Source: an uncultured Porticoccus sp.
Lineage (GTDB): Bacteria; Pseudomonadota; Gammaproteobacteria; Pseudomonadales; Porticoccaceae
Direction: 5' to 3'
NCBI GenBank assembly: GCA_905181945.1
Contig: CAJIZZ010000016.1
Location: 1 to 64,000, forward strand
DNA: 64,000 nucleotides
In this document: piece by piece, positions 1 through 64,000 of the stretch
How the letters are laid out: each line of letters opens with the position of its first letter
Position numbering within the stretch: the first letter of the stretch is position 1
Position numbers and translations under genes: made by a program
Notes under the pieces: model-generated
The model's database searches: none
What the model was told of the DNA's origin: nothing
Seen by the model: only the letters and a program-made list of their open reading frames with translations

Positions 1-240
1 CCAAAAAATCAAGAAGTATTAGAATTCATGAAAAAGTGGAGGGCTGCTAGCATAAAGCAATTTCATGAAGCTCCGGCAGGAAAGATTTTTATTATGAAGA
101 CGACTCCATTGCGTATCTCATCAACAGAAATTCGCAGCGCACTTCTGAAAAAAGAACCTACTTCCTGTCTGCTGCCAGATACAGTAGCTAACTACATAAA
201 AGAAAATGAACTTTATCAGAAAACACGGGATATTCTATGA
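1..240 (+). CDS. nadD: Nicotinate-nucleotide adenylyltransferase, C-terminal part
   Basis: NadD transfers AMP from ATP to nicotinate mononucleotide, making deamido-NAD in cytoplasmic NAD synthesis. Only the last 79 residues are present and the frame is open back to base 1, so the gene starts outside the window. The late motif ISSTEIR is the family's conserved nucleotide-binding signature, and the end (LLPDTVANYI) matches the usual C-terminus. The stop codon overlaps the rsfS start by four bases (ATGA), which implies translational coupling, and nadD-rsfS-rlmH is a common gammaproteobacterial order. The function is secure despite truncation by the window edge. Confidence 0.9.
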   Translation, partial: PKNQEVLEFMKKWRAASIKQFHEAPAGKIFIMKTTPLRISSTEIRSALLKKEPTSCLLPDTVANYIKENELYQKTRDIL

Positions 241-584
241 AAAAAAAACTAATCAATATCGTACTTGATGCTCTTGAAGAGGTGAAAGGTAAAGATATCA
301 TCACACTTGATGTTACCCGTTTAACAGACGTTATGGATACCATGATTGTCGCCAGCGGTAGTTCAAATCGTCAGGTGAAAGCGCTCGCAAATACTGTCAT
401 CGAAGATGCCAAAAAAGCAGGATTTCAACCAATGGGCGTAGAAGGTATGGAAAGTGGTGAGTGGGTTCTGGTCGACCTAGGTGATATAGTTGTGCATCTC
501 ATGCATCCGACCACAAGAGAGTTTTATGAATTAGAAAAATTATGGTCAATCCGTCCAAACGATCCTATCCTTGCAAGTGAATAA
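237..584 (+). CDS. rsfS: Ribosome silencing factor RsfS
   Basis: RsfS binds ribosomal protein L14 on the large subunit and blocks subunit joining, lowering translation in starvation or stationary phase. The protein has 115 residues, the usual length. The whole sequence is a single RsfS/Iojap domain, with typical stretches MIVASGSSNRQVKALA and GEWVLVDLGDIVVHLM, and an end around the FYELEKLW block. It starts inside the nadD stop (ATGA) and lies 18 bases before rlmH, so the three genes are probably co-transcribed. Its target L14 (rplN) is also in this window near 61.6 kb. Confidence 0.95.
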   Translation: MKKKLINIVLDALEEVKGKDIITLDVTRLTDVMDTMIVASGSSNRQVKALANTVIEDAKKAGFQPMGVEGMESGEWVLVDLGDIVVHLMHPTTREFYELEKLWSIRPNDPILASE

Positions 585-602
585 CCTTAGAAACACAATA
601 AT

Positions 603-1070
603 ATGCGTATAAAAATCATAGCCATAGGTGCCAAGATGTCCGACTGGATTGAAGCTGGCTGCAATGAGTACTTAAAGCGTATGCCCTCTGAGCTAAATCT
701 TGAAATTATTGAACTACCCATGGGTCACCGTGGAAAAGGTGCTGACGTCCAGCGTGCTATTGCGCGAGAAGGAGAGGTCATGCTGAAGGCAATAGGAGTG
801 AGCGATCAAGTTATCGCTTTAGACATACACGGAAAATACTGGAGCACTGAGCAGCTTGCAATAAATCTAGATCAATGGCAGCTCTCAGGTGACAATTTCA
901 GCCTGTTGGTTGGCGGTCCAGACGGGCTGGCACAAGATTGCATCAAGCGAGCAAACAGCCAATGGTCGCTTTCGCCGCTCACCCTTCCTCACCCGTTAGT
1001 GCGTATCTTGCTAGTCGAACAATTCTATCGTGCAGCAACCATTAATGCCGGACACCCCTATCATCGTTAG
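603..1070 (+). CDS. rlmH: 23S rRNA (pseudouridine1915-N3)-methyltransferase RlmH
   Basis: RlmH is a SPOUT-class enzyme that methylates pseudouridine 1915 in helix 69 of 23S rRNA in assembled 70S ribosomes. The 155-residue length is standard. The SAM-binding trefoil-knot region is visible as [11 protein letters not shown] (about residues 100-110), followed by [22 protein letters not shown] and the C-terminal NAGHPYHR, all family hallmarks. It ends the nadD-rsfS-rlmH operon. In Pseudomonas the next genes are mrdA and rodA, but here a convergent unknown gene follows after 14 bases. Confidence 0.96.
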
Positions 1071-1084
1071 TGAAAATATTTATA

Positions 1085-1438
1085 TTAAGTCGGTTGTGCC
1101 TGCTTCTTAAGTTTAAAATCAAGCTCGCGTTTCTCTTTTCGATTTAACTCTTCTTCCTGGAATGCATGATTAAGTTTTGTTAGAGCAGTGGCTACGGACT
1201 GATCAATAAGCATGCCGTCATATTCTCCAGAAACAATATTACTTTTTCCTGATTTATCGCCATCAGAGGTGACTAATACTTCGGCATAATGGCCGCAGAG
1301 GGATTTAAGAACTAACTCTACATGAGCGTATTTTGGATGTTCTTTTTCTGACATAACCTTGCATTCTGAATATTTAAACTCTATATCATCTACTACGAAA
1401 ATAAGATCATCAAAAGAAGTGCATTTAAACTTTGTCAT
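1085..1438 (-). CDS. Unknown 117-residue cytoplasmic protein
   Basis: I do not recognise a family. The protein has no signal peptide and no membrane segment. The N-terminal two thirds alternate hydrophobic and charged residues, suggesting a small beta-rich domain, with two cysteines (C6 and C27) before residue 30 and one in the middle. The last 35 residues are a charged helix rich in E, K and R (EEELNRKEKRELDFKLKKQ). An AAGG ribosome-binding site lies about nine bases before the ATG, supporting a real gene. It is convergent with rlmH and separated by 170 bases from the nitrilase gene to its right. It stands where mrdA-rodA would be in Pseudomonas. Confidence 0.62.
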   Translation of the reverse strand: MTKFKCTSFDDLIFVVDDIEFKYSECKVMSEKEHPKYAHVELVLKSLCGHYAEVLVTSDGDKSGKSNIVSGEYDGMLIDQSVATALTKLNHAFQEEELNRKEKRELDFKLKKQAQPT

Positions 1439-1608
1439 TATATTAATTACCTTTTGTCCACTTAAAGTTCACATCAAATCATCAATTGTTGACTTGAAAG
1501 AATCTGCAGCTATTAGTTTTAATTATGGCGTAATAATGGAACTGAATTTTATATCTATTCAATAGTGTGTGCTAGCCCTATAAGTAAACCATAAAAGTTT
1601 TTCTAACT

Positions 1609-2481
1609 TTACTCTGCACTGGACAGCGGCTTTGCGACACTAAATTGTCTATGTTTATGTACAGGCATTTTATTACGAAGATCACTTAGGTAGCTTAAAT
1701 CAATATCAGCCACAACCACTCCAGGGCCGCCTTCCAGCTGGCTAACTATTGTACCCCATGGGTCAATAATTGCTGATCCCCCCCAAGTTGGCTGTTTAGG
1801 GTGGTCTCTGTCGCCCATGTTGGCACCGACAACATACGCAAGGTTTTCAACTGCCCGTGCTCTTAACAGCAGACTCCAGTGAGCTTTGCCAGTTTTTGTA
1901 GTGAATGCAGACGGTATAACGATTATTTCAGCGCCTTGCCCCACAATATAACGAAACAATTCTGGGAAGCGTAAGTCATAACAAACAGCTATTCCCACCC
2001 TGCCGATTGGGGTATCCACTACAACTGGTGAGCTTCCCGGGCTATATTCGGAAGATTCACAATAATTACCTTTAGCATCATCGATCTGCGCATCAAAAAG
2101 ATGCATCTTCCGATAGCAAGATACCTCAATCCCCTTGCTGTCAACTACAAAGCAGCTCGCGGATGTGAGGCTACTGTCATTAAGGTCTGAGAGAGAGGGC
2201 TCTTTTACTGGAATTGTGCCGCCCACAATCCAAACTTTATACTTACTTGCCTGCTCTGCTAAAAATTTTCGTGCAGGGCCTATAGATTTTTCTATTTCGG
2301 CAATATTTTGAATTTCTTTACAGCCAAGATAAGCGAAATTTTCAGGAAGTACTAACAATTCCGCTCCTCTGCTAACTGCTGATTGAATTAATAACTCAGC
2401 CTGATCTAAATTGGCACCAAGATCTGCACCGCTAGTCATTTGAATAGAGGCCACTTTTCGCAATAAAGCTGTATTACTCAC
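1609..2481 (-). CDS. Carbon-nitrogen hydrolase (nitrilase superfamily, Nit-type amidase)
   Basis: This is a cytoplasmic thiol amidase of the nitrilase superfamily, the branch related to Nit1/omega-amidase, which may act on deaminated glutathione or omega-amides. The catalytic triad is complete: Glu47 in VLPENF, Lys125 in YRKMHLFD and Cys167 in VCYDLRFPE. The length of 290 is typical. The start codon is GTG and shares its G with the TAG stop of yhdP, so the two are coupled. In Pseudomonas the same gene follows yhdP and precedes tldD, which is absent here. The exact substrate cannot be read from sequence. Confidence 0.88.
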   Translation of the reverse strand: MSNTALLRKVASIQMTSGADLGANLDQAELLIQSAVSRGAELLVLPENFAYLGCKEIQNIAEIEKSIGPARKFLAEQASKYKVWIVGGTIPVKEPSLSDLNDSSLTSASCFVVDSKGIEVSCYRKMHLFDAQIDDAKGNYCESSEYSPGSSPVVVDTPIGRVGIAVCYDLRFPELFRYIVGQGAEIIVIPSAFTTKTGKAHWSLLLRARAVENLAYVVGANMGDRDHPKQPTWGGSAIIDPWGTIVSQLEGGPGVVVADIDLSYLSDLRNKMPVHKHRQFSVAKPLSSAE

Positions 2482-5400
2482 TATCTATCACTCTCTAAAG
2501 TGCTAATAGGCTCAATTTCCTCACTTTTAGGTGCTGTTTTGCCAGAAGTATCTATATTAAAAATTTTCTCCATCTTTATCTTTGGATCACTCAACGATCC
2601 TTTAATGCTGTAGCTGATACTAGACAAGCTTTCTACTTGTTTCTCGAATAACTTGCTAGTGACAAAGACACCTGCAGCAACCGGCAAGCCTCCAACTGCC
2701 GCGGCCACCCAAGGAAGATTGTTGCTCACGGGCAGTTTTGTTAGCAGCCGGGCATCAATTTTCTCGGAAATCAAACTTGCTTTCCCTTCCAATTCGATGT
2801 CTCCAGAAGTGAGATTGACAACCATGACGGGATCAAAAGTCACCTCGCCCTCATCAAGCAACAAGCCTCCATCCATTTTATTGTAACTCATGCCCTTTTC
2901 ATAAAGGTCTGAAAAATCCAACTGTAGCCGACGAATCCAATTATCAAAATTAAATAAGCTCACCAAGCGAATTAAAGCGTTAGTAGCGCCAGAAGACTCT
3001 TGATAAAAATGTCCATCTTCAAGATGCATGGAGACTGAGCCCTTCATAGAGACCGGTGATGCTTCCCAAGGCCTTCCATACCAGCTTAGCTGGGATAGAA
3101 ATTGAGCCTTCTTACTATCCATTATTACAGGGAAACCCCAAGATTTAAGCGTTTCACCAATATCATTTACGCCCAGTGAGCCCTGAAATTTTGTATGATG
3201 TTGTCCGTTATTTTCTGTCCATTCGATACTAGTGTCATTCTCCTGCCCCCCAACCCTTAACCCCAAAAAATTCGCATCTATATCGGTAATCTTTATTCCC
3301 ATGCTCTGAGGCTCCATCAATAACTTCACCTTACCAAATTGCTTATCTCCCACGCTGAAATTTCTAACTGACAGCTGAAGATGGGGCAAGTTTGCTGGAT
3401 TTACTATATCTGCTACCCCGCCAGATTTAGAGAGTGCTGGCAGAAAAAGTTTCTCTAGATCGATCAACATGGGGACAGAGGTGTCTTGAGGAACCCAAAG
3501 ATGACCATCCATAAGATTACTTTTAATCCCTAGCATCCAGTCGCCAGCCTGATAACCTCCATTAACTTCTACCTGCTCAACATTCAGTCCGGCAGCATTA
3601 AGCTGATCAATTGAGATTTCAAAAAGTGGAGTCAAGCTACTTTTTCTTTCACCGCTCAAATTTAATATTTTTGGATATGCTTCATTCCATTGCGACAAAG
3701 AAAACGATTTCAAGTGCCCAACTGTCAAGATCTGGCCTTTTCCAGGCAACTCCAAGCGATCACTCTCAATAGCTAATACTCCCCGAACTACAGAGCCTTT
3801 TTTTAATTCTAAGTGCGACCTGATCAGCTCACCCATGTCAACTCGTAAGTCCATTGCATCGGCAAAAATAATATTTACTTCTACATTTTCTTTAACATTA
3901 GCCTTCTTGCCAAACGGTTCAGGCAAATTAATTGCAGCACCCTTCATATCGGTCTTAACATTCAGCCGAATTGGGAGTGACGGGTCTTCAAGCGGAATAA
4001 GCAGAGTGGCCATAAAATCTGTATTGCCCTTAAGGGCCTTGTCTGATGGCAGCTCAAGCAGTTTTACCAATGACGACATATCCAAACCGCCATACATCTC
4101 AATTGAAAAGTCCTTCTCTAGTGTTTCCAAGCTGGCTGCGAAGGGGGCGCCAAAAATATCACCCTTAAGGGATGGCGAAAATAAGCCTCTCTCGTCGCGA
4201 TAACTTAAAACTCCCTGCAAGTTTTTCAGTGACACTTTCGTATCAGGCAGGGACATTAGCCCTTGATCGATTATCGTATCTACACTGTAGTAGCTAGATG
4301 AATTGTGTTCCGTAAGCGGTGTCTTTGCGTCCAAAGAAATAGTGGTTTCTCCGGATATATCCCAATCAGCCAGACCTATCACTCTTGACTTTAAAGGGGA
4401 TCGCGCCAACACATCCACAGCTTCACCCAGATCTGACTTAATAGAAGCAAGGATGTGCACATAAGGCAGCCCTTTGTCTTTCTCGGGGTTAATACTCAAA
4501 TTTGCCTTACTAATCTCTGCTTTCCCTATGCGAGCACTAAAAATTTCAGCATCAATTTTGGATGCATCCGCTGTGATGATTGAGTTGAGGTTGACCAAAG
4601 ATGGCCAATTTTTATGGAACTTTAGCTCGCCATCGATTATTTTCAAATAAACCTGTGTGGACGCCTTTCGGTTAATTTTTACTTTATTATTTTTTTTCGT
4701 ACCTACAGGTCCCTGCCATACAAATCCAGCCTCATGAATCTTTATATCAACCATTGCTTGATTCAGCCACTTACTTAAATTTTTATTGAGGTTATCGGGG
4801 ATATAAAATTCCTTGTATCGAGAATCAAGATCTTTTGTCCCCATAATAAAATACATTTCTGGACTCAGGCCTTCTTCTCCTACAGGGATGTCTAGATAGA
4901 AGTAAGCGCGTGACTCGCCCTCGTCTCCATGCATGTCAAGAGGGCCGCTAAAGACCCTTATAGCTTCGCTTATGGGGTCATGGCGCCAAGATACCTGCCC
5001 CCTGATAGAGCTACGCTGAAGGAAATCATCAAAAGTGCCGGGCAGATACAGAGCAAAGCCATTGGGGCTATCTAGCTCTAAAAATCCGCTTTCGTTACTT
5101 ACCTCTAAATAGCCATTAACTTTCCTAACTCCTGGATTTCCACCCCATGACTTTAAAGAGACATTATCAAGATTAGCTTTTAGCCGAATATCAGAATTTG
5201 TACTTTTTCCATCCACAACTAAATGCAAGTTGCGGATGTTGCCCGCAGGTTGAAATCTTTGAAGCGTATCAGAAAAATCTTTAAATGTTGTAGGAATTTT
5301 CTTCAGTATCTCACTCAGCAATGTCAAATCAATTTGGTCCATAGATAAAACGACAGACTCTAATCCGTCAGGAGTATTTTGGGCAATATTGACCACCAAA

Positions 5401-6386
5401 GACTTAGCCTGTAAATCATCCCAATCCCAACTTAAATCATGAAGATTTATACCCCAACCTTGATCAAGGTTGTACCAGCCATTCACACCTGTATTAAGCT
5501 TGGTAATGGGCCCAGCACCTTTAAATAGACTGTGGTAGATGCCATCAGAATAAAGGTTGCCAGACAATGTAATTGTTTTATCTTTTTTGGCCTGAATCCA
5601 AAAGACTGCATCAATATTGGCATTCAAATCAATAGTATGTTCAGATATATCAGGAAAAGTATTTTTTACTAAATTATTGATATTATTGTTAAAATTAAAA
5701 TTATCAAGCTTCAAGTAAGCTGAAAAATCTAAATCTCTTACGTCTTGACCTCTGGCCTCGACGATGACGTCTACAGGATGCTCGACTCCAGGCAGACTTA
5801 CTGTACTCAACAGTCGATGAAAATCATCCTGATTTTCTAGGCGAAGATTGTGTGCTTTTACTATTGATTCAGCCCCAGACAGAAACTTCAACCTAAGGCT
5901 AATCGATTCAATCTCTAAATAACGGCTATCGAGCAAGCCGCCCAAAAGACCAGACTCGTTACCACCAAGACTTTTTCCAGCAATGGTCCATGAACCTAAA
6001 GAAGACTCTTCCATGGAAATATCTATATGATCAACATTTAACTCTCGTAATATCAGCTGTTGAGACAAGATAGTTTGTATTAGATTAATTTTAAAACGTA
6101 CTTTGTTGATCGTAACAGCGGGTTGATCTCCTTGGCCGGCATAAACTGATACATTTGTAACAGAAAATTGAGGTGCAAACTGATGCCACCCCCCTTCTAG
6201 TTTATCGCTCTCTAGTTTCATCCCCAGCGTTCTGGACACATAGGTATTAATTTTGAGCCGATAAGTGTCAACATCCCGAATGAAATCTTTATTCACATAC
6301 AGGTATAGAGCACTCACGATTATAAATACTGATACCAGTAGCAAAATACCGCAGGCAATTTTCTTTAATACAACAGCTCGATCCAA
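2481..6386 (-). CDS. yhdP: AsmA-family envelope protein YhdP (TIGR02099/DUF3971)
   Basis: YhdP is a very large AsmA-like protein anchored in the inner membrane. It spans the periplasm and, in E. coli, carries phospholipid to the outer membrane with TamB and YdbH. The protein has 1301 residues, close to the family's usual length. One membrane helix lies at residues 7-31 (IACGILLLVSVFIIVSALYL). The rest is long beta-strand repeat, as expected for a lipid-conducting groove, with the conserved C-terminal AsmA-like region near the FNFDNWIRRLQLDF block. It overlaps the nitrilase gene by one base. In Pseudomonas maf and rng sit between mreD and this gene, but here only a 183-base gap remains. Confidence 0.93.
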   Translation of the reverse strand: MDRAVVLKKIACGILLLVSVFIIVSALYLYVNKDFIRDVDTYRLKINTYVSRTLGMKLESDKLEGGWHQFAPQFSVTNVSVYAGQGDQPAVTINKVRFKINLIQTILSQQLILRELNVDHIDISMEESSLGSWTIAGKSLGGNESGLLGGLLDSRYLEIESISLRLKFLSGAESIVKAHNLRLENQDDFHRLLSTVSLPGVEHPVDVIVEARGQDVRDLDFSAYLKLDNFNFNNNINNLVKNTFPDISEHTIDLNANIDAVFWIQAKKDKTITLSGNLYSDGIYHSLFKGAGPITKLNTGVNGWYNLDQGWGINLHDLSWDWDDLQAKSLVVNIAQNTPDGLESVVLSMDQIDLTLLSEILKKIPTTFKDFSDTLQRFQPAGNIRNLHLVVDGKSTNSDIRLKANLDNVSLKSWGGNPGVRKVNGYLEVSNESGFLELDSPNGFALYLPGTFDDFLQRSSIRGQVSWRHDPISEAIRVFSGPLDMHGDEGESRAYFYLDIPVGEEGLSPEMYFIMGTKDLDSRYKEFYIPDNLNKNLSKWLNQAMVDIKIHEAGFVWQGPVGTKKNNKVKINRKASTQVYLKIIDGELKFHKNWPSLVNLNSIITADASKIDAEIFSARIGKAEISKANLSINPEKDKGLPYVHILASIKSDLGEAVDVLARSPLKSRVIGLADWDISGETTISLDAKTPLTEHNSSSYYSVDTIIDQGLMSLPDTKVSLKNLQGVLSYRDERGLFSPSLKGDIFGAPFAASLETLEKDFSIEMYGGLDMSSLVKLLELPSDKALKGNTDFMATLLIPLEDPSLPIRLNVKTDMKGAAINLPEPFGKKANVKENVEVNIIFADAMDLRVDMGELIRSHLELKKGSVVRGVLAIESDRLELPGKGQILTVGHLKSFSLSQWNEAYPKILNLSGERKSSLTPLFEISIDQLNAAGLNVEQVEVNGGYQAGDWMLGIKSNLMDGHLWVPQDTSVPMLIDLEKLFLPALSKSGGVADIVNPANLPHLQLSVRNFSVGDKQFGKVKLLMEPQSMGIKITDIDANFLGLRVGGQENDTSIEWTENNGQHHTKFQGSLGVNDIGETLKSWGFPVIMDSKKAQFLSQLSWYGRPWEASPVSMKGSVSMHLEDGHFYQESSGATNALIRLVSLFNFDNWIRRLQLDFSDLYEKGMSYNKMDGGLLLDEGEVTFDPVMVVNLTSGDIELEGKASLISEKIDARLLTKLPVSNNLPWVAAAVGGLPVAAGVFVTSKLFEKQVESLSSISYSIKGSLSDPKIKMEKIFNIDTSGKTAPKSEEIEPISTLESDR

Positions 6387-6569
6387 AGAACACTCCCAAT
6401 CTGGATATTGCGACTTAAACTAAAAAGCTGATATCTCTCTAGTGAATTTTACTCCAAACAATTTATACTCAGCAACATCAGTATAAACTTAGTCACTGAA
6501 TCTTGAGCTTAGCTTTTCCTGATCACCTGTTGTAACAAATTGGCCCGAATAATAGCCTGTCATTGGCAA

Positions 6570-7085
6570 CTATCCCTGATTTTCAAATAAATTATCTTGA
6601 TTCAACCTGCCACCCTTGGGTAACCTATTCATCAGCAAAGATAAAGGCGGCCAAATCAGAGCAGATGTTATTGCTGGGGCAATTAGCATAACAATACTCC
6701 AGTCAGTTCGATAAAGCAGAGAAATGCTGGCTAACAATAGCTGATTGAGTAGCACTAGAAGAAAGACTAAAAAAGCTTGAGGCAACAACCCAAAGTGATA
6801 AAACCGCTTGTTTAGAAGGATTAAAATATAAGCGCAAAATGAAAAAGTTATCGCATAGCGACCAAGCATTTGCCCTGAAAATATGTCAAGGAGCATACCA
6901 GCGAGCCATGCAAAAGCAATACCATATTGGCGTTGCTTTTTAAGTAGCCAGTAAGATACAACCAATAATAAAAACTGAGGTCTCCAATATACCGTGGAGC
7001 CAAATACAGGGGTAATTTGCAATAATAATGCCATGAATAATGAAATAGTACTGTAAAAATATAAAGAGTAATTCTTATCGGGCAT
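6570..7085 (-). CDS. mreD: Rod-shape-determining protein MreD
   Basis: MreD is an inner-membrane partner of MreC and MreB in the elongasome that directs lateral peptidoglycan synthesis. The protein has about 171 residues with five or six hydrophobic helices and few loops, as usual. I chose the ATG at 7085 (MPDKNYSLYF) because a GGAG site sits nine bases upstream. An in-frame TTG five codons earlier is less likely. The gene overlaps the end of mreC by 11 bases, so translation is coupled. It is the last gene of the mreBCD operon, and no maf or rng follows. Confidence 0.93.
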   Translation of the reverse strand: MPDKNYSLYFYSTISLFMALLLQITPVFGSTVYWRPQFLLLVVSYWLLKKQRQYGIAFAWLAGMLLDIFSGQMLGRYAITFSFCAYILILLNKRFYHFGLLPQAFLVFLLVLLNQLLLASISLLYRTDWSIVMLIAPAITSALIWPPLSLLMNRLPKGGRLNQDNLFENQG

Positions 7086-7923
7086 TCTTGCTTGCTCCAA
7101 ATTTTTCTACAGTTTGGGACACGAGCAATAAATAACGACTTTGATCTATTTGAGCTGAGGGTTTAATATCTACAGCAAGATACGGATTACCGCTTATTGT
7201 ATCAACAGAAGCAACTATCCCAACAGGATATCCAGCGGGGTATCGCCCACCAAGACCAGAACTAACCAACTGGTCACCTACTTTTATGTCTGCAATAGTA
7301 GAAACATAACGCAGAGCTAAATGCCTAAAATCACCATACCCCTCTGCAATAGAGCGCATCCCATTTCTCAAAACTTGCACGGGCAACGCATGAGAACTAT
7401 CACTAATCAACAGCACCTTACTGCTAGTACTGTATACTTCTATAACTTGCCCCATTAACCCATCAGCATCAAGCACAGCCTGACCCTCAAACACTTTATA
7501 ATCTTTCCCGCGATTGATTATAATAGTATGACTCAAGGGATCAGGAGAAACACCTGTCAGCTCTGCGACTAAAACGCTGTGTTGTAGTATTTCTGTGGCA
7601 TTCAGCAAAGTTCGTAGTCGGGAATTTTCAGCGCTAAGATCTGCCATCCGTTGCAAGCGGCCCTTGAGAATCAATAATTCTACTTCTTGAAGCTTGCTCT
7701 TCTCTTTGAGATTTGCGGCGTCTGCAAACTCGTTTACGGTTTCATTTACCCATCTTGGAAGCAATGCTACCGAAAAAATAGGTATAGTGAGTTCAGCAAT
7801 CCACGAGCGTGCAGGCTTTAACCACTGTGTGGTGGTATCAACTAGCAGAAGAACTCCAGCGATAACAGACAGAAATAACATTCGGCGAGCATATGAGGGG
7901 CTACTAGAAAAAAGGTTTCTCAT
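7075..7923 (-). CDS. mreC: Rod-shape-determining protein MreC
   Basis: MreC is a bitopic scaffold that links cytoplasmic MreB filaments to the periplasmic PBP2/RodA wall-synthesis machinery. The 282-residue protein has one membrane helix near residues 14-30. A coiled coil follows at about 68-105, rich in E, L, K and R (KEKSKLQEVELLILKGRLQR). Then comes the double beta-barrel domain with the typical stretches LTGVSPDPLSHTIIINRG and GLGGRYPAGYPVGIV. It lies 69 bases after mreB and overlaps mreD, consistent with one operon. The ATG start fits the family's N-terminus. Confidence 0.95.
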   Translation of the reverse strand: MRNLFSSSPSYARRMLFLSVIAGVLLLVDTTTQWLKPARSWIAELTIPIFSVALLPRWVNETVNEFADAANLKEKSKLQEVELLILKGRLQRMADLSAENSRLRTLLNATEILQHSVLVAELTGVSPDPLSHTIIINRGKDYKVFEGQAVLDADGLMGQVIEVYSTSSKVLLISDSSHALPVQVLRNGMRSIAEGYGDFRHLALRYVSTIADIKVGDQLVSSGLGGRYPAGYPVGIVASVDTISGNPYLAVDIKPSAQIDQSRYLLLVSQTVEKFGASKNAR

Positions 7924-7992
7924 ACCGCCTTGCTCTCCACAACAGTCAAACCTTAAGCCAAAGAAACTTATTGGACCAATAATAACTATTTA

Positions 7993-9334
<1,342 letters not shown>

Positions 9335-9622
9335 ATGGCTATTAATTATACAGATATTGAAAAACTCGCCGAATTGGCGCGCATACAGCTCAATGATGCG
9401 ACCATTGCCGAAACTACGCAAAGTATTGCAGATGTGCTCTCCCTAGTTGATCGACTAAATGCTATAGATACTAAGAATGTTGATCCTATGGCTCATCCAA
9501 CAGATGCAATTCAGTGCTTACGTTCTGACAACGTAACCGAGGTCAACCAGCGAGAAGCCTTTCAGGTTATTGCGCCATGTACAAAAAACGGGCTATATCT
9601 TGTCCCTAAAGTGATTGATTAA
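9335..9622 (+). CDS. gatC: Asp-tRNA(Asn)/Glu-tRNA(Gln) amidotransferase subunit GatC
   Basis: GatC is the small subunit that clamps GatA and GatB together in the amidotransferase that makes Gln-tRNA(Gln) or Asn-tRNA(Asn) from mischarged tRNA. The protein has 95 residues, the normal size. It starts at [19 protein letters not shown], the standard GatC N-terminus, so longer upstream reading is rejected. Typical features are VDPMAHP and the acidic-hydrophobic end. No strong ribosome-binding site is seen. It heads gatCAB, divergent from mreB as in Pseudomonas. Confidence 0.95.
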
Positions 9623-9635
9623 GGAACTAACGCAG

Positions 9636-11138
9636 TTGACAAACGATCATACCATTCATATAAAAACTATTGCTAGTATCATTTCTGGCTTAAATTCACG
9701 CGAGTTTTCCAGCGTAGAAGTTACCCAGTATTACCTGAATCGCATACAACAGCTAGACGGCATATATAACTGCTATATAACCGTCAACGAAGAATTCGCG
9801 CTAGCGCAAGCAAAAGCCTCAGACAAGCAACGCGCCTCAGGGAATTTTCCCCTGTTTTGTGGTGTCCCTATTGCACATAAAGACATTTTTTGCACTAAAG
9901 GCGTACGTACCAGCTGCGGTTCGAAAATGCTAGACAACTTCATCCCCCCTTACGATGCAACAGTAGTAGAAAAATTCTATCACTCTGGAGCTGTAGTTTT
10001 AGGAAAAACCAATATGGATGAATTTGCAATGGGCTCATCCAATGAAACTAGCTTTTATGGATCTGTAAAAAATCCTTGGGATACCAACACGGTCCCTGGA
10101 GGTTCATCTGGGGGTTCGGCAGCGGCTATTGCGAGTCATCTTACGCCAGGAGCGACCGGAACTGATACCGGCGGATCAATTCGGCAGCCTGCTGCTCTTT
10201 GTGGAATTACTGGCCTAAAGCCGACATATGGACGAGTATCTCGCTGGGGCATGATTGCCTTTGCCTCAAGTCTAGATCAGGCTGGACCGATGGCGCGGAC
10301 AGCGGAGGACTGCGCATTAATGCTTAATGTAATGGCTGGATTTGACCCTAAAGATTCAACGTCAATAAACAAATCTGTTCCAGACTATACGCTAGATCTT
10401 TCACACACAGTAGAGGGCTTAAAAATAGGAGTTCCAAAAGAATATTTCCAAAAAGGACTAAATCCTGAGACTGAAAAAGCTATACTGGAAGCGCTAAGTC
10501 AGTTAGAAAAACAGGGTGCATCGTTGGTCAGCATCGATCTTCCGCACACCAATCTTGCAGTTCCTGCCTATTATGTAATTGCGCCAGCAGAAGCATCAGC
10601 TAACCTCTCACGATTTGACGGGGTGCGCTATGGACATAGGTGTGAAAATCCCATCGACCTTCGTGATATGTACATGCGTAGTCGTGCTGAAGGGTTTGGT
10701 GATGAAGTCAAACGTCGAATTTTAGTTGGGACCTACTGTCTTTCTGCTGGCTACTACGACGCATACTACCGAAAAGCACAACAAGTTAGGCGGCTTATTA
10801 AACAAGATTTTGTATCTGCATTTGAAAGTGTTGATGTCATCATGGGTCCGACTTCGCCCACTCCGGCCTTTGAGTTTGGCTCAAAAAGCAATGATCCAAT
10901 AGCTATGTATCTAGAGGATATTTTTACCATTGCAACTAATTTAGCAGGGCTTCCAGGTATGTCTGTTCCTTGTGGTTTTGTAGACAAGAAACCTGTCGGT
11001 CTTCAGATTATAGGCAACTATTTTGAAGAGGCGCGCATGCTAAATGTGGCTCATCAATTTCAATGCGTCACTGGCTGGCACCAACAAATCCCAGAGGGTG
11101 TAAAGCTTTCTAGTGAAAATGAGGAAGGTGTCAACTAA
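9636..11138 (+). CDS. gatA: Glutamyl-tRNA(Gln) amidotransferase subunit A
   Basis: GatA is the glutaminase/amidase subunit that releases ammonia from glutamine for GatB. The amidase-signature triad is complete: Lys82 in PIAHKDIF, Ser157 in [10 protein letters not shown] and Ser181 in [10 protein letters not shown] place the start at the TTG at 9636 (about 500 residues) because AAGGA is ten bases upstream. A TTG at 9615 inside the gatC end is also possible. The stop overlaps gatB by one base (TAATG). The C-terminal part ([13 protein letters not shown]) is typical. Confidence 0.95.
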
Positions 11139-12586
11139 TGGAATGGGAGACTGTTATAGGGCTAGAAGTTCATGCTCAACTTGCCACCAAATCCAAAATT
11201 TTTTCTGGATCAAGTACTACTTTTGGTGCAGAGCCTAATATTCAAGCATCTGCTCTAGATTTAGCAATGCCAGGAACATTGCCCACGCCCAATGAAGAGG
11301 CATTCCGCTATGCAATCATGTTTGGTTTGGCCATTGGCGCCAAGATTGCAAAAACTTCGGTATTTGAGCGCAAGAACTATTTTTATCCAGACCTTCCTAA
11401 GGGCTACCAGACTACTCAACTGGAAAAACCAATAGTAGGCTCAGGAAAAATAGAAATTGAGCTATCCAGTGGCGCCAAGAAAACGATCCGAATACATCAC
11501 GCCCATTTAGAAGAAGATGCTGGTAAGTCGCTCCATGAGGACTTTGAAGATATGACTGGAGTGGACCTTAATCGCGCAGGCACTCCATTAATAGAAATTG
11601 TCTCAGAACCAGATATCAGTAACGCAGAAGAGGCGATAGCATTCGCTAAAAAACTTCACAGCATTGTCACGTCCCTAGGTATTTGTGATGGAGAGATGTC
11701 GCAAGGCTCAATGCGTTTTGACGTTAATATTTCAATTAGAAGACCTGGGGAAGATTTAGGCACTAGAACAGAAACCAAAAACTTGAATTCTTTCAAATTT
11801 ATGGAGGACGCCATAAGCATGGAGGTTGAGCGGCAAATTTACCTTATAGAGGATGGCGAAAAAATAATTCAAGAAACCAGATTATACAATGGAGATACCA
11901 AAGAGTCTCGATCTCTTCGCAGCAAAGAAGAGGCTAATGATTATCGCTATTTTCCTTGCCCCGATCTACTTCCTGTAGTCATAGAAGATGACTACATTGA
12001 AAAAATCCGCAAATCTCTACCCGAACTACCAGATGCTCGATATCACCGCTTTATACAGCAATACGAATTATCAGCCTATGACGCAAGCATTTTAAGTAGT
12101 GATCGCGCGATAGGGCAGTATTTTGAAACAGCTGTCAAAACTAGTGGAGATATTAAGCTAACTGTAAATTGGATATTAGGTGGGCTTTCAGCGCGTCTTA
12201 ATGACGCCAATCTACTCATCAATCTTTCTCCGGTAAAAGCCGAACAGCTCGCTGGGATGATTTTCCGTATCCATGATGGCACCATTTCAGGAAAAATGGC
12301 AAAGCAAGTATTTGATGCTATGTGGAGTGGTGACGGCGATGCGGATACTATTATCAAAGCTCGTGGCTTAAAACAGGTTTCAGATGACAAGGCGATTGAA
12401 GTACTAGTAAATGAGGTATTAGCAGGAAATCCTACGCAGGTATCTGAATTTTGCAAAGCCGAGGAAACAAAACGATCAAAAATGTTAGGGTATTTTGTCG
12501 GGCAGATAATGAAAGCTTCGAAAGGCCAGGCTAATCCAAAACAAGTGAACGATATTTTATTGCAAAAACTTAATGGGCTACCTTGA
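11138..12586 (+). CDS. gatB: Aspartyl/glutamyl-tRNA amidotransferase subunit B
   Basis: GatB binds the mischarged tRNA, activates the Glu or Asp side chain with ATP and amidates it using ammonia from GatA. The protein has 482 residues. The N-terminus [13 protein letters not shown] and the cradle-domain motifs ([38 protein letters not shown]) are family signatures. The C-terminal helical/YqeY-like tail ends around [15 protein letters not shown]. Translation is coupled to gatA by a TAATG overlap. Having gatCAB suggests tRNA-dependent amidation for Gln and/or Asn, though other tRNA synthetases are outside the window. Confidence 0.97.
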
Positions 12587-12636
12587 TATAAAAAAACCTG
12601 CCTTAAACATAGACTTAAAAATAGTAGCTAAAGCTC

Positions 12637-12933
12637 ATGACATTCGTAAAAGACAAGCAAAAAATTCTCGGTGAAACATTTGATGACGAAAGAATAAAAA
12701 CATTTTTACATTTTAAAGCCCCTCAAAATGTAAACCCAAGTTTCCATCTACTAGAAAAATCCTACCGGGGCATGAATATAGGAAATTTTGATACCTTTGT
12801 GAATTTTTTTCTTGATAGCGGTCACAATATAAATGCAAAAAACCCTGAAGGTAAAACTTTGCTAAGTATAATCCAAGAGCATGGGCATGGGAAAGTGTAC
12901 GCTGTTGTATTGAAAAAATATGGCGGAATCTAG
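12637..12933 (+). CDS. Small PA4642-like protein of unknown function
   Basis: This 98-residue soluble protein resembles, from memory, the PA4642 family of pseudomonads. The likeness is KDKQKILGE near the start, FHLLEKSYRGM, then FVNFFLDSGHNINAKNPEGKTLL, a short ankyrin-like helix-turn-helix. No catalytic motif or export signal is visible and no function is known. It begins 50 bases after gatB and ends 22 bases before the lipocalin-like gene in the same direction, so it may read through from gatCAB. The family match is from recall, so moderate confidence is given. Confidence 0.55.
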   Translation: MTFVKDKQKILGETFDDERIKTFLHFKAPQNVNPSFHLLEKSYRGMNIGNFDTFVNFFLDSGHNINAKNPEGKTLLSIIQEHGHGKVYAVVLKKYGGI

Positions 12934-12955
12934 CACACCCCAAATACGGAATAAT

Positions 12956-13408
12956 ATGGATAAAAAAGAAGCTAAAATAGCTGCACTAAGAGCCAGTCTA
13001 GTAGGGACTTGGCGACTAACCGGATGGAAGAAAGCGTCATCAAATTCCAATGGTGAATCTGATGTATTTGGCTCCAACCCCACAGGTTACTTAAATTACG
13101 ATCAAGATGGTCGTATCTTAGTCCTCGCCCTACATGGTGATAGGCCTAGCCCGTCTCAAAGTCCTCCTTCAGAGGAAGAAAAAATTAAGCTTTTTGATTC
13201 CATGCTTGCTTATGCTGGCACCTATACAGTTCAAGAAGATCGAGTTTTACATAAGTTAGATGCGAGCTGGAATGATATTTGGACAAATACAGTGCAGACA
13301 CGCCTCATATCCCTTAAAAAAAATCGACTGACCTACACAACGCCTGTAATGATCGACCCTGTTGATGGGAAGCCATGCATATTTAAGGTGATGTTCGTTC
13401 GAGCTTAG
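12956..13408 (+). CDS. Lipocalin-like domain protein (PF13924 type)
   Basis: This protein of about 150 residues is a single lipocalin-like beta-barrel domain. It shows the family's opening LVGTWRLTGW, the mid motif PTGYLNYDQDGRILV and the later AYAGTYTVQEDRVLHKLDASW and RLTYTTP. It has no signal peptide, so it is likely cytoplasmic. The ligand and role are unknown. I chose the ATG at 12956 because GGA precedes it by about six bases and the domain begins soon after. An in-frame start at 12920 would overlap the preceding gene by 14 bases. Confidence 0.75.
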   Translation: MDKKEAKIAALRASLVGTWRLTGWKKASSNSNGESDVFGSNPTGYLNYDQDGRILVLALHGDRPSPSQSPPSEEEKIKLFDSMLAYAGTYTVQEDRVLHKLDASWNDIWTNTVQTRLISLKKNRLTYTTPVMIDPVDGKPCIFKVMFVRA

Positions 13409-13468
13409 ATATGCTGACTAAATCTTGGCATAAACAATGAAAAATCCTACATCATCATGTTGTTGTTA

Positions 13469-13477
13469 TGGTATAAA
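13469..13477 (+). promoter_or_regulatory. Extended -10 promoter for the cupin gene
   Basis: TG at 13469-13470, one base, then TATAAA at 13472-13477 form an extended -10 element. No good -35 box lies 16-18 bases upstream, which is normal for extended -10 promoters. Transcription would begin near 13484 and reach the GGAG ribosome-binding site (13491-13494) almost at once. Confidence 0.45.
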
Positions 13478-13501
13478 TAAGAAACAAATTGGAGATCACT
13501 C

Positions 13502-13834
13502 ATGATTGATAAAATGAATTTTGATGGTGTTGCTGTCTGTAACTGGCAGGATATTGAGCCCGTAGAAGGGGCTCCAGGAATTACAGTCCGAAATCTTTGG
13601 CGGGGAGAAAACAATAAACGTATAGACGTATATGAATTTGAACCTGGTGCTGTTTATGGCGCCCTTGACATCCATGAGACAGGCCCTGAACAAGTATATG
13701 TAATCTCAGGAGTATTCAGTGATGGCAGGAGCGATCATAAGGCGGGCACCTTTTTGCATCACCCGGTAGGTTCAGCTCATGTGCCCCAGTCAAAAACTGG
13801 CTGCGTACTTCTGGTGATTTTCCCAGAGGGCTAA
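13502..13834 (+). CDS. Stand-alone ChrR-like cupin protein
   Basis: This is a 110-residue single-domain cupin of the type found at the C-terminus of the anti-sigma factor ChrR (cupin_7). The beta-barrel motifs are visible: YEFEPGAVYGALDIHETGPEQVYV carries candidate metal ligands (His, Glu), and AGTFLHHPVGSAHVPQ carries the second histidine set. There is no N-terminal zinc-binding anti-sigma domain and no sigma factor next door, so I do not call it ChrR. A good GGAG site lies about seven bases before the ATG. It may bind a metal or a small oxidised ligand. Confidence 0.75.
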   Translation: MIDKMNFDGVAVCNWQDIEPVEGAPGITVRNLWRGENNKRIDVYEFEPGAVYGALDIHETGPEQVYVISGVFSDGRSDHKAGTFLHHPVGSAHVPQSKTGCVLLVIFPEG

Positions 13835-13902
13835 GGGAAAATTTTATTGCAAGTCTTTGGTAACTAAGTTAAAAGAAATTTTTTAGCCACTATGTCAATC
13901 CT

Positions 13903-13930
13903 TTGACTGTAGAAAAAACTGGTATATAAT
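13903..13930 (+). promoter_or_regulatory. Strong sigma70 promoter of the cold-shock gene
   Basis: TTGACT (13903-13908) and a perfect TATAAT (13925-13930) are separated by 16 bases. This is one of the best sigma70 matches in the window. Transcription would begin near 13937, leaving a leader of about 156 bases before the cold-shock gene. Confidence 0.75.
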
Positions 13931-13936
13931 CAATTT

Positions 13937-14092
13937 AGCTTGAAAGTACGTTTTATATTTATGCACACCATCTCGATGCCTCACCTTTAGTAGCTCGTCC
14001 GGTTCTTCATAAGTAATAGCAACACATTTTCAGCAAAAATTGTCTTCTTTTTTAAGGCTAAAAAATTACTATTGAATTGAAAGGATAAGATT
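13937..14092 (+). promoter_or_regulatory. Long 5' leader of the cold-shock gene
   Basis: The stretch between the predicted start of transcription and the cold-shock ATG is about 156 bases and has no gene. A leader of similar length in E. coli cspA is a thermosensor that refolds in the cold and exposes the ribosome-binding site. By analogy this leader may act likewise. It ends with a GAAAGGA ribosome-binding site eight bases before the ATG. I could not establish a conserved fold by eye. Confidence 0.45.
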
Positions 14093-14302
14093 ATGTCTAC
14101 TACTACTGGTACTGTTAAATGGTTTAATGAAGCAAAAGGTTTTGGTTTCATCGAACAAGAGTCTGGCCCAGATGTTTTTGCCCATTTCAGCGCTATTGCT
14201 GCTGAAGGGTTCAAAACTTTACTTGAAGGCCAAAAAGTTGAATTCACAGTTACTGAAGGTCAAAAAGGACCTCAAGCTGAGAATATTACTGTAATCAGTT
14301 AA
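14093..14302 (+). CDS. CspA-family cold-shock protein
   Basis: This is a 69-residue single cold-shock domain that binds single-stranded RNA or DNA and melts RNA structure. The RNP1 motif KGFGFI (residues 15-20) and RNP2 motif VFAHF (28-32) are intact, with the typical start [15 protein letters not shown]. It follows a strong promoter and long leader and is closed by a hairpin terminator, so it is likely a single-gene unit. Two RNA helicase genes are convergent with it. The paralogue name (cspA, capB or other) cannot be fixed from sequence alone. Confidence 0.95.
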
Positions 14303-14338
14303 GAGCGATGCGAAAATCTAAGCTGTATTTAGTAAAAT

Positions 14339-14370
14339 AAAAAAGGCGAGATAAAATTCTCGCCTTTTTT
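14339..14370. terminator. Bidirectional intrinsic terminator between csp and rhlE
   Basis: GGCGAG (14345-14350) pairs with CTCGCC (14359-14364) around an eight-base loop. A run of A precedes and a run of six T follows, so the hairpin works in both directions. It lies between the convergent cold-shock gene and rhlE. Confidence 0.88.
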
Positions 14371-14393
14371 ATTCAATACTCATCCGAATGAGA

Positions 14394-15656
14394 TCACCTA
14401 TTTTTGTTGCCACGGGCTCCCCAAACATTCTTGTCTGGCCCTCGAGCATTACCTGCGTGTCTTGGCTTTCCCCTCCCTCTGTTCTGTCTACCATTCTCTA
14501 TAGGTTCAGCCTTGATTGAAGGGTCTGGAGAAAATCCATCAATAACTTTTTTAGGCAGATTTAATTTTAGAAGGCGCTCTATGTCGCGCAATAATTTATG
14601 TTCATCCACGCATACTAATGATATAGCCTCGCCTTCTTTACCTGCACGACCAGTACGGCCAATACGATGAACGTAATCTTCCGACACGTTAGGTAGTTCG
14701 AAATTTACAACGTGAGGCAGCTGATCAATGTCAAGGCCGCGGGCTGCAATATCTGTCGCTACTAGTACGCGTATCTTGCCTTGCTTAAAATCAGCCAATG
14801 CTTTTGTTCGGGCACCCTGACTTTTGTTACCATGAATAGCAGCAGCAGTCAGTCCATCTTCTTCTAACTGCTTAGCCAGTCTGTTTGCACCATGCTTTGT
14901 GCGAGTAAAAACCAATACTTGCCTCCAATTTTCAGAGCCAATCAGAAATGAAAGTAATTCGCGCTTTCGACCCTTATCCACAAAATGAATCGTTTGTTCA
15001 ATTCTTTCAGATGCAGTATTTCTTTGAGCTACCTCTATTAATGTCGGTGAATTCAATAAGCCATCAGCAAGTCTTTTAATATCGTCAGAGAAGGTTGCCG
15101 AAAATAAAAGATTTTGGCGTTTCTTGGGCAGCAACGCTAGTAACTTACGGATATCGGGAAGAAATCCCATGTCCAGCATCCGATCTGCTTCATCTAGCAC
15201 TAGGATTTCTACTTGAGACAAATCTAATGTTTTTTGATGAGCATGATCAAGAAGACGCCCCGGTGTAGCTACAAGAATATCAACACCTGATCGCAATATA
15301 GCTATTTGAGGATTTATTTTGACGCCCCCAAAAATTACCGTAGAGCGAACTGATAAGTACTTACTATAGGTTTTAACGCTCTCTGCAACTTGTGCAGCTA
15401 GCTCTCGGGTAGGGGTTAACACTAAAGCCCTAATAGGCCGGGAGGATTTTTTTATACTATTTGCGCTTAATATCTGCAGCATAGGTAATGTGAAGCCAGC
15501 TGTTTTGCCAGTTCCTGTTTGGGCGCCAGCCAATATATCAAGCCCTTGGAGCACCAAAGGAATAGCTTTAATTTGGATGGGTGTTGGTTTGTTATATCCG
15601 CGTTCAGAGACAGCACGAAGTATATCAGCCGATAGGCCGAGTTCATTAAATAGCAT
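14394..15656 (-). CDS. rhlE: ATP-dependent RNA helicase RhlE
   Basis: This 420-residue DEAD-box RNA helicase is likely active in ribosome assembly or RNA decay. The motifs are in order: Q motif ([10 protein letters not shown]), I (AQTGTGKT, near residue 43), Ia (PTRELAAQ), II (LDEADRML), III (FSATF), V ([11 protein letters not shown]) and VI ([10 protein letters not shown]). The last 50 residues are basic and glycine/arginine/asparagine-rich, typical of RhlE tails that bind RNA. It is followed in the same direction by the shared terminator. Its neighbour rhlB lies upstream on the same strand. Confidence 0.9.
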
Positions 15657-15884
15657 GTTAAAGGGGACTCCGGTATCAGCATATCTATGATATTATCAAA
15701 AGATCGGTCTTGCGCTGAAAACCATTTATAAGGTGTCTGGAAATATTTAAAAAAAACGCTAAGATCACTGCTTAGAGAATAAGGTACTGACCGAAAGACA
15801 CCGAGATGCGCGACTATAGCAAGTGCCGCCTAACGAGTCTATCTGTTACTAGTTAAATCTTGTGCCAAATATATAAATATTTTT

Positions 15885-17198
15885 TTATATTGGCATCAAC
15901 AGCTTATCCGGCAGCTGAGACAGGAGCTTTGTTCCTAATAGCTTTTCTATTGGCTCCAATAAAAATGCATCGTCTTCGCAGGCAAAACTTATAGACGTAC
16001 CGGTCTTGCCAGCTCTTCCGGTACGACCAATGCGGTGTACGTAATCTTCAGGCTCTTCAGGTAATGTATAGTTTACTACATGACTAATACCGTCTATATG
16101 AATACCTCGACCAGCAACATCTGTAGCGACCAAAATTTTCAATTTTCCAGACTTAAAATCTGCTAGAGTCTTTACTCGCTTGCCTTGAGGCACCTCACCA
16201 GAAAGAAGCCCGACACTAAATCCCTTGCTTTTTAATTTTTCCTGAAGCCTGCGACATTGATCGCGTCGATTAGCAAAAACAATCACGCTTTCGACTTCAT
16301 CCTGATCAATGATGTTGCTCAGCAGTTCAAATTTTTCAAGCGTCGAGGTTATGTAAACCTTTTGAGTCACAGTATCTGTGGCAACACTCTCGGGTTCAAT
16401 TTCAACAGTGGTTGGATTAACCGTCCATTGTTCGGCGAGATTCATCACCTCAGAAGTAAAGGTTGCAGAAAAAAACATTGTTTGTCGACTTTCTTGATGA
16501 GGGGCTAAGCGGATAATACGTCTTACTTGAGGGATGAATCCCATATCAAGCATTCTGTCTGCTTCATCAAGTACCAAGATCTCAGTTCTATCAAGATAGA
16601 CATCATTGCTTCCTGCAAAATCCAATAAACGCCCCGGTGTGGCCACCAAGATATCACATAAACTCTCATGCAGGCGGCGCTTCTGTTTGTCGTAATCCAT
16701 ACCTCCAACCAAGCTATGGACCTTTAAGTCAGTGTACTTACAAAGATCTTGAGCATCCCCTGCTATCTGCATCACGAGCTCTCGAGTGGGAGCAATAATC
16801 AGTGACCTAGCCTCGCCTGCAAAGTAATCGTCCTCAACGGGATTACCAAGGAGTTCAGTAATAATTGTAGTTAAAAAAGCGGCAGTTTTTCCAGTGCCAG
16901 TTTGGGCTTTGCCCACAATATCATGGCCACGTAACGTATAAGGCAGCGTTCTTGCCTGGATCGGGGAACAATACTTGAATCCTAGATCTGCTATTGCATG
17001 CATCAGAGAAAGGGGTAGATCGAGATCATGAAAACGTGTCTTACCGGCTTCTTGGCCCACTTTAAACTTAGATAAATCCCAGTCCGTCAAAAGATTATTA
17101 CTCGCTTTGTTTTTGCGCTGAAGTTCACTATTTTTCGGTTGACTTGGAACGCCTGTTTGCTGATTTTTCTCAAAAACTGAACTATCCCTGTTTGTCAT
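15885..17198 (-). CDS. rhlB: ATP-dependent RNA helicase RhlB
   Basis: This 437-residue DEAD-box helicase is of the RhlB type, which in E. coli works with RNase E in the degradosome. The N-terminal 55 residues are polar and look disordered. The core then begins [21 protein letters not shown], followed by [48 protein letters not shown] and [10 protein letters not shown]. The stretch [16 protein letters not shown] closely resembles Pseudomonas RhlB. It is 228 bases upstream of rhlE on the same strand, and that gap holds no gene. Confidence 0.88.
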
Positions 17199-17432
17199 AA
17201 TATTGCCAATTTAAATAAATCTTTCACCTTCGCGTATCTCTAAAAAACCGAAGGGAGTGAAAACGTTCCGGATTGTAGCATGAGATCCCCACACTAAGCT
17301 TATTTGACGAATTTGTTTCAAATATTTAAATGATGCAACACAAATCGTTATTTGATGCTTTTAAATCCGCGTCTTATTGGGTTACCCTGACGCACACACC
17401 AAGATAACTACATTTACTTTAGGATTAATAGC

Positions 17433-17909
17433 ATGACAGCTCAAGAAAACCACGAATTACGCAATGCCTTTGGTAGTTTTGCAACAGGTATTACTGTAAT
17501 CACTGCTCTAGATGGAGAAAAGACCCCCCAAGGAATGACGGCCAATAGTTTTTCAACCGTATCATTAGAGCCTCCTCTTGTTTCTTGGTGTGTAGGTCAA
17601 GAATCAAGACTATTTGACTTATTCCAACAAGCCGGTCATTTCGCAGTAAATATTCTAAGTGGTAACCAAAAATCAACTTCTGAATTATTTGCTAGCTCAC
17701 ATAACGATAAATTTTCACAAGCATCTTGGCATTCTGGTGCGCATGGCTTGCCACTGCTAGATGGCTGCGCATCTCAGTTTACATGCGCTACAGAGCACCT
17801 TTACTCTGGGGGAGATCACATTATCATAGTAGGTCGAGTACTAGATTTTTCTAACAACAACATATCGCCATTAATTTTTCATGGCGGGAAATATCAAAAA
17901 TTAAAATAA
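17433..17909 (+). CDS. Flavin reductase-like domain protein
   Basis: This 158-residue protein has the FMN-binding split-barrel of flavin reductases (PF01613). Typical motifs are AFGSFATGITVIT, TPQGMTANSFSTVSLEPPLV (flavin-binding) and HFAVNIL. These proteins use NAD(P)H to reduce FMN or FAD for a partner monooxygenase, but no monooxygenase gene is adjacent, so the partner is unknown. It is convergent with prmC, with 11 bases between them. The ATG fits the family start, but the ribosome-binding site is weak. Confidence 0.85.
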   Translation: MTAQENHELRNAFGSFATGITVITALDGEKTPQGMTANSFSTVSLEPPLVSWCVGQESRLFDLFQQAGHFAVNILSGNQKSTSELFASSHNDKFSQASWHSGAHGLPLLDGCASQFTCATEHLYSGGDHIIIVGRVLDFSNNNISPLIFHGGKYQKLK

Positions 17910-17920
17910 AAATATGGTAC

Positions 17921-18784
17921 CTATAATTCAGCCTTAAAACATACACTGACTCGATCAAGGCCAGACAGGTCAATGAAAGTTTCTGTACCACTAAAACCAG
18001 CCTGGATCATTTTTTGACGAACCTCTTTTCCTTGACTGTGTCCGTGCTCCAGTAACAACCAGCCCCCAGGCTTAAGATGTAAATAAGAGTCAAAAACAAC
18101 TGTATGGATATCAGCCAAGCCAGAATCGTTGGCCACAAGGGCTGATAACGGCTCAAATCTAACGTCACCTTCTTGGAGGTGTTTATCTTTAAGGCACAAA
18201 TATGGCGGATTACTTACAATAAGGTCAAATTGTATTTCTTTTAAGTTAGAAAACCAGTTACTTTGACAAATCTTTACATTATCAAAACCAAATTGCTGTC
18301 GATTCTCCTCGGCAAGGGCAACGGCACCGAATTCTAAATCAACAGCTATAATTTCCCAGAATGGTTTTTCGCTCGCAAGAGCTAGTGCAATAGCCCCGGT
18401 TCCTGTTCCTAAATCTAATACTGAAATCTGTTGATCCAAAGGTAGAGAAAGGGCTTTTTCTATAAGCAGTTCTGTCTCTGGCCTAGGTATGATAGTGACA
18501 GGAGAAACTTTAAGCGGCAACGACCAGAATTCACGTCTTTTTATGATATAAGCGACAGGTTCTCCGTTAACTCGGCATCTCAAAAGTTCATTAAAGCGTG
18601 TCTGTTCTAAGCTGCTCAGGATTTGATTAGGCCATGTATATAAATGGGCGCGATCTTTTCCCAGAACATAACTAAGTATTATCTCTACATCTAGCCTTGG
18701 ACTGTCACTTACATCAGCTAGCTCAACACTGAGTTTCAGCAAATTTGAAATAGCCATGCAATTCATAGAAGCATCAGTAGGCAT
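17921..18784 (-). CDS. prmC: Release factor glutamine methyltransferase PrmC
   Basis: PrmC methylates the glutamine of the GGQ motif in release factors 1 and 2, which speeds peptide release. The SAM-binding motif VLDLGTGTGAIALALA lies near residues 122-137. The substrate-binding NPPY is at residues 192-195. The N-terminal helical domain contacts the release factor. The 287-residue length is normal. It is 73 bases downstream of prfA, its substrate gene, in the conserved order hemA-prfA-prmC. Confidence 0.96.
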   Translation of the reverse strand: MPTDASMNCMAISNLLKLSVELADVSDSPRLDVEIILSYVLGKDRAHLYTWPNQILSSLEQTRFNELLRCRVNGEPVAYIIKRREFWSLPLKVSPVTIIPRPETELLIEKALSLPLDQQISVLDLGTGTGAIALALASEKPFWEIIAVDLEFGAVALAEENRQQFGFDNVKICQSNWFSNLKEIQFDLIVSNPPYLCLKDKHLQEGDVRFEPLSALVANDSGLADIHTVVFDSYLHLKPGGWLLLEHGHSQGKEVRQKMIQAGFSGTETFIDLSGLDRVSVCFKAEL

Positions 18785-18857
18785 CCGCTAATCCTAGCGA
18801 TAAAATTCTTCTGTTCAAAGAGTGAACTTTTTTAGACATGAAACGTGCATCTACCTT

Positions 18858-19940
18858 TTAAGAGGAAATTGTAGCCAGTAGATCCGCCTGATGTTCATTC
18901 ACTAAAGGTTGAATGACCTCATCTAACTGCCCTTCCATTACCTCTCCTAGCTTGTATAGCGTCAGGTTGATTCGGTGATCTGTGATACGACCCTGAGAGT
19001 AATTATAAGTGCGGATGCGTTCTGAGCGATCCCCGCTACCAACCAATGAACGGCGCTCTTCTGCCAAATTTTCCGCAGCAACAACTTCTTGAGCGTTTTT
19101 TAAGCGGGATGACAACAGGGCCATAGCCCTCGCCTTGTTTTTATGTTGGGAGCGCTCGTCTTGACACTCAACAACCAGTCCTGTTGGAAGATGGGTTATA
19201 CGGATAGCCGAATCTGTCTTATTGACATGTTGGCCGCCGGCGCCTGAAGCGCGAAAAGTGTCAACACGAAGATCTCCTTTTTTAATATCAATATCATCTA
19301 GTGCATCTACTTCTGGCATAACTGCCACAGTACAGGCAGACGTATGTACACGGCCTTGAGATTCAGTATCCGGGACTCTTTGTACGCGATGAGCACCGGA
19401 TTCAAATTTCAATTTAGAGTAAACACCCTGTCCTATGATCAAGCTAATAATCTCCTTATAGCCACCATGATCGCCTAAATTCTCACTGATAATCTCCACC
19501 TTCCATTTTTTGCTCTCAGCATATTTACAGTACATACGAAACAGATCACCAGAAAAAATAGCTGCTTCATCGCCACCAGTGCCTGCACGAATCTCCAGAA
19601 ATACATTTTTCTCATCATTGGTATCTTTGGGTAATAAAAGTTTCTGTATTGCAATCACAATACTAGAAAGTTTTTCTGTTTCTAGGGTTATCTCTTCTTC
19701 AGCCATGCCTCTAATATCTAGATCAGAATCCCGAAGTAGCAGCCTTGCTTCAGATATTTTTTCTTCGACCAAGATATAGTCTTTATGAGCTTCGACAATT
19801 GGCTCCTGTTCGGCATACTCCTTAGAAAGCGCACGAAAATAATTTTGATTACCTATTACACTAGGATCGCCCAAAAGCGCTCGCACTTCTTCATGGCGAT
19901 CAGTCATCAATTGTAGCTTTTCTAAAATAGATTCTTTCAT
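18858..19940 (-). CDS. prfA: Peptide chain release factor 1
   Basis: RF1 reads stop codons UAG and UAA and triggers peptide release. Its 360 residues match the family. The GGQ motif is at residues 235-237 ([10 protein letters not shown]) and is the target of PrmC. The stop-codon-reading tripeptide PxT appears as PDT at residues 190-192, which identifies RF1 rather than RF2 (SPF). No programmed frameshift is present. It sits between hemA (44 bases upstream) and prmC and is probably co-transcribed with them. Confidence 0.97.
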
Positions 19941-19984
19941 TAGCGCACTTTATTATTTAATTAGCCAACAGTAAGCTTACTTGT

Positions 19985-21271
19985 TTAATGATTTGACTCA
20001 TTTTTATCTGATTTCTGTAATCCAAATAAATCACCAGCCAAGCGAATATGATCTTTGCGCCCCCGCTCTCCAACTTGCTTGAGTTTTCTTGATGGAGCGT
20101 GCAAAAGCTTATTAGTTAAATTTCGCGCCAAACTTCTTACTATATCCTCAGGATCTTGACCTGCTCGCAAGGCAAGCAAAGCTTTTTCAGCCTCAATATC
20201 ACGAGTTTCTTCTAAATTTTTACGAAAGGCTCGAATCATATCTACCACATCAAGACCCTGAAGCTGACTTTTCCATTCACTCACACCCTCTTCTATGATT
20301 TTCTCAGCTTTATTTGCAGCATTTTCACGCGAACGCATATTCTCAAGAATAACCTCTTGAAGATCATCTACGGTAAAAAGATAAATATCATCCAAGCCTG
20401 CAACTTCTGGTTCAATATCTCTAGGTACCGCTAAATCCAACATAAACATAGGTTTATGTTTACGTTTTTTAATTGCTGACTCTACAGCACCTTTTCCAAG
20501 TATGGGCAACTGACTACCTGTTGATGAGATCAAGATGTCTGCTTTTTGAAGGAATTCAGGAATATCTGAAAATAATATTGCATGGGCGCCAAATTCTTGA
20601 GCCAACTCTTCGGCTCTACGCAGTGTTCGGTTAGAAACCGTAATGCTGCCCACCTGTTTCTCTATTAAATGTTTTGCTACCAATTCAATAGTTTCTCCAG
20701 CGCCAATCAAAAGTACGTGAGCATCTTTCAGATTTGAGAAAATTTGCTGCGAAAGGCTCACAGCAGCATATGCAACAGAGACAGGATTTTGACCAATAGC
20801 TGTTTCGGTGCGAACTCGTTTTGCGATAGAAAATGCTTGCTGAAATAACTGATTAAGTTTTGTAGAAACTGTTTCTGCTTCCTGCGCTACAGCATAAGCT
20901 GACTTGAGCTGACCTAATATTTGCGGCTCACCCAGTATCATTGAATCTAAGCCACTAGCGACTTTCATCATATGTTTAACAGCATCTTCATTTCTGTAAG
21001 TATAGCAACAGGTAGATAATTCGCTTGCTGACAACTGATGGTAATCTGCTAGCCAGTCCAAGATCTTCTCAGCACTTCCATGAGAATCATTAGGGTCAAC
21101 AAAATATATCTCTGTGCGATTACAGGTAGACAGGATGGCCACCTCGCCAATGCCGGTAACTTCGATCGCATTGCGTAAGGCCCTAATCATATTCTCTGGA
21201 GCAAAAGCTACCTTCTCTCGAAGATCGAGAGCGGCAGTGCGGTAATTGATTCCAAATGTGAAAATAGTCAT
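19985..21271 (-). CDS. hemA: Glutamyl-tRNA reductase
   Basis: HemA reduces the glutamate on Glu-tRNA to glutamate-1-semialdehyde, the first committed step of the C5 haem pathway. The catalytic Cys50 sits in LSTCNRTEIYF. The NADPH-binding domain (VLLIGAGETIELVAKHL) and the C-terminal dimerisation helices are present. Length 428 is typical. It begins the hemA-prfA-prmC unit. The opposite strand to the right carries the TPR-lolB-ispE operon, the arrangement seen in Pseudomonas. Confidence 0.97.
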   Translation of the reverse strand: MTIFTFGINYRTAALDLREKVAFAPENMIRALRNAIEVTGIGEVAILSTCNRTEIYFVDPNDSHGSAEKILDWLADYHQLSASELSTCCYTYRNEDAVKHMMKVASGLDSMILGEPQILGQLKSAYAVAQEAETVSTKLNQLFQQAFSIAKRVRTETAIGQNPVSVAYAAVSLSQQIFSNLKDAHVLLIGAGETIELVAKHLIEKQVGSITVSNRTLRRAEELAQEFGAHAILFSDIPEFLQKADILISSTGSQLPILGKGAVESAIKKRKHKPMFMLDLAVPRDIEPEVAGLDDIYLFTVDDLQEVILENMRSRENAANKAEKIIEEGVSEWKSQLQGLDVVDMIRAFRKNLEETRDIEAEKALLALRAGQDPEDIVRSLARNLTNKLLHAPSRKLKQVGERGRKDHIRLAGDLFGLQKSDKNESNH

Positions 21272-21429
21272 TAATTCAATGCTTGATAAGGCTAATCTGC
21301 AATTGTCCGGCTCTAAGCCTTTAAAGACAAGTGATATTCGGTCAATATTTAACTAGCGTTAAAGCTTTTGTTGTTGTTAAAGTATCTAACTTCAATGCAC
21401 AAACAATCAAAAATTTTATACGCAAATAT

Positions 21430-23259
21430 ATGAGCAGCTACAACCTTTCCATCCTAATAATAGCGCTATGTGGCTTTATACTGAACGGCTGCACTAGCCA
21501 AATTACCAACAAAAGTATCAGTGCTCAGCCATATCAAACACCTCATACCAAGTTAGCCCCAGTGCCCATTAAAAATATCCAAACACTTTCTGAGCAAAGA
21601 AAAATATTACGTGAACGTAAATATGAGGTTCGCCCATTCACTGAAGATACCCTATATGACTTAATAATAGCAGAGCTCGCAGGCCTGAGAGGTAAGACAG
21701 CTATTTTTCAAGAAAAATATATCACTCAAGCAAGATTAACTCATGATCCAGAAATAGTTGCGAGAATTGCGAGAATTGCGCTCTATTACAATAATTCATC
21801 TCTATTGCTGGAAATGGCTAAATTATGGATGGAAGTAGAACCCGATAGAATTGAGGCAAGCAGTATATATGCCAAAGCTCTTTTAAAATACGGCCGAATC
21901 GATGAGGCAATTCCCTATATAATATTTTCTCTTGAGCGTGATGATACGGGGCCACTTCTAGACTTACTTGTCTCTGCACGCAAGATAAAAAGAGCAGAGC
22001 TGCTCGGATTTTATAAAAAAATAGAAGCGCAGGTCCCTAACAATTTTGTTCTAAAAATTACTAAGGCAAGAATTTTATATGAACAAGGTCTCAGTACAGA
22101 ACCACTAGAAATTATTGATCGATTACTACTAGTAACCGCCAACAAAAGATTTATGGATACAGCTTTCGAGCTCAAAGCTGAAATACTTTTCATGCAAGGA
22201 AAAGAAAAGGAAGCGTATACTGCTATAAACCAATTGTCTGACACCAGTCTAAAGCGAGATTTGGAGCTCGAATTTGCGGAAGAAGCACTAGAAAAAAGCC
22301 CCGAAAACGGGCATCAAAAATTGACTGCACTGCTCAAACAATACCCTAATGATAAAAATATCACTTATTCATTAGCTTGTGCCGCTAGATTGCTTGGCCT
22401 TCAAGAAGAATCAATCAAGCTTTTCACCAGAGTAATCCAAGCCCCAGCTAATAAGTGGCATTATTACCATGCTCATTACGAGCTAGGCGTCCTGTACAAG
22501 AAGGATAATTCTGTAGCATCTTCTACTCATCTTACAAAATTTATAGAAGGCGCCAACACAGGCTTTATAGACGGAAAGGAAAACGCTTATAGGCTCATAG
22601 ATGCGATATCTGCTCTGAAAGAAGTCATGGCAACACAGGGAGGGGTAGCCAAACTGCGACTCATACTGCATGATCTTCGCACCAAGAGACCTACGTTCGC
22701 CCCCATAACATACTTTATTGAAGCTGAAATGTTGCGTGAGCAGAAACTTCTAGATGAGGGGTACGATCTTCTTAGTACTGCTCTGCTTGAGTATCCAGAA
22801 AACCAAGACTTTCTTTATATGCGATCCACGGTCAGTGGTCTTCAAAAAAATATTCTGCAATCTGAGAAAGATCTAAGGTCTATTCTAGCAATAAATCCGA
22901 ATCATGCTGAGGCACTTAATGCTCTAGGATATTCCATGACACTGAATAGTGATCGCTATAGTGAAGCACGCGAATTAATACTCAGGTCTCTTAAATTAAA
23001 TCCTAAGTCGCCAGAAGCCCTAGATAGCTTAGGGTGGGTCTGTTATCGACTGGGGGACCACGCGGAGGCTATTAAACATCTAACTCGGGCACTATCAAGT
23101 TTATTGATACCTGAGCCGGAAATTGTGGCTCACCTAGGTGAAGTGCTTTGGATTACAGGGCAAAAAAAAGAGGCTAGGCTGGTGTGGGGTCAAATTTTAC
23201 AGAACGACCCAAGTAACGCTATTATCCAGGAAACCCTCGAGCGTCTTGAGGTAGAATGA
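21430..23259 (+). CDS. TPR-repeat outer-membrane lipoprotein (PA4667-like)
   Basis: This tetratricopeptide-repeat protein of about 609 residues occupies the conserved place between hemA and lolB. I chose the ATG at 21430 because it gives a lipoprotein signal (hydrophobic SILIIALCGFILNGC) with the lipid-acceptor Cys21. The in-frame ATG at 21331 would put 33 residues before it. Many helical pairs are visible, the clearest near the end (AEALNALGYSM, SPEALDSLGWVCYRLG, AEAIKHLTRAL). It lies four bases before lolB. Its cellular role is unknown. Confidence 0.85.
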   Translation: MSSYNLSILIIALCGFILNGCTSQITNKSISAQPYQTPHTKLAPVPIKNIQTLSEQRKILRERKYEVRPFTEDTLYDLIIAELAGLRGKTAIFQEKYITQARLTHDPEIVARIARIALYYNNSSLLLEMAKLWMEVEPDRIEASSIYAKALLKYGRIDEAIPYIIFSLERDDTGPLLDLLVSARKIKRAELLGFYKKIEAQVPNNFVLKITKARILYEQGLSTEPLEIIDRLLLVTANKRFMDTAFELKAEILFMQGKEKEAYTAINQLSDTSLKRDLELEFAEEALEKSPENGHQKLTALLKQYPNDKNITYSLACAARLLGLQEESIKLFTRVIQAPANKWHYYHAHYELGVLYKKDNSVASSTHLTKFIEGANTGFIDGKENAYRLIDAISALKEVMATQGGVAKLRLILHDLRTKRPTFAPITYFIEAEMLREQKLLDEGYDLLSTALLEYPENQDFLYMRSTVSGLQKNILQSEKDLRSILAINPNHAEALNALGYSMTLNSDRYSEARELILRSLKLNPKSPEALDSLGWVCYRLGDHAEAIKHLTRALSSLLIPEPEIVAHLGEVLWITGQKKEARLVWGQILQNDPSNAIIQETLERLEVE

Positions 23260-23263
23260 GCTT

Positions 23264-23854
23264 ATGCAAAGAATTATTTTTTTACTATTTACGATTCTAG
23301 TCAGCTCGTGCGCTATCAATAAAAATTATTCGCCTTTAAATACCATTGGCTGGGAGCAACACCTCAACAAAATAACACAGTTAGATCACTGGATTCTTCA
23401 GGGGAAAATAGGCTATAGGGACTCAAAAGAAGGCGGTGCTGCCTGGATATCATGGGATCAACGAGGGGATGTCTTTGATGTAAAATTAAACGGTCCTCTT
23501 GGGATCGGCACAACTAGGATAACAGGCAATCAATATCATGCTCAATTACAGCGCGGGGCCAGGCAACCTGATACTGCAAGCTCAGCTGAAGATCTTACTG
23601 AGCTGCTGTTTGGGTGGCAGTGGCCAGTAAAACAACTTAGATTTTGGATTAGAGGCATCGCCGCCCCGTCCTCATCAAAGATGATGTCTATTTATAACAG
23701 TGACGGAACCTTGAGCTCACTGAAGCAATCGGGCTGGGCATTGCAATTTTCTGACTATCAAAACATAAAAGGCTGGAGGCTTCCAGGAAATATACAGGGC
23801 AAGAAAGGTACCTACCAATTTAATTTAAAAATAAAAACGTGGCTACCAAACTAA
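23264..23854 (+). CDS. lolB: Outer-membrane lipoprotein receptor LolB
   Basis: LolB receives lipoproteins from the periplasmic carrier LolA and inserts them in the outer membrane. It is itself a lipoprotein: the signal ILVSSC puts the acceptor at Cys16. The 196-residue protein shows the typical WILQGKIGYRDSKEGGAA start of the half-barrel and the FWIRG segment. It lies four bases after the TPR lipoprotein gene and overlaps the upstream part of ispE translation control, so these genes are one operon. This fits the Pseudomonas order. Confidence 0.9.
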   Translation: MQRIIFLLFTILVSSCAINKNYSPLNTIGWEQHLNKITQLDHWILQGKIGYRDSKEGGAAWISWDQRGDVFDVKLNGPLGIGTTRITGNQYHAQLQRGARQPDTASSAEDLTELLFGWQWPVKQLRFWIRGIAAPSSSKMMSIYNSDGTLSSLKQSGWALQFSDYQNIKGWRLPGNIQGKKGTYQFNLKIKTWLPN

Positions 23855-23862
23855 GGATTTCA

Positions 23863-24702
23863 ATGAGACTATCACTTCCTTCTCCAGCAAAAATTAACTT
23901 ATTTCTCCATATAACTGGACGCCAAGAGAACGGTTATCATAACTTACAAACATTATTCCAGTTACTTGATTATGGTGATCGTCTCGACATTGAATCTAAT
24001 CAGAGTGGCGAAATTCAACTATCGTCGCCTATGAAAGATATTTCCGATAAGGACAATCTTATTTTACTTGCTGCTCAGGCTATCCAAAAATACACAAGAT
24101 GCGCCTTAGGGGCAAAAATATCTCTAGACAAGCGGCTACCTATTGGAGGCGGATTGGGTGGCGGGAGCAGTAATGCTGCGACAACATTACTAGGATTGAA
24201 TGCCGCCTGGAAGCTAAATTTATCGAATGATGAGCTTTTAAAGATAGGCGCTAATATGGGTGCAGACATCCCAGTTTTCGTTTTCGGTTATACTGCTTGG
24301 GCTGAAGGGATTGGAGGAAAGCTTACCCTTACAGAAAGACCAACTGAATGGTTTTTAGTTTTAATGCCAAATACACACATCTCTACAGCAGAAATATTTG
24401 CTCATCAGGGTTTGACAAGAAACACGCATCCGATCAAAATAGCCGACTTTGTTGAGAAGAGTGGAAAAAACGACTGTCAATCAGTAGTTGAAGCACTGTA
24501 TCCTGAGGTGAAAAAAGCGCGCCAATGGCTAGATCAGTTCGCTTATGCTAGGTTAACGGGAACAGGTGCATGTTTATTTTCATCTTTTGCCTCAGAAGCT
24601 GAAGCAAAATTAGTGCTTAAACAAATACCAGCGCCATGGCAGGGTTTTGTTGCTAAAGGGGTCAATAAGTCTCCTTTGTTAAAATTTCTACCTCCTAGAT
24701 AA
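23863..24702 (+). CDS. ispE: 4-diphosphocytidyl-2-C-methyl-D-erythritol kinase
   Basis: IspE is a GHMP kinase that phosphorylates CDP-methylerythritol in the MEP route to isoprenoid precursors. The start at 23863 (MRLSLPSPAKINLFLHITG) has AAGGA five bases upstream and matches family N-termini. An in-frame GTG at 23839 is rejected. The ATP-binding glycine loop PIGGGLGGGSSNAAT and the ADIPVFVFG motif are intact. The protein has 279 residues. tRNA-Gln and prs follow directly, as in Pseudomonas. Confidence 0.95.
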   Translation: MRLSLPSPAKINLFLHITGRQENGYHNLQTLFQLLDYGDRLDIESNQSGEIQLSSPMKDISDKDNLILLAAQAIQKYTRCALGAKISLDKRLPIGGGLGGGSSNAATTLLGLNAAWKLNLSNDELLKIGANMGADIPVFVFGYTAWAEGIGGKLTLTERPTEWFLVLMPNTHISTAEIFAHQGLTRNTHPIKIADFVEKSGKNDCQSVVEALYPEVKKARQWLDQFAYARLTGTGACLFSSFASEAEAKLVLKQIPAPWQGFVAKGVNKSPLLKFLPPR

Positions 24703-24709
24703 AAATTAT

Positions 24710-24784
24710 TGGGGTGTCGCCAAGCGGTAAGGCAGGGGCTTTTGATGCCCCCATGCGGAGGTTCGATCCCTCCCACCCCAGCCA
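24710..24784 (+). tRNA. tRNA-Gln (anticodon TTG)
   Basis: A complete 75-base cloverleaf is present. The acceptor stem GGGGTG pairs with CACCCC, and the D arm and T arm with GTTCGATC are typical. The anticodon loop is TTTTGAT (24740-24746), with TTG at 24742-24744. CCA is encoded at the end. It lies eight bases after ispE and 56 bases before prs, probably within the same transcript. Together with gatCAB it gives the glutamine-charging context. Confidence 0.97.
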
Positions 24785-24840
24785 TATCTCTCTAAAATTA
24801 TAGCTAGGGAGCGCAAACTACAACTACCAGGGAAGATTTT

Positions 24841-25782
24841 GTGGCAAACTTAATGGTATTTTCTGGAAATGCAAATCCAGAGCTAGCAAAAGAAATCACA
24901 CGATTTCTCGGAATTCCTTTAAGTGATGCTGTTGTTTCACAGTTTTCTGACGGTGAAATTAACATCGAAATTTGCGAAAATGTTCGCGGACGGGATGTTT
25001 TTATTGTGCAACCGACATGTCCGCCAACCCATAAATATCTAATGGAATTAATTTTAATGGTAGACGCGCTGCGTCGAGCCTCTGCTGCACGTATCACTGC
25101 GGTAATTCCCTACTTTGGCTATGGACGTCAAGACCGACGAGTTCGTTCTATTCGCGTGCCAATTAGTGCCAAGGTTGTTGCTGATATGATTGCTAACGTT
25201 GGTGTAGATCGTGTAATGACAGTTGATCTGCATGCCGAACAAATACAGGGTTTCTTCAACTGTGCAGTGGAAAATGTTTACGGTTTACCACTGATGACAG
25301 AAGATGTAGAGCGCCAAAATTACCAAAAACCGACTGTTGTTTCGCCTGATATTGGGGGTGTAGTTCGAGCTCGAGCGATGGCAAAAATACTAAACACAGA
25401 ACTAGCTATAATCGATAAACGTCGGCCAGAAGCAAACCAAATAGAAGTGATGAATATTATCGGAGAGGTAACGGGCCGTACCTGCATATTAATTGATGAC
25501 ATTGTCGATACAGCCGGTACTTTATGCAAAGCCGCTGAAGCCTTAAAAGAACGCGGAGCAAGCAAAGTAGTGGCTTACTGTACTCATGCTGTTTTGTCTG
25601 GGAAGGCTCTTGCAAATATCGAAAAATCAGCGCTGGACACCATGGTTGTTACAAATAGCATTCCGACAAGTCCTGCTGCATTAAAAAGTGATCGCATCAG
25701 AGTTTTAACTATAGGAAAAATGCTGGCAGAAGCCATGCGTCGTGTAAGCAACGAAGAATCCATCAGTGCTATGTTTGATTAA
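24841..25782 (+). CDS. prs: Ribose-phosphate pyrophosphokinase
   Basis: Prs makes PRPP from ribose-5-phosphate and ATP for purine, pyrimidine, histidine and NAD synthesis. The protein has 313 residues. The PRPP-binding loop is [13 protein letters not shown], and [16 protein letters not shown] and [10 protein letters not shown] are family signatures. The start is GTG, with an AGGGAAG site just upstream. It lies between tRNA-Gln and rplY in the standard Pseudomonas order. Confidence 0.97.
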
Positions 25783-25909
25783 CACCTGGCTTTTCAGATA
25801 ACAATCGAACACAGCAACTGATAAATTACCGCCCAATTTAGGGCTATCAGGAATATCCCTCTTCAATTCTGGTCGCGGATTACTGGGGATTAAATTAGGA
25901 GACAACATA

Positions 25910-26590
25910 ATGTCAAATGACTTTCAGCTAGATGCAACTGTACGAAACGACATGGGGAAAGGTGCGAGCCGCCGCCTGCGTCGTTTATCTAACGAAATAC
26001 CTGCCATCGTTTATGGCGGAAAAACTCCATCACAAAGCATATCTCTATCTCATAAAGAGCTAGATCGTTCGCTTCAAAATGAAGCATTCTATTCGCACAT
26101 CATCACCTTGAATGTAGAGGGAAAGGCTGAAGAGGTAATTCTGAAGGATCTTCAACGTCACCCTGCAAAACCAGTTATCCTTCATGCTGACTTTTTGCGT
26201 GTTAGTAAAACACAGAAGTTTAATACGAAAGTTCCACTTCATTTTATCAATGAAGATATTTGTGCAGGTGTTAAGTTGGGTGGAGGAAATATAACGCATA
26301 GCATGACAGAAATTGATATTTCATGCCTACCTGGTGATCTCCCTGAATACATTGAGGTGGATGTAGCTGAAGTAGAAATCGGGCAAATCCTACATATTTC
26401 TGATGTTAAGCTGCCCAAAGGGGTGGAAAGTATTGCCTTAAATTATGGAGAAGAGCGCGACTCGCCTATTTTCACTATCAACAAACCCAAAGAAGAAGTT
26501 GAAGAAGAAGTTATAGCTGATGAGGCTACTGAGCAGCAGTCTGGAGGAGAAGCCCAAGAGGCTGATTCAGCTGATGATAAAAGCGACTAA
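25910..26590 (+). CDS. rplY: Large-subunit ribosomal protein L25, CTC form
   Basis: L25 binds 5S rRNA. This is the long CTC form, 226 residues, with an N-terminal L25 domain (residues 1-95, ASRRLRRLSNEIPAIVYGG) and a C-terminal beta-rich TL5 domain. The last 35 residues are strongly acidic (many E and D), a common tail. It lies 127 bases after prs and 41 before pth. An AGGAGA site precedes the ATG. Confidence 0.95.
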   Translation: MSNDFQLDATVRNDMGKGASRRLRRLSNEIPAIVYGGKTPSQSISLSHKELDRSLQNEAFYSHIITLNVEGKAEEVILKDLQRHPAKPVILHADFLRVSKTQKFNTKVPLHFINEDICAGVKLGGGNITHSMTEIDISCLPGDLPEYIEVDVAEVEIGQILHISDVKLPKGVESIALNYGEERDSPIFTINKPKEEVEEEVIADEATEQQSGGEAQEADSADDKSD

Positions 26591-26631
26591 GCTTCTTTTA
26601 TCATCTTGACACAAACAACGAGGCTTCAGTA

Positions 26632-27222
26632 TTGGGTACATCTGTTCAGTTAATTGTAGGGCTGGGAAATCCAGGTTCTGAATACGAACAAACCCGTCAT
26701 AATGCTGGGGCCAATTTTGTTTTGGCTCTCTCAGAGCATTACCAAGCTACATTACAGACTGAAAGTAAATTCTTTGGCTCCACTGCCCGCATCACAATAG
26801 AAGAGCAGGACATACGCCTGCTAATACCCAATACATATATGAATCTAAGCGGAAAATCTATAGTAACCATGGCTAGATTTTATCAAATTAATCCAGAAAA
26901 AATTTTGGTGATTCATGACGATCTTGACCTAAACCCAGGGATCTCTAGATTTAAAATAGGCGGCGGCCATGGAGGGCATAATGGATTAAAGGATACTATT
27001 AAGGCGCTAGGCAACAACGCTAATTTTTCGCGTCTTCGAATAGGTATTGGACATCCAGGGCATGCAAGCGAGGTTGTAAATTTTGTTCTGAAAAAGGCCC
27101 CTCAATCTGAACAACAGTTAATCAATGAGGCAATCGTTGATGCCGTACGGGTAATTCCCTTGGCTGTTTCGGGAGACTGGGGCAAAGCAATGAAGGAACT
27201 GCATACGCAACAAGACAGCTAA
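26632..27222 (+). CDS. pth: Peptidyl-tRNA hydrolase
   Basis: Pth releases peptides from dropped-off peptidyl-tRNA and recycles the tRNA. The 196-residue protein has [20 protein letters not shown] with the catalytic histidine of [13 protein letters not shown], and HDDLDLNPG. The start is TTG with a GAGG site eight bases upstream. No ATG is available before the conserved core, so TTG is the likely start. It lies between rplY and ychF. Confidence 0.95.
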
Positions 27223-27268
27223 TTTTTTAGTCTTATATAAAAATCATCTATATTTGAGAGTACATCTA

Positions 27269-28363
27269 ATGGGTTTTAACTGTGGAATCGTAGGCCTACC
27301 TAATGTCGGCAAATCTACCCTTTTTAATGCATTAACTAAAGCCGGCATAGATGCAGAAAATTTTCCATTCTGCACCATTGAGCCAAACACAGGGATTGTT
27401 CCCGTTCCTGATGTTCGCCAAGAAAATTTAGCATCTATTGTTAAGCCCGAACGAATTCTTCCAGCTGCCATGGAATTTGTCGATATTGCAGGGCTTGTTG
27501 CAGGCGCATCGAAAGGTGAAGGTCTAGGTAATAAATTTCTTACTAATATCCGCGAAACAGAGGCTATTGCACATGTCGTGAGGTGTTTTGACGATGAAAA
27601 TATTATTCATGTTGACGGGAAGATTAATCCGAGTGCCGATATCGAGGTCATCAATACAGAATTAGCTCTTGCCGATTTAGAAACTGTAGAAAAATCGTTG
27701 CAGCGAGCAACAAGGGCCATTAAAGGTGGTCAAGACAAAGAAGCTGTAATTCTCAAGGTAGTGCTTGAAAAAATTCAACCTCATCTTGATCAAGCAAAAC
27801 CCTTGCGCTCACTCAATCTTGATCCAGATGAACGAAAAGCTATTAAGTCATTATCCCTCTTAACCCTTAAACCAACTATGTACATTGCCAATGTAGGCGA
27901 AGACGGTTTCGAAGATAACCCTTACCTAGAGACAGTTAAGGTTATTGCTGCATCAGAAAATGCTATCGTGGTTCCTATATGCAATAAACTTGAATCTGAA
28001 ATTGCAGAATTAGACGAGGATGAAAAGCTAGAATTTCTTCAAGAAATGGGTATGGAAGAACCCGGCCTTAATCGTGTCATTCTTGCCGGATATCAGCTTT
28101 TAGGGCTTCACACTTTTTTTACAGCTGGCCCCAAAGAGGTCAGAGCTTGGACTATTCCCGTTGGAGCTACAGCACCGCAATCTGCGGGAAAAATTCATAC
28201 AGACTTTGAGAAAGGTTTTATACGTGCAGAGGTAACTGCATACGAAGATTTTATTGCAGGGAAAGGCGAGCAAGGCGCTAAAGAGGCAGGCAAGTGGCGG
28301 CTGGAGGGTAAAGACTACATCGTTCAAGATGGTGATGTTGTACACTTTAGATTTAATGTATAA
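27269..28363 (+). CDS. ychF: Redox-regulated ATPase YchF
   Basis: YchF is an Obg-family P-loop ATPase that associates with ribosomes and affects stress responses. The P-loop is GLPNVGKS (residues 9-16). The NxxE motif (CNKLESE) in place of NKxD is what shifts binding from GTP to ATP. The C-terminal TGS domain follows ([14 protein letters not shown]). The start at 27269 ([14 protein letters not shown]) is the family's exact start, so an upstream TTG is rejected. Length is 364 residues. Confidence 0.96.
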
Positions 28364-28438
28364 AGAATATTTTTTGTTTTTTGACTCGTTTGGGCAGACT
28401 AAGAACTAGCGCATGGAGGCTAAAAATCAGAAAATATC

Positions 28439-28467
28439 TTGACAAGCCTATGTGAAATCGACAAAAT
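28439..28467 (+). promoter_or_regulatory. Promoter of tRNA-Met with GC-rich discriminator
   Basis: A perfect TTGACA (28439-28444), a 17-base spacer and CAAAAT (28462-28467) form a sigma70-type promoter. The downstream TCGCGCCCC is a GC-rich discriminator of the kind linked to stringent control of stable RNA genes. The tRNA begins about 50 bases downstream. Confidence 0.65.
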
Positions 28468-28516
28468 TCGCGCCCCTTTTTTGCTAAGGAGATATCGCAA
28501 ATAATGCGGATTATAT

Positions 28517-28593
28517 GGCTACGTAGCTCAGCTGGTTAGAGCACAGCATTCATAATGCTGGGGTCGGTGGTTCAAGTCCACCCGTAGCCACCA
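28517..28593 (+). tRNA. tRNA-Met (elongator, anticodon CAT)
   Basis: A 77-base cloverleaf with acceptor GGCTACG/CGTAGCC is present. The D arm is normal and the anticodon loop TTCATAA has CAT at 28551-28553. The T arm contains GTTCAAGTC and CCA is encoded. The acceptor stem and D arm match elongator tRNA-Met rather than the initiator. A tRNA-Ile with CAT is possible in principle but less similar. It has its own promoter after ychF. Confidence 0.94.
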
Positions 28594-28834
28594 CCTTGCA
28601 ACAACAAGACTCCTATCAAAAATATTTTGCCAAGACGTTTCCATCGAGCCGGCTGTATGTCAAAAAATATCGCATACTTTGATGGATAAATTTCTTAGAA
28701 TTTCTGGCTTTTGTTTTGTGGTTTAATGAGCTCCCTTTATAACGTATTATATAGGCTAGCACGACAATCGGCTCTAGAGCCATGATCGCTCTAATAGGAA
28801 TGATCAATCAGGCTTTGAATAAAGGTAGGGAATC
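28594..28834. other. Gene-free stretch after tRNA-Met
   Basis: These 241 bases hold no convincing gene. A possible weak -10 (TATTAT, 28745-28750) could serve the epimerase gene. I see no direct repeat of the tRNA 3' end that would mark an integration site. Confidence 0.4.
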
Positions 28835-29854
28835 TTGTCTTCATACGACCGAACAAAAGAAGAACTTACAAAAAATCCCAAGATCTGGTTGATCACTGGT
28901 GTTGCAGGTTTTATTGGCTCTAGTTTGCTGGAAGCTTTGCTAGAACTTGGTCAAACCGTTATCGGAATCGACAACTTCTCAAATGGTCGCGCACAAAACT
29001 TAACGGCCGTGAGAAATGCTGCAGGAAAATATTGGTCGAACTTTACCTTCCGTGAAGCTGATATCCGTAATCTAGACGACTGCTTGGAAGGCTGCAAAAA
29101 TGTAGACTATGTGTTGCATCAGGCTGCTTTAGGTAGTATTCCTAGGTCTATCGCAAATCCTATTCTGACCAATGATTCTAATATCAATGGTTTTTTGAAT
29201 ATGCTCGTTGCATCAAAAGATTCTAAGATCAAGCGTTTTGTTTATGCTGCCTCATCTTCTACCTATGGTGATCATCCTGGTCTTCCGAAGGTTGAAGACA
29301 TAATAGGCAGACCGCTCTCTCCTTACGCTATCACAAAGTATGTCAATGAACTTTATGCAGAAGTATTTGGTAAGACCTATGGAATGGAGACCATAGGATT
29401 AAGATACTTTAATGTTTTTGGCCCCAGGCAATCTCCTAGTGGAGCTTATGCTGCTGTAGTACCCAAATGGACAAATTCCCTATTGTCAGGTGCATCCTGC
29501 TCCATAAACGGAGACGGCAGCACCTCACGTGATTTTTGTTATATTGAAAATATAATCCAAGCAAATATCTTAGCTGCCACCTCTACACATAAGAATGCCA
29601 TCAATCAAATTTATAACATAGCCTACGGCGACAGTACCTCACTTAATGAGTTGTTTGCTTTTCTTGTCAAAGCTATTATCGAAAAAGATATCAATGTGGT
29701 AGAAAAAAATCCCACTTATCAGGATTTCCGTACCGGAGACGTCTTGCATTCTTTAGCAGATATCTCCAAAGCTAAGAAATATCTTGGCTACAATCCTAGC
29801 CATAATGCTCAAGAGGGCCTGAAAGAAACTGTAAAGTGGTTTATCGAAAATTAA
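28835..29854 (+). CDS. NAD-dependent UDP-sugar 4-epimerase (WbpP/TviC-like)
   Basis: This 339-residue short-chain dehydrogenase/reductase of the extended class is most like UDP-GlcNAc/GlcNAcA C4-epimerases (WbpP, TviC). The NAD-binding motif TGVAGFIG lies at residues 21-28. The catalytic Ser/Thr cluster is at 140-143 (AASSSTYG). YxxxK is Tyr164 and Lys168 (YAITK). The start is TTG with AGGG just upstream. It stands alone, with no glycosyltransferase or other polysaccharide gene around it, and lies between a tRNA gene and an aminotransferase gene. The substrate is uncertain. Confidence 0.85.
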   Translation: MSSYDRTKEELTKNPKIWLITGVAGFIGSSLLEALLELGQTVIGIDNFSNGRAQNLTAVRNAAGKYWSNFTFREADIRNLDDCLEGCKNVDYVLHQAALGSIPRSIANPILTNDSNINGFLNMLVASKDSKIKRFVYAASSSTYGDHPGLPKVEDIIGRPLSPYAITKYVNELYAEVFGKTYGMETIGLRYFNVFGPRQSPSGAYAAVVPKWTNSLLSGASCSINGDGSTSRDFCYIENIIQANILAATSTHKNAINQIYNIAYGDSTSLNELFAFLVKAIIEKDINVVEKNPTYQDFRTGDVLHSLADISKAKKYLGYNPSHNAQEGLKETVKWFIEN

Positions 29855-29874
29855 AAAGATAACGGGAGTGTAAG

Positions 29875-31152
29875 TTGTACATTGATCAAATGGGCCGTGA
29901 AGAGCTAGAGCATTGGCATCAAATATTTTGTGAAAAACATAAAGCATTTAGAGCAAGCTCGTTAAATCTAGACTTAACTAGAGGGAAACCTTCTACCAGG
30001 CAGCTTGATTTGTCTAATATTTTAGATGGAGCTACAAAAGGCAGCTATATTACAAGTGAAGGCATAGACTCTCGAAATTATGGGCATTTGGCTGGACTGC
30101 CAGAAATGCGTTCACTAGGGGCAGAGCTACTTGGTGTCGCAAAAAATGAAGTCATTGTGGGAGGTAGCAGTAGTCTTAGCATGATGTATCTTGCAATGCT
30201 TTTTGCATGGCAGTTTGGTGTTAGCGGCAAAGGTTCTAGTTGGCGCGATCAAGGCAAGGTTAAGTTTCTATGTCCTGTTCCTGGATATGATCGACATTTC
30301 TCTATTTGTGAAGAATTCGGTATAGAAATGATCAGGGTTTCTATGGATGAAGATGGTCCTAATATGGATCAAGTAGAAGCTTTCATCGCAAATGACAAAA
30401 GTATTAAAGGTATATGGTGTGTCCCTAAATATTCCAATCCTACCGGTTGTATTTATAGCCAAAACACCATCGAGAGACTGGCAAAATTAGGAAAAATTAG
30501 CTCGCCCGATTTCAGAATATTTTACGATAATGCCTATGCTGTTCACGACTTATCAGAAGATGGGATAGATTTACCAAAAATAATGGACTATTGCAGGGAG
30601 CACAACACCCAGAATAATGTATTGCAGTTTACCTCTACATCAAAGATAACTTTTGCAGGCTCAGGTGTTTCTTTTTTGGCAGCGTCAGAAGAAAATTTGA
30701 ACGTTATCCAGCAACACTTAGGTGTTTTTTGTATTGGCCCAGACAAAGTTAACCAGTTAAGGCATTTGAACTTCATACAAGATCGTAGTGGCCTTAAGCT
30801 CCACATGAAAAAGCACGCGAAACTACTGCAGCCAAAATTTTCTTCTGTCCTAGAACATCTAAAAAATAACTTTGAGGGCTCCGATCTAGCGCAATGGACC
30901 ACGCCAAAAGGAGGGTATTTTATTTCTTTTGATACTCGTCCTGGTCTCGCTGACTCAGTGATAGAGCTTGCCGCAGAGGCAGGTGTAAAATTAACCCCTG
31001 CAGGGGCTACATTTCCTTATGGGCTGGACCCGGACAACAAAAATATTCGACTAGCCCCGTCTTTTCCATCCCTGGATGACATAGATAGGGCTATGAGAGT
31101 CTTTTGTAACTCAGTAAAATTAGCTTCGATAAAACAAAAAATAGGCGTGTAG
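29875..31152 (+). CDS. Aspartate aminotransferase-like enzyme, subgroup Ic
   Basis: This is a 425-residue PLP-dependent aminotransferase (PF12897 type, the subgroup Ic described as aspartate aminotransferases). The PLP-lysine is in TSTSKITFAGSGV. CVPKYSNPTG and RIFYDNAYAVHDL contain the conserved Asn and Asp-Asn-Ala-Tyr positions. The C-terminal arginine for substrate is probably in NIRLAPSFP. The start is TTG with GGGAG seven bases upstream, and an ATG five codons later is possible. It follows the epimerase by 20 bases, but the two are metabolically unrelated as far as I can see. Confidence 0.82.
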   Translation: MYIDQMGREELEHWHQIFCEKHKAFRASSLNLDLTRGKPSTRQLDLSNILDGATKGSYITSEGIDSRNYGHLAGLPEMRSLGAELLGVAKNEVIVGGSSSLSMMYLAMLFAWQFGVSGKGSSWRDQGKVKFLCPVPGYDRHFSICEEFGIEMIRVSMDEDGPNMDQVEAFIANDKSIKGIWCVPKYSNPTGCIYSQNTIERLAKLGKISSPDFRIFYDNAYAVHDLSEDGIDLPKIMDYCREHNTQNNVLQFTSTSKITFAGSGVSFLAASEENLNVIQQHLGVFCIGPDKVNQLRHLNFIQDRSGLKLHMKKHAKLLQPKFSSVLEHLKNNFEGSDLAQWTTPKGGYFISFDTRPGLADSVIELAAEAGVKLTPAGATFPYGLDPDNKNIRLAPSFPSLDDIDRAMRVFCNSVKLASIKQKIGV

Positions 31153-31202
31153 AAGAATTTTGTATTTTACAGGGGCCAAGGAAATAGGAGGCAGCACGAC
31201 TA

Positions 31203-31535
31203 TCAGGATTTTGGTTTTGGCGCAGCTCCTGGGTATGGAAATTGTGCAATATTGCTACCCGTTTTGGCATCAGTGATCTTGCAAGCCCCCTCTTTCTCAA
31301 CCTCATCAATACGTATAACTGAGTGCATGGGAATAAAGCTACGCTTGATTGCAGAAAATTCACTTTTAAGTTTTTCTTCTGCTGGATCAACAATCATTTG
31401 GCTGCGCTCGCCAAAAACAAATTCTTCGACCTCCAGAAAACCCCAAAGATCACTTTGATACACTTGTTTTGCATACATCTCATATACTTCACCCTGATTT
31501 AAAAAAATCACTTTATAGACTGCATTTAGAGACAT
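31203..31535 (-). CDS. DUF1820 family protein
   Basis: This 110-residue protein of the DUF1820 family has unknown function. The opening VYKVIFLNQGEVYEMYAKQVYQSDLWGFLEVEEF is diagnostic from memory, as is the RSFIPMHSVIRIDEVEKEG stretch. It lacks a signal peptide or membrane helix. It is divergent from miaB, as in Pseudomonas, and convergent with the aminotransferase gene. A well-formed promoter lies 49 bases upstream, with a palindrome overlapping the start of transcription. Confidence 0.82.
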   Translation of the reverse strand: MSLNAVYKVIFLNQGEVYEMYAKQVYQSDLWGFLEVEEFVFGERSQMIVDPAEEKLKSEFSAIKRSFIPMHSVIRIDEVEKEGACKITDAKTGSNIAQFPYPGAAPKPKS

Positions 31536-31562
31536 ATTTTTGGCCTAGAGCTAAGTTAATAA

Positions 31563-31580
31563 TTGGTTTAAATAAACCAA
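31563..31580. promoter_or_regulatory. Palindrome overlapping the DUF1820 transcription start
   Basis: TTGGTTTAAATAAACCAA has two perfect eight-base arms (31563-31570 and 31573-31580). It covers the expected +1 (about 31577) of the minus-strand promoter next to it, which is where a repressor operator would lie. It could instead be a hairpin in the RNA leader. Confidence 0.4.
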
Positions 31581-31583
31581 ACT

Positions 31584-31614
31584 ATTATACCACAAACTAC
31601 CAGATATTTATCAA
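31584..31614 (-). promoter_or_regulatory. Promoter of the DUF1820 gene
   Basis: On the minus strand there is a perfect TATAAT (31584-31589) preceded by TG-G, an extended -10. TTGATA (31609-31614) lies 19 bases upstream as a -35. Confidence 0.55.
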
Positions 31615-31654
31615 CTTGGGCTCTCGGAGAATAGGTTTTCTCTGGGACTGGGAC

Positions 31655-31660
31655 TATAAT
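31655..31660 (+). promoter_or_regulatory. Possible -10 box for miaB
   Basis: A perfect TATAAT lies 46 bases before the miaB start. The -35 is poor, so confidence is low. Confidence 0.35.
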
Positions 31661-31706
31661 GTGTAGCCAATAAACTAAAATTATACGTCTCAGATCGAAC
31701 CAGCAT

Positions 31707-33095
31707 ATGACAAGAAATAACACCAAAAAAATTCATATCGTCACACACGGATGTCAAATGAATGAGTACGATTCGGCCAGAATGCGTGACCTGTTGGGTG
31801 ACAGTCATCAAATGGTAGCAACCGAAAATCCAGACGAGGCTGACGTCTTGCTACTGAATACTTGCTCTATTAGAGAAAAAGCACAAGATAAGGTATATCA
31901 TCAACTTGGACGCTGGAGAAAATTAAAAGAAAAAAACCCCAATCTAATAATTGGTGTAGGCGGTTGCGTTGCCAGCCAAGAAGGTGAAGCAATTGCACAA
32001 CGAGCTCCTTTTGTGGATCTCATTTTTGGGCCTCAAACGCTGCATCGTTTACCAGAAATGATGGATGAAAAAAAAAGGCGTGCTGTACCTACTATCGTAG
32101 ACATCAGCTTTCCTGAAATTGAAAAATTTGATCGCTTGCCACAACCAGATGCCGAAGGAGTTTCTGCTTTTGTATCAATCATGGAGGGTTGCTCGAAATA
32201 CTGTACATTTTGCGTGGTACCTTATACTAGAGGGGAAGAAATAAGTCGCCCTGTGTCTGATGTATTGGCAGAAATAGCTCACTTAGCCAGCCAAAAAGTA
32301 AGAGAAATTAATTTGTTAGGGCAAAATGTTAATGCCTATAGGGGCGAGACGCCAGATAATAACTTATGCGATCTTGCTGAACTCATTGCTTATGTTGCAA
32401 AAATTGATGGCATCGATCGTATTCGTTACACAACTTCACATCCCGTAGAGTTCTCTGAAAATTTAATTGCAGTTTATGCAGAAGTGCCTGAATTGGTAAG
32501 CCACCTGCATCTTCCTGTTCAAAGTGGTTCCGACCGAATCCTTTCCGCTATGAAGCGAGGCCATACGGCACTTGAATATAAGTCTAAAATACGAAAATTA
32601 CGAAAATTACGTCCTGACATTAGCATTTCGTCTGATTTTATTGTGGGTTTTCCAGGTGAGACAGAGGCTGACTTCGAGCAAACAATGCGTCTTATCCATG
32701 AAATAGGCTTTGATCAGAGTTTCAGCTTTACATATAGCCGGCGACCCGGTACACCTGCTGCAGAACTTCCTGACGAGACCCCAGAAAAAATAAAAAAACA
32801 AAGACTGGCAATTTTACAGGATAGAATCAACCAGAATGTTATGGCTATAAGTGAAAGCATGGTTGGCAAAATAGTGACTATCTTAGTTACCGGAATATCA
32901 AAGAAAGATCCCGGACAATTGCAGGGTCGCACAGAAAATAATCGTGTGGTAAATTTCACCTATAATAATCAGAACCTTATCGGTAATTTTATAGAAGTAG
33001 AAATAACTAAGGCTTTCCGTAACTCGCTCCTCGGAAAAGTGGTCACAGAAAACACTCTTGAAGAGAAGTGTAAAAGTGAATCCACTATAAAATAA
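31707..33095 (+). CDS. miaB: tRNA-2-methylthio-N6-dimethylallyladenosine synthase MiaB
   Basis: MiaB is a radical-SAM enzyme that adds a methylthio group to i6A37 in tRNAs reading UNN codons. The three N-terminal iron-sulfur cysteines are C16, C53 and C87. The radical-SAM cluster is C162, C166 and C169 in [10 protein letters not shown]. The C-terminal TRAM domain follows. Length is 462 residues. It is divergent from DUF1820 and starts the conserved miaB-ybeZ-ybeY-ybeX-lnt block. Confidence 0.97.
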
Positions 33096-33103
33096 CTACT
33101 ATC

Positions 33104-33112
33104 TGTTATAAT
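33104..33112 (+). promoter_or_regulatory. Extended -10 promoter upstream of ybeZ
   Basis: TG-T-TATAAT (33104-33112) is a perfect extended -10 just after miaB and 84 bases before ybeZ. It could start transcription of ybeZ-ybeY-ybeX-lnt apart from miaB. The -35 is not recognisable. Confidence 0.45.
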
Positions 33113-33196
33113 TTATACATACAAACCATGTTTAGATGTCTGTGGTGAGTTACACAAATAATATGCTGTTGGTTATAGCAGAATAGGGGTCGTCTA

Positions 33197-34198
33197 TTGG
33201 GAAATGTAGAGACACAACCTGTTGTTCGCTCTATCAGTGTTGAGCCAAACGATACCAAACGATTAGCCTCTCTTTGCGGCCAATTTAACGAACATCTCCG
33301 ACAAATTGAACAACGATTAAGAATCAAAATTCATAATCGTGGTAATATTTTTACGCTTTACGGAGATAGTCAGGCCACAGATACTGCAAGTAAAATTCTC
33401 ATGATGCTCTACCAGAATAGCATCTTAACGCCAGACCAAATTCATCTGGCTATACAGCAATTCAGTTTCGAGTCTTTTATGGGTACGTCAACTAATACCA
33501 TGCTAAATTCAGCTATAGATGATATAGAAAATTTTCCAGCAATACGCACGAAAACAGGCACAATAAAGCCACGCGGCATCAATCAGCAGCAATATGTTCA
33601 GGCAATAAAAACGCATACTATTAATTTCGGTATAGGTCCTGCTGGTACAGGAAAAACTTATCTTGCTGTAGCGTGCGCGGTCGAATCATTACTAAAAAAT
33701 GAGGCGGAAAGAATCGTATTGGTTCGTCCAGCGGTCGAAGCTGGAGAAAAATTAGGTTTTCTACCTGGAGACATTAGCCAAAAGGTAGACCCTTATTTGC
33801 GGCCACTATACGATGCTTTATATGAAATGCTTGGGGTGGAGACAGTAGCTAAGTTAATTGATCGTAATGTTATTGAGGTTGCCCCCCTTGCTTTTATGCG
33901 TGGGCGAACTCTTAAAAATTCATACATTATTTTAGATGAAAGTCAAAATACCACCCGCGAACAAATGAAAATGTTTCTAACTCGCATAGGTTTTAACGCT
34001 ACTGCTATCATCACTGGTGATGCGTCTCAGGTTGATCTACCCAAAGGAAACCAATCAGGGCTTCTTCATGCTTGTGATGTACTCAAAAATGTCGAGGGTA
34101 TAAGCTTCTCTATTTTTGGGTCTAAGGATACAATTCGACATCCTTTAGTAGCTAGGATTGTTGACGCATATGAGGCACATGAAAAAGAAAGGCCATGA
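33197..34198 (+). CDS. ybeZ: PhoH-like ATPase YbeZ
   Basis: This PhoH-family ATPase of 333 residues is thought to work with the RNase YbeY in RNA and ribosome quality control. The Walker A motif is GPAGTGKT (residues 147-154), and Walker B is IILDESQN. The N-terminus has a KH-like RNA-binding region. The start is TTG with AGGGG seven bases upstream. It precedes ybeY by 42 bases, the standard pairing. Confidence 0.93.
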   Translation: MGNVETQPVVRSISVEPNDTKRLASLCGQFNEHLRQIEQRLRIKIHNRGNIFTLYGDSQATDTASKILMMLYQNSILTPDQIHLAIQQFSFESFMGTSTNTMLNSAIDDIENFPAIRTKTGTIKPRGINQQQYVQAIKTHTINFGIGPAGTGKTYLAVACAVESLLKNEAERIVLVRPAVEAGEKLGFLPGDISQKVDPYLRPLYDALYEMLGVETVAKLIDRNVIEVAPLAFMRGRTLKNSYIILDESQNTTREQMKMFLTRIGFNATAIITGDASQVDLPKGNQSGLLHACDVLKNVEGISFSIFGSKDTIRHPLVARIVDAYEAHEKERP

Positions 34199-34240
34199 AA
34201 CCATTAGGCACCCAGAGCATCAGGGTGGACGGACAGCATC

Positions 34241-34690
34241 ATGATAATTGATGTACGCATGGAAAATGTCTCCGGCTGTGAGCATATTCCAGATGAAAGT
34301 GCGATTCATCAGTGGGTGACGGCGACGTTATCTGGGCACAAAAAGCCGATGGAGCTAAACATTCGCATCATTGATGAAGATGAGAGTGCCACATTAAATC
34401 ATCAATATCGAAAAAAAAATAATCCAACCAATGTATTATCATTTCCAGCAAATTTACCAGAATCTCTAATGTTACCTCTACTTGGGGACTTGGCAATTTG
34501 TGCACAAGTTATTGAGCGTGAAGCGATCGAGCAAAATAAGCCTCTCTATGCGCACTGGGCACACATTGTAATACATGGTAGCTTACACCTTATTGGTTTT
34601 GACCATGAAGACGATGCGGAGGCTGAAAAAATGGAACTTCTGGAAACAAAAATACTTGCCAGCCTGAATTTTCCGCCACCTTATGAATAA
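34241..34690 (+). CDS. ybeY: Endoribonuclease YbeY
   Basis: YbeY is a zinc-dependent single-strand RNase needed for 16S rRNA 3' maturation and 70S quality control. The zinc-binding motif HGSLHLIGFDH is complete, with His112, His116 and His122. The protein has 149 residues. It sits between ybeZ and ybeX as in most gammaproteobacteria. No strong ribosome-binding site is seen before the ATG. Confidence 0.96.
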   Translation: MIIDVRMENVSGCEHIPDESAIHQWVTATLSGHKKPMELNIRIIDEDESATLNHQYRKKNNPTNVLSFPANLPESLMLPLLGDLAICAQVIEREAIEQNKPLYAHWAHIVIHGSLHLIGFDHEDDAEAEKMELLETKILASLNFPPPYE

Positions 34691-34713
34691 AAATTTGGAG
34701 ATATTGACAACCC

Positions 34714-35565
34714 ATGATGGATGATGAACCGAGTGGCCCACAAAATAGATCTTGGTTGGAAAGGCTGGCTAACGTATTCTCTTCGGCCCCCAAATCTAAG
34801 AAAGATTTCACAGACTTATTAAATTCGGCTCGCGAAAATAACATCATTGATCATGATGCTCTGGAAATTATCGAAGGAGCCCTGAATGTTTGCGACAAAC
34901 AGGTTCGTGAAATCATGATACCTCGCTCACAAATGGCAGTAATACCTCGGCATCTTGAATTAAACGACACCCTTAAGCTTGTGATAGAAAGCAGGCACTC
35001 ACGGTATCCTGTACTGGATGAAACAGCCGACCACATAGTCGGTATTCTGCTGGCAAAAGAATTGTTACCGCTTCTGCTTGAGAACCAAGATGGCTTCAAT
35101 ATAAAGAACATAATCCGACCTGCTGCCATTGTTCCAGAAAGCAAACGCCTAAATGTGCTTCTAAAGGAGTTCCGAGAGCAGCGCTACCATATGGCAATTG
35201 TGGTAGATGAATATGGCGGTATTGCTGGGCTAATCACTATTGAGGACATCCTAGAAGAAATTGTAGGTGAAATCCAAGATGAAACGGATGATGCCGAAAA
35301 AGAAATGATAATCCCTCGAGACGAAATGGGCTATTTTATTCACGCATTAACACCCATTGAAGACTTTAACGAATACTTTAATGTCAATATGAATGCTGAT
35401 GAATTGGACACTGTTGGAGGTGTCATTGTTCAAGCATTCGGTCGAATGCCGAAAGTAGGCGAAAATATAGACATAGATATCTTTAAATTTAGAATCTCCG
35501 AAGGAAACGATCGACAAGTAAAGTTATTGGAAATGCAGGTCATGCCCAATAAGATTACTTCCTGA
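34714..35565 (+). CDS. ybeX: CBS-domain protein YbeX/CorC
   Basis: This 283-residue protein has a paired CBS domain (about residues 65-190) and a C-terminal CorC/HlyC domain (about 205-280), with no membrane segment. It belongs to the CorC branch linked to magnesium and cobalt efflux, and E. coli YbeX affects ribosome metabolism. Typical text is VREIMIPRSQMAVI and MAIVVDEYGGIAGLITIEDILEEIVGEI. It lies 24 bases after ybeY and 65 bases before lnt. Confidence 0.92.
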   Translation: MMDDEPSGPQNRSWLERLANVFSSAPKSKKDFTDLLNSARENNIIDHDALEIIEGALNVCDKQVREIMIPRSQMAVIPRHLELNDTLKLVIESRHSRYPVLDETADHIVGILLAKELLPLLLENQDGFNIKNIIRPAAIVPESKRLNVLLKEFREQRYHMAIVVDEYGGIAGLITIEDILEEIVGEIQDETDDAEKEMIIPRDEMGYFIHALTPIEDFNEYFNVNMNADELDTVGGVIVQAFGRMPKVGENIDIDIFKFRISEGNDRQVKLLEMQVMPNKITS

Positions 35566-35629
35566 AAGCTCCGTTATCAGCTAAGTCTAAATCCGCAGGA
35601 ATACTTGCTAAACCAAGGAAATATCAATC

Positions 35630-37264
35630 TTGAGCTCTTTTTCAAGTAAATATGATACCAAAGTCTGCCTCATATTGATCCTATTTGGGGCTCTTTTGCC
35701 CTTTTCTATGGCTCCTTTTGATGTCTGGCCAGCAGGAATTTTATCCATAGCTGGCTTCTCAGTATTTGTCTGCGGGCACTCGGAGAAAGTGGCTTCTTTC
35801 AAATTAATTTTTCTGCGAAGTCTTAGCTACGGTCTAGGACTTTATTCTGTCGGGGCATCTTGGATTTTTGTAAGTATACGTGATTACGGTCAAGCTAATA
35901 TCGGGCTGTCTTTGTTGCTCATAATCCCCTTTATAATTTTACTGTCTCTATTGGTTGCGATTCCGTTTGCTCAGGGCAGAAAAGCGTTACACATATCTAG
36001 TTCTTCCTGCAACACATCTTATGCCCTAGCCACTACTATGCTGCTAATATTTCCCAGTCTTTGGACGCTGGGTGAATGGTTTCGAGGCTGGGTATTTACT
36101 GGGTTTCCATGGCTTTATCTAGGCTATGCTCATACTGATTCATGGATATCTGGATGGGCGCCAATTACTGGGGTGTTAGGATTAAGCTGGATAACTGCTT
36201 TCTGCGGCGGACTGCTAGGACTTTTCTTTAAGCTAAGACTGCAACTTATAGCTAAAAGTACTCAAATCCAAAGTGTATTTATATCGCTAACTGGCGCACT
36301 AATACTAACTTTTTCTTTTTGGCTTGGAGGCCTTTATCTGCAGTCAGTCAAATGGACTGAGCCATCAAATAAAGTTATTTCCATAGGCTTAATGCAACCA
36401 GCCATTTCTTTGTGGAGCTCTTGGGACTCCAGTCAGCTAGATAAAATTCTTTTTCAATACCGTGAAGATACTGCAAGTCTTCTGGATAACGACCTGGTGG
36501 TGTGGCCGGAAGCTGCAATCCCAAGATTCCGACACGAGGTGCCAGATTACTTAAACTCTATTGCAAAAGAAGCGGCTAATACGAATACTGCTCTAATTAT
36601 CGGCATTCCCACAATGTCCGATCCTAAGGATAATCCAAGTAATCTACATGAAACTTATTATTACAATTCAGCACTAGCTGTCGGGCAAGGTGCCGGGATC
36701 TATCATAAGCAAAATTTAGTGCCTTTTGGTGAATATGTCCCTTTCGAAAAATGGTTGCGCGGGATCATTAAATTTTTTAATTTACCTATGTCGGTATTTA
36801 GCTCGGGGGGGGCAAACCAACAAAATATTATTGTAGGTAATGATGTAGTTATCAGCACATCTATTTGTTATGAAATTGCCTATTCCGAACTAGTCAGAGA
36901 ATCTGCAGAAAATGCCAGCCTACTTCTCACCATAAGTAACGACAGTTGGTTTGGAAATACGATAGGACCAAAACAGCATTTTCAGATCGCTCGAATGCGA
37001 GCTATAGAAAACAGAAAGCCGTTGATTCGAGCAACAAACAACGGAATAAGTGCGTTGGTTAATGCTGATGGGAAAACAGCTGCGGTTATTCCATCATTTT
37101 ATCGAGACACTCTCGAAGGCACACTGGAACCAAGGATTGGTCTTACCCCCTTTGGACGGCTTGGCTCCAATCCAATAATTTTTCTATCTCTCTTATTGGT
37201 TCTATTAGGGCTGCTTAAAAAACCTCTAACTAAAAATTATCAACCTAAAGCCCACTATAGGTAA
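35630..37264 (+). CDS. lnt: Apolipoprotein N-acyltransferase
   Basis: Lnt adds the third acyl chain to the N-terminal cysteine of lipoproteins in the inner membrane. The protein has 544 residues with hydrophobic helices in the first 235, followed by a nitrilase-fold domain. The catalytic triad is Glu294 (VVWPEAAIP), Lys360 (IYHKQNLVPFGEYVPFE) and Cys413 (STSICYEI). The start is TTG with AAGGA upstream. It supplies mature lipoproteins for LolB and LptE, encoded nearby. Confidence 0.95.
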   Translation: MSSFSSKYDTKVCLILILFGALLPFSMAPFDVWPAGILSIAGFSVFVCGHSEKVASFKLIFLRSLSYGLGLYSVGASWIFVSIRDYGQANIGLSLLLIIPFIILLSLLVAIPFAQGRKALHISSSSCNTSYALATTMLLIFPSLWTLGEWFRGWVFTGFPWLYLGYAHTDSWISGWAPITGVLGLSWITAFCGGLLGLFFKLRLQLIAKSTQIQSVFISLTGALILTFSFWLGGLYLQSVKWTEPSNKVISIGLMQPAISLWSSWDSSQLDKILFQYREDTASLLDNDLVVWPEAAIPRFRHEVPDYLNSIAKEAANTNTALIIGIPTMSDPKDNPSNLHETYYYNSALAVGQGAGIYHKQNLVPFGEYVPFEKWLRGIIKFFNLPMSVFSSGGANQQNIIVGNDVVISTSICYEIAYSELVRESAENASLLLTISNDSWFGNTIGPKQHFQIARMRAIENRKPLIRATNNGISALVNADGKTAAVIPSFYRDTLEGTLEPRIGLTPFGRLGSNPIIFLSLLLVLLGLLKKPLTKNYQPKAHYR

Positions 37265-37328
37265 TATCAAGAAATAAATTATTCTCATCAACAAGGAAAT
37301 CTGTCTGGGTCTATAGAAAGCTTTAGCC

Positions 37329-37334
37329 TATAAT
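37329..37334 (+). promoter_or_regulatory. Possible -10 box for leuS
   Basis: A perfect TATAAT lies 60 bases before the leuS ATG, in the gap after lnt. The -35 region is poor. Confidence 0.35.
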
Positions 37335-37394
37335 TAAAACCTGATGTATCACAGACAAAATCAACTATAAGCCTCAACCTGGCCAAGAAAGCTA

Positions 37395-39929
37395 ATGCAA
37401 GAACAATATCATCCCAAGGAGATCGAAACTGCTGTTCAAAAGCTCTGGGCAGAGACTTGCGCTTTCGAAGTAAAAGAGGATCTTGATAGAGAAAAATACT
37501 ACTGTCTTGCAATGTTCCCCTACCCCAGCGGAAAGCTTCATATGGGGCATGTACGAAACTATACTATCGCAGATGTCATATCTCGCTACCAAAGAATGCT
37601 AGGTAAGAATGTCCTGCAGCCCATGGGCTGGGATGCCTTTGGTTTACCTGCAGAAAATGCAGCCATCAAGCACCGCACAGCTCCAGCAAAATGGACCTAT
37701 GAAAACATTCAGTATATGAAAAACCAGCTCAAGAAGCTTGGTTTCGGATACGATTGGTCCAGAGAAATGACTACTTGCGATTCCAGTTACTACAAGTGGG
37801 AACAATGGTTCTTCACGCGACTTTATAAAAAAGGATTAGTATACAAAAAAACTGCAGCTGTTAATTGGTGCCCTGAAGACCAGACGGTGCTGGCTAACGA
37901 ACAAGTAATTGACGGTTGCTGTTGGCGCTGCGATTCAGTAGTAGAGCGAAAAGATATACCGCAATGGTTTATTAAAATTACGGCATATGCCGAAGAATTG
38001 CTAGACAGCCTGGATACACTTAGCGACTGGCCCGAGCAAGTTCGCACAATGCAGAAAAACTGGATTGGAAAAAGCCGTGGCGTTGAATTAACTTTTAAGT
38101 TAAATCAAGCTATCAATGGCATTGACAACCTCTCTGTGTACACCACCCGCCCTGATACATTGATGGGAGCTACCTATGTCTGTATTGCAGCAGAGCATCC
38201 TATTGCTATAGCTCTCTCAAAAAATAATCCAAAGTTATTAAAATTTATTCAAGACTGCAAAGAGCAGTCTGTTTCTGAAGCAAGCATGGCAACAATGAAA
38301 AAAATCGGGGTATCCTCAGAGCTTGAGGCTATCCACCCCCTTACCGGAGAAAAAATACCAGTGTGGGTGGCAAACTACGTACTAATGGGGTACGGAACTG
38401 GTGCAATAATGGCAGTTCCAGCTCATGATGAACGCGATTTTGAATTTGCTAACAACTATCATCTGCCAATTAAGCAGGTCTTTCAACATGTCGCCGTGTC
38501 CACAGAAAAATTGCGCCGAAAAAATGCAGCTGATGCTGACAAATGCGCTGCCTACTACTTTAGTAAAAGTCGCTGGGAAAAATGGTATGCATCTAAATCA
38601 CCAGATGAAGTTGTATCTATAAATTCCGGAGAATTTGATAGCCTAGGTCCCGAAGAAGCTTTTAATGCTATAGCAAAGAAACTAGAACAGCTTCGGTGCG
38701 GAAAGATAAAAACCCATTACAGGCTTCGCGACTGGGGCGTGTCTCGTCAACGATACTGGGGGTCTCCAATCCCCATGTTCAATCTTCCTGATGGTGGAGA
38801 AATTCCCGTCCCTATCGATCGCCTTCCGGTACTGCTGCCAGAAGAAGTAGAAATGGATGGAATCAGATCACCCATTAAGGCTAACCTTGACTGGAAAAAA
38901 ACTACACTAAACGGTCACCCAGTTGAGCATGAGACTGACACTTTTGATACATTTATGGAGTCAAGCTGGTATTACGCAAGATACACCTGCCCTAATTATT
39001 CAGAAGGAATGATTGACAGTGTCGCCGCAAATTATTGGTTGCCAGTGGATCAATACGTAGGGGGCATTGAGCACGCCATTTTACATCTGCTATATGCACG
39101 TTTTTTCCACAAACTAATGCGTGATGAGGGGTTACTAATCTCTGATGAGCCTTTTATTAAGCTTCTCTGCCAAGGGATGGTATTGAAAGATGGGGTGAAG
39201 ATGTCGAAATCAAAAGGCAATACAGTAGATCCTCAAAATCTAATAGAGCAGTATGGTGCTGATACAGTAAGATTATTCACAATGTTTGCCGCACCTCCTG
39301 AGCAATCGCTAGAATGGAATGATAGCGCTGTTGAAGGCGCGCACCGTTTTCTTCGGAAACTATGGAAAACAGTGCACACTCATCTTGCTGCGGGAGACGG
39401 GGCCGCATCTATTCTCTCTAGTCTAGATCAGAAGCAGCAGGACTTAAGACGGAAAACTCATACCACCATCATCAAAGTAAGTAATGACTTTGGAGGCCGG
39501 CAAACGTTTAACACCGCTATTGCGGCCGTGATGGAGTTATTAAATGATATAGGAAAAATGACTGCCAGAGATACTGCAGTTGGTTTGGCTGTTGAACGGG
39601 AGGCGCTTGAAACGATTGTGCTAGTTTTATCGCCAATTGCACCCCATATATGTGCTCAGCTTTGGAATGAACTAGGCCATAGAGATAGCTTGCTCGATAT
39701 GAAATGGCCAGTTGCAGACAAATCAGCATTAACAAAAAATATTCTTCAGATTGCTGTGCAAGTAAACGGTAAATTACGAGCTCAAATTGATGTGCCATCT
39801 GAAACAACTGTTGAAGCTATAAAAAACATGGCCAAACAGCATGAAAATGTTCGACGCTTCACTGAGGGGCTAGCTATCCAAAAAATAATAGTGATCCCTA
39901 ATAAATTAGTTAACATTGTTGCCATTTAA
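37395..39929 (+). CDS. leuS: Leucyl-tRNA synthetase
   Basis: LeuS charges tRNA-Leu. The class I signatures are HMGH at residues 49-52 (HIGH) and KMSKS at about 602-606. The CP1 editing domain keeps its T-rich motif [12 protein letters not shown] and the catalytic Asp in [12 protein letters not shown]. Length is 844 residues, close to the 860 of E. coli. It lies 130 bases after lnt and begins leuS-lptE-holA, the Pseudomonas order. Confidence 0.98.
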
Positions 39930-39961
39930 ATGTAGTACGCTGATGAAAAAACATACTTATA

Positions 39962-39976
39962 GTTAGGGCCCCTAAC
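39962..39976. repeat. Inverted repeat before lptE
   Basis: GTTAGG (39962-39967), three bases, and CCTAAC (39971-39976) form a perfect short hairpin in the gap between leuS and lptE. No T-run follows, so it is not an evident terminator. It could be a leader hairpin. Confidence 0.35.
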
Positions 39977-40007
39977 CAAAACTCTTTTCAAGAAGAAAGG
40001 AACTACA

Positions 40008-40538
40008 ATGAAAAAATTAATCCCCGTTATTATCTCAGGATTTCTTGTATCCCTTATGATTACTAGCTGTGGCTGGCACCTAAGGAGCAGCGGTCATACT
40101 GCAGCTTTAGCTGCTATCAATCAAATTCATATAGATGGAGATCAAAAAAATCAGCTTTATCGTTTTGTTTCCAGATCTCTCAAATCTAGCAATATCGCTA
40201 TTACAGAGAACCCCAAAGAAGCTGAAATTACGATCAGGTTAATAAATCAAAGGTCCATTAGTCGTTCGGCAAGCGTTAATTCCTCTGCAAGAGTATCTGA
40301 ACTACACATAACCGAGCTAGTTGATGTCGAAATTGTAACTGCTGACGGCAAGGTATTGCTGCCAAAAACAACTCTCAGTAGAGAAAAATTCTTTAATTAC
40401 AACGAAGGTAATGTATCAACAAATGCTGAAGAACAAAAAATATTGAAGCGTGAAATGATGAATGATCTAGCTCGTAAAATAATAAATATTTTAAATTCAA
40501 TGCTTACAAAGACAAGCCAGTATGCGACTGAAAGCTGA
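40008..40538 (+). CDS. lptE: LPS-assembly lipoprotein LptE
   Basis: LptE plugs the LptD barrel in the outer membrane and helps LPS insertion. It is a lipoprotein of 176 residues with the signal VSLMITSC, acceptor Cys21, followed by GWHLRSSG, the typical LptE start. A clear AAGGA site lies upstream. It overlaps holA by 17 bases. The gene for its partner LptD is at 43.5 kb. Confidence 0.92.
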   Translation: MKKLIPVIISGFLVSLMITSCGWHLRSSGHTAALAAINQIHIDGDQKNQLYRFVSRSLKSSNIAITENPKEAEITIRLINQRSISRSASVNSSARVSELHITELVDVEIVTADGKVLLPKTTLSREKFFNYNEGNVSTNAEEQKILKREMMNDLARKIINILNSMLTKTSQYATES

Positions 40539-41568
40539 GCAACTTAGTGCGCACTTAGCCTCGAAAGGCCTCGCTTCTGTATATATCATTAGCGGAGATG
40601 AGCCACTCTTGGTTCAAGAATCTGCTGATATTATTCGCACAGCAGCAAAATTACATGGTTATAACGAACGAAGATTATTTTATGCAGACAGCAAATTTGA
40701 TTGGAATAGCGTTCTAATCGAAGCTAGCCACATTTCACTTTTTTCGGAAAAGAAATTTCTAGAAATTCGTATCATTTCAGGCAAGCCTGGAGACAAGGGA
40801 TCCAAGACACTTCAAGAATATTTATCAAAAATTAACACAGAAACTCTAACACTTATTATCACACCAAAACTAGACAGCTCGTCAACTAGGGGCAAATGGT
40901 TTACTGCTATAGAAAATCAGGGTATTTCTATACAAATATGGCCAGTCTCCACACCCCAATTACCGCAATGGCTAAATCGGAGGCTCAATCAATCTGGTAT
41001 TAAGGCTAACCAAGAGGCAATAAGGGTGCTTGCTGACAGAGTTGAAGGTAACTTGCTTTCAGCTATCCAAGAAATAGAAAAACTTAAACTGCTGGCACCA
41101 GAGAGAGAGCTAACTGGACAAGCTATGTCTGATATTGTCGTTGATAGCTCACGATTTAATGTGTTTGTACTGTTAGGCAAAATTATGGAGAGTGAAGCGA
41201 AAAAGGCCTGTCACGTTCTTCAAGGCCTTCGCAGCGAAGGTACTGATGCCACTATTATTCTTTGGGCAATCACTCGAGATCTACGAATTCTAATCAAGGG
41301 AAGCGAGGCCGTTCAGTCAGGCGAGGGTATTGACTCAGTGCTTCAAAAGCTAGGGGTTTGGGAAAGTCGTAGGCCCCTTGTAAAGAAAACTATTAGCCGA
41401 ATCCCTATTGAGAGATTACGACAAATGTTAAAGTTGTCAGGAGCCATTGATCGTGGAATCAAGGGCACGAGGCAAGGGTCTCCATGGGATGACCTTACTA
41501 CACTGATACTTGTTCTTTGTGGTATTCAATCATTTAACTCTAGAAGTCTGAGGCTGGCTATTCAATAA
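40522..41568 (+). CDS. holA: DNA polymerase III delta subunit
   Basis: HolA opens the beta clamp within the clamp-loader complex. The 348-residue protein begins MRLKAEQLSAHLASKG and has SVYIISGDEPLLVQESADIIR, the family's conserved AAA-like start. ALADRVEGNLLSAIQEIEKL-type text (here LADRVEGNLLSAIQEIEKL) fits domain II. It overlaps lptE by 17 bases, implying coupled translation, as in leuS-lptE-holA of Pseudomonas. Confidence 0.94.
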   Translation: MRLKAEQLSAHLASKGLASVYIISGDEPLLVQESADIIRTAAKLHGYNERRLFYADSKFDWNSVLIEASHISLFSEKKFLEIRIISGKPGDKGSKTLQEYLSKINTETLTLIITPKLDSSSTRGKWFTAIENQGISIQIWPVSTPQLPQWLNRRLNQSGIKANQEAIRVLADRVEGNLLSAIQEIEKLKLLAPERELTGQAMSDIVVDSSRFNVFVLLGKIMESEAKKACHVLQGLRSEGTDATIILWAITRDLRILIKGSEAVQSGEGIDSVLQKLGVWESRRPLVKKTISRIPIERLRQMLKLSGAIDRGIKGTRQGSPWDDLTTLILVLCGIQSFNSRSLRLAIQ

Positions 41569-41631
41569 GTGGAATCTTTTTCCCGAAAAAAATAATTACG
41601 CCGAAAACCCCATTTTTTAACTTCCACCACA

Positions 41632-42318
41632 TCATCTTTTCATTAGGTATTCATCTAGCTCATGGAGACGCATCAGTGTTCCAATATCTCGCCATACCCC
41701 AGTATATATTTCGCCTTCTATGCGGCCAGAGGAGATACTTTCGCACAATACATCACGCAAGGGGAACTTTTCGGTAGTCGAGGCATGTACGTTAAATATT
41801 TTTGGCCTTAAGATAGATATCCCGCTGTACGTGTAGGTGTTATTTCTAGCATTTGGTGTGCTGACTATGCTCTCAGGCGTTAATATGAAATCTCCATCCA
41901 TATGATGAGATGCATTTGGGACCAAAATTAGATGGGCATCAATTTCCGATGGTAAAAGTTTTTCGACTAAATTTTTCAATGGAAAGTCAGTCCAGACATC
42001 AGCATTAACAAGCAAGAATGGTTCGCTCCCTAGCAACGGAAGAGCTCTACGAATGCCCCCTCCTGTTTCAAGCGGTCTATGCTCTCTTGACCATTGAACA
42101 TTAATCCCGAAAGCAGATCCATTGCCAATAAATGATTCTACCTTATCACCCAACCAAGATATATTTATCACCACATCTTTTACTCCAGCTGATGCTAGAT
42201 TCTCAATGTGATACTGAATTAAGGGCTTTTCTCCCGCCTGCACTAATGCCTTAGGAGTCGTGTCGGTAAGGGGACGTAATCTTTCTCCACGCCCTGCAGC
42301 AAGAATCATTGCTTTCAT
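41632..42318 (-). CDS. murU: N-acetylmuramate-1-phosphate uridylyltransferase MurU
   Basis: MurU makes UDP-MurNAc from MurNAc-1-phosphate in the peptidoglycan recycling path that bypasses MurA and MurB (fosfomycin's target). The 228-residue protein has the nucleotidyltransferase signature LAAGRGERLRPLT and the metal-binding Asp in VNADVWTDF. It follows amgK after two bases on the same strand. Nucleotidyltransferases are hard to tell apart, but the amgK context supports MurU strongly. Confidence 0.9.
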   Translation of the reverse strand: MKAMILAAGRGERLRPLTDTTPKALVQAGEKPLIQYHIENLASAGVKDVVINISWLGDKVESFIGNGSAFGINVQWSREHRPLETGGGIRRALPLLGSEPFLLVNADVWTDFPLKNLVEKLLPSEIDAHLILVPNASHHMDGDFILTPESIVSTPNARNNTYTYSGISILRPKIFNVHASTTEKFPLRDVLCESISSGRIEGEIYTGVWRDIGTLMRLHELDEYLMKR

Positions 42319-42320
42319 AT

Positions 42321-43391
42321 TTAATCTCCTGAGCTGCTTGTTGCTGAAATCTCTCCAGCTGCCTCCAAAGACTGAAACCAGGGTTGTCGAGATACTTCTG
42401 GAAGCACATATTGTTCAAACCAAAGTGTGAAATTTTTTAGCTCTGGGTATGGCCTCAACTGCTCCAAGATATAGCGAATTACAAGCGACAAGTCATCAAG
42501 ATAATCGTGCTTGTCGTCTCTTAAGTGAAGTCTAGAAAAAATGCCAAGCACCTTAATATGTCGCTGCAAGCCCATCAAATCAAACCATCTAATCACCTGA
42601 TTATCAGAAATTTTTGGAGCAATACCAGCATCTACGGCCTGTTGATAGCAATTTAATGCTCGCTGTACAACATACTCTTTAGGCAGCCGTATATAACAAT
42701 CTCTGAATAAGGAAACCATGTCATAGGTAATAGGTCCTATGACTGCATCCTGAAAATCAATGACACCGATAGAGCCATCAGGTAACTGCATCAAATTACG
42801 CGAATGGAAATCGCGATGCACTACCACTTGCGGCTGCTCCAATGCGCTCTCTGCAATAATTGAGAAAGCATCATCAAGCAGTCTCAAATCAGCAGGGCTC
42901 AGCTCGATATTAAGCAATTTTCTGACAAACCATTCAATAAAAATAGTCATTTCTTTGAGCAGTTCCTGTCGGCTATACTCTGGAAATATTGTCTTATTTT
43001 TGGAAATTTTTTGGATTTTTATGAGCTCTATTTCAGCAAAATCATAGAGCTGACTTTGATTCTTTCCGGCTAGAAGAGGCAACAACAAATGATCGCCAAG
43101 ATCTTCAAGTAGTAAAAATCCTGACTGATAATCTACTGCATGAACTAATGGCGCATGGAGAGCGCCTTCTCGAAAACAAGAGGATATGTTTACAAAATTA
43201 AAGTTATTTTCAAGCAATGGTGGGGCCAATACAGCTATTAGGGATGGATTAGAATTAACCCTAAAATATTGCCTAAAACCCGCATCGCCATTAAGTGGGT
43301 CAAGAAATATTGGCTCACTCAAAACAACACCTCGAGGCAAATACTTCTCAACCCAATCTCGTAAATAAAATAAATTTGTCATATTTGTCAT
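42321..43391 (-). CDS. amgK: N-acetylmuramate/N-acetylglucosamine kinase AmgK
   Basis: AmgK is an aminoglycoside-phosphotransferase-fold kinase that phosphorylates the anomeric carbon of MurNAc in the recycling pathway. The catalytic loop VHRDFHSRNLM has Asp194, and the metal-binding IDFQDAVIG has Asp212. The protein has 356 residues. An in-frame ATG at 43382 is an alternative start. It is divergent from lptD with an 83-base gap, as in Pseudomonas. Confidence 0.9.
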   Translation of the reverse strand: MTNMTNLFYLRDWVEKYLPRGVVLSEPIFLDPLNGDAGFRQYFRVNSNPSLIAVLAPPLLENNFNFVNISSCFREGALHAPLVHAVDYQSGFLLLEDLGDHLLLPLLAGKNQSQLYDFAEIELIKIQKISKNKTIFPEYSRQELLKEMTIFIEWFVRKLLNIELSPADLRLLDDAFSIIAESALEQPQVVVHRDFHSRNLMQLPDGSIGVIDFQDAVIGPITYDMVSLFRDCYIRLPKEYVVQRALNCYQQAVDAGIAPKISDNQVIRWFDLMGLQRHIKVLGIFSRLHLRDDKHDYLDDLSLVIRYILEQLRPYPELKNFTLWFEQYVLPEVSRQPWFQSLEAAGEISATSSSGD

Positions 43392-43474
43392 TCAATTAAA
43401 AAAAAGACTACAGATTCTACCTCAAACCCTCGCATGATGCTTCAGAATGAGTAAAATGTAGGATCGGCATACTG

Positions 43475-46102
43475 ATGACAATTTTTATTTATAGATTACG
43501 GGTAATCATGATACTAAAAAGTGCAAGTTACATCTGCGTAAAAATCAATAGAACGCTATGTTCATTGTATTCGCAGACAATGCTGGTCTTCTTTAGCATG
43601 ATACTGGTATGCGGTCTCTCGTTAGCAGAAACAAGTAATACTTACCTGCAGTGGGAGTGCGATACAGGGAAAAATGGCGGATGGGTGTGTGGGCAGCAGT
43701 CGATAGCAGGAAAATCCTACCCAAGACCAATCAAAGATGAAGTTCTTGATGTCCCTCAGGACGAAGAAAATCAAACTGAATTAGTACCAAAAGTAAAACT
43801 AGCCAAGAATCTCGACTGGATAGATGAAGAAGATCTCTCTATAGATCAGCTAACGAAAAGATCTTCTGGTTGCTGTGGTGCCTATATAGAACCAGAGCGT
43901 AGCTATCCAGACTCAGAGCTCAACCCTGAAGATGCATCATTAAGAGTTGCCTCCTCGTCCACAGAGTTAATCCAGGATAATGTTGCCTACCTCAAAGGTG
44001 ATGTGCATCTAACACAAGGATACCGTCAAGCGCGTAGTGATGCTGCTACACTCAATCAAGATGATCGTACGGTCGACATGGATGGTCACATAGAACTTCG
44101 AGAGCCAGGCCTCCTGCTCAGAGGTGATGCCGCGCATGTGAACATGAACTCACTAGATGTAGAAATAAATAATGCCTCCTACCTACTCCATGAATCTGGA
44201 GCTCGTGGGTCAGCTAGCATGCTCAGGCGCCCAGGTGGAGATATTTTTTATATTGATAATGGCACTTACACCACATGCGAGCCAGGCAATAACGCTTGGC
44301 GACTAGTCAGTTCCAAGCTTCGAATTAACCCTGGAACAGGAATTGCTACAGCTAAGCATGTGCGTTTAGAGATAAAAGATCTTCCCGTCATATATCTTCC
44401 ATGGGTTCGATTTTCGATAGATGAGAGGAGAACCAGTGGTCTTTTATTTCCTAGCTGGGAAAGTAGCGAAGAAAACGGGTTAGACTTCTCGCAGCCAATA
44501 TACCTTAACTTGGCTCCCAATTATGATGCTACCTTTACCCCACGTTATGTGCAGGAACGAGGGGCTATGGCCGAACTCGAAATGAGGCATCTGTCTGAAT
44601 TATCTGAAACTATTTTTAGTGGTGCATTTTTAGCAAGTGATGACGGCGGAGATGACGATGATGAAACAATCAATGCGGTTACAGGAAAAAGAGAGAATGA
44701 AGGAGAGGATCGATGGCTAGCAGATATACAGCATAGAGGAGACTTCGGCCATCTCAGATCTACTCTCAATTATACAAGGGCAAGCGATGAAGATTATTTT
44801 CAAAATCTTGATACAACAACACTGCAGGTCAATAGCCAATCGTACCTTCGCCAGCACGGTCATCTGGGTTTTTCTATAAAAAACTGGGGTGTCTCAATTG
44901 AAGGTTCTGGGTATCAAACACTTATTAAAGACGGGGCTGACCAATACAAGTTATTGCCAAGAGTTCAAGCCAACAAAAGCTTTAGCGTTGGTGATTTTGA
45001 TTTTGATTTAGAGAACCAGTATAGCGACTATGATCATAACGATAGCACCAAAACTACTGGACGCAGGCTTAACTTAGCTTATGCGGCAAGCTGGAATAAA
45101 TGGTGGGACTGGGGATACTTTCGTCCTACTGTTAAGGTGAAACATATGGCATATGACCTTGATTCTCCAGTTTCTGGACAAAATGATGATAGTCCGTCAG
45201 TCACGGTGCCTATAGGAATTATAGATACTGGAATATACTTAGAAAGAAAAACCACTTGGCTCAATGGGTACACGCATACATTTGAGCCGAGACTCTACAT
45301 AGTCTATGCCAAAAAAGAAAATCAAGACGATCTTCCATTGTTTGACACAGCATTATCAACTTTTGGATACAGCTCACTATTTAGAGATGAGCACTTTAGC
45401 GGTGGAGATCGTGTGACTGATTCGAAGCAAGTTTCTGTTGGATTTACTACACGACTAATTGATGATAGTTCTGGCATTGAAAAAATGCGTGCGAGCGCTG
45501 GTCAAATATTTTATCTAGATGATCGAACTGTATCTCTAGATTCATCTATAAACAAGGAAATGCGAAGGGACGAATCTCCTTATGCTGCAGAATTTGAAAT
45601 GAGACTTGGGGACAACTGGCAAGCCCTTGCTAGCGCCCAATACGATTCAGATGACAACGAGCTAGATCGGGCAAGCACTAGTTTGCGCTATAATGGAGAC
45701 GATAATAGGCTTCTTAACATCAGCTATCGTTTCAATAATCAGACCCCGGTCACACTTAATGGAAAAAAATATAACAACGATATTGAACAAAGTGATTTCT
45801 CTACTGCAGTGCCGATAACAAGAAGCTTGAACATTGTGGGTCGCTATAACTATGATGTTACTAACAGCAGAACCCTAGAAACATTTTTTGGAGTTCAATA
45901 TGAGAGCTGCTGTGTACGCCTAAGTCTGCTTGCCCGAAAGTGGATTGATAGAGACGACAATATTGTATTACCAATGGACGACTTAGCGGAAGACAAAGGT
46001 GTATTCCTTTCGCTCCAGATCAAAGGCATTGCAGGCTTTGGGTCCAAAATGGAGTCCATATTAACAGATGGTGTGTATGGCTACGAAGCACCAAATAACT
46101 AA
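43475..46102 (+). CDS. lptD: LPS-assembly outer-membrane protein LptD
   Basis: LptD is the essential outer-membrane barrel that inserts LPS at the cell surface. The protein has about 875 residues. A hydrophobic signal (MLVFFSMILVCGLSLAETS) ends near residue 51. The periplasmic OstA domain is at about 155-290 and the C-terminal barrel follows. Adjacent cysteines in ESCCVRLS match the C-terminal Cys pair that bonds with N-terminal cysteines. The true start may be 43508, which shortens the N-region. It begins lptD-surA-pdxA-rsmA-apaG-apaH. Confidence 0.93.
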   Translation: MTIFIYRLRVIMILKSASYICVKINRTLCSLYSQTMLVFFSMILVCGLSLAETSNTYLQWECDTGKNGGWVCGQQSIAGKSYPRPIKDEVLDVPQDEENQTELVPKVKLAKNLDWIDEEDLSIDQLTKRSSGCCGAYIEPERSYPDSELNPEDASLRVASSSTELIQDNVAYLKGDVHLTQGYRQARSDAATLNQDDRTVDMDGHIELREPGLLLRGDAAHVNMNSLDVEINNASYLLHESGARGSASMLRRPGGDIFYIDNGTYTTCEPGNNAWRLVSSKLRINPGTGIATAKHVRLEIKDLPVIYLPWVRFSIDERRTSGLLFPSWESSEENGLDFSQPIYLNLAPNYDATFTPRYVQERGAMAELEMRHLSELSETIFSGAFLASDDGGDDDDETINAVTGKRENEGEDRWLADIQHRGDFGHLRSTLNYTRASDEDYFQNLDTTTLQVNSQSYLRQHGHLGFSIKNWGVSIEGSGYQTLIKDGADQYKLLPRVQANKSFSVGDFDFDLENQYSDYDHNDSTKTTGRRLNLAYAASWNKWWDWGYFRPTVKVKHMAYDLDSPVSGQNDDSPSVTVPIGIIDTGIYLERKTTWLNGYTHTFEPRLYIVYAKKENQDDLPLFDTALSTFGYSSLFRDEHFSGGDRVTDSKQVSVGFTTRLIDDSSGIEKMRASAGQIFYLDDRTVSLDSSINKEMRRDESPYAAEFEMRLGDNWQALASAQYDSDDNELDRASTSLRYNGDDNRLLNISYRFNNQTPVTLNGKKYNNDIEQSDFSTAVPITRSLNIVGRYNYDVTNSRTLETFFGVQYESCCVRLSLLARKWIDRDDNIVLPMDDLAEDKGVFLSLQIKGIAGFGSKMESILTDGVYGYEAPNN

Positions 46103-46119
46103 TTCATGAAGACACAGCA

Positions 46120-47418
46120 ATGATATCAAAAAATATCTTTTTTCAGCACTTATGTGGCGCAATACTAGCAGTCTCATTTGCTTCATTGGTACCCGCAAAA
46201 GAAGTCCTTTTGGATGAAGTTGTCGCATCAATAAATGATGAAGTGATCATGAGCAGCGAGCTAGAAGATAGGACGCTTGAAGTTCTTGATCGAATAAGAG
46301 AAAGTGATCGAGCAGGTCCACCCCAAGATGAAGTTATAGCCGAAGTTTTAGAGCGCTTGATTATTGAGCGTATCCAGCTACTTAAGGCGAAGCAAGCCGG
46401 GGTCAGATTTAGTGATACGGAAGTAAATCAAGCTATAGAACAAGCAGCTCAACGGCAAAATAAAACTATGCAGGACCTGCTCGATGAAGGACAGCAATCA
46501 GGCGTAACGGCTGCAACTTTTCGTCAAAAAGTAAGAGAGCAGATGCTCATAGGTCGAGTTCAGGAAGGCAACCTTAATAAGCGCATATCTATTAGCGAAC
46601 AAGCGATCGACAACTTTCTCAATACCGAAGAGGGGCGTTCATGGGCGACCCCTGATTTCCAAATTGGACACATTTTACTACCTGTAGCTTCCGAATCCTC
46701 CGATGAAAAAGTAGCTAAAATTCAAGAAGAAATCTTGAACATTTATTTTCAAATCAAAAATGGAGAAGACTTTAAGAGTCTTGCTATTGTCAAATCTAAA
46801 GGAAATAAAGCTTCTCAGGGTGGCGACCTAGGCTGGAAAAAAGCCTCTCAGTTGCCTGAAATATTCAGTGCGACAATTGAAAATCTATCTCCAGGACAAA
46901 TTAGCGAACCCATACGTAGTGCTGCTGGATTTCACCTGTTAAAGCTATACAATCGAAGAGGTATAGCCTCATCAAATCTTGTACAGCAGCACAATATCAG
47001 ACATATACTGCTAGTGCCAAATGAAATCCGAGATGACGAAAAAACTCTAGAGATAGCCAATAAAATTCGCAATAAAATATTAAATGGCAAGAATTTTGAT
47101 GACGTTGCTAGAACCCACTCCGAAGATATCGGTACAGCAATGTCTGGCGGGAGCCTGGGTTGGTCGGTTCCTGGTAAATTTGCGGCTGAATTTGAAAAAA
47201 CAATGAATGCACTTAATATAAACGAAATCAGCGAAGTTATTAAAACTCAATTTGGATGGCATATTTTACAGGTCACAGAACGCCGCGATCAAGATTTCAC
47301 TGATACAATAAAGCGCTCTCAGGCCAAAAATACTCTAAAACAAAAAAGATACCGAGAAGAGTTAGAGGTCTGGCTTAAAGAGATTAGAGATGAGGCTTTT
47401 GTAGACATCAAATTGTGA
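46120..47418 (+). CDS. surA: Periplasmic chaperone/peptidyl-prolyl isomerase SurA
   Basis: SurA escorts outer-membrane proteins, including LptD, through the periplasm. The protein has 432 residues with a signal peptide ending near residue 26. The N-terminal SurA domain is DEVVASINDEVIMSSELE, and two parvulin domains lie at about 180-285 and 290-390 (QIGHILLPV and NIRHILLVP). It is the second gene of its operon, 17 bases after lptD. Its TGA overlaps pdxA by four bases. Confidence 0.97.
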   Translation: MISKNIFFQHLCGAILAVSFASLVPAKEVLLDEVVASINDEVIMSSELEDRTLEVLDRIRESDRAGPPQDEVIAEVLERLIIERIQLLKAKQAGVRFSDTEVNQAIEQAAQRQNKTMQDLLDEGQQSGVTAATFRQKVREQMLIGRVQEGNLNKRISISEQAIDNFLNTEEGRSWATPDFQIGHILLPVASESSDEKVAKIQEEILNIYFQIKNGEDFKSLAIVKSKGNKASQGGDLGWKKASQLPEIFSATIENLSPGQISEPIRSAAGFHLLKLYNRRGIASSNLVQQHNIRHILLVPNEIRDDEKTLEIANKIRNKILNGKNFDDVARTHSEDIGTAMSGGSLGWSVPGKFAAEFEKTMNALNINEISEVIKTQFGWHILQVTERRDQDFTDTIKRSQAKNTLKQKRYREELEVWLKEIRDEAFVDIKL

Positions 47419-48392
47419 TAAGAATAGCTGTAACCCCAGGTGAACCTTCTGGCATAGGACCAGATTTACTTATTCAACTCATCCAGCAACCGCTTGATTT
47501 TGAGCTGATAGCTTATGCGGATCCAAATCTATTGGAATTGCGAGCCAAGCAACTAAATTTACCTATTAAACTTCGTGCGGCAGCTCCAGGGCGCCCTAAA
47601 GCACTCAAGGGTGGAGAGATTGCAATACAGCCCATCTCTTTAGGCTGCAAAGTAGTACCAGGAGTCCTTAATCCAGATAACTCGAAATATGTGCTAGATG
47701 CACTCTCCCAAGCATTGATTGCATGCCAAAATAACTATTGTCATGCAATGGTTACCGGGCCTATTCATAAGGGTGTGATTAACGCTGCGGGGTTTAGTTT
47801 CACCGGCCATACAGAATTTTTAGCAGAAAAAACTTCCACTAAAAAAGTAGTCATGATGCTTGCTACCGAGGGCCTCAAGGTAGCTCTTGTAACAACACAT
47901 ATACCTCTCTCTGATGTGTCAAAAACCATTACACAGGATCTATTAAAAAAGACTATTTGCATTCTTAATAGCGAATTAAAACAAAAATTTGGGATTGAAT
48001 GCCCCAAAATATTGGTTTGCGGTCTCAACCCTCATGCAGGAGAAGACGGCTATCTGGGAATGGAAGAAATAAATATTATTACGCCTTGTTTGGATCAGCT
48101 GCGAAATCAAGGATTTCGTCTTGAGGGGCCCCTGTCTGCCGATACACTGTTTACGCCAAAATATTTAAAAAATTGTGACGTAGTATTAGCAATGTACCAT
48201 GACCAAGGGTTACCAGTGCTCAAATACAAAGGATTTGGAAGCGCAGTTAACGTCACACTAGGGTTGCCGATTATACGAACATCTGTTGACCACGGCACAG
48301 CTCTTGATTTGGCTGGAACTGGCAAAGGAAACAAAGGAAGCTTGGTTGCCGCCATTGAATATGCCAGAAGAATGGTCATGCTAAACCAATGA
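47415..48392 (+). CDS. pdxA: 4-hydroxythreonine-4-phosphate dehydrogenase
   Basis: PdxA oxidises 4-phosphohydroxy-L-threonine in pyridoxal phosphate synthesis. The 325-residue protein begins IRIAVTPGEPSGIGPDL. Metal-binding histidines are in SFTGHTEFLAEK, CGLNPHAGEDG and MYHDQGLP. The start is GTG and overlaps the surA stop (GTGA). The end overlaps rsmA (ATGA). The gene is translationally coupled on both sides. Confidence 0.97.
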   Translation: MIRIAVTPGEPSGIGPDLLIQLIQQPLDFELIAYADPNLLELRAKQLNLPIKLRAAAPGRPKALKGGEIAIQPISLGCKVVPGVLNPDNSKYVLDALSQALIACQNNYCHAMVTGPIHKGVINAAGFSFTGHTEFLAEKTSTKKVVMMLATEGLKVALVTTHIPLSDVSKTITQDLLKKTICILNSELKQKFGIECPKILVCGLNPHAGEDGYLGMEEINIITPCLDQLRNQGFRLEGPLSADTLFTPKYLKNCDVVLAMYHDQGLPVLKYKGFGSAVNVTLGLPIIRTSVDHGTALDLAGTGKGNKGSLVAAIEYARRMVMLNQ

Positions 48393-49195
48393 AATATTCC
48401 CATAAAAAAAACGAGCATCAGGCACGTAAGCGTTTCGGTCAGAACTTCTTAGTTGATCGGGGTGTTATCGAACTAATAGTTGAGGCCATCAAGCCAGAAA
48501 AAAATGACAACTTGATTGAAATCGGAGCCGGGCAAGGTGCAATAACAGGCCCGCTATTAACAAAATGCCCGAGGCTTAGCATCATTGAGTTAGATCGGGA
48601 TTTGATTCCAGTTCTTAAGGACAAGTTCCAGCAATATGCTAATCTTGAGATCCACCAAGGAGACGCGCTAAAAATAAATTTTCGAAAATTTTGCACTGAT
48701 GGGCGCCCACTACGAATTGTCGGTAACCTGCCATACAATATTACCACGCCGCTCTTATTTCATTTGCTAGGCTTCAATGAATGTATTTCTGATATGTATT
48801 TTATGCTTCAGAAAGAAGTGGTGGATCGACTTGGCTCATTGCCTGGACAAAAAAGTTATGGCAGGCTGAGCGTAATGATTCAATATTATTGTAAAGTGCA
48901 TCCCTTATTCTTAGTGCCACCTTCTGCTTTTAATCCAATACCTAAAGTCGATTCAGCCATGGTATTGTTGCAGCCATATTCAAGTCCACCATACAAGGCA
49001 ACTGATCTAGCCCTCCTGTCTGAACTAGTAAGAACATGCTTTCAGCAACGTCGAAAAACTATACGAAATTCGTTAAAATTAATTCTTCCTGATAGGCGCC
49101 TCAAACAACTTGATGTTGATTTAACTCTTCGCCCAGAAAATCTCAGCGTTGAGCAGTTTGTGCAGCTTAGCAACCAAATGAGCTCCCTGTTATGA
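48389..49195 (+). CDS. rsmA: 16S rRNA dimethyladenosine transferase RsmA (KsgA)
   Basis: RsmA dimethylates two adjacent adenines near the 3' end of 16S rRNA, a late check in 30S assembly. The protein has 268 residues. The SAM-binding motif is LIEIGAGQGAITGPLL, and the catalytic NLPY is present in NLPYNITTPLL. It starts inside the pdxA stop (ATGA) and ends inside the apaG start (ATGA). Confidence 0.97.
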   Translation: MKYSHKKNEHQARKRFGQNFLVDRGVIELIVEAIKPEKNDNLIEIGAGQGAITGPLLTKCPRLSIIELDRDLIPVLKDKFQQYANLEIHQGDALKINFRKFCTDGRPLRIVGNLPYNITTPLLFHLLGFNECISDMYFMLQKEVVDRLGSLPGQKSYGRLSVMIQYYCKVHPLFLVPPSAFNPIPKVDSAMVLLQPYSSPPYKATDLALLSELVRTCFQQRRKTIRNSLKLILPDRRLKQLDVDLTLRPENLSVEQFVQLSNQMSSLL

Positions 49196-49560
49196 ATGAT
49201 ATCATTGTGGGCGTGACCCCCCACTATTCTTCGGAATATTCAGATCCAATGAATAAGAAATTTTCTTTTATTTATCATGTTAGCATTAAAAATAATGGAG
49301 GCCGCTCGGTACAACTGATTAGCCGGCATTGGATTATCACTGATGGAGATGCGCAAGCCAAAGAAGTTAAAGGTCTTGGCGTTGTAGGAGAGCAGCCAAC
49401 TATTGCGCCAGGGGAAGCATACCAATACACAAGCAGTGTCACGCTTAACACTCAAGTTGGCACCATGGAGGGATACTATCAAATGTCTTGTAACTCGGAA
49501 ACAGCATTCGATGTCTCTATCCCAGTATTTTTATTGTCTGTGCCAGGAGCAGTGCATTGA
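49192..49560 (+). CDS. apaG: ApaG domain protein
   Basis: ApaG is a 122-residue immunoglobulin-like fold protein of unclear function, often encoded next to apaH. Typical motifs are FIYHVSIKNNGGRSVQLISRHW and the VVGEQPTIAPGEAYQYTS segment, ending with the GTMEGYYQM turn. The ATG overlaps the rsmA stop by four bases, and its TGA overlaps the apaH start. Confidence 0.94.
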   Translation: MNDIIVGVTPHYSSEYSDPMNKKFSFIYHVSIKNNGGRSVQLISRHWIITDGDAQAKEVKGLGVVGEQPTIAPGEAYQYTSSVTLNTQVGTMEGYYQMSCNSETAFDVSIPVFLLSVPGAVH

Positions 49561-50375
49561 GCACCTATGCCGTAGGCGATATTCAGGGTTGCCTTGAACC
49601 ACTGATATCTTTACTAGAAGAAGTATCATTTGATCCGGATAAAGACTTTTTGTGGTCTGTTGGCGACATAGTGAACAGAGGCCCCTCCTCCCTTGAAACA
49701 CTTCGATTTTGCTACAAACTAGGCAACAGTTTTAGGATGGTTCTAGGCAATCACGACCTGCACTTACTGGCTACGGCTTATGGGTCAAGAAAAATTAGCT
49801 CTAGCGATACATTTCAAGCAATACTTGATGCTCCCGATAGAGAAAAGCTCCTACATTGGCTTCAACAGCAACCAATGATGATTAATGAAAAAGGTTACAT
49901 TTTAGTTCATGCGGGAATCCCTCCTCAATGGTCCTTAGCAAAAGCTATGCAGTTAGCGGAAGAATTGAATACTGTTTTACGTTGTGGCACCCAATCAGGT
50001 GAATTTTTTAACGCCATGTATGGAGACCAACCAGATATTTGGGATGATAGTCTGACTGGAGTAAAACGATGGAGGGTTATCGCTAACTACCTTACACGAA
50101 TGCGTTTTTGCACTCTATTGGGACAACTCGATTTTACATCTAATAATACCTCTGCAATTCCGCCAGATGGATTTTTGCCTTGGTTTAGGCATGAAAAAAG
50201 GTTATCAAAAAATGCTAAGATTATCTTTGGACACTGGGCTGCACTGGAAGGGCGTATCGAAAAAGAAAACATTTTTCCTTTAGATACCGGATATGTTTGG
50301 GGTGGGCGCATGCGATTAATGGACATCGACACAAAAGAATTTTTCCATCGCAACCATACATCAGTTAATCTTTAG
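49557..50375 (+). CDS. apaH: Diadenosine tetraphosphatase ApaH
   Basis: ApaH hydrolyses Ap4A to two ADP and removes NppN caps from RNA in bacteria. The 272-residue metallophosphoesterase has VGDIQGCLEPL, VGDIVNRGP and LGNHDLHLL, and a further IFGHWAAL carrying metal ligands. The start is TTG, overlapping the apaG stop (TTGA) with AGGAG upstream. It ends the lptD operon. Confidence 0.96.
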   Translation: MSTYAVGDIQGCLEPLISLLEEVSFDPDKDFLWSVGDIVNRGPSSLETLRFCYKLGNSFRMVLGNHDLHLLATAYGSRKISSSDTFQAILDAPDREKLLHWLQQQPMMINEKGYILVHAGIPPQWSLAKAMQLAEELNTVLRCGTQSGEFFNAMYGDQPDIWDDSLTGVKRWRVIANYLTRMRFCTLLGQLDFTSNNTSAIPPDGFLPWFRHEKRLSKNAKIIFGHWAALEGRIEKENIFPLDTGYVWGGRMRLMDIDTKEFFHRNHTSVNL

Positions 50376-50435
50376 CCCCCTTTGAGCAGAAGTAGTCTTA
50401 CTTTCATGGACCAAGCATAAGGATACGCTCCCATA

Positions 50436-51758
50436 ATGATCAGACGCACCTCCAAGTTTTTTGCTCACATCATGGAGCGGTGGCTACCTGATGCGTTCGT
50501 TATCGCCATCATAATAACTTTTATAGTTTTAATTACCGGTGTAATTACACAAGACTATTCACCTACGCATATGGTTCGATTATGGGGTGATGGGGTGTGG
50601 GATCTTTTAGTGTTCTCCATGCAGGTAACCATTACCCTGTTCACCGGAAGTGTTCTGGCGCAAACAGAAGCGGTAAGAGGGGGTTTGAAAAAAATCGCCT
50701 CCATAGCCAAAACTCCAGAACAGGCAATTGTATTAATGACTATGATTGCCTTAATTTGTTGCTGGATTAGCTGGGGCTTCGGGTTGATTGCCAGCGCATT
50801 AATGGCGCGTCAGATCGCTCTCCAAGTAAAAGGGGTGCACTATCCCCTCCTAGTTGCCTCGGCTTACTCTGGCATGCTTGTCTGGCATGCAGGGCTATCA
50901 GCCTCTATACCATTAAAGATTGCCGCAACCGATGGTGATGAATTAAGCGCCCTGCTAGAGGGAAACACCATTCCCTTGTCTGAAACAATTTTCAGCTGGG
51001 AATCTCTAACTATATGTCTCATTCTTTTTGTCACGCTGCCCCTGGTTAATAGGCTGATGCTACCTCCACCGGCAGAAACTATTGAAGTAGAGCCCTACAA
51101 AATAAATATTAACACAAACCCCGATATAAAGATCAGCACCCCTGCTAATTACGTCGAAAATCACCGATTGCCCACTTTTTTGCTAGGATTGCTCGGCGCA
51201 TACTATTTAGTAGACTATATTACGTATGATGGCGCTATTGGTCTAAATACCATTAACTTTATTTTTCTGGTAGCAGGGCTTTTGCTTCATCAGTCGCCAG
51301 CATCCTATCTGGCTGCGCTTAGCGAGGCAGTAAAAGGGCTCTGCGGGGTTGTGCTTCAGTTCCCTTTATATGCTGGGATTATGGGCATGATGGTAGGTTC
51401 TGGATTAGCCGCATCTATGTCGGGATGGTTTGTCAGCATCTCAAATGCTGACAATTTTACACTACTGACCTTCCTTAGTGCTGGCCTAGTGAATATTTTT
51501 GTGCCTTCAGGTGGAGGGCAGTGGGCCATCCAGGCTCCCATTGTAATTCCTGCAGCGCAATCATTAGGTGTTCCGCTACATCAAGCTGCTATGGCTGTTG
51601 CCTTTGGCGATGCATGGACCAACATGATTCAACCGTTATGGGCTCTTCCATTGCTAGGTATCGCAAGACTCAAAATCAGGGATATAATGGGCTATTGCAC
51701 AGTGACGCTAATCTGGTCAGGATTCGTGTTTGCGCTAGGCATGATATTCTTATTTTAG
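50436..51758 (+). CDS. Short-chain fatty acid transporter (AtoE family)
   Basis: This is a 440-residue inner-membrane protein with about ten to twelve hydrophobic helices. It resembles the AtoE short-chain fatty acid transporter family, for example the start ERWLPDAFVIAI and the stretches NIFVPSGGGQWAIQAP and AAMAVAFGDAWTNMIQP. Such carriers move acetoacetate, butyrate or similar acids. It follows apaH after 60 bases and precedes the kinase-like gene by 30 bases. No atoDA genes are next to it. Confidence 0.88.
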   Translation: MIRRTSKFFAHIMERWLPDAFVIAIIITFIVLITGVITQDYSPTHMVRLWGDGVWDLLVFSMQVTITLFTGSVLAQTEAVRGGLKKIASIAKTPEQAIVLMTMIALICCWISWGFGLIASALMARQIALQVKGVHYPLLVASAYSGMLVWHAGLSASIPLKIAATDGDELSALLEGNTIPLSETIFSWESLTICLILFVTLPLVNRLMLPPPAETIEVEPYKININTNPDIKISTPANYVENHRLPTFLLGLLGAYYLVDYITYDGAIGLNTINFIFLVAGLLLHQSPASYLAALSEAVKGLCGVVLQFPLYAGIMGMMVGSGLAASMSGWFVSISNADNFTLLTFLSAGLVNIFVPSGGGQWAIQAPIVIPAAQSLGVPLHQAAMAVAFGDAWTNMIQPLWALPLLGIARLKIRDIMGYCTVTLIWSGFVFALGMIFLF

Positions 51759-51788
51759 AATAACCTTTTGTGAGAGTGGCGTTCAGAT

Positions 51789-53231
51789 ATGAAAAAATAT
51801 TTGTATTATTTGTGTATATTAACCCCGATTTTCCCTGTAAATGCAGGCATGATAACCTTCCTAAACAATGAAGACGGTCATACCAACTGGCAACATCTGG
51901 CCAATTGGTCCGGCGGGATCTTCATTATCCTTTTATCAACCACCGCCATAATGCTTTTTTTTAGTCGAAGGCAAGCTCATCAATCGAACAGAGCCCTCGA
52001 GGAAATACGAAATCAACTTGAGCAGCGCGTATTAGAAAGAACTGCTACTTTGGATCAATACAACCAACTACTAAAAGACTCAAATAGACTTTTAGAGGGC
52101 GAAATAACACAACATAAAACAACAACAGAGCGACTTCGTTCGTCGGAGTCATATATAGCTGGTATTTTAAGCTCCATGCCCCTCATGCTAATAAGTTTAG
52201 ATCAGCATGGGAAAATAACTCGATGGAATCAAAAAACTGAGTCTATTACAGGGATCAGCTCTGCACAGGCCTTAGGTAAGGATCTTTGGCAAACTTATCC
52301 AGCCATAACTATTACCCCAGCACAAATTAGCTATGCTCAAACTCAGAGTCAAGCCACAACAATTAAGCATAGCCAGCGAGGTCAGTATCACTTCGACATA
52401 ACTATTTACCCACTTAGAGACCAAAAAGCAACCGGCGTAGTTGTTTTGATAGATGACGTAACAGAGACCATTCTTACTGCAAACATGCTTATACAAAGAG
52501 ACAAGATGTCTTCTATGGGAGAACTAGCCTCAACTATGGCGCACGATATCAATTTCCCTCTACAGTGTATATTGAAAAATTTAAACCAAGGACTGTCCAA
52601 CATAGAAAAACTAGACTCCTTAAAAAATAAAGATGGAGAAAGGCTAAAATTGCCACTGTTAGATGCCAGCCAACGAGGCCAACAAGTTCTAGCTATTATT
52701 GACAATCTTGTAGATTTTTCTGTTAGCAGGGGAGGCAAAAAACAACTCGGCGCCATTCCTTCTCTCGTTAGTGACACTCTTGAACTAGCTTGCAAGGTAA
52801 TCACCTCTCCCTCTGGTCTAAAATTTAGTGATATTAAGGTTGAAATTGACTTTGAAGAAAATCTTCCCCAAATACCTTTTTTTTCCTCAGAAATGAAACA
52901 AGTATTATTAAGCCTATTTCGTCATGCTTGTTATGCAATCAGTGAAGTCACACCTGAAAAATCAAAACCCCTAATAAAGATTAAAGTTATGGAGTGCTAT
53001 GAAGCACTATGGGTCAAGATACAACATAACGGCTTAGGTGTTAGCAAAGAAGAACAGCAATTTATTTTTGAGCCTTTTTTTACCAACCAATCAGTAAGCT
53101 GTAACTATGACTCAGCAAAACGCCTATCTTTTTCATATTTTATTATTACAGAACAACACAAAGGTCAGCTGGCAATCACTTCTGATTTAGATGTGGGGAC
53201 CACCTTCCATATACAACTCCCGCTATCATAG
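51789..53231 (+). CDS. PAS histidine-kinase-like protein with degenerate ATPase domain
   Basis: This 480-residue protein has a short signal-like N-terminus (1-20), a membrane helix (41-59) and a coiled coil (63-115). A PAS domain lies at about 120-232 and a histidine-kinase core at 238-480. The phosphoacceptor box is intact: His252 in MAHDINFPL. The ATP-binding domain is damaged. Both N-box asparagines are replaced (Ser375, His379), the G1 Asp is His413, and GTGLGLS is AKRLSFS (443-449), while the F box FEPFFT remains. It may be a pseudokinase. No response regulator lies nearby. Confidence 0.85.
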   Translation: MKKYLYYLCILTPIFPVNAGMITFLNNEDGHTNWQHLANWSGGIFIILLSTTAIMLFFSRRQAHQSNRALEEIRNQLEQRVLERTATLDQYNQLLKDSNRLLEGEITQHKTTTERLRSSESYIAGILSSMPLMLISLDQHGKITRWNQKTESITGISSAQALGKDLWQTYPAITITPAQISYAQTQSQATTIKHSQRGQYHFDITIYPLRDQKATGVVVLIDDVTETILTANMLIQRDKMSSMGELASTMAHDINFPLQCILKNLNQGLSNIEKLDSLKNKDGERLKLPLLDASQRGQQVLAIIDNLVDFSVSRGGKKQLGAIPSLVSDTLELACKVITSPSGLKFSDIKVEIDFEENLPQIPFFSSEMKQVLLSLFRHACYAISEVTPEKSKPLIKIKVMECYEALWVKIQHNGLGVSKEEQQFIFEPFFTNQSVSCNYDSAKRLSFSYFIITEQHKGQLAITSDLDVGTTFHIQLPLS

Positions 53232-53284
53232 CGAGCTCCTCAAAATTCCATCAAATAAGGTTGGGCTCAAGAAAAAATCAGCAA

Positions 53285-53322
53285 CCATTAAAAAGCCGGA
53301 ATAATATCCGGCTGTTTAATGG
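53285..53322 (-). terminator. Intrinsic terminator after rplQ
   Basis: AGCCGGA (53294-53300) pairs with TCCGGCT (53307-53313) around a six-base loop, and CCATTAAA pairs with TTTAATGG outside it. On the minus strand the inner stem is followed by a run of T, so it closes the ribosomal transcript. It lies between the convergent kinase gene and rplQ. Confidence 0.85.
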
Positions 53323-53343
53323 TCAAGAAGATTTATAAAAAAA

Positions 53344-53745
53344 TTAACTATCTTCTGTTTCCGCATCAATTTCTACAGCTTCAACCTCTGGCCGATCCAT
53401 TAGTCCAACATAAGCCATTGGTGCTGCGTCGCCTGATCGGAAGCCACATTTTAAAATGCTAATATAGCCCCCAGGACGATCTTGGTATCTAAGGCCCAAT
53501 TCAGAAAATAATTTTCCTACAGCAGCCTTATCTTGAAGTCGACTATATGCCAACCTCCGATTAGCTACACTGTCTACTTTAGCTAAAGTAATTAAAGGCT
53601 CGGCGATCTTACGCAGCTCTTTTGCTTTCGGTAAGGTAGTTTTTATTAGCTCGTGCTCAACTAAAGACGTAGCCATATTACGAAACATGATTCTACGATG
53701 TGCACCTGTGCGGCCTAATTTTCGACCACTCTTACGATGACGCAT
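53344..53745 (-). CDS. rplQ: Large-subunit ribosomal protein L17
   Basis: L17 is a 133-residue 50S protein beginning [24 protein letters not shown], the classic family start. The C-terminus is acidic ([14 protein letters not shown]), a common tail. It is the last gene of the alpha operon, 83 bases after rpoA, and is followed by an intrinsic terminator. Confidence 0.98.
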
Positions 53746-53828
53746 GGTTCTATTTCCTTAAAAAATTTTGCTATCTCAGCAATAAAATTTTGAATTCCTG
53801 GCTTGCTTAAGCTGGAAATGATAAAAAA

Positions 53829-54836
53829 CTAAACTACTTCAGCTTCAGTTTCTGTGCGTATACTTGCTGGCGGCCAATTCTCAAGACGAAGACCTAAAGA
53901 TAAACCTCTAGAAGCTAACACATCTTTAATTTCGGTTAGAGATTTTTTTCCCAAATTTGGGGTTTTCAGCAAGTCAACTTCCGCACGCTGAACCAAATCA
54001 CCAATATAGTAAATATTTTCAGCCTTGAGACAATTTGCAGAGCGCACCGTTAACTCCAGATCATCAACCGGACGCAAGAGAACAGGATCAACCAGATCTT
54101 CTTCTTCTTCGGGCAACGCAGCACTTTCACTCTGAAGATCTACGAAAACAGCCAGCTGTTGCTGCAGGATAGTTGCAGCGCGGCGAATAGACTCTTCTGG
54201 ATCGATTGTCCCATCGGTTTCTATGTCTAACACTAATTTATCTAAATCAGTGCGTTGTTCAACACGAGCACTCTCGACCACATAAGAAACACGCCTAACA
54301 GGTGTAAAGGTAGCGTCCAGCTGCAGTCGACCTATAGTACGATCCTCATCAGAGGCATCTATGCGAAGATTAGAAGGCTGATAACCTCTTCCTTTTACCA
54401 CATGAAGTTTTATATTAAGCTTTGCGCTGGCTGCTGTAATATTTGCAATCACATGCTCAGGATTGGTAATTTCACATGTGCTGTCAACAGTTATATCCCC
54501 GGCAGTAACAGCGCCTTTACCTTTCTTGGTAAGCGTCAAGGTTACTTCATCTTTTTCATGCAGAATAATAGCTACGCCCTTAAGATTAAGTAAAATTTCA
54601 ATTACGTCTTCTTGGACACCCTGCAAGCTACTATACTCATGTAACACGCCATCCATCTCTACCTCGACTATAGCTGATCCAGCCATTGAGGATAATAAAA
54701 TTCGGCGCAAAGCATTCCCTAAGGTGTGCCCAAAACCACGCTCAAGAGGCTCAAGAACGACCCTGGATCGGGTGGAACTTAATTCGGTTACATCAATAGT
54801 ACGTGGTGTCAAAAACTCATTTGCTGATGTATGCAT
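53829..54836 (-). CDS. rpoA: RNA polymerase alpha subunit
   Basis: RpoA forms the dimer platform of RNA polymerase and binds upstream promoter elements. The 335-residue protein has the N-terminal dimerisation domain ([18 protein letters not shown]) and the alpha-CTD with [18 protein letters not shown], which carries the DNA-binding Arg and Asn. A long linker joins them. It is part of the alpha operon between rpsD and rplQ. Confidence 0.99.
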
Positions 54837-54885
54837 ATTCCTAACTGCCTCTTATCGATTAATTGGCTTTTAAATCTTAAAAATT

Positions 54886-55506
54886 TTATTTAGAGTAAAG
54901 CTCTACAATAAGGTTCTCATTGATTTCGGACGGAAGCTCAGCACGATCTGGATAACGCTTAAATGTCCCAATCATCTTACTTGAATCCACTTCAATCCAA
55001 TCAACAGCGCTTCGTTGTCCAGAAATTTGTAGTGCTGCCTGTATGCGTAATTGTTTTTTTGATTTTTCACGAATACTTACAACATCATTCTCGCTAACTC
55101 GATAGGAAGCAATATTAACCTTTATGCCGTTCACTAGAATTGCATTATGAGCAACCAGTTGTCGTGATTCAGAGCGCGTTGAACCAAACCCCATGCGATA
55201 TACAACGTTATCTAAGCGCTGCTCAAGAAGCCTCAACAAGGTCTCACCTGTTGCCCCTTTAATGACAGCTGCTTCTTTGTAGTAGTTACGGAATTGCTTT
55301 TCAAGAACCCCATACGTACGTTTCACTTTTTGTTTCTCACGCAACTGAACCCCGTAATCAGAAAGGCGTCCGCGGCGAGCACCATGTTGCCCAGGAACAC
55401 TATCTGCATGGCATTTAGACTCCAAGGGTCGGATTCCACTTTTCAGAAATAGATCTGTACCTTCGCGGCGAGAAAGTTTACATGTCGGTCCTAGATATCT
55501 TGCCAT
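54886..55506 (-). CDS. rpsD: Small-subunit ribosomal protein S4
   Basis: S4 is a primary 16S rRNA-binding protein that in E. coli also represses the alpha operon by binding its leader. The start at 55506 ([16 protein letters not shown]) gives 206 residues and is the family start, so upstream reading (to 55620) is rejected. The S4 RNA-binding domain is [18 protein letters not shown]. It lies between rpsK and rpoA. Confidence 0.98.
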
Positions 55507-55522
55507 TTGCTTACTACCCTCT

Positions 55523-55915
55523 TTATACGCGACGTTTTTTCGGCGGACGACATCCGTTGTGTGGAATAGGCGTGACGTCAGTAATATTAGTAATTTTGTA
55601 CCCTGCATTGTTAAGAGCACGTACAGCGGACTCGCGACCTGGGCCTGGACCCTTAACCTCTACATCAAGGTTTTTTAACCCAAACTCTTGGGCAGCCTCG
55701 CTAGCACGTTCAGCTGCAACCTGCGCAGCAAACGGAGTGCTTTTCCGAGATCCTCTAAATCCAGAACCACCAGAGGTGGCCCAACTTAGAGTGTTACCTT
55801 GGCGATCTGTAATAGTCACAATAGTATTATTAAAAGAGGCGTGAATATGTGCCACGCCGTCAATTACGGTCTTTTTTACTTTCTTTCGCGTGATTTTTTT
55901 GTCAGGCTTTGCCAT
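55523..55915 (-). CDS. rpsK: Small-subunit ribosomal protein S11
   Basis: S11 is a 130-residue platform protein of the 30S subunit. The family core is [22 protein letters not shown], with the C-terminal [11 protein letters not shown]. It is 12 bases after rpsM and 16 before rpsD in the alpha operon. Confidence 0.98.
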
Positions 55916-55927
55916 ACGTATCCTTTT

Positions 55928-56284
55928 CTATCGCTTAATGGGCTTGCGTGGCCCTTTTCGAGTTCGCGCATTAGTTTTGGTGCGTTGCCCGCGTAAAGGC
56001 AAGCCTCGACGATGACGAAGACCGCGATAACAACCAAGATCCATCAGTCTTTTAATGTTCATGCTAACTTCACGACGCAGGTCGCCCTCAACGGTCTGCT
56101 CAGTAACAGCACCCCGAATGGCATCAATTTGCACTTCGCTTAAATTAGATATTTTTATATTTTCAGCAATACCCGCGCGAGCACAAATTGCCTTAGCAGT
56201 ACTACGGCCTACTCCAAAAACATACGTGAGAGAAATCACTGCATGCTTGTTATCAGGTATGTTGACACCGGCAATACGGGCCAT
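55928..56284 (-). CDS. rpsM: Small-subunit ribosomal protein S13
   Basis: S13 lies at the head of the 30S subunit and contacts the P-site tRNA. The 118-residue protein starts [19 protein letters not shown] and has the C-terminal [25 protein letters not shown] type tail. It is the first gene of the alpha operon and is preceded by a 125-base leader region after rpmJ. Confidence 0.98.
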
Positions 56285-56409
56285 CTGTTCACTCCACTTT
56301 AATATTTATTTGCAATCCTACTATCTAAAATAACTCCCGCAACAGGAGTAACCCAAAAAGGCGCAAGAGAATAGCTTTGCTTGTAGTAAAAATCAATAAC
56401 TCTATTCAA
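56285..56409 (-). promoter_or_regulatory. Alpha operon leader with promoter and hairpin
   Basis: The 125 bases between rpmJ and rpsM hold a possible promoter on the minus strand: TTGATT (56391-56396), a 17-base spacer and TATTCT (56368-56373). A small hairpin follows (ACTCC at 56333-56337 with GGAGT at 56345-56349). In E. coli the alpha operon leader here is bound by S4 for feedback control. A true S4 site cannot be shown by eye. Confidence 0.45.
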
Positions 56410-56526
56410 TTAACCCTGACGTTGTTTGTGACGGGGTTCAGTACTGCAGATAACACGCAAGACACTTTTTCGCTTAATTATCTTACAGTTACGACACATT
56501 TTTTTTACAGATGCGCGTACTTTCAT
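56410..56526 (-). CDS. rpmJ: Large-subunit ribosomal protein L36
   Basis: L36 is a 38-residue zinc-ribbon 50S protein starting [16 protein letters not shown]. The zinc ligands Cys11, Cys14, Cys27 and His33 are all present, so this is the zinc-binding C+ form. The ending RHKQRQG is typical. It is the last gene of the spc operon, 19 bases after secY. Confidence 0.97.
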
Positions 56527-56545
56527 AATAAATCCTCTATTCTAA

Positions 56546-57868
56546 TTAACGGCTTCGACCGCTATATCCTTTAAGGTTAGACTTCTTCATCAAAGAAGAA
56601 TATTGATGCGACATCAAATGTGACTGCACTTGAGACATAAAATCCATTGTTACCACCACCGCAATAAGCAGCGAAGTACCACCGAGATAAAAAGGAACAT
56701 TTAAGTACACATTTAAAAATTGCGGCAAAAGGCATACTGCAGTCATGTAAAGGCCTCCGACTAAGGTTAATCTTGTCATCACACCGTCTATGTATTTTGC
56801 AGTTTGCTCTCCGGGTCTTATCCCTGGCAAAAAAGCATTGCCTCGTTTTAAATTGTCTGACATCTCACGAGGATTAAACATTAATGCTGAATAGAAGAAG
56901 CAGAAGAAAATAATCAATCCAGCAAACATTAGGATGTGCAAGGGCTGTCCTGGACCGATAAAAAGTGCTACCTCTTGAAGCCAGTCTGCTGAGCCGGCGC
57001 CCTGTCCAAACCACTGGGCAATAGATGCAGGAAATAATAGCAGGCTACTGGCAAAAATTGCTGGAATAACGCCGGCCATGTTTACTTTCAGTGGAAGATG
57101 GCTTGCCTGGGCTGGCCCTCGACCTGGTTGACGTTGAGCATAATTAACTGTTATTCGCCGCTGGCCGCGCTCAATAAATACAACAAAATAAACGACTGCA
57201 ACCGCCAGAATTCCAACTAGCAATAAAGCTAGGATATGCAGTTCGCCTTGACGTGATGATTCCAATGCTTGCCCAATAGCCGAAGGAATGCCTGCAACAA
57301 TACCTGCAAAAATAAGCATTGATATGCCGTTGCCAATTCCTCTTTCGGTAATCTGCTCTCCTAACCACATTAAAAACACAGCACCAGTAACCAGCGAAAT
57401 GACTGCGATAAAATGGAAACTAAAATCTACCGCATAAGCCAAACCTTGGCCCGCCAATCCTACAGACATACCGATTGCCTGAAGTGTAGCCAATAGAACT
57501 GTTCCGTAGCGAGTATACTGGTTTATCGTGCGACGTCCAGAATCACCTTCTTTCTTAAGCTGCTCGAGCGAAGGAATCACTGCTGACATTAGCTGCATGA
57601 TAATAGAGGCAGATATATATGGCATGATTCCTAAGGCTAAAATACTCATACGCTCCAGCGCGCCACCAGAAAACATGTTGAACATTCCAACAATTGTCCC
57701 CTGATTTTGTCCAAACAATTCAGATAAACGGTCAGGATCAATACCAGGCACTGGTATGTGGGTGCCAATGCGATAAATAACAAGAGCTATAAACAAAAAA
57801 CGCAAGCGAGTCCAAAGCTCACCTAAACCTTTTGAATCACCTTGTTTTTGTATGCCGGCTTTCGTCAT
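56546..57868 (-). CDS. secY: Protein translocase subunit SecY
   Basis: SecY is the channel of the general secretion pathway in the inner membrane. The 440-residue protein has about ten membrane helices, with typical segments [35 protein letters not shown] and [18 protein letters not shown]. It follows rplO after six bases in the spc operon. Secretion substrates such as LptD, SurA and LolB are encoded elsewhere in the window. Confidence 0.98.
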
Positions 57869-57874
57869 TAAATT

Positions 57875-58309
57875 CTACTCTTCTACCTTGCCGCCGACAG
57901 CTTCAATTGCAATCTTAGCTCCCTTTGTCACACGAAGACCTTTAAGAACAACAGCTTTGGAAAGCTCACCAGAAAGAAACACTTTTGCTCGAGTAATGTG
58001 ACTATTAATCAATCCTGCGGCACGCAGAGATTGAATATCAACAATATCACCATCTATTTGGTTTAGTTCGCTCAAACGAATTTCAGACGTCACGCGCGAT
58101 ATGCGAGATGTAAAGCCGTATTTAGGTAGGCGTTTTTGCAAAGGCATTTGACCACCCTCGAAACCCGGACGAACACTTCCGCCTGAACGAGATTTTTGGC
58201 CTTTATGCCCCCGTCCAGCAGTTTTTCCTAAGCCGCTGCCTATGCCTCGACCGACACGCTTAGCTTCTTTGGTTCTCCCTGGTGCCGGACTTAGCGTATT
58301 AAGACGCAT
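57875..58309 (-). CDS. rplO: Large-subunit ribosomal protein L15
   Basis: L15 is a late-assembly 50S protein. I chose the ATG at 58309 ([11 protein letters not shown], 144 residues) because a strong GAGGGGG site lies just upstream. A TTG at 58324 is rejected. Family motifs are [21 protein letters not shown] and [15 protein letters not shown]. It starts one base after rpmD ends. Confidence 0.97.
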
Positions 58310-58310
58310 A

Positions 58311-58499
58311 CTATTCCCCCTCAACCTTAACTAGATAGTGGACCTTGTTAATCATGCCGCGCACTGAAGGTGTATCTTCCACCTCAACGGTATGTCTAAT
58401 ACGGCGTAAACCCAATCCAGCAATAGACGCTTTATGCGATGCCGACCGACCATTAGTGCTGCGCACCTGGGTAACTTTAATTTTTTTAATCTTCGTCAT
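58311..58499 (-). CDS. rpmD: Large-subunit ribosomal protein L30
   Basis: L30 is a 62-residue 50S protein. The core [20 protein letters not shown] is typical, as is the [14 protein letters not shown] end. It lies between rpsE and rplO in the spc operon. Confidence 0.96.
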
Positions 58500-58513
58500 G
58501 GTGATAATTAACC

Positions 58514-59026
58514 TTAATTCAGAATTTCTTCGACAGTCTTGTCACGCTTAGCTGCAACTGTCACAGGAGAATTCATACACTGCAGCGCTTTAAAAGTAGC
58601 GCGAACAACATTAACTGGATTGGTGGAACCGTAACATTTAGCTAAAACATTATGCACCCCAGCAATCTCAAGAACTGCACGCATGGCACCCCCAGCAATT
58701 ACTCCAGTACCATCTGAAGCAGGTTGCATATAAACTTTTGAAGCTCCATGATTTGCTTTTATTGCATACTGTATAGTTGTGCCATTTAAATCAATATTAA
58801 TCATATTGCGTCGAGCCGCTTCCATGGCTTTCTGAATCGCCATAGGAACTTCACGAGCTTTTCCTCGGCCAAATCCTACTTTTCCATTACCGTCACCTAC
58901 AACAGTAAGTGCTGTAAAACCGAAAATACGACCACCTTTAACAGTCTTGGCAACTCGATTTACCTGAACAAGCTTTTCTTGTAAGCCTTCGTCAGACGCT
59001 TCGCTTCCTTTTTGATTTCTTGACAT
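58514..59026 (-). CDS. rpsE: Small-subunit ribosomal protein S5
   Basis: S5 helps keep translation accurate and contacts S4. The start at 59026 ([19 protein letters not shown]) gives 170 residues. A longer reading to 59119 would run into rplR and is rejected. The family motifs [10 protein letters not shown]-like (here [19 protein letters not shown]) and [16 protein letters not shown] are present. It lies between rplR and rpmD. Confidence 0.97.
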
Positions 59027-59039
59027 ATCGCTAAAACCT

Positions 59040-59390
59040 TTAGAATTTAAGACCAGCTTCACGTGCAGCATCGGCAAGAGCTTTAACACGACCATGGTAT
59101 TTATATCCACTGCGATCAAACGCTACCACAGAGATACCCGCTTCTTTTGCACGCTCCGCCACCAAAAGCCCTACGCCCTTAGCTGCATCAACATTTCCAG
59201 TACTTCCGCTACGCAAAGCAGCATCTAAAGTAGAGGCTGAAGCCAGCACATGCCCACCATCTGGCGAAATAACCTGGGCATAAATATGCTTGGGCGTCCT
59301 ATTGACGCACAGTCTGTTGGCTCCTAGATCACTAATCTTGCTACGAGTACGTCTCGCTCGACGCATGCGTGATTCTTTTTTATTGCTCAT
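59040..59390 (-). CDS. rplR: Large-subunit ribosomal protein L18
   Basis: L18 is a 116-residue protein that binds 5S rRNA. It has the arginine-rich N-terminus ([12 protein letters not shown]) and the typical [26 protein letters not shown] end. It lies between rplF and rpsE with short gaps. Confidence 0.97.
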
Positions 59391-59399
59391 ACTTCTAAC

Positions 59400-59933
59400 C
59401 TACTTTTTCTTAGCTTCTTTACGATGCACTTGCTCATCAGCATAGCGTACACCTTTACCCTTATAGGGCTCTGGGGGCCTAAAGGCGCGAATCTTTGCCG
59501 CCACCAAACCAAGCAATTGCTTATTTGCTGACGTAAGGACAATTTCTGTTTGGCTTGGAATTTCAGCTGTAACACCGTCAGGTAAAGCAAACTCAACGGG
59601 ATGAGAAAAACCTAACGACAGGTTAAGCTTGTTATTTTGAAGTTGAGCACGATAACCAACTCCAACTAATTGTAATTTTTTCTGAAAACCTTGACTGACA
59701 CCGACAACCATATTGCTCACCAAAGAACGTGTTGTTCCAGCCATAGCATCAGCACCTTTGCTCTCGTCTTTGGGAGCGAATGTTAGGATGCTATCCGCCT
59801 GTTTAATTTCAACAGCGGCATGAATAGGCATAGATAACGCGGTTTTCGATCCTTTTACAAAAATTTCATCGGCATTGATTTGCACTTCAACACCAGATGG
59901 TATGTTTACAGGATTACTTGCAATTCTAGACAT
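59400..59933 (-). CDS. rplF: Large-subunit ribosomal protein L6
   Basis: L6 is a 177-residue protein near the sarcin-ricin loop of the 50S subunit. It starts [17 protein letters not shown]. The second repeat domain ends with the family's [14 protein letters not shown] motif. It lies between rpsH and rplR. Confidence 0.98.
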
Positions 59934-59945
59934 TTCTATTATCTC

Positions 59946-60338
59946 TTAGAATACTGTACAAAGGACTTCACCACCGATACCAGCAGCACGAGCAGCACGA
60001 TCGGTCATCACCCCTTTACTTGTAGATACGATAGCCACTCCCAAACCACCACGAATAGAGGGTAGCTCAGAAGCACCGCAGTACTTCCGTAGGCCGGGCC
60101 GACTGTAGCGATCAATCTCCTCTATAACAGGCTTGCCTTCAAAATATTTTAACTCTATCGAAAGTTGAGGCTTGATGGCTTCTTCAACGCCAAAACCTTT
60201 AATGTACCCTTCATTTTTCAACACTTCTGCAACTGCCGACTTAAGTGCAGAAGAAGGCATAGAAACAATTTTCTTTTCTGCCATCTGTGCATTACGTATG
60301 CGGGTCAGCATATCTGCTATTGGGTCTTGCATGCTCAT
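59946..60338 (-). CDS. rpsH: Small-subunit ribosomal protein S8
   Basis: S8 is a 130-residue 16S rRNA-binding protein that in E. coli represses the spc operon. It starts [18 protein letters not shown] and ends with the conserved [20 protein letters not shown] and a short GGEVLCTVF tail. It lies between rpsN and rplF. Confidence 0.98.
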
Positions 60339-60365
60339 CAGTTCAATTCCTCAATTCGAGACGTT

Positions 60366-60671
60366 TTACCAGCTAGCCTTAACTAGGCCAGGCACATCAC
60401 CACGCATCGCAGCTTCACGTAGCTTCATGCGACACAAACCAAATTTACTATAAACACCATGAGGTCGACCTGTTTGGCGACAACGGTTTCTCTGACGGCT
60501 AGGGCTAGCATTGCGAGGAAGTTTCTGCAAGCTAACTTGTGCTTCCCAGCGCTCCTCATCAGAAAGCTGCAGATTAACGATAGCGATCTTTAATGCTTTT
60601 CGTTTCTCGGCAAACTTTTTTACAATTTTTGCACGCTTCTTTTCACGCTCAATCATTGATATTTTAGCCAT
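60366..60671 (-). CDS. rpsN: Small-subunit ribosomal protein S14 (zinc-free form)
   Basis: S14 is a 101-residue 30S head protein. It is the long C-minus form: the first half lacks a zinc-ribbon CxxC, in contrast to rpmJ. Family text includes [20 protein letters not shown] and [20 protein letters not shown]. It lies seven bases after rplE. Confidence 0.97.
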
Positions 60672-60678
60672 TTTAACC

Positions 60679-61218
60679 TCAATCCTTCAGTGGAAAGTTG
60701 AAAGCGCGCAAAAGAGCCCGTCCTTCATCATTATTGCGAGCACTGGTAGTTATAGTAATGTCCATGCCGCGCATTGCGTCTACTTTATCAAAATCTATCT
60801 CAGGGAAAATAATTTGCTCGGTAACACCCATAGAAAAATTTCCATGCCCATCAAAAGATTTGGGGCTAAATCCACGAAAATCCCTTATGCGGGGAATAGC
60901 AATAGAAATCAAACGCTCCAAAAATTCATACATGCGCTCACTGCGAAGAGTTACTTTGCAGCCTATCGGCCAACCTTCACGAACTTTAAACCCAGCAATG
61001 GATTTTCGAGCTAAACAAACTACAGGCTTTTGCCCTGCGATTAAAGTCATTTCAGCTACCGCGTTTTCTAGCACCTTCTTATCGCCTAATGCTTCACCTA
61101 CACCCATATTAAGCGTGATCTTGGTGATCTTGGGAACTTCCATTGTGTTGGTTAAGCCAAGATCTTCTTTTAGCTTGCCAGCAATTTCATTTTTATATAC
61201 TTCGTTCAGCCTTGCCAT
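60679..61218 (-). CDS. rplE: Large-subunit ribosomal protein L5
   Basis: L5 binds 5S rRNA at the central protuberance. The 179-residue protein starts [20 protein letters not shown] and has [13 protein letters not shown] and the [20 protein letters not shown] stretch. It lies between rplX and rpsN. Confidence 0.98.
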
Positions 61219-61236
61219 GTCATTTTCCGATCTAAT

Positions 61237-61554
61237 TTAAACACCAACGGCTTCGCCGCTAGATTTGAAGACACGAATTTTTTTATTGTCTTCAAGAATT
61301 TTAAAGCCTACCCGATCAGCTTTCTCTGAGGTCGGATTGAAAATAGCTACATTAGAAGCTTGAATAGCTGCTTCCTTTTCTATAATGCCGCCAGTAACAT
61401 TTTTTTGCGGATTAGGTTTTTGGTGTTTTTTTACAATATTAATACCAGAAACTATAAGGCGGCCATCAGTTTTAACTTTTAGCACCTTTCCACGCTTGCC
61501 TTTATCTTTTCCGGCAGTGACGATTATCTCATCATCACGCTTAATTTTAGACAT
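61237..61554 (-). CDS. rplX: Large-subunit ribosomal protein L24
   Basis: L24 starts 50S assembly on 23S rRNA. The 105-residue protein has the N-terminal KOW motif ([21 protein letters not shown]). It lies between rplN and rplE. Confidence 0.97.
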
Positions 61555-61574
61555 AATCCTTTCCTCTTCCCCGG

Positions 61575-61943
61575 CTAAAGCACTTCAGGCGCAAGGGAAA
61601 TAATTTTCATAAAACGCTCAGTTCTTAATTCTCTAGTCACAGGACCAAAAATTCTTGTTCCTATAGGTGCCAATTGGGCATTCAGCAAAACTGCTGCGTT
61701 ATCGTCAAACTTAATCACGCTGCCATCTGACCGACGAGTACCCTTTCTAGTTCTCACAACTACCGCGCTCATCACCTGGCCTTTTTTAACCTTACCACGA
61801 GGGATTGCTTCTTTAACGGTAATTTTAATAATATCGCCGATGCGCGCATAACGTCTGTGAGAGCCACCTAAAACTTTAATGCACATCACGCGGCGTGCAC
61901 CGCTGTTGTCTGCTACGTCCAGATAACTTTCTGTTTGAATCAT
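61575..61943 (-). CDS. rplN: Large-subunit ribosomal protein L14
   Basis: L14 is a 122-residue protein at the subunit interface and the binding target of RsfS, which is encoded at the left end of the window. It starts [21 protein letters not shown], a diagnostic motif. It lies between rpsQ and rplX. Confidence 0.98.
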
Positions 61944-61978
61944 CCTATGTCTCCTAACCAGTTATTGCTGGTTATCAA

Positions 61979-62245
61979 CTAAATCTCAGCACCACGCTCG
62001 TCGATTTTAACCAGAGCCCAAGATTTGGTCTTGGACATAGGTCTCGTTTCTATAATTGTTATAACATCACCAATACGGCATTCATTCTTTTCATCATGGG
62101 CATGAATTTTAGAAGACTTATTTAGAATCTTCCCATACAACGGATGTTTCACGCGACGTTCAACTACAACCGTCACTGTTTTATCCATTTTGTCGCTGAC
62201 CACACGACCTGACAAAGTACTAGATCTAGAAGCTGCCTCAGTCAT
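61979..62245 (-). CDS. rpsQ: Small-subunit ribosomal protein S17
   Basis: S17 is an early 16S rRNA-binding protein. I chose the ATG at 62245 ([20 protein letters not shown], 88 residues) since GTGGG lies eight bases upstream. The ATG at 62266 lacks a site. It overlaps the rpmC end by eight bases. The core [20 protein letters not shown] is typical. Confidence 0.95.
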
Positions 62246-62438
62246 TTGAATTACCCACTTTCTCATTTAATATTGTTTCAATACGCGCAATATCTTTGCG
62301 TGCATCTTTAATTTGATGGGTCTGACCTAGTTGCGAAGTTGCCAGCTGCATGCGCAATTTAAATTGACGCTCCAATTGGACTCCTAACTCTGCGTTCAAC
62401 TCATCAACAGACTTTTCTCTTAATTCGCTAGCTTTCAT
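62238..62438 (-). CDS. rpmC: Large-subunit ribosomal protein L29
   Basis: L29 lies at the exit of the 50S tunnel. The 66-residue protein starts [18 protein letters not shown], using the ATG at 62438, which shares one base with the rplP stop. A GTG one codon earlier is possible. It overlaps rpsQ by eight bases. Confidence 0.95.
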
Positions 62439-62851
62439 CACATCACCGATCTTATAACAAAGGTTGTTTGAATCGGCAATTTAGCCGCCGCCAAGGCAAA
62501 TGCTTCTCTAGCTAATGCCTCAGAAACACCATCCATTTCATAGAGCACTCTACCAGGCTGAATCTGGGCGACCCAGTATTCTACGTTGCCCTTACCTTTA
62601 CCCATCCTAACCTCAAGAGGCTTATTGGTAATTGGCTTATCAGGAAAAACTCTAATCCAAATTTTACCGCCTCGCTTAATATGGCGAGTCATTGCACGAC
62701 GCGCTGCTTCAATTTGACGCGCGGTCAGACGACCCCGGCCAACAGCCTTTAATCCAAACTCGCCAAAGCTTATTTTACTACCACGCAATGCAAGACCACG
62801 GTTACGACCGGTATGTTGCTTGCGGAATTTTGTACGTTTTGGTTGCAGCAT
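62438..62851 (-). CDS. rplP: Large-subunit ribosomal protein L16
   Basis: L16 organises the A site of the 50S subunit. The 137-residue protein starts [19 protein letters not shown] and has [23 protein letters not shown] and the [12 protein letters not shown] motif. It lies 32 bases after rpsC in the S10 operon. Confidence 0.98.
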
Positions 62852-62883
62852 CTCGCTTTACCCTTAACTCGCCATCTTAATTC

Positions 62884-63558
62884 TTATTTTAGTGGTTGAT
62901 TTTTAGTAGGCACTTGCGCAGCCTCTTCAACCCCAAACACTTCACCCTTGAAAATCCAAACCTTAACACCAATAATACCGTAAGTGGTTGCTGCTTCAGC
63001 GGTATTGTAATCAATGTCTGCTCTAAACGTATGCAGAGGTACACGACCTTCGCGGATCCATTCTGATCGAGCAATTTCTGCACCACCAAGACGACCACCC
63101 ACCTGAATCTTTATACCTTTTGCTCCTTGACGCATAGCATTCTGAACAGCTCTTTTTGTAGCACGACGAAACATCACACGTCGCTCTAGTTGCTGAGCAA
63201 CACTTTGTGCTACCAGCAATGCATCGAGATCAGGTTTACGCACTTCTTCAATGTTAACGTGCACCGGTACACCGACTATCACAGACAACTGATTACGTAA
63301 ACGTTCGACACCTTCTCCTTTTTTCCCTATCACAATACCTGGACGGGCTGTATGGATAGTGATACGAGCACTCTGTGCGGGACGCTCTATATCAATCCGG
63401 CTAACAGAAGCGCTAGACAGCTCTTTTCTGAGGAATTCTCGCACAGAAAGATCTGAATTTAATTTATCTGCATAGTCTTTTTGACCTGCATACCAAACCG
63501 AGGTGTGTGTTTTAACAATCCCCAGACGCATACCATTTGGATGTACTTTCTGACCCAT
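62884..63558 (-). CDS. rpsC: Small-subunit ribosomal protein S3
   Basis: S3 is a 224-residue 30S head protein with a KH domain ([18 protein letters not shown]). It starts [18 protein letters not shown] and has [20 protein letters not shown] near the C-terminal domain. It overlaps the rplV stop by one base. Confidence 0.98.
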
Positions 63559-63905
63559 TAAACGGTCTCCCCATCAGCAACTTTCACAGTAATGTGACAG
63601 TGGCGTTTTAATATACGATCAGCTCTACCTTTTGCACGAGGGCTAACACGTTTTAATGTCTTACCCGCATCAACATAAATTGTTGATACAGAAAGTTCAT
63701 CTACATCTGCGCCTTCATTGTGCTCAGCATTAGCGATTGCAGAGAGCAGTATTTTTTTAATTATGTCGGCACCTTTCTTTTCGCTAAAAGTTAGGACATC
63801 TAAAGCCGCCTCTACAGGCATTCCTCGTACCTGGTCGGCAACAAGTCTAGCCTTTTGGGGCGATAATTTAGTACCACGCAATATAGCTGCTACTTCCACA
63901 GTCAT
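63558..63905 (-). CDS. rplV: Large-subunit ribosomal protein L22
   Basis: L22 is a 115-residue protein whose loop lines the exit tunnel. It has [21 protein letters not shown] and the [20 protein letters not shown] loop. It lies between rpsS and rpsC. Confidence 0.98.
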
Positions 63906-63921
63906 TTACCTCTCAAGCTTT

Positions 63922-64000
63922 CTATCGCTTAGCTTTTTTGTCCGCAACGTGCCCACGAAAGGTACGTGTTGGAGCGAATTCACCGAGTTTATGTCCAACC
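63922..64000 (-). CDS. rpsS: Small-subunit ribosomal protein S19, C-terminal end
   Basis: Only the last 25 residues are inside the window. They read VGHKLGEFAPTRTFRGH followed by VADKKAKR and a TAG stop, the conserved S19 C-terminus. The gene continues beyond the right edge and lies 16 bases before rplV. Confidence 0.93.
   Translation of the reverse strand, partial: VGHKLGEFAPTRTFRGHVADKKAKR

Follow-up and report, generated by a model that had tools for sequence, protein, structure and literature searches.

A conserved family of predicted PAS pseudo-histidine-kinases in Porticoccus and its gammaproteobacterial relatives

The gene, its protein and the ATP-site motifs

The window, by which we mean the whole 64,000-nucleotide stretch of DNA that was analysed from an uncultured Porticoccus sp., carries on its forward strand a gene whose reading frame is open throughout and encodes 480 amino acids ending in GTTFHIQLPLS (Table 1), the intact full-length product described in an earlier note on this DNA. 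In a Pfam profile search of the protein, PAS_4, PAS and PAS_9 all pass their cut-offs, as does HATPase_c (40 bits; cut-off 26.4), and HisKA falls below its own (11.8 bits; cut-off 26.9). No HPt domain was found among the Pfam matches of the protein, of which the CA domain forms the end. Hydropathy analysis gives only two hydrophobic peaks, at residue 16 and at residues 48–51, and the topology that these suggest would make the stretch between them probably periplasmic. This stretch holds the motif TNWQ(Y/H)xAN, in which W34, Q35 and N39 are found in 115 of the 115 orthologue rows that have a letter there. A motif of the same type also occurs in L029, the canonical sister kinase described below.

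The predicted structure of the 480-residue protein (mean pLDDT 77.8, pTM 0.49) shows a signalling helix, a PAS domain, two DHp helices and a Bergerat-type CA domain, in which the lid residues 430–440 are poorly modelled (pLDDT <50). When the CA part of the model was compared with solved CA domains, it matched them with Z scores of up to 19; ThkA (3a0x), for example, gave Z 19.0 with an rmsd of 2.3 over 146 residues.

Table 1 Features of the locus, in window coordinates.
Feature	Position	Strand	Basis
AtoE-type short-chain fatty acid transporter, upstream neighbour, 30 bases before the gene	50436..51758	+	PF02667, 476 bits
Predicted pseudo-histidine-kinase gene, 480 aa	51789..53231	+	Open frame; HATPase_c and PAS pass, HisKA below cut-off; orthologues
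Residues 1–19, hydrophobic N-terminus (signal-peptide-like or first membrane segment)	51789..51845	+	Hydropathy peak at about residue 16
Residues 32–39, TNWQHLAN, predicted periplasmic motif (family TNWQYVAN)	51882..51905	+	Conservation
Residues 42–60, membrane helix	51912..51968	+	Hydropathy peak 48–51; predicted helix 34–128
Residues 61–118, coiled signalling helix	51969..52142	+	Model helix; 22 of 58 columns ≥90% conserved
Residues 119–228, PAS domain	52143..52472	+	Pfam PAS_4, PAS, PAS_9
Residues 229–314, DHp-like dimerisation helices	52473..52730	+	Model helices 225–274 and 281–313; weak HisKA match
His252 codon, phospho-acceptor position	52542..52544	+	His in 84/116 orthologues
Residues 315–480, CA-like (Bergerat) domain without ATP-site residues	52731..53228	+	Fold matches of the model
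N-box position 375–379, SLFRH in place of NxxxN	52911..52925	+	Alignment
G1 position 413–415, HNG in place of DNG/DxG	53025..53033	+	H413 in 115/116
F box 427–432, FEPFFT, retained	53067..53084	+	Alignment
G2 position 441–447, DSAKRLS in place of GTGLGLS	53109..53129	+	Alignment

Alignment with canonical kinases places the two N-box asparagines at S375 and H379 and the G1 aspartate at H413, exactly the substitutions that the earlier note had read from the sequence, and it was equally right that His252 (within MAHDINFPL) and the F box are kept. The reported loss of GTGLGLS also stands, since all of its glycines and its threonine are gone, but the register given for it (AKRLSFS at 443–449) was off by two: the box aligns to 441–447, and L446 and S447 are retained. 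The window protein therefore has one feature of an active HisKA kinase, His252, and lacks the N-box asparagine pair, the G1 aspartate and the G2 glycines, while it shows those of a histidine pseudokinase: a core fold that is retained (in the model and by the HATPase_c match), catalytic residues that are gone and a gene under constraint. By its sequence it would thus be, as had been proposed, a full-length PAS protein that is not expected to phosphorylate itself. Annotation that goes by domains would label it a sensor histidine kinase, and the biochemistry expected from that label would be wrong. Its best NCBIfam match by score is to AtoS, one of the PAS-HisKA-HATPase sensor kinases (NF008468, 135.7 bits), but the cut-off of that model is far higher (646 bits) and the catalytic motifs are lost in the window protein.

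Orthologues, canonical sister and constraint

An alignment-based scan of named genomes, in which 80 of 147 relatives were kept, returned degenerate motifs at all 80 loci; G1 reads HNG at 79 of them, the exception being L107 with FFG. These loci come from Porticoccaceae, SAR92, Marinobacterium, Nitrincola, Pontibacterium, Neptunomonas, Motiliproteus, Dasania, Teredinibacter, Kangiellaceae MAGs and others; among the matches with a name UBA4435 is the closest (79% identity), other close ones being Porticoccus MAGs. A class-wide sample of 369 genomes gave matches of 598–764 bits in six, the window genome and five others, all with degenerate motifs. The best matches in the other 12 matching genomes of this sample (212–288 bits) were canonical kinases, one of which (L136) has an odd G2 box. 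Finally, an order-wide sample of 390 genomes, searched with the canonical L029 as query, contained 46 carriers, counted by the N-terminal start and the length of the match, together with two genomes that have the canonical form. Motifs were read in 44 of these carriers, G726 being left out and L193 (from G524) ending before the ATPase motifs.

Residues were counted over 116 distinct orthologue rows, a set that leaves out L141 (very divergent), L189 (chimera-like) and L193 (truncated). The G1 aspartate is kept in 0/116 rows, as is the G-x-G of GLGLS (both G443 and G445). Both N-box asparagines are likewise kept together in 0/116, with N375 in four rows and N379 in four other rows. Position 375 is serine in 98 of the 116 (R in nine, G in five, N in four) and position 379 histidine in 89 (Y in 14, S in six, N in four, C in three); H413 is present in 115. 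At position 445 arginine occupies 103 rows and histidine 11, at position 448 phenylalanine 103 and tyrosine 11, and R378, L446 and S447 are each found in 116/116. The recurrence of the losses in relatives, for which the earlier note had asked, is thereby established: the same motifs are changed in 80/80 loci and in 116/116 rows, so that neither chance nor sequencing error, which the note had named as a possible refutation, can account for them. The description of the ATPase domain as 'decayed' had to be given up, because the losses are old and common to all orthologues outside one genus and are accompanied by specific, conserved replacements, a pattern that argues against a decaying gene.

Some individual sequences differ from this pattern. 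L189 (from G462), one of the 44 carriers whose motifs were read, combines HNG at G1 with a C-terminal end of GTGLGLA; it lies near a contig end in a fragmented assembly that is 87% complete and 6% contaminated, and we therefore read it as a candidate chimera. L141 (G018:C1), a protein of 731 amino acids from the same bacterial family, has AGDL in the His box, with RHPA and RLSFS at the G1 and G2 positions, and by these motifs is probably another dead relative. Six sequences from one genus group (L181, L182, L187, L188, L196 and L197) have no histidine at the phospho-acceptor position (Y or F) and read HKG, HRG or HQG at G1; they would have drifted further while retaining H413 and G415.

We built a tree from 73 chosen rows, L141 included, over residues 66–355, so that the ATPase domain was excluded (quick search, SH-aLRT as the only support). 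The 57 pseudokinase rows form one clade (SH-aLRT 100). The next branch, sister to this clade, consists of L029 and L152 (SH-aLRT 91), and 14 other active kinases fall outside the grouping of the two; L141 is a long branch. Kinases of the L029/L152 type, which come from one other genus of the order, share the architecture of the window protein, including the N-terminal TNWQYLAN, and L029 is 41% identical to it, but unlike the window protein they have canonical motifs (MAHDIN, LFRNANHAL, DNGVG and GTGLGLS or GSGLGLS). Orthologues with normal motifs, which the earlier note had listed as evidence that would tell against it, thus do exist at two loci in one genus; because their branch lies outside the pseudokinase clade, they leave the pseudokinase reading standing. 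The simplest reading of a single pseudokinase clade, whose canonical sister shares its N-terminus, is that the ATP-site residues were lost once, long ago, after this lineage had parted from the L029 type.

The dN/dS comparison that had been suggested as a check gave strong purifying selection. Synonymous sites are saturated in the window pair (G000 and G014, the two small genomes of the genus; pS 0.79), and close pairs of other species were therefore used: 24 pairs with dS 0.21–0.90, from the 40 listed of 61 pairs with dS 0.05–1.2. Across these 24 pairs dN/dS is 0.027–0.205 for the whole protein and 0.036–0.161 for the CA domain, and the dead CA domain is thus preserved about as carefully as the rest of the protein. 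Ratios of 0.2–0.47 came from some of the distant pairs, in which dS is close to 1; we took these ratios to reflect underestimated dS and excluded them. In the window pair the whole-gene dN is 0.135. Seven neighbouring non-ribosomal genes lie above this value (0.145–0.245), namely the transporter and those that we take, from recognition of their sequences, to be lptD, surA, pdxA, rsmA, apaG and apaH; the presumed rplQ, rpoA, rpsD and secY, named in the same way, lie below it (0.026–0.072). Within the protein, the DHp has the highest dN of the five parts in this pair (0.235), which tells against the mode of action that we prefer below.

Genomic setting and candidate partners

The window genome, that of a marine bacterium and scored 100% complete, measures 1.33 Mb; its genus-mates mostly have 2–2.7 Mb, one other (G014) has 1.2 Mb, and the pseudokinase gene is retained in both small genomes. 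The AtoE-type transporter gene lies upstream in 11 of 81 loci, all in the genus group of the window, and we do not think that it is part of the pseudokinase function. In nine genus-mates an epimerase-like gene, a label that we assume from sequence recognition, is found between the pseudokinase and rplQ. It is absent from the corresponding interval of the window (53231–53344), as it is from the second small genome, UBA4435, and the pseudokinase gene stays in both. Gene clusters round the 81 loci contain no constant partner gene, and when the kinases and receivers of the window genome were used as queries they matched genes near 7 of the 81 loci, mostly kilobases off and differing between loci. 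The pseudokinase gene is an orphan, without a conserved neighbouring kinase or response regulator.

Three intact kinase–regulator pairs were found in the window genome: PhoR–PhoB, with PhoR assigned by Pfam, and two pairs that we take, by recognition of the sequences, to be NtrB–NtrC, which adjoins a glutamine-synthetase-like gene, and a RegB–RegA-like pair. The genome encodes four receiver-domain proteins and has three other HATPase_c matches, in frames of 657–808 codons without a HisKA match. At 174–1845 of L114, a receiver-SpoIIE(PP2C) protein adjoins a STAS protein, a partner-switch-like orphan-regulator pair that has been kept in this small genome.

Candidate partners were compared with the distribution of the gene, with absences read by hand. 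Co-occurrence of the receiver-PP2C protein and of RegB was scored over the 46 carriers of the order-wide sample; the former is missing in six and the latter in ten, and neither qualifies as a universal partner. For NtrB and PhoR the set comprised 55 genomes: the 46 carriers together with G014 and G028, five more carriers that do not belong to the order, and the two canonical-form genomes. PhoR was found in 52 and is missing in G635, G775 and G445, two of which are near-complete, so it too was rejected as a universal partner. NtrB was found in 54, its sole miss being G445 (83% complete); alone among the kinases of the window genome, it was present in every well-assembled carrier that was tested. 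NtrB is, however, a common system, and because the 55 genomes are all carriers of the gene or of its canonical form, the count is weak evidence that does not demonstrate an association; a specific link of the pseudokinase to NtrB seems to us quite unlikely.

Possible modes of action

The reading that we prefer, with a probability of about 0.5, is that of an ancient and conserved membrane-anchored PAS pseudo-histidine-kinase that acts through contacts on another kinase without phosphate transfer. Its input would come through a short periplasmic segment with the invariant W-Q-x-x-x-N, one membrane helix, the signalling helix and the PAS domain, which would together feed a dimeric DHp–CA core. 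This core would have kept its fold when ATP catalysis was lost in one ancestral event, and would since have been retained as a protein-contact module. Its output would be a conformational change in a second protein, probably an active sensor kinase with which it forms a complex or mixed dimer and on which it would act allosterically, as RocA does on CovS, with no ATP-driven phosphorylation of its own and no phosphate passed. More tentatively, with chances that we put somewhat below even, the whole clade may represent an ancient and so far unnamed group of PAS pseudokinases whose members span many families of Gammaproteobacteria. A single loss in their ancestor would have made the ATP-binding domain into a module for contacts or for a ligand (S375, H413, R445-L-S-F448) that works independently of phosphate, and an entire sensor-kinase architecture would so function without phosphoryl chemistry.

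Precedents for such action exist. RocA, a membrane pseudokinase of Streptococcus pyogenes, is reported to bind the active kinase CovS and to modulate it; a two-hybrid assay of the two proteins was negative and co-immunoprecipitation positive (PMC7028121). RocA has six putative membrane segments, whereas the window family has one together with a hydrophobic N-terminus and a PAS domain. An evolved ChrS is reported to act on HrrS (PMC9491836). The sequence-based case that the window protein uses no ATP would be strong but not final, because RcsD of Enterobacteria, like it a kinase-like membrane protein and one without the conserved histidine, is reported to autophosphorylate (PMC3762810). RcsD has an HPt domain; none was found in the window protein.

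Histidine pseudokinases are thus already known as a kind, although few are described in the literature surveyed (DivL, RocA, RcsD and the evolved ChrS), and 2025 reviews mention DivL as the example. The widespread family reported here would be new: we found no paper on it in the open-licence literature searched, which is not proof of absence. Such a family would offer a clean before-and-after comparison, a canonical sister that shares their N-terminus against >100 dead orthologues, and with it a direct way to study why a kinase core persists after its catalysis has been lost. The window genome is well suited to such tests, since only three intact kinase–regulator pairs were found there.

We favour action on another kinase over the sensing of a regulator or of a new ligand. 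In the first of these alternatives the dead core binds a response regulator, reads its phosphorylation and passes the signal on, as is known for DivL of Alphaproteobacteria, which resembles the window protein in having PAS domains fused to a dead DHp–CA core and in working through contacts; a DivL variant with histidine at the tyrosine position is reported to show DivK~P-stimulated autokinase activity (PMC4211667). DivL differs in having tyrosine (alanine in one species) at the histidine position, whereas the window family mostly keeps histidine and has lost the CA motifs. The DivL core (4q20) is among the fold matches of our model (Z 18.6), and D253 and P257, by the histidine, are invariant. 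The DHp stretch past the histidine is the response-regulator docking site in known kinases. Its conservation in the family is low, however (0.43, compared with 0.59 in a set of different active kinases), which speaks against one regulator partner common to all members, as do the carriers that lack the receiver-PP2C protein (6/46) or RegB (10/46) and the lack of any regulator conserved by the gene. On balance we regard receiver sensing as unlikely, if deserving of some weight.

Alternatively, the CA domain may have become a one-protein sensor whose refilled pocket (S375, R378, H379, H413, R445 and F448) accepts a ligand other than ATP. Replacements that are both specific and kept (H413 in 115/116, R378 in 116/116) would suit such a pocket, as would a constraint on the CA domain that is near that of the whole protein. 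On the other hand, R378 occurs in 9 of 29 active-kinase rows and is therefore not a novelty of the pseudokinases, and 27 of the 116 rows have Y, S, N or C at position 379. Of the alternatives to action on a kinase, this one has slightly less in its favour than receiver sensing.

The suggestion in the earlier note that another kinase may phosphorylate the protein has been weakened. His252 is present in the window protein and in 84 of 116 orthologues, as would be expected of a passive phospho-acceptor that feeds a relay or serves as a sink, but the other 32 carry six different residues (Q in 13, Y in 10, N in four, R in two, S in two, F in one), which amounts to at least 14 changes as counted on a FastTree tree, and the adjacent D253 never varies. 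A phosphate on His252 is accordingly not needed for any function common to all orthologues, and we consider a passive acceptor improbable. Least probable of all is a cryptic active kinase, which would bind ATP by some other means and transfer phosphate to its own histidine or to a partner: the fold is intact in the model, most orthologues keep the histidine and RcsD offers a reported precedent (PMC3762810), but 116/116 rows have lost all three of N box, G1 and G2.
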